From: Aquimarina sp.
GTDB taxonomy: Bacteria; Bacteroidota; Bacteroidia; Flavobacteriales; Flavobacteriaceae
Assembly: GCA_011524575.1 (NCBI GenBank)
Contig: WTKB01000348.1
Span: 1 to 16,813 of the forward strand
Reading direction: 5' to 3'
Length of the DNA stretch: 16,813 bases
Shown here: positions 1 to 16,813 of the stretch, one piece after another
Layout: each line of letters starts with the position of its first letter
Numbering within the stretch: the stretch's first letter is position 1
Translations under genes and position numbers: made by a program
The notes under the pieces: generated by a model
Told to the model about the DNA's origin: nothing
Database searches by the model: none
Seen by the model: the letters and a program-made list of their open reading frames with translations, nothing else

Positions 1-121
1 TAAGGTTTTGGTTTACTTTTAAATGATGCACATATCGAGATATGTAAATCTTTTTAAAGTGATCCAAGTTCTTAAAATTTTGGATTACAGGAAGTAGGGA
101 GTTTAAACAAGCTCTAATGCC
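1..121 (+). repeat. Dispersed intergenic repeat, copy A
   Basis: This is the first of three near-full copies of one sequence family in the window (others at 195-320 and, inverted, at 6749-6870). By eye it matches each at roughly four positions in five. Shared blocks are TAAGGTTTTGGTTTAC near the start, CTTTTAAATGATG, GAGATATGT, an AAATTTTGGATTACAGGAAG block, and a terminal GTTTAAACAAGCTCT. Two inverted repeats lie inside: ACATATC-GA-GATATGT at about 31-46, and GTGATCCAA / TTGGATTAC (about 58-66 and 80-88, one G-U pair). The copy may extend left beyond the window edge. It has no credible ORF. I do not recognise the family; it could be a MITE-like or REP-like element, or a structured RNA. The 74 bases between copies A and B hold only a weak TGTAAAA/TTTTACA inverted repeat. 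Confidence 0.8.
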
Positions 122-194
122 AATTCTTACTTAAATTGACTGTAAAAAATCCTCTAAATTTATTTTACAATAGTTTTGCAAGAATTAGGTATAA

Positions 195-320
195 AAGTTT
201 AAGGTTTTGGGTTTCTTTTAAATGACGTGCAAATCGAGATATGTAAGTCTTTTCAAAGTGATCTAAGCTATTAAGGTTCTGGTTTTTAGGAAGTTGTGAG
301 TTTAAAACAAGCTCTTATCC
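195..320 (+). repeat. Dispersed intergenic repeat, copy B
   Basis: This second copy lies in the same orientation as copy A. It opens with AAGTTTAAGGTTTTGGG and ends with GAGTTTAAAACAAGCTCTTA. The core GAGATATGTAA and AAAGTGATCTAAG blocks are conserved, but both internal hairpins are weaker than in copy A: the ACATAT arm has become GCAAAT, and the GGATTAC arm has become GGTTTTTA. Its right end reaches the stop codon of the minus-strand nuclease gene (320-322). It therefore fills the whole 3' flank of that gene. Confidence 0.8.
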
Positions 321-1687
321 TAGAAACTTATTTTTTTGATCTTGGGGTATTTTCTTAAATAACTTTGTATAATATGTTTTGCATCTTGGTTATGCTGAAG
401 TTCAATAAGTCTTTCTTCTAGTCTTTCTATTGAAATAGTACTGATTTGTTCACTATTTTTAAAATAGGTAAATCCTTTTACTTCAGAATTTTTAATGAGA
501 ACTACGCTGTATTCTTGAGGTGATTTCCCCTTACCGATTAAGAGCATATTTTTATTTTGGAAGCTGTGTTCTTCGATAAGTTTTCGCACCCGTTTGTTGT
601 AATTTTCTGAAGATTCCTGACCGATACATGCTCCTAAACACTCATTAATTTCTTTGTTAAAACATTGATTTTTTTCAGTAGATAACCCTATCATTTTTGC
701 ACAAAGTTGATGGTTTTTTGTAACTTTTTCTAGGAACTTTTTACCATTACTAATACTTTTGAAGGTGGTAATAGCTTTTTTCTTGGTATTGATTTTAAGT
801 ATTTTAAGTTGTATATAGCCATTTGTGTCTGTTATGGGGTATAATCCACAAGAAAATACTTGTTGTTTGAGTGCTTTATTGTATTTGGGGCGGTAATTCT
901 TAATTTCTTGGTTTTCCAGAAGTAGTGCAATGAGTTCATTACCAGTTAACTGATAGCGTATTGTTTCTATCTCTCGTTGCAATTGTAGTGCTTTTCTAGA
1001 AGTGCCTGTAAAGTGTTGTTTAATGCGTTTTTGAATGTTTTTGCTTTTTCCTATATAAATAATCTGGTTGTGAGTATTACACATGTAATAGATTCCTGTA
1101 TATGGAGGAGCATCCTCTAGTAGCGGTTGTAATCTTGGAAGTATTTTTGAATCATTGAATTTTTTAATACATTCATTAATTAATTCATTTGATTCTTTTT
1201 TGTTAATTATAATTTTGAAAAGTTCAAGTGTAGCTAAGGCATCTCCATAGGCACGATGTCTATTTTCTATTGGAATTCCAAGAGATCTTACCAGTTTTCC
1301 AAGACTATGAGAGCTTGCATTAGGAAAAGCTTTTTTAGATAATTCCACTGTACAAAGCGTATCTCTTAAAAAATTATATCCAAGGTTCTTATAGGCATTT
1401 TTTAGTATTCGGTAATCAAAACTTGTATTATGTGCTACAAGGACACATCCTCTAGTAAGTTCTTCTATTCTTTTTGCAATTTCATAAAATTTTGGAGCAT
1501 CTTTTACCATTTTTTGAGATATACCAGTTAGTTTTTCCACAAAGGGTTGGATGTTTCTTTCTGGGTTTACTAGGGTGGTAAGACTATCTACAGTTTTTTT
1601 TCCATCAAAGATGTATATAGCAATTTCTGTAATGCCTTCTTGGTTAAATTTTCCTCCAGTAGTTTCTATATCTAAAATGGCGTACAA
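320..1687 (-). CDS. DEDDh exonuclease / GIY-YIG nuclease fusion (DnaQ-UvrC/Cho-like)
   Basis: This 455-residue protein joins two nuclease modules. Residues 1-160 are a DnaQ-type 3'-5' exonuclease with all DEDDh residues visible: DIETTG (D6, E8), AHNTSFD (D91) and HRAYGD (H144, D149). Residues about 194-275 form a GIY-YIG endonuclease like those of UvrC and Cho: GIY at 198-200, YIG at 211-213, R221, and probable catalytic E258 in LLLENQEIKNY. The C-terminal part carries the cysteine cluster CFNKEINECLGAC, similar to the region after the UvrC nuclease domain. No UvrB-binding or HhH domain is evident, so this is not UvrC itself. Proteins of this design are usually annotated as DNA polymerase III epsilon-like; a role in DNA repair or processing is inferred. 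It is the last gene of a four-gene minus-strand cluster, 20 bp after yggS. Its TAG stop abuts repeat copy B. Confidence 0.9.
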   Translation of the reverse strand: MYAILDIETTGGKFNQEGITEIAIYIFDGKKTVDSLTTLVNPERNIQPFVEKLTGISQKMVKDAPKFYEIAKRIEELTRGCVLVAHNTSFDYRILKNAYKNLGYNFLRDTLCTVELSKKAFPNASSHSLGKLVRSLGIPIENRHRAYGDALATLELFKIIINKKESNELINECIKKFNDSKILPRLQPLLEDAPPYTGIYYMCNTHNQIIYIGKSKNIQKRIKQHFTGTSRKALQLQREIETIRYQLTGNELIALLLENQEIKNYRPKYNKALKQQVFSCGLYPITDTNGYIQLKILKINTKKKAITTFKSISNGKKFLEKVTKNHQLCAKMIGLSTEKNQCFNKEINECLGACIGQESSENYNKRVRKLIEEHSFQNKNMLLIGKGKSPQEYSVVLIKNSEVKGFTYFKNSEQISTISIERLEERLIELQHNQDAKHIIQSYLRKYPKIKKISF

Positions 1688-1707
1688 ACTTTTTTTATAT
1701 TATTTAA

Positions 1708-2379
1708 TTAGTTATAATTTCGTTGTCCAAAAATAGAGCTTCCTACTCTTATCATGTTGCTGCCTGAGTTTATTGCTATAGAATAGTCACTACTCATTCC
1801 CATAGACAAGGTTTCTATGGTTACATTTTTAGGTAAATTAGGAGTTGTTTTTAAGGCATCAAAGTAGTTTTTTAAATTTTCAAATTCTTGTTGTATTTGA
1901 TTTTTGTTAGGGGTAAAACTTGCCATTCCCATAAGTCCTTTAATTCGAATGTTTTTTAATTCTTTAAAATTATCAGAATGTAATAGTTCTTGAACTTGAG
2001 CTTCTGATAGCCCAAATTTTGTAGTTTCTTCGGCAATTTTTAGTTGCAATAAACAATCGATTATCCGATTATTTTTTAAGGCTTCTTTATTGATTTCTTT
2101 TAATAATTTTAAGCTATCTACACCATGAACCAAACTGACAAAAGGAGCCATGTATTTCACTTTATTCGTTTGTAAATGCCCTATGAGGTGCCAAGATATA
2201 TCTTTGGGTAAGTTTTCCCATTTTGTTACCATTTCCTGTACTTTGTTTTCTCCAAAAATTCGTTGTCCAGCTTCATATGCTTCTAAAATAGCACTTTCGG
2301 GCTTAGTTTTAGAAACGGCTACAAGGGTTACATTTGTTGGAAGTTGAGATTTTATCTCTTTGAGTTGTGAGACAATCAT
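1708..2379 (-). CDS. yggS: YggS/PLPBP family pyridoxal phosphate homeostasis protein
   Basis: This is a full-length (223 aa) single-domain TIM-barrel protein of the YggS/PROSC (COG0325) family. It binds pyridoxal 5'-phosphate without known enzymatic activity and helps keep PLP and amino-acid pools balanced. Family signatures are visible: the PLP-binding lysine in VAVSKTKP (K24), FGENKVQE at 42-49, and WHLIGHLQTNK at 63-73. The C-terminal phosphate-binding region carries LSMGMSSDY and IRVGSSIFGQR. The gene lies 15 bp downstream of the oxidoreductase and 20 bp upstream of the nuclease fusion, so co-transcription is likely. The cytosolic location is inferred from the lack of a signal peptide. 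Confidence 0.95.
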   Translation of the reverse strand: MIVSQLKEIKSQLPTNVTLVAVSKTKPESAILEAYEAGQRIFGENKVQEMVTKWENLPKDISWHLIGHLQTNKVKYMAPFVSLVHGVDSLKLLKEINKEALKNNRIIDCLLQLKIAEETTKFGLSEAQVQELLHSDNFKELKNIRIKGLMGMASFTPNKNQIQQEFENLKNYFDALKTTPNLPKNVTIETLSMGMSSDYSIAINSGSNMIRVGSSIFGQRNYN

Positions 2380-2394
2380 AACGCGATATAGGTT

Positions 2395-3363
2395 TTAGGC
2401 GGTTTTAAAATTTTGAATGATCCCAAGGGCAACTTCTAATGCTTTTGTTGCTTGTTCTAGAGTTACGGCTGGAGAAGTATTGTTATTAATCGCATCTGCA
2501 AAGGCATTTACTTCTTCTAAAATAGCATTATTGTTTTCGGGTTTAGGGTTTTCAAAATAAATTTGTTTTTTAATGCCCTCAGCATTTTCTAGAATCATAT
2601 CGAATTCCCCAGGAATTTCAGGAGCATTCTTCATTTTAACTATTTCACAATTTTTTTCTAAAAAATCTATAGAGATATAAGCATCTTTTTGAAAAAATCG
2701 AGATTTCCTCATGTTTTTCATTGAAATTCTACTCGATGTTAAATTAGCAACGCAACCATTTTCAAATTCTAAACGTGCATTGGCAATATCAGGGGTTTCG
2801 CTAATTACAGCTACTCCACTAGAGTTTATATTTACCACCTCTGAATTTACCACACTTAGAATTACATCAATGTCATGAATCATAAGATCTAACACTACTG
2901 GAACATCCGTACCTCTAGGGTTAAACTCTGCTAACCTATGGGTTTCAATAAACATAGGTTGTTTTATTTTATCTTTAGTTGCTAAAAATGCAGGGTTAAA
3001 ACGTTCTACATGACCCACTTGACCTTTTACATTATGCGTTTTGCATAGGGCAATAAGCTCTTTAGCTTCTTCTAAATGATGTGTGATAGGTTTTTCTATG
3101 AACACATGCTTTTTAGAGCTAATGGCTTTTTTTGCTATAGCGTAATGAGCCACAGTAGGGCATACAATATTTATTACATCTATAGCTTCTAGTAGTGTAT
3201 CTAGATCTTCATAATAGGTGTATCCAAATTCTTCAGCGACTTTAATACTCGCTTCCTTATTGGTGTCATGAAAACCAATTAGTTGATATTTATCAGACTG
3301 ATTTAATAATTTTAAATGGATTTTTCCAAGATGTCCTGCACCTACAACTCCTACTTTAAGCAT
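2395..3363 (-). CDS. Gfo/Idh/MocA family NAD(P)-dependent oxidoreductase
   Basis: This 322-residue protein is a typical two-domain Gfo/Idh/MocA dehydrogenase. The N-terminal Rossmann fold begins VGVVGAGHLGKIH (glycine motif at 8-13). The family signature EKPITHH lies at 90-96 and supplies the lysine (K91) near the nicotinamide. The segment GHVERFNP (117-124) and DLMIHDID (159-166, catalytic-type H163) belong to the sugar-binding C-terminal domain. GHVERFNP resembles UDP-N-acetylhexosamine 3-dehydrogenases, but the exact substrate cannot be assigned from sequence. The gene sits 40 bp downstream of the DUF2723 glycosyltransferase candidate and 15 bp upstream of yggS. A role in making a nucleotide sugar is plausible but unproven. 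Confidence 0.9.
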   Translation of the reverse strand: MLKVGVVGAGHLGKIHLKLLNQSDKYQLIGFHDTNKEASIKVAEEFGYTYYEDLDTLLEAIDVINIVCPTVAHYAIAKKAISSKKHVFIEKPITHHLEEAKELIALCKTHNVKGQVGHVERFNPAFLATKDKIKQPMFIETHRLAEFNPRGTDVPVVLDLMIHDIDVILSVVNSEVVNINSSGVAVISETPDIANARLEFENGCVANLTSSRISMKNMRKSRFFQKDAYISIDFLEKNCEIVKMKNAPEIPGEFDMILENAEGIKKQIYFENPKPENNNAILEEVNAFADAINNNTSPAVTLEQATKALEVALGIIQNFKTA

Positions 3364-3403
3364 AGCTTGTTTTTTTACAAAAATAAAATTATTCTAAGTG
3401 ATT

Positions 3404-6400
3404 TTATGAATTTTCTGTACTTGAATTTAATGTATCCTTGTTAGGTGTAACTTCTTTTGTTTTGTCAATATTTTCTTGGTCGGTTTGCAGTACTTCTTCT
3501 GGACTGTATAAGTTTTCAAAAAGTAATAAATATTCATTAAACTCACGAGCTTTTTTCATAACATAAGTTTCACTTTCATAGCTGACAAGAGTTTTAACAA
3601 TATTTCGGTAACGCTCTACTTGACTGATTACTTCGTCTGAGTTTTGTAGCTTTCGCTTTGTGTCTAAACTTGCTAAATACAAGATTCTTTCTTGGTATTT
3701 TAATGCTAATTTATTCCAAAGTTTTCTAGCTTTTTCTTTTTCTTCCAGTTTGTAGTAACCTTCTATAAATGGTTCTATTAATGTGTAGTACCCATAATAG
3801 TCCATTGGAAGTTTTTCCATACCCAAATCCAATACGGCTTTAGCTTTTTCTTTTTTACCTTCTTTAAATAGTTCTTCAAACAAACGAGCAAGTGTACTTC
3901 TGTAAGTAATTGCATTTTTACGAGTTTCTGGATCATGGTAAATATCTGGTCTTTCCGAATTTCCCCATTCCCAATTCATAACATTTTTATAAAGTTTATT
4001 AGCGTTTACACGTCCCATATCAAATGGGTTATTGGGATCAACAGGTGTTTTGATAGGTACAAGTTTATAGGTTAATCCTTCTACTTGTAAGTAGTCTTTA
4101 AGCCATAAGTAATCCGCATCCGAAAAACTTCCTCCTGTAAAATATAATGGACGTTCCCAGTTGTTATTTGCTAATAAATCAAGCATTAAGAGTCTGTTTT
4201 TATATAAAATATCATCCCCTATAGTAAGGTAAACAAAATCTTCTATAAGATCCGCATCTTTTGAATCTACCAAACCATTCTCAAGTACTACTTTTTTATC
4301 AACTGGAATTTTAATATGTTTACTAGGGTAGGTATTTACCCATACATTATTTTGAAGTTCTACTTTGGTACGTTTATCATCACTTTGCACAAAATTCATC
4401 CATGTTTTAATATCTAATGTGTCACTAGTTACTACTTGACCAAAAACTGCATCATTACTTCCCCATTTGTAAAAAGAATGTGTTAATTGTGATGGTATAG
4501 GAGCACTTTTATATGCTGCCTTTTTCATTTGGTCTATGTACCAGTCTGTTGCAAATAAGCTGGTGTTTAATGTACGTACATCAGTACGGTAATTTTCAAT
4601 ATCTTGTGCATACCATAATGCAAATGTGTCGTTGTCTCCAATGGTAAATAAAATAGCATTTTCATCGCACGAACTCAAATACATTTTTGCCATTGATTGT
4701 GCTGTGTATCTGTTAGATCTATCGTGGTCATCCCAGTTTTCAGAAGCTAAGAGCATCGGGCAAGCGGTGAATAAAAACGCAAAAAGACCAATAACAGCTC
4801 CTTTTTTCTTAAAAAATTGTTGGTATTTGTTGTAAATAGCTGCACCTCCTAGTCCTATCCATATACAAAAAACATAAAAAGATCCTACAAGTGCATAGTC
4901 TCTTTCTCGTGGTTCAAAAGGTCTTTCGTTAAGATAAAATTTAAGTGCTAAACCAGTAAAAACAAAAAACAAAAGTAGTACCCAAAAGTTTTCAATGTCT
5001 TTTTTTGAATGGAAAAATACACCTATAATTCCTAGTAATAGTGGGATAAAATAATAGGTGTTACGTGCTTTGTTGTTTAGTGCATCAGGATTTAGATGTT
5101 CTTGGTTTCCTAGTCTTATACTATCGATAAAAGGAATTCCACTGATCCAGTTACCATCAAAGTTCGTGTATTGTCCCTGATTATCGTTTTGTCTTCCTGT
5201 AAAATTCCACATAAAGTAACGCCAGTACATATATCCAAATTGGTATTCCAACATGTAATTGATATTTGCAAGAAATGAAGGTTTTTCAATAGTTATATAT
5301 TCTCCACTGAGTTTATTTAAAAAGTCAGCGTATTGCTTCATGTCTATTCTACCTGTATTGTAATCTTCGATAAAGCGCTTTAAAACCGCTTGTAATTCAG
5401 GGTCATTTTGGTATTCAGGTTTTACTTCAAACTTTAAGGGTCCTGTAAATTTCAAGTAATTTTCAGCGTGTTCACTACTCCACATACGTGGTAAAAACGC
5501 TTTGTGTGCTTCTTCAAAGTTTTGTTTTGTGTTTTTGTATTGATTTACAATAACATATTTGTTGTTTTTAAGATCCTTTTCAAATTTTGGTTTATCATCT
5601 TTGTAAGGAGTTATAGGGTCTAGTCCTCCATACATTTCTGTAAATTGGGGGCCGTAAAAAAGGTGTGTTTCTTGGTATTGTTCTCGGTTGTAGTATGCTA
5701 ATAATTCACGAGCGTTATTAGGGTTATTTTCATTGATTACTGTGCCTGCGTTGGCTCTAATAGGGAGCATTATCCAAGAAGAAAATCCAATGAGTATAAA
5801 TAAAATACAAAGTACTAATGTATTTAACAGTATATAATTTTTCTTTGTAGTCCATTGTAGTAAGAAATAAAATAGGATTACTAGGGTTGCTCCCATAAAT
5901 AGTGTTCCAGAGTTAAAAGGAAGTCGTAGGGTGTTTACAAAGAAAACTTCAACTTTTCCAAATAAAGTAAGTGTACTAGGAAGTAATAGTTTAAAAATAA
6001 ACATCAAAATACCTACCACACTTATATTAGCTATAATGAATTTTTTGATGTTAATTTCTTTTTGTGTTTTAAAGAAATACAAGAATCCAATGGCTGGTAT
6101 TGTTAGTAATCCCATGAAATGTATTCCAAATGAAAGTCCGATAACAAAACTAATGAGAAGCAGCCATCTGTGTCCTTTAGGAGTTTCCAAATCTTGTTGC
6201 CAGCGTGTGCCTAGATAAAAAAGTAAAGATAGAATGAGCGTAGCCATAGCATAAACTTCGGCTTCTACAGCATTAAACCAAAAACTGTCCGTAAATGTGA
6301 AGCTAAGAGCTGCGAGTACACCACTACCAAGTATGGCTATTGCATTTTTGGGAGTGAGTTCTTTGGACTTTCTGTGTGTATAACCAAATAAATGCCCTGT

Positions 6401-6712
6401 TAAATAGGTGGTGTTCCAAAATAAAAACAGGATGGTAAACGCAGAGGAAACAACAGACATCATATTTACAGCAAGTGCTATGTAAAGGTTGTTGGGGCTA
6501 AACATAGCGAAAAAAGCACCCATCATTTGATATAAAGGTGCCCCAGGAGGATGACCTACTTGTAGTTTTGCTGATGTTGAGATGTATTCGCCTGCATCCC
6601 AAAAACTTGCTGTTGGTTCTACCGTTAGTGTATATACCATAAATGCAATACTAAATACTATCCATCCTATAAGGGTATTGTATTTACTATAGGTTGAGGA
6701 AGAAATTTTCAT
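3404..6712 (-). CDS. DUF2723 (GT117/TMEM260-like) multi-pass membrane protein, putative glycosyltransferase
   Basis: This large membrane protein (1102 aa) has the DUF2723 architecture. The N-terminus has a first membrane helix (about 14-30), then SFWDAGEYI at 36-44 and VGHPPGAPLY at 52-61. The acidic pair D39/E42 sits where GT-C glycosyltransferases keep their catalytic motif. About ten to twelve hydrophobic segments are visible in two blocks (about 14-320 and 550-660), with a soluble insert between them. Conserved NERPFEPRERDYALVGSFY lies near 594, followed by GDNDTFALWYAQD near 690. The soluble C-terminal region becomes helical and TPR-like and ends in a Thr/Asn-rich tail. The human relative TMEM260 is a protein O-mannosyltransferase; for the bacterial members a role in envelope or protein glycosylation is inference. 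It is the first gene of the minus-strand cluster. I found no clear -7/-33 promoter upstream, where repeat copy C lies 36 bp from the start codon. Confidence 0.88.
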   Translation of the reverse strand: MKISSSTYSKYNTLIGWIVFSIAFMVYTLTVEPTASFWDAGEYISTSAKLQVGHPPGAPLYQMMGAFFAMFSPNNLYIALAVNMMSVVSSAFTILFLFWNTTYLTGHLFGYTHRKSKELTPKNAIAILGSGVLAALSFTFTDSFWFNAVEAEVYAMATLILSLLFYLGTRWQQDLETPKGHRWLLLISFVIGLSFGIHFMGLLTIPAIGFLYFFKTQKEINIKKFIIANISVVGILMFIFKLLLPSTLTLFGKVEVFFVNTLRLPFNSGTLFMGATLVILFYFLLQWTTKKNYILLNTLVLCILFILIGFSSWIMLPIRANAGTVINENNPNNARELLAYYNREQYQETHLFYGPQFTEMYGGLDPITPYKDDKPKFEKDLKNNKYVIVNQYKNTKQNFEEAHKAFLPRMWSSEHAENYLKFTGPLKFEVKPEYQNDPELQAVLKRFIEDYNTGRIDMKQYADFLNKLSGEYITIEKPSFLANINYMLEYQFGYMYWRYFMWNFTGRQNDNQGQYTNFDGNWISGIPFIDSIRLGNQEHLNPDALNNKARNTYYFIPLLLGIIGVFFHSKKDIENFWVLLLFFVFTGLALKFYLNERPFEPRERDYALVGSFYVFCIWIGLGGAAIYNKYQQFFKKKGAVIGLFAFLFTACPMLLASENWDDHDRSNRYTAQSMAKMYLSSCDENAILFTIGDNDTFALWYAQDIENYRTDVRTLNTSLFATDWYIDQMKKAAYKSAPIPSQLTHSFYKWGSNDAVFGQVVTSDTLDIKTWMNFVQSDDKRTKVELQNNVWVNTYPSKHIKIPVDKKVVLENGLVDSKDADLIEDFVYLTIGDDILYKNRLLMLDLLANNNWERPLYFTGGSFSDADYLWLKDYLQVEGLTYKLVPIKTPVDPNNPFDMGRVNANKLYKNVMNWEWGNSERPDIYHDPETRKNAITYRSTLARLFEELFKEGKKEKAKAVLDLGMEKLPMDYYGYYTLIEPFIEGYYKLEEKEKARKLWNKLALKYQERILYLASLDTKRKLQNSDEVISQVERYRNIVKTLVSYESETYVMKKAREFNEYLLLFENLYSPEEVLQTDQENIDKTKEVTPNKDTLNSSTENS

Positions 6713-6748
6713 AGATCAAATACTTATAAATTAAATCACTTTTATGAA

Positions 6749-6870
6749 AGAACTTGTTTAAAGGCACTACTTCCTGTGATCCAAAATTTTAAGAACCAGA
6801 GTCACCTTAAAAGAACTCACATATCTTTAGGTATGTACATCATTTAAAAGTAAACAAAAACCTTAAACTT
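6749..6870 (-). repeat. Dispersed intergenic repeat, copy C (inverted)
   Basis: Read on the minus strand this matches copy A closely. It starts AAGTTTAAGGTTTTTG, continues TTTACTTTTAAATGATG and AAAATTTTGGATCACAGGAAG, and ends CTTTAAACAAGTTCT. The first hairpin is kept with an altered loop (ACATAC-CTAAAG-ATATGT). The outer pair TTGTTTA near one end and TAAACAA near the other is a perfect 7-base inverted repeat here. It lies just upstream of the DUF2723 gene, so it may sit in or next to that operon's promoter or leader. Confidence 0.8.
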
Positions 6871-6911
6871 CTGAATTACAGTTTGTATTCAGTTTAAACA
6901 AGTGATAAGCC
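6861..6911 (+). repeat. Partial copy D of the dispersed repeat (3' half)
   Basis: The plus-strand stretch CCTTAAACTTCTGAATTACAG, followed by a GTTTAAACAAG block at 6892-6902 and GTGATAAGCC, aligns with the last third of copy A (TCTTAAAATTTTGGATTACAG, then GTTTAAACAAG and GCTCTAATGCC). Only the 3' part is present. Its left edge overlaps the start of copy C on the opposite strand by about ten bases, so the two copies are joined head to middle. It is more diverged than copies A-C. Confidence 0.55.
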
Positions 6912-7078
6912 ACTGCGAATTTAGACTATGTTTAGGCCAAATTCAAGAAGATGGTCATAAGTTTATATTCTTTTTAATAATTTTGATAGGTATTAATTGT
7001 TTTATATGATTTTAGTTCAGTTTCTTTGATTTTGCTATCAAGGTGTTAGGTGAGTGTTATTATTTTTTTTTAAAATTA
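6912..7078. other. AT-rich intergenic spacer without a recognised gene
   Basis: There is no ORF with coding character on either strand. The only structures I see are a 6-base inverted repeat GAATTT/AAATTC (about 6918-6945) and a small 7-bp hairpin CTTTGAT-TTTGCT-ATCAAGG at 7024-7043, which lacks a T-run. The rest is AT-rich spacer between the repeat cluster and the tRNA promoter. Confidence 0.5.
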
Positions 7079-7110
7079 TTTGGTGGTAATATAAAAAGCT
7101 TATATATTTG
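7079..7110 (+). promoter_or_regulatory. Bacteroidota-type promoter for tRNA-Gln
   Basis: A -33 TTTG (7079-7082) and a perfect -7 TATATTTG (7103-7110) are separated by 20 nt. This fits the Bacteroidota housekeeping sigma consensus TTTG / TAnnTTTG. Transcription would begin around 7116-7118, four to six bases before the mature tRNA, as expected for a stand-alone tRNA gene. Confidence 0.75.
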
Positions 7111-7121
7111 CACCCACACAA

Positions 7122-7194
7122 TGGCCTATGGTGTAACTGGCAACACGTCTGATTTTGGTTCAGAAGAGTCTAGGTTCGAGCCCTAGTAGGCCAA
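7122..7194 (+). tRNA. tRNA-Gln (anticodon UUG)
   Basis: The cloverleaf folds fully. The acceptor stem is TGGCCTA/TAGGCCA (7122-7128 with 7187-7193), with discriminator A7194. The D stem is GTGT/ACAC. The anticodon stem TCTGA/TCAGA encloses loop TTTTGGT, giving anticodon TTG at 7155-7157 (reads CAA, Gln). The T stem is CTAGG/CCTAG with loop TTCGAGC. CCA is not encoded and must be added after transcription. The gene has its own promoter just upstream and a terminator starting 4 nt downstream, so it is a monocistronic unit between the two gene clusters. Confidence 0.97.
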
Positions 7195-7197
7195 CTA

Positions 7198-7237
7198 AAC
7201 TTTGATAAGTATTTTTGCTTGTCAAAGTTTTTTTTTT
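7198..7237 (+). terminator. Rho-independent terminator of tRNA-Gln
   Basis: A 12-bp stem, AACTTTGATAAG (7198-7209) with CTTGTCAAAGTT (7218-7229, one G-U pair), has an 8-nt loop and runs directly into ten Ts (7228-7237). It begins 4 nt after the tRNA. Confidence 0.9.
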
Positions 7238-7338
7238 AAAATAGTTTTTTTAAAATGTTCCTGTTTTCTTAATTGTTTGCTGTTGTTGAATTTTTAACCA
7301 GTAGATGTTTTTGAATTGGAGCTTTTTTGGTTAGATCT

Positions 7339-7369
7339 TTTGAAACTGAGTTTATTTACCTTATATTTG
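7339..7369 (+). promoter_or_regulatory. Bacteroidota-type promoter of the rimP-nusA-infB operon
   Basis: The -33 TTTG (7339-7342) and -7 TATATTTG (7362-7369) are separated by exactly 19 nt, a near-ideal match to the Bacteroidota consensus. The start of transcription is expected near 7375-7377. That would give a leader of about 85 nt carrying the long hairpin at 7394-7436. The stretch 7238-7338 between the tRNA terminator and this promoter shows no gene or clear signal. Confidence 0.75.
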
Positions 7370-7393
7370 CTCTAAATTTATTTATAGTTTTGT

Positions 7394-7436
7394 TAAGATT
7401 AAAGAGGGGACGCTAAAAGTCCCCTCTTTAATCTTA
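7394..7436 (+). promoter_or_regulatory. 18-bp perfect hairpin in the rimP leader
   Basis: TAAGATTAAAGAGGGGAC (7394-7411) pairs perfectly with GTCCCCTCTTTAATCTTA (7419-7436) around a 7-nt loop, GCTAAAA. It begins about 18 nt after the predicted transcription start and ends 24 nt before the rimP ATG. The G/C-rich top (GGGGAC/GTCCCC) is unusual for this AT-rich DNA. No T-run follows, so it is not a standard intrinsic terminator. It could be an attenuator, an RNase processing site, a protein-binding leader element, or an mRNA-stabilising structure. The location is clear, the function unknown. Confidence 0.75.
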
Positions 7437-7460
7437 TGATGAAATTTAATTTTATAAAGC

Positions 7461-7928
7461 ATGACCCTAGAGGATAGAGTTCGTCAGTTGTTGAGTACTG
7501 TTTTTGAGCAGAAACCAGATCTTTTTTTGATAAAACTTTCTGTTACTTCTGCAAATCAAATTAAAGTTATCTTAGATTCTGATGCAGGGCTAACATTAGA
7601 TGTTTGTGTTGAAGTTAGTCGTTCTTTAGAAGCGAGTTTGGATTTAGATGAGTTTGTTTATTCTTTAGAGGTAGCTTCTGCTGGTGTGAGTGAAGGTATT
7701 ACTCATTCTAGGCAATATCTTAAAAATGTACAGAGGAAATTAGTTGTAGTTTCAAACGGTGTTTCTTATGAAGGAACGTTAACTAAGGTTTTTGAAAATA
7801 CTCTTTTTTTAGAATGGAAAGAGCGTGTGCCAAAAACAGTTGGTAAAGGTAAAATGTGGGTGGATAAAGAAGTTCAGTTAGATATAGAAGCCGTAGATAA
7901 AGCACACGTAGTAGTTGAGTTTAATTAA
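7461..7928 (+). CDS. rimP: Ribosome maturation factor RimP
   Basis: RimP binds the 30S subunit and assists late maturation of the small ribosomal subunit. The 155-residue length is normal. The N-terminal domain includes FLIKLSVTSANQIKVILDSD and the VSRSLEASLD helix. The central signature YSLEVASAGVSEGI...SRQYLKNVQRKL (about 66-94) has SAG where many bacteria have SPG, a common Bacteroidota variant. The C-terminal Sm-like domain follows (EGTLTKVFENTLFLEW). The start is supported by family alignment from memory and by the promoter and leader just upstream. It is the first gene of the conserved rimP-nusA-infB operon, and nusA follows after 7 bp. Confidence 0.95.
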   Translation: MTLEDRVRQLLSTVFEQKPDLFLIKLSVTSANQIKVILDSDAGLTLDVCVEVSRSLEASLDLDEFVYSLEVASAGVSEGITHSRQYLKNVQRKLVVVSNGVSYEGTLTKVFENTLFLEWKERVPKTVGKGKMWVDKEVQLDIEAVDKAHVVVEFN

Positions 7929-7935
7929 TTGATGT

Positions 7936-9168
7936 ATGGAGAACATTGCCCTGATTGAATCATTTTCGGAGTTTAAAGATAATAAGTCTATAGATAGAGT
8001 TACTTTGATGTCTATTCTAGAAGAGACTTTTCGTAGTGCTTTGAAAAAGAAATTTGGTTCAGATGATAATTTTGATATTATTGTAAATCCAGATAAAGGA
8101 GATTTAGAAATCTGGAGAAATCGTGTGGTGGTGGACGATGGAGAGGTTGAGGACGATAATAAAGAGATCTCTATTTCAGATGCTCGTAAAATAGAGCCTG
8201 ATTTTGAGGTTAATGAGGATGTTTCTGAAGAAGTGAAACTTATTGATCTTGGAAGGAGGTCGATACTTGCTTTGCGTCAAAATTTAATAGCAAAGATTCA
8301 TGAACACGATAATACAAATCTTTACAAGCAGTTTAAAGATTTAGAAGGTGAGTTGTATTCTGCTGAGGTGCATCATATAAGGCATCGTGCAATAATACTT
8401 TTAGATGATGAAGGTAATGAAGTTATTTTGCCTAAAGATAAGCAAATTCCTTCTGACTTTTTTAGAAAGGGTGAAACAGTAAGAGGTGTTATAGAGCGTG
8501 TTGATTTAAAGGGTAGTAAGCCGTCTATAATTTTGTCTCGAACATCTTCTTTGTTTTTAGAAAAGCTTATGGAGTCTGAAATTCCTGAGATTTTTGATGG
8601 AATTATTACTATAAGGAATGCTGTTCGTGTTCCTGGTGAAAAGGCGAAAATCGCAGTAGATTCTTATGACGACCGTATTGATCCTGTAGGTGCATGTGTA
8701 GGAGTTAAAGGTTCAAGAATTCATGAAATAGTTCGTGAATTAGGAAATGAGAATATTGATGTAATTAATTATACAAATAATATTCAGTTATACATTACTC
8801 GTGCATTAAGCCCAGCTAAAGTGGCTTCTGTAAAAATTGATGAAGAAAAAAAGCAAGCTGAAGTAATGCTTAAACCCGATGAGGTTTCTAAGGCAATCGG
8901 AAGAGGAGGTTTTAATATTCGTCTTGCAGGAATGCTTACAGGTTATGAGATTGATGTGTTTAGAGAGGGTATGGAAGAAGATGTTGAGCTTACAGAATTT
9001 TCTGATGAGATTGAAGCTTGGGTTATAGAAGAATTTGCGAAAATTGGTTTAGATACTGCAAAAAGTGTGTTGGAATATGATATTTTAGATCTTATTAAAC
9101 GCACAGACTTAGAAGAAGAAACAATAAATGATGTAATTCGGATTTTGAAATCAGAATTTGATGATTAA
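7936..9168 (+). CDS. nusA: Transcription termination/antitermination factor NusA
   Basis: NusA binds RNA polymerase and nascent RNA and modulates pausing, termination and antitermination. Visible domains are an N-terminal RNAP-binding domain (about 1-130) with an acidic insert (VDDGEVEDDNKE), an S1 domain (about 136-202), KH1 (about 205-280, GVKGSRI at 256-262), and KH2 (about 281-348, IGRGGFNI at 321-328). At 410 aa it is shorter than the 495-aa E. coli protein. Only one helical, HhH-like segment (about 355-410, rich in Asp/Glu) follows KH2, in place of the two acidic repeats of enterobacteria. This is normal for Bacteroidota. The 7-bp gap after rimP suggests translational coupling. Confidence 0.96.
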   Translation: MENIALIESFSEFKDNKSIDRVTLMSILEETFRSALKKKFGSDDNFDIIVNPDKGDLEIWRNRVVVDDGEVEDDNKEISISDARKIEPDFEVNEDVSEEVKLIDLGRRSILALRQNLIAKIHEHDNTNLYKQFKDLEGELYSAEVHHIRHRAIILLDDEGNEVILPKDKQIPSDFFRKGETVRGVIERVDLKGSKPSIILSRTSSLFLEKLMESEIPEIFDGIITIRNAVRVPGEKAKIAVDSYDDRIDPVGACVGVKGSRIHEIVRELGNENIDVINYTNNIQLYITRALSPAKVASVKIDEEKKQAEVMLKPDEVSKAIGRGGFNIRLAGMLTGYEIDVFREGMEEDVELTEFSDEIEAWVIEEFAKIGLDTAKSVLEYDILDLIKRTDLEEETINDVIRILKSEFDD

Positions 9169-9196
9169 TTTTGACATGATGCGATTTTGACATGAT
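9168..9196 (+). repeat. 13-nt tandem direct repeat between nusA and infB
   Basis: ATTTTGACATGAT occurs twice (9168-9180 and 9184-9196), offset by 16 bp, and starts at the last base of the nusA stop codon. Each copy contains a TTTG core. The next copy's worth of sequence does not continue the pattern. It may be a recent slippage duplication or a paired binding site. Confidence 0.7.
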
Positions 9197-9240
9197 ATTC
9201 TGAATAAAATACTTACTTTACAATAGATTTAGGTAGCTAT

Positions 9241-12153
9241 ATGGCTGATACAAAAAACATGAGATTAAATAAAGTACTAAGAGAATTTAATATCTCTCTT
9301 GATAGAGCTGTAGATTTTCTAAGCTCTAAAGGTCATATTATTGACCCTAAACCTACCACTAAAATATCCACTGAAATTTACGGATTACTTTCTGAAAAGT
9401 TTCAGGGTGATAAAAGTAAGAAAGTAGCTTCTCAGAAAAGAAGAGCACAATCTTTAGAAGAGAAACAAGCTATACGTGTTCAGATGGAAAATCAGCAAAA
9501 GGAGCTTCGTGAAAAAAGAGAGCGTGAACAAGAAGAGCGTTATAAACGTGATGGTGTCGTTCGTGCTAAAGCTACTTTAAACGGACCCAAAACTGTTGGT
9601 AAAATTGAATTACCTGTAACCAATAAAGGGCGTTCAAAATCAAATGCTAAGAAGGCTAATACGACTGCCTCTAAGGATGTAAATCAAAATCCTAAGTCGG
9701 ATAATAAGTCAGTTAATTCAAAGCAATCAGTAAATACAAAAGAAACTACTGTTTCTAAAGATAAAAAGCCTGTTGTTAATTCAAATGAAGCTAAAAGCAC
9801 TGATAAATCTTCATCAGTTGCTTCAAAACCTTCAATTGTAAAGAAACCAATTTCTTCATCTAAAAATACAGCATTAGATAAGGTAGTAAGTGAAGCGAAT
9901 GCTAAAGCTTCAATTTCTTCAGGAAATTCTTCTAAGAAAGAGGTTGCTACTCCATCTTCTGAAGCTGCTCCAGAAGTTGTAACTACAAAATATCAAAAGT
10001 TATCAGGTCCTAGTTTTACAGGTCAAACGGTTGATCTTTCTAAATTTAAGAAACCTGAGAAAAAAGATAAATCAGGAAATAACGCTAATAAAAAGAAGCG
10101 TAAAAGAATCAATAAGAATCCTAATACAGCCAATAGAACTGGGGGTGCAAATCCAAACTCTGGAAGAGGTGGAGGATCTGGATCACGTGGTAGAGGCGGT
10201 AATAATAAATTCAATAAAAGACGCCCTGCACCTGTTCAAAAGGAAGAGCCTACAGATGAAGAAGTACAAAGACAAGTACGAGAAACTCTCGAAAAACTTC
10301 AAGGTAAATCAAATAGAGGTAAAGGAGCTAAATATAGAAGAGATAAAAGAGATCTCCATCGTCAGAAATCTGAAGATTTCTTAGCTGAACAACAAGCAGA
10401 AAGTAAGATAATCAAAGTTACAGAATTTGTTACAGCCAGTGAAATCGCTACGATGATGAATGTTTCTGTAACTCAAATTATTTCAGCATGTATGTCTCTG
10501 GGTATGATGGTTACAATGAACCAGCGTCTTGATGCAGAAACATTAACTGTAGTTGCAGAAGAGTTTGGTTATACGGTAGATTTTGTAACTGCTGATCTTG
10601 AAGAGTCTATTGAAGAAGTTGTAGATAGTCCTGAAGATTTAGAAGTACGAGCTCCTATTGTTACCGTAATGGGTCACGTAGATCATGGTAAAACGTCATT
10701 ACTCGATTACATTCGTGAAGAAAATGTAATTGCAGGTGAAAGTGGAGGTATCACACAGCATATTGGTGCTTATGGTGTAGAGCTCGCAGGTGGTCAACGA
10801 ATCACATTTCTTGATACACCTGGTCACGAAGCCTTTACAGCAATGCGTGCTCGTGGAGCTCAAGTGACCGATATCGCTATTATTGTAATTGCTGCGGATG
10901 ACGATATAATGCCACAAACCAAAGAGGCAATCAGTCATGCGCAAGCAGCAGGAGTTCCTATAGTATTTGCAATTAATAAAGTAGATAAGGAAACAGCAAA
11001 TCCAGATAATATTAAAACCAAGTTAGCTTCTATGAACTTACTTGTAGAAGAATGGGGAGGTAAAATTCAATCTCATGATATTTCTGCAAAAACAGGTTTA
11101 GGAGTTAGTGAATTATTAGAAAAAGTTCTTCTTGAGGCAGAAATGCTAGAGCTAAAGGCTAACCCAAATCGTAATGCTGTTGGTACAGTAGTTGAAGCTT
11201 TCTTAGATAAGGGACGTGGATATGTATCTACAGTGCTAGTACAAACAGGAACTTTAAAAGTAGGAGATTTCTTACTTGCAGGTAAGAATAGTGGTAAAAT
11301 CAAAGCCATGCAAGATGAGCGTGGTAATCGCTTAAAACAGGTAGGTCCTTCAACGGCAGTATCTATTTTAGGTCTTGATGGTGCGCCACAGGCAGGAGAC
11401 AAGTTCAATGTAATGGAAGATGAGCGTGAGGCTAAAAATATTGCTGCTAAACGTTCTCAATTACACCGAGAGCAATCTGTACGTACTCAACGACACATTA
11501 CACTTGATGAAATTGGTCGTCGTATAGCACTGGGTGACTTTAAAGAGCTTAATATAATTCTTAAAGGTGATGTGGATGGTTCTGTAGAAGCACTTACAGA
11601 TTCTTTCCAGAAATTATCTACTGAGGAGATTCATGTAAATATTATACACAAAGCGGTTGGTGCAATTACAGAAAGTGATGTACTTTTAGCATCGGCTTCA
11701 GACGCTATTATTATTGGATTTAACGTTAGACCAACTTCTAATGCACGTGTCATAGCTGATAAAGAAGAGATAGATATCCGTACTTATTCTATTATTTATG
11801 ATGCGATAAACGAGCTTAAAGATGCTATGGAAGGAATGTTATCTCCTGTCATGAAAGAAGAAATTACAGGTACAGCAGAGATCCGAGAAACTTTCAAAAT
11901 TTCAAAAGTTGGAACTATTGCAGGTTGTATGGTATTAACAGGTAAGATTTATAGAAATTGTTCTATACGATTAATACGAGATAATGTAGTTATTTATACT
12001 GGTGAACTAGCATCTTTAAAGCGTTTTAAAGATGATGTTAAGGAGGTAGCAAAAGGTTATGATTGTGGTATGCAAATCAAAAACTACAATGATATCAAAG
12101 AAAATGATGTCATAGAATGCTTCCAGCAAGTTGAAGTAAAAAAGAAATTATAA
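9241..12153 (+). CDS. infB: Translation initiation factor IF-2
   Basis: IF-2 is the GTPase that delivers initiator tRNA and joins the ribosomal subunits. The 970-residue protein has an N-terminal IF2_N-type domain (about 1-60), a long charged, low-complexity linker (about 65-385), a second IF2_N-like segment (about 395-450), and then the GTPase domain. Its motifs are GHVDHGKT (478-485), DTPGHE (525-530), NKVD (579-582) and SAKTG. Beta-barrel and C-terminal fMet-tRNA-binding domains follow. The linker is rich in Lys, Ser and Asn and has an RGG-like stretch at about 308-330 ([13 protein letters not shown]). The start is confirmed by the [18 protein letters not shown]-terminus. It is the third gene of the operon, 72 bp after nusA; no strong separate promoter was found in that gap. 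Confidence 0.97.
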
Positions 12154-12221
12154 GATTTACTTTGATATAAGCCTTACAAACAGGCAAAATATATTTATAG
12201 AATTTAAAGCTAAAAACTACT

Positions 12222-13229
12222 ATGTTGATGAAATTTATATTACGTTTACAGGTTGTTTTTAGCTTTTTATTTTATGTATCTTGTGATGATGGAGACTTTA
12301 CCTATTCAGAATTAATTTTTGATGATACTAATTTAGAAATTTGCCGTACAAATACATCAGATCAGTTCAAGGAAGAAACTCTTGTTTATAATGTTAATAC
12401 TGAAACTAATGAGGCTATTTGGGCACTTTTTACAGGTAATTTTCAGTTTTCAGAAGAACAATATTTTACGAATAACATTCCTTCTGGTGCCAATGTTACT
12501 TACACTAAATTTTCTGAGGAAATAACTGCTGAAGATTACTTTTGTAACGCTATTTCTACAACAGGAAATGAACTTACATCAGAACTGATAGCTACTAATG
12601 GTACTATTACTTTTGCTACTAGTGCTTACATTCTTCCTGATGGTGATGAGGATAATGACGGTATTAGTAATCAAGATGAAGGTTTTGTAGAAGGTTATAC
12701 GAGTGCCGATTTTAGCGATGAGACCATATTCCAGGATTCTGATGGTGATGATATTCCAGATTTTAGAGATCAAGATGATGATAATGACAATGTAAGTACC
12801 AGTAACGAATATGGTTTCAGAACACCTTATATTGATTCCGACGCTGATGGTGTTATTGATTTCGTTGATTTTATTGATTCCGACTTAGATGGAATTCCTA
12901 ATCATTTAGATTCTGATGATGATGGAGATGGGGTTTTAACCCGAGAAGAGATTTCTACTTTTAACTTAGATCCTTATACTTATTTAAATACTGTCGATCT
13001 TCCGTATTATTTAGATGTTTCTTTAAGTACTGCTTTTGTTTCAGAATACTACATTGATAATTCTTTTTCTACAAATTTCCTTACTACAGTAATTGTAAAT
13101 AATGTTAGTTTTTTAAGTGATGACGGAACTACAACTACTTTCCTAGAACTTATTTTAGGTAAAAATATTCCTTCTTCCTCCGAAACTTTTACCTCAGGAT
13201 TAGTTATAAAGGAAAGTTTAGGACTTTAA
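12222..13229 (+). CDS. Putative surface lipoprotein with Asp-rich TSP3-like calcium-binding repeats
   Basis: The 335-residue product starts with a short lipoprotein signal peptide ending in the lipobox FYVSC (C21). Acidic residues follow the cysteine directly (CDDGD), consistent with the Bacteroidota lipoprotein export signal for surface display (inferred). Residues about 139-243 carry thrombospondin type 3-like Asp repeats, such as DGDEDNDGISNQDE, DSDGDDIPDFRD, DSDADGVIDF, DSDLDGIPNHLD and SDDDGDGVLT; these likely bind calcium. The flanking parts (about 22-135 and 255-335) are not recognised. The ATG at 12228 (MKFILRL) is an alternative start. A possible -7 box TATATTTA (12190-12197) lies upstream, but the only nearby TTTG is 25 nt away, so a promoter is uncertain. 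The end overlaps the convergent ABC gene by 12 bp. Confidence 0.8.
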   Translation: MLMKFILRLQVVFSFLFYVSCDDGDFTYSELIFDDTNLEICRTNTSDQFKEETLVYNVNTETNEAIWALFTGNFQFSEEQYFTNNIPSGANVTYTKFSEEITAEDYFCNAISTTGNELTSELIATNGTITFATSAYILPDGDEDNDGISNQDEGFVEGYTSADFSDETIFQDSDGDDIPDFRDQDDDNDNVSTSNEYGFRTPYIDSDADGVIDFVDFIDSDLDGIPNHLDSDDDGDGVLTREEISTFNLDPYTYLNTVDLPYYLDVSLSTAFVSEYYIDNSFSTNFLTTVIVNNVSFLSDDGTTTTFLELILGKNIPSSSETFTSGLVIKESLGL

Positions 13230-15041
13230 ATTTTGCATATCAACAAGAAGTTTGTAGTTTCCATTTTTTGCAAGAAGTTCGCTGTGTTTTCCTTTCTCAA
13301 TTATTTTTCCATCTTTTAGTACTACAATACAATCTGCATTTTTAATTGTAGAAAGTCTATGAGCAATAACAATACTGGTTTGTTTGTGCATTAGTTTTTC
13401 TAAGGCATTTTGTACTAAATATTCGCTTTCTGAGTCCAAAGCAGAAGTAGCTTCATCTAGAATTAACACAGGAGCATTTTTAAGTACAGCTCGAGCAATG
13501 GATAGTCGTTGTTTTTGTCCGCCTGAGAGCTTATTGCCTGAATCTCCAATATTTTGATGTATTTGATTAGGTAGTTTTTTTACAAACTCCCATGCATTTG
13601 CAGTTTTTAAGGCTTTTATAATTTGATCTTCTGAATATTTTTCACCAAGACATAAATTACTTTTAATACTTCCATTAAATAAAATAGAATCCTGAGTTAC
13701 AACACTTGTAAGTCCTCTCAAGCTTTTTTTAGTTAAATTTTTAATAGATATTCCATCAATAGAAATATCCCCACTTGTTACTTCATAAAAGCGATTTACA
13801 AGATTTGCAAGTGTTGATTTTCCACTTCCTGAATGTCCTACAAATGCAATTGTTTGCCCTTTTGGTATTTCAAGATTAATATTTTTTAATACGAGTTCTT
13901 TTTCATAACTAAAACTTACATTTGAAAATGTAAGTTTATCTTCAAATTTTGATTTATTAATAGCGTCTTTACTATCTTTTATAGGTGATTGTATCTCTAA
14001 TATTTCTAGTACGCGATCTGCGGCTGCATTTCCTTTTTTAATCTTGTAGCTAGCTTTAGAAATAGCTTTTGCAGGTGTCAGGATTTGATAAGCCAGTGCA
14101 ATGTAGGCAATGAAGTCTGATGAGCTTAAGTTTTGTTCTATGAGTACTAATTTTCCACCATAAATTAAAAGTACACCGATAGTTAAAATGCCTAAAAACT
14201 CACTTATTGGTGCTGCTAAATTTTGGCGATGGATTAGTGTATTGGAAAAATCATAAAATCGTTTTGTAGAGTTTTCAAATCTATTTTGGAAATAGTCTTC
14301 TGCATTGTAGCTTTTTATAAGCTTTAGTCCATATAAAGTTTCATCAAGATAGGATAGGAAAATTCCCATTTCTTTCTGTACATTTAAAGACATTTTTTTA
14401 AGTTTTCGTCCTAGTAAAGAAATGAGAAAACCCGATACTGGAATAAATATAAATACAAAGAGTGTGAGCTTCGGACTCAGAAGTAGCATTGCACTAATTG
14501 TAAATACAATTGTTAAAGGCTCTCTAACTACCAGTTCTAAAACAGAGAGCATTGAATTTTGAATTTCATTGATATCTGAGGAAATTCTTGCTACCAGATC
14601 TCCTTTTCGATGCTCACTAAAAAATGAAAGTGGGAGCGAGGTTGTTTTTTTATACATTTCATCTCGCATATCTTTTAGGATTCCATTTCTCAAAAATGAT
14701 AACGAATATAAAGCGAGGTATCTAAATAAATTTTTAAACAGGAAAATACTGATAATAAACCCCACCATAAACATAAGTGTTTGTAGTGGGGAGTTTTCTG
14801 CATTTTGGTTTACGTAATAATTGAGTGTGTCTAAAGCAAAATCTTTACTTTTACCTATTCCAGCCCATTTTGGTAATTCTGTAACGGATTCACTTTCTTT
14901 AAATAGTACTTCAAGCATGGGTAATATAGAAAGCATGCCAAGAGTACTAAAAAGGGCATAAAGTGCATTAAAGAAAATATTAAAAAAAGCGTATTTCCTA
15001 TAAGGAAGTACAAACCTCAATATTTTTTTTAGGTATTTCAT
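13218..15041 (-). CDS. ABC transporter, fused permease and ATPase (MsbA-like exporter)
   Basis: This is a full half-transporter (607 aa) that would work as a homodimer in the inner membrane. Residues about 15-345 are a type IV (ABC exporter) transmembrane domain with six likely helices (first near 18-40, then near 85-110, 170-213 and 280-320). The ATPase domain shows Walker A GHSGSGKST (402-410), Q-loop Q450, signature LSGGQ (505-509), Walker B VLILDE (525-530) and switch H561 in IAHRLST. The family includes lipid A flippases and drug or peptide exporters; the substrate cannot be read from the sequence. The gene starts 27 bp after the phospho-sugar mutase stop, with a small hairpin in the gap, so they may share a transcript. 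Its last 12 bp overlap the lipoprotein gene tail to tail. Confidence 0.93.
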   Translation of the reverse strand: MKYLKKILRFVLPYRKYAFFNIFFNALYALFSTLGMLSILPMLEVLFKESESVTELPKWAGIGKSKDFALDTLNYYVNQNAENSPLQTLMFMVGFIISIFLFKNLFRYLALYSLSFLRNGILKDMRDEMYKKTTSLPLSFFSEHRKGDLVARISSDINEIQNSMLSVLELVVREPLTIVFTISAMLLLSPKLTLFVFIFIPVSGFLISLLGRKLKKMSLNVQKEMGIFLSYLDETLYGLKLIKSYNAEDYFQNRFENSTKRFYDFSNTLIHRQNLAAPISEFLGILTIGVLLIYGGKLVLIEQNLSSSDFIAYIALAYQILTPAKAISKASYKIKKGNAAADRVLEILEIQSPIKDSKDAINKSKFEDKLTFSNVSFSYEKELVLKNINLEIPKGQTIAFVGHSGSGKSTLANLVNRFYEVTSGDISIDGISIKNLTKKSLRGLTSVVTQDSILFNGSIKSNLCLGEKYSEDQIIKALKTANAWEFVKKLPNQIHQNIGDSGNKLSGGQKQRLSIARAVLKNAPVLILDEATSALDSESEYLVQNALEKLMHKQTSIVIAHRLSTIKNADCIVVLKDGKIIEKGKHSELLAKNGNYKLLVDMQNLKS

Positions 15042-15044
15042 TTT

Positions 15045-15065
15045 GGCGGTTTAAAATAAACCGCT
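15045..15065 (-). promoter_or_regulatory. Small hairpin just upstream of the ABC transporter start
   Basis: On the minus strand, GCGGTTT pairs with AAACCGC around a 5-nt loop (15046-15064), plus an outer G-U pair. It fills most of the 27-bp gap between the mutase stop and the ABC start codon and ends about 4 nt before the ATG. It has no T-run. It could dampen translation of the ABC gene or partly stop read-through. Function unknown. Confidence 0.55.
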
Positions 15066-15068
15066 AAA

Positions 15069-16787
15069 TTATAAATTTAAGGCCTTAAGTACATCATTTA
15101 TTTGTGTATTTAAAACTGCTTCTGCTTCTTTATCACTCATTTTATCGTTTAGTGACGCTTGTACACTGATATAAAATTTAATTTTAGGTTCTGTACCACT
15201 TGGTCTGACTGCAATTTTAGTATTTTTCTCTGTTTTAAAAATCAGCACATTTGCTTTTGGTAGATCTATTTTTTTGGTTTCTCCTGTTTGAAGGTTTGTA
15301 GTGGTCTGAGTTAAATAGTCTTCTTTATAGACAACTTTTTCTCCATTAATTTGTGTGATTCCTTTTTCTCTATAACTCACCATTAAATCTTCAATTTCTT
15401 TTGCACCAGAAATCCCTTTCTTTACAAGAGAAACTAGATGTTCTTTGAAGTATCCATGTTTTTGATAAAGCTCTTGAAGTTTTTGGTAAAATGAACTTCC
15501 TTTAGATTTTTGATAGGCTGCTATTTGGCATGCTAACAAGGTACTTGTTACTGCGTCTTTGTCTCGTACAAAGTCACCAACCATAAACCCAAAACTTTCT
15601 TCACCTCCTCCAATAAATTTAAGTTCTGGATGATCTTTTATTAGTTTTGCAATCCATTTAAATCCTGTAAGTACTTCTTTGTAGTGTACTCCATAACTAG
15701 CAGCTAATGTTGCAACCATAGGTGTAGATACTATTGTTGATGCGATGAATTCATTACCATCAAAACCTTTTGTATTTTGATACTGATTCAGTAGAAAATC
15801 TAGCATTACTACCATGGTTTGGTTTCCATTAAGTAGTGTCAGTTTGTTTTGGTTGTCTCTTACAGCAATTCCTAATCGGTCACTATCAGGATCAGTACCT
15901 ATAACAATATCTGCATCTGTTTTTTCGGCAAGTTGTAATGCCATTTTTAATGCTTCTTTTTCTTCTGGATTTGGAGATACAACAGTTGGAAAATTACCAT
16001 CTGGTTTTTCTTGTTCTTTAACAATATGTACCGTTTTAAAACCTGATTGATTCAAAGCTTCTGGTATGGCAGTTACTGATGTGCCATGTAGTGGTGTAAA
16101 TACGATGCTTAGATTTTCTTTTGTACTTGCTTCATTTATAAAATCGGAGTTTTCAACAGCGGCTTTTATAAAAGGTATATCTACTTCTTTATCTATGATG
16201 TGTATGAGTTCTTTATTTCCATCAAAAGAAATGTCTGTATAAGTAATTGTACTGATTCGTTCTATAATTTCTTTATCCTGAGGTGGTACAAGTTGCCCAC
16301 CATCTTTCCAATATACTTTGTACCCGTTATAAGCAGGAGGATTATGACTTGCAGTGAGTACAATTCCACAGTCGCATTCTAGGTGTTTTACAGCAAAGGA
16401 TAGTTCTGGTGTGGTTCTTAAACTTGAAAATAAATATACTTCAATACCATTACCAGAAAAAACATCAGCAACTGTTTGTGCTAAGGTATCACTGTTGTTA
16501 CGGCAATCATAAGCAATTACTGCTTTTAATTTTTTTGTAGGATATTGCTCTTTTAAATAACTACTTAATCCTTGTGTGCTTTTTCCTAAGGTGTATTTAT
16601 TAATTCGGTTTGTACCAACGCCCATAATACCTCGCATACCACCAGTTCCAAATTCTAAGTCTTTATGGAATGATTCTTCTAGAAGTTCTGGGTTTTCTTC
16701 TTTAAGTTTTCGAACTGTTTCTTGTGTATTAGTATCAAATGGACTTGCAAGCCATTCATTAACTTTTTGGGTAAGGCTGAGTGTCAT
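15069..16787 (-). CDS. Phospho-sugar mutase (phosphoglucomutase/phosphomannomutase, long form)
   Basis: This 572-residue enzyme of the alpha-D-phosphohexomutase superfamily interconverts sugar 1- and 6-phosphates and feeds nucleotide-sugar synthesis. All four functional loops are present: the phosphoserine loop TASHNP (S147), the metal-binding loop GTDPDSDR (D299, D301, D303), the sugar-binding loop GGGEESFGF (about 393-401) and the phosphate-binding loop RPSGTEPK (528-535). The length and N-terminal extension match the PgcA/PGM2-type subgroup rather than the roughly 450-aa ManB/GlmM forms. Glucose versus mannose preference cannot be fixed by eye. It is cytosolic. The start at 16787 lies 26 bp from the window edge, so its promoter is not visible. 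The ABC exporter follows 27 bp downstream on the same strand. Confidence 0.94.
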   Translation of the reverse strand: MTLSLTQKVNEWLASPFDTNTQETVRKLKEENPELLEESFHKDLEFGTGGMRGIMGVGTNRINKYTLGKSTQGLSSYLKEQYPTKKLKAVIAYDCRNNSDTLAQTVADVFSGNGIEVYLFSSLRTTPELSFAVKHLECDCGIVLTASHNPPAYNGYKVYWKDGGQLVPPQDKEIIERISTITYTDISFDGNKELIHIIDKEVDIPFIKAAVENSDFINEASTKENLSIVFTPLHGTSVTAIPEALNQSGFKTVHIVKEQEKPDGNFPTVVSPNPEEKEALKMALQLAEKTDADIVIGTDPDSDRLGIAVRDNQNKLTLLNGNQTMVVMLDFLLNQYQNTKGFDGNEFIASTIVSTPMVATLAASYGVHYKEVLTGFKWIAKLIKDHPELKFIGGGEESFGFMVGDFVRDKDAVTSTLLACQIAAYQKSKGSSFYQKLQELYQKHGYFKEHLVSLVKKGISGAKEIEDLMVSYREKGITQINGEKVVYKEDYLTQTTTNLQTGETKKIDLPKANVLIFKTEKNTKIAVRPSGTEPKIKFYISVQASLNDKMSDKEAEAVLNTQINDVLKALNL

Positions 16788-16813
16788 AAATTATTTTTTA
16801 TATTTATTATTAG

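Follow-up and report, generated by a model that had tools for sequence, protein, structure and literature searches.

Results

The window analysed here, i.e., the whole stretch of 16,813 nucleotides of contig WTKB01000348.1 (C320) of Aquimarina sp., holds three elements of one repeat family as detected by a profile search (Table 1), with pairwise BLAST identities of 74-83% and a best E value of 4e-30. A preliminary description of this DNA had recognised dispersed repeats, which are real, and had given their unit as roughly 120 bp; the unit is instead a near-palindrome of 156 bp, bounded like a MITE by terminal inverted repeats, GAGCTTGTTTAAAC / GTTTAAACAAGCTC. The copy formerly placed at 1-121 as near full length is indeed a repeat copy, and it appears short because the contig starts inside the element; a full copy in another contig of the same genome (C288) matches it at 99% identity, and copy B at 82%. 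The latter, also described as near full length (195-320), is a repeat copy as well, with a decayed left side. What had been listed as a minus-strand copy (6749-6870) and a separate plus-strand fragment (6861-6911) proved to be the two arms of a single element, copy C, with a folding energy of -38.8 kcal/mol (z -3.1). No intact target duplication was found at the three window copies: copy A can be read on its right side only (TAA), copy B has lost its left end (TTA on the right), and the decayed ends of copy C are flanked by AAA and TAA. None of the long ORFs of the window, judged by reading, resembles a transposase gene, as already remarked in the preliminary description.

Table 1. Repeat elements of the window and their neighbouring features.
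Feature	Position	Strand	Details
Copy A	1-114	+	profile match, model positions 43-156; truncated on the left by the contig start
Copy A, right terminal repeat	101-114		GTTTAAACAAGCTC
Copy A, right flank	115-117		TAA
Copy B	193-314 (BLAST, from about 193)	+	profile match, model positions 35-156; left part decayed
Copy B, right end	300-314		GTTTAAAACAAGCTC
Copy B, right flank	315-317		TTA
ORF behind copy B	320-1687	-	stop codon 320-322, 2 bp beyond the TTA flank of copy B
ORF near copy C	3404-6712		copy C about 37 bp ahead of the start codon
Copy C	6750-6905	-	profile match 6749-6902, model positions 5-156; both arms present
Copy C, inverted arms	6752-6793 and 6862-6903		

The search for further copies, on which the preliminary description had made the existence of the family depend, covered 80 other contigs of the genome and returned 110 copies or pieces; these, together with the three window elements, exclude a chance origin of the repeats. 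Sixty contigs chosen by number (324 kb) contained 57 copies or pieces, 19 of them near full length, and by rough extrapolation the genome carries about 120 near-full copies. Within the number-chosen sample 20 of the 120 contig ends fall inside a copy, and the family accounts for part of the fragmentation of this genome into 373 contigs. ORFs of 100 aa or longer, assigned by simple calling and not by annotation, make up 88% of the sequence, yet none of 45 near-full copies shares more than 20 bp with one. The element is therefore short and devoid of a gene of its own, as MITEs are, and its location between genes, previously noticed in the window, holds across the genome sample. The arrangement of the flanking genes (18 tandem, 7 divergent, 2 convergent) matches the available intergenic bases, with no enrichment by gene arrangement in the genome sample, convergent pairs included. 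Between tandem genes the copies showed no strand preference (nine in the same orientation, nine in the opposite one); 16 of these 18 lie closer to the upstream stop codon than to the next start codon, 13 of them at 30 bp or less from the stop.

Target duplications are clear in the genome sample. Of the 38 copies with both ends complete, 36 have TNA on the left and 36 on the right side, and the flanking 3-mers are equal in 27 and unequal in 11, while none has equal flanks at 4, 5 or 6 bp. Where TNA is present on both sides (n = 34), the middle base agrees in 27 cases, a value reached by 13 of 20,000 shuffles (shuffled mean 17.3). Empty sites were recovered in relatives for two insertions, one of G020 (empty in G001) and one shared by G030 and G001 (empty in G002), each holding a single TTA; for the window copies the comparison gave no base-exact case.

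The family was matched in 11 of 66 Aquimarina genomes as compared to 1 of 148 genomes of other genera, and no stretch of the viral contigs matched one degenerate internal pattern of the repeat. When the whole window was searched against Rfam only tRNA reached the gathering score, and a looser search of positions 1-340 gave three matches, all far below threshold and none of them to flavo-1. Rfam thus offered no match to an already described family, the other outcome that could have undone the preliminary description, and none of the titles listed from the open-licence PMC literature deals with this repeat.

A candidate partner is an 884-bp element occurring in two sister species with 10 intact copies (nine in G003, one in G010). 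Its protein belongs to the IS5 family (NF033580 above cut-off, PF13340, PF01609), its ends read GAG[C/T]ATGTTTAAA, and its TNA flanks are equal in all 10 intact copies, so that it combines an IS5-family transposase with a TNA target and a 3-bp repeat; its length and target suggest that it falls in the IS1031 subgroup. The MITE left end and the insertion sequence ends of G010 carry the same variant over their first 15 bases, whereas the right end of the MITE there (GAGCTTG) differs from the insertion sequence ends. The MITE ends of the genome under study (GAGCTTG) are one base apart from those of the insertion sequence (GAGCATG), and by eye the likeness covers about 14-18 terminal bases with none further inside. 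Searches for the transposase were negative in the genome under study (assembly 89% complete, 373 contigs) and in the other MITE carriers except G010, with one weak broken piece in G024 (E 8.8e-6); G003, with its nine insertion sequence copies, gave no MITE match. The sole PF01609 gene of the genome under study (contig C100) was rejected as a partner, no pair of matching ends being found around it: the close end-like motifs (665, 768 and 837 of L165) lie left of the gene and resemble MITE pieces, and the others nearby are loose, with up to three mismatches.

The element can fold into one long hairpin, in which 17 of 50 pairs are changed on both sides between species, with a covariation score of 0.276 against 0.134 after shuffling and at most 0.082 after sliding. 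Because the structure comes from the very alignment on which it was scored, and the sequences in it are related, this covariation constitutes support for a conserved secondary structure and not proof of it. In the genome under study 35 of 43 copies fold better than with equal substitutions placed at random, and hairpin stability drops with the divergence of the copies. A 3-bp step bordered by 3x3 interior loops recurs in 9 of 15 elements, which come from 7 of 11 genomes; G024b is devoid of the step, and G030b, G067b, G014, G085 and G106 fold otherwise, partly or wholly.

Discussion

The 156-bp unit, the TNA duplications, the empty sites and an insertion sequence with nearly the same ends and TNA flanks argue for a MITE family. 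We are confident that the repeats represent a gene-less MITE of about 156 bp, inserting at TNA, most likely moved by an IS1031-type transposase of the IS5 family and multiplied in this Aquimarina lineage; the non-autonomous mobile element, one of the three options left by the preliminary description, is thus the one that prevailed. On the likeness of the ends, the mover is probably an IS1031-type transposase. The MITE ends GAG[C/T][A/T]TGTTTAAA... would be recognised by a DDE transposase of the IS1031 kind, encoded by an IS5-family element, which would move the MITE into TNA and duplicate these three bases; the transposase of the 884-bp element, or a lost or unassembled relative, may have moved the copies in trans. 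Multiplication in the Aquimarina lineage would have followed, with the sampled copies all intergenic and often just behind stop codons, a placement that may derive from the loss of harmful insertions, while the hairpin could have been kept because it favours the propagation or the tolerance of the element.

The remaining two options concern the nature of the family. The repeats could be a structured RNA or 3'-UTR element, whose hairpin protects mRNA 3' ends, works as a bidirectional terminator or offers a binding site, and which is kept by the host with mobility being secondary. The covariation, the better-than-random folding of most copies and the position of tandem copies close to the upstream stop agree with this, but that position is equally expected from the loss of harmful insertions near promoters, and neither a strand preference nor an enrichment by gene arrangement was observed. 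Since hairpin stability also declines with divergence, relatives are free of the insertion at the same sites, and Rfam has no match, flavo-1 included, we regard this reading as very improbable. Numerous intergenic palindromic copies would likewise be expected of a REP/BIME-like family mobilised by a RAYT transposase, an enzyme of the Y1 tyrosine type. REP and REPIN units are short palindromes of about 20-40 nt, however, and the Aquimarina unit, with its 156 bp, terminal repeats, 3-bp TNA duplication and ends that almost match those of a DDE-type insertion sequence, makes such an origin the most far-fetched of all those considered.

Within the MITE reading, the hairpin requires further consideration. 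The aligned elements indicate that the long hairpin is preserved between species via compensatory changes, although the inside of the MITE is unlike the insertion sequence ends, and given this covariation the folded strand may have a role. That the hairpin itself, with interior loops kept in place in several species, is selected, the element propagating through, or being tolerated for, a folded single strand of RNA or DNA that some factor of the host or of transposition recognises, nevertheless seems rather unlikely to us. Template switching in replication is known to correct long imperfect palindromes and, by rewriting one arm from the other, would yield compensatory changes of the same appearance with no selection involved. 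This rival to the hairpin part only is a serious possibility, if short of an even chance: the recurrent 3x3 loops around the 3-bp step would tend to be erased by such a process, but one element lacks the step and five fold otherwise in part or whole.

Aquimarina thus gains a MITE and an insertion sequence with matching ends, whose relation is open to direct testing, and across species the inside of the MITE, and not its ends alone, appears to be constrained to form a hairpin. Were selection on the hairpin true, this would be a MITE bearing a conserved structured module not derived from its insertion sequence; were it not, the family would still be useful for studying the upkeep of symmetry in long palindromes.

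The repeats are a new MITE family of an ordinary, known type, with an unusually well kept hairpin. The Correia elements of Neisseria are intergenic MITEs of about 150 bp, present in high copy number, dependent on an insertion sequence and sometimes carrying regulatory signals; they insert at TA and rely on a different family from the IS5-family partner proposed here. By this general description they resemble the Aquimarina MITE in size, intergenic copies and, probably, insertion sequence dependence, and differ from it in target and insertion sequence family. For the IS1031 members of the IS5 family, insertion at TNA sites and a resulting repeat of 3 bp have been described (PMC12016507), as in the MITE, which differs from them in having no transposase gene and, by eye, an inside unlike insertion sequence ends beyond about 14-18 bases; the 884-bp element of G003 and G010 has the ends GAG...TGTTTAAA in common with it. 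QMITE2 of Coxiella burnetii, whose transcript is predicted to form a stable stem-loop, is similar in this respect, but in the account given of it (PMC10969869) it measures about 190 bp with direct repeats of 7-9 bp, as compared to 156 bp and 3-bp TNA repeats. REP/REPIN elements with RAYT transposases, reported as intergenic hairpins in many copies (PMC3116915, PMC2817692), share with the Aquimarina MITE the intergenic hairpin, whereas the latter is set apart by its 156-bp unit, its TNA duplication and its DDE-type candidate partner.

The repeat unit and its copies

The repeat is a MITE family with a putative IS1031-like partner in sister species. In the genome to which the window belongs (G000) the full unit measures 156 bp, running A-GAGCTTGTTTAAAC to GTTTAAACAAGCTC-T, and is nearly palindromic, the two strands of a copy matching each other at about 73–76%. 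What the preliminary description took for a third copy and a separate fragment (6861–6911) are therefore the two arms of one element, and its repeat length of about 120 bp was an artefact of truncated or decayed copies.

MITE elements in the window
Element	Position	Strand	State
A	1–114	+	cut by the contig start
B	193–314	+	left part decayed
C	6750–6905	-	both arms present

The G000 assembly (2.09 Mb, 373 contigs, 89% complete) gave at least 77 matches in a DNA search, both strands counted, among the best 40 of 470 candidates. A profile search of 60 contigs chosen by number (323,863 bp; C9, C18, C207 and C352 omitted) detected 57 copies or pieces, namely 19 near full length, 20 cut by a contig edge and 18 others, and 20 of the 120 contig ends lay inside a copy. 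Scaled by length, the genome would hold about 120 near-full copies, or about 370 with pieces, an estimate in which one element may be counted twice through edge pieces, and which is slightly low because the four omitted contigs are all known carriers. Twenty further contigs, picked mostly as carriers, yielded 53 copies or pieces (25 near full), and the window, by the same profile, three elements (one near full). Divergence from the consensus averaged 7.4% (range 1.3–14.9%) over the 43 copies whose two ends are complete or nearly so. In G000:C58, the copies at 3109–3225 and 3507–3623, some 400 bp from each other, have the same right flank and different left ones, owing either to duplication of a small stretch or to joining at the repeat during assembly.

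Target duplication and empty sites

Among 38 copies complete at both ends, TNA flanked the left end in 36 and the right end in 36; the flanking 3-mers were equal in 27, and none agreed at 4, 5 or 6 bp. The middle base agreed in 27 of the 34 copies with TNA on both sides, against a shuffled mean of 17.3, an agreement reached in 13 of 20,000 shuffles. The flanks of A, B and C themselves hold no intact target duplication.

Empty sites were checked for two insertions in sister species, at seven loci each. At the site filled in G020, the flanks join in G001 at a single TTA without the element, which is also absent from G030, G027 and G002, with small junction changes; G004 and G024 were too altered for placing the junction, and the G031 locus had no match to the near flanks. 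The second insertion, present in G030 and G001, is missing from G002, which has a single TTA, and from G020 and G004, with CTA replacing TTA. Here G027 retains 23 bp that look like the element's two tips (L209, about 1490–1514, minus-strand count), as though the part between them were lost; G024 and G067 carry 24 and 70 other bases, respectively. Four related genomes each have a match of just 71–72 bp that covers the model from end to end (G027:C27:63988–64058, G030:C12:91621–91691, G002:C16:93250–93320, G020:C1:1051648–1051719), perhaps one shared, internally deleted copy.

Around element C, the order of gene and tRNA-Gln is kept in relatives with shorter spacing, the matched pieces lying, for example, 426 and 433 bp apart in the window vs. 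141 bp (G062) and 167 bp (G072), with flank divergence too great for a base-exact junction. In another relative, the tRNA-Gln region is matched five times on a single strand at intervals of about 117 bp (G070:C6:75839–76408), probably a tandem array of this gene.

A candidate partner and the spread of the family

Of 36 genomes, four had matches to the transposase model PF13340, 18 in all, and G000 had none. End motifs, first sought at nine of these 18 loci, were correctly spaced on both sides at two (one in G003, the intact one in G010); three G010 fragments had a left-type end, two loci loose matches only, and two none. The intact IS has nine full copies in G003 and a single one in G010, each of 884 bp; all 10 carry ends GAG[C/T]ATGTTTAAA and equal TNA flanks, and the IS5-family transposase measures 256–262 aa as called. 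The end variant GAGTATGTTTAAAAA is common to the IS and the left end of the G010 MITE, but GAGCTTG forms the right end of the G010 MITE and likewise the ends of G000 MITEs. The IS1031 subgroup is described as targeting TNA and giving a 3-bp repeat (PMC12016507). Judging by ends and target, the IS may be the partner of the MITE.

The IS protein occurred in 2 of 56 genomes (G003 and G010; E ≤ 1e-10), G000 being among those without it; of six genomes checked further, one held only a weak, broken piece (G024, E 8.8e-6). G003 has no MITE match with the covariance model. MITE hosts and IS carriers therefore overlap poorly at present. A single PF01609 transposase match exists in G000 (L165, G000:C100, about 1105–2439); it has an internal stop, and MITE pieces adjoin it.

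The covariance model, built from 20 elements (cut-off E ≤ 0.001) and run under stricter filters so that weak matches may be missed, matched 11 of the 66 genus genomes and 1 of 148 sampled genomes from other genera of the family (G106); G024 had 36 matches, both strands counted, and the numbers for G000 and G010 are at least those among the best 45 candidates. The G106 element is 156 bp long, with ends GAAT... and ...GCCC and flanks TCA and TTA. When a gene fragment of the window was scored against 57 genomes, the best seven (G062, G058, G005, G007, G072, G083, G086) had no match to the model and the next, G014, had one; the spread is therefore patchy. Named genomes, scanned with a pattern fitted to the relatives' copies rather than to those of G000, held 33 stretches; these belong without exception to Aquimarina sp. 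RZ0, Aquimarina sp. Aq78 and the uncultured Flavobacteriaceae bin EG16N_Bin3, which points to Aquimarina as the genus of the window. G000, with many copies, is smaller (2.1 Mb at 89% completeness) than most of the genus members compared (mostly 4–7 Mb), and is possibly a reduced, perhaps host-bound lineage.

Placement and hairpin

Although ORFs of 100 aa or longer cover 88% of the sampled sequence, none of 45 near-full copies overlapped one of them by over 20 bp. Of 27 copies with an ORF on both sides, 18 lay between tandem, 7 between divergent and 2 between convergent genes, in keeping with the amount of intergenic sequence in each arrangement (20,624, 7,141 and 2,359 bases, respectively). 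Tandem cases were closer to the upstream stop than to the next start in 16 of 18, within 30 bp of the stop in 13, and divided equally between same and opposite strand (nine each). Insertion followed by loss of copies harming genes or promoters explains this placement without a host function.

In computed folds, a typical G000 copy forms a single hairpin (-67.9 kcal/mol, z -12.2), a G010 copy reaching -48.8 (z -7.1) and element C -38.8 (z -3.1). In an alignment of 20 sequences from seven genomes (19 sequences distinct, eight of the 20 G000 copies), 93.8% of cells pair, and both sides changed at 17 of 50 pairs (shuffled mean 12.0; 1/500 shuffles), with a covariation score of 0.276 vs. 0.134 after shuffling and no more than 0.082 after sliding, and 47 further pair types vs. 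42.0 shuffled (13/500); these events are not independent, because the sequences are related, eight come from one genome and the structure derives from the same alignment. By eye, the single folds of 9 of 15 elements, drawn from 7 of 11 genomes, share one 3-bp step that separates interior loops and follows the outer stem; G024b is without it, G030b, G067b, G014, G085 and G106 fold partly or wholly differently, and the best single fold of G106 departs from the common single hairpin.

Within G000, 31 both-side changes preserve pairing vs. 17.2 in shuffles (0/1000), an excess that subfamilies could cause; when the same number of substitutions was placed at random, 35 of 43 copies proved more stable than the resulting mean, though hairpin stability drops as copies diverge. 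This pattern agrees with constraint on an active lineage and decay of the copies once inserted. The main neutral rival is template-switch correction of palindromes, which would keep the hairpin without selection.

The family was not found in a search of the open-licence PMC literature. In kind, it is an ordinary MITE family, its less ordinary feature being the conserved inside.
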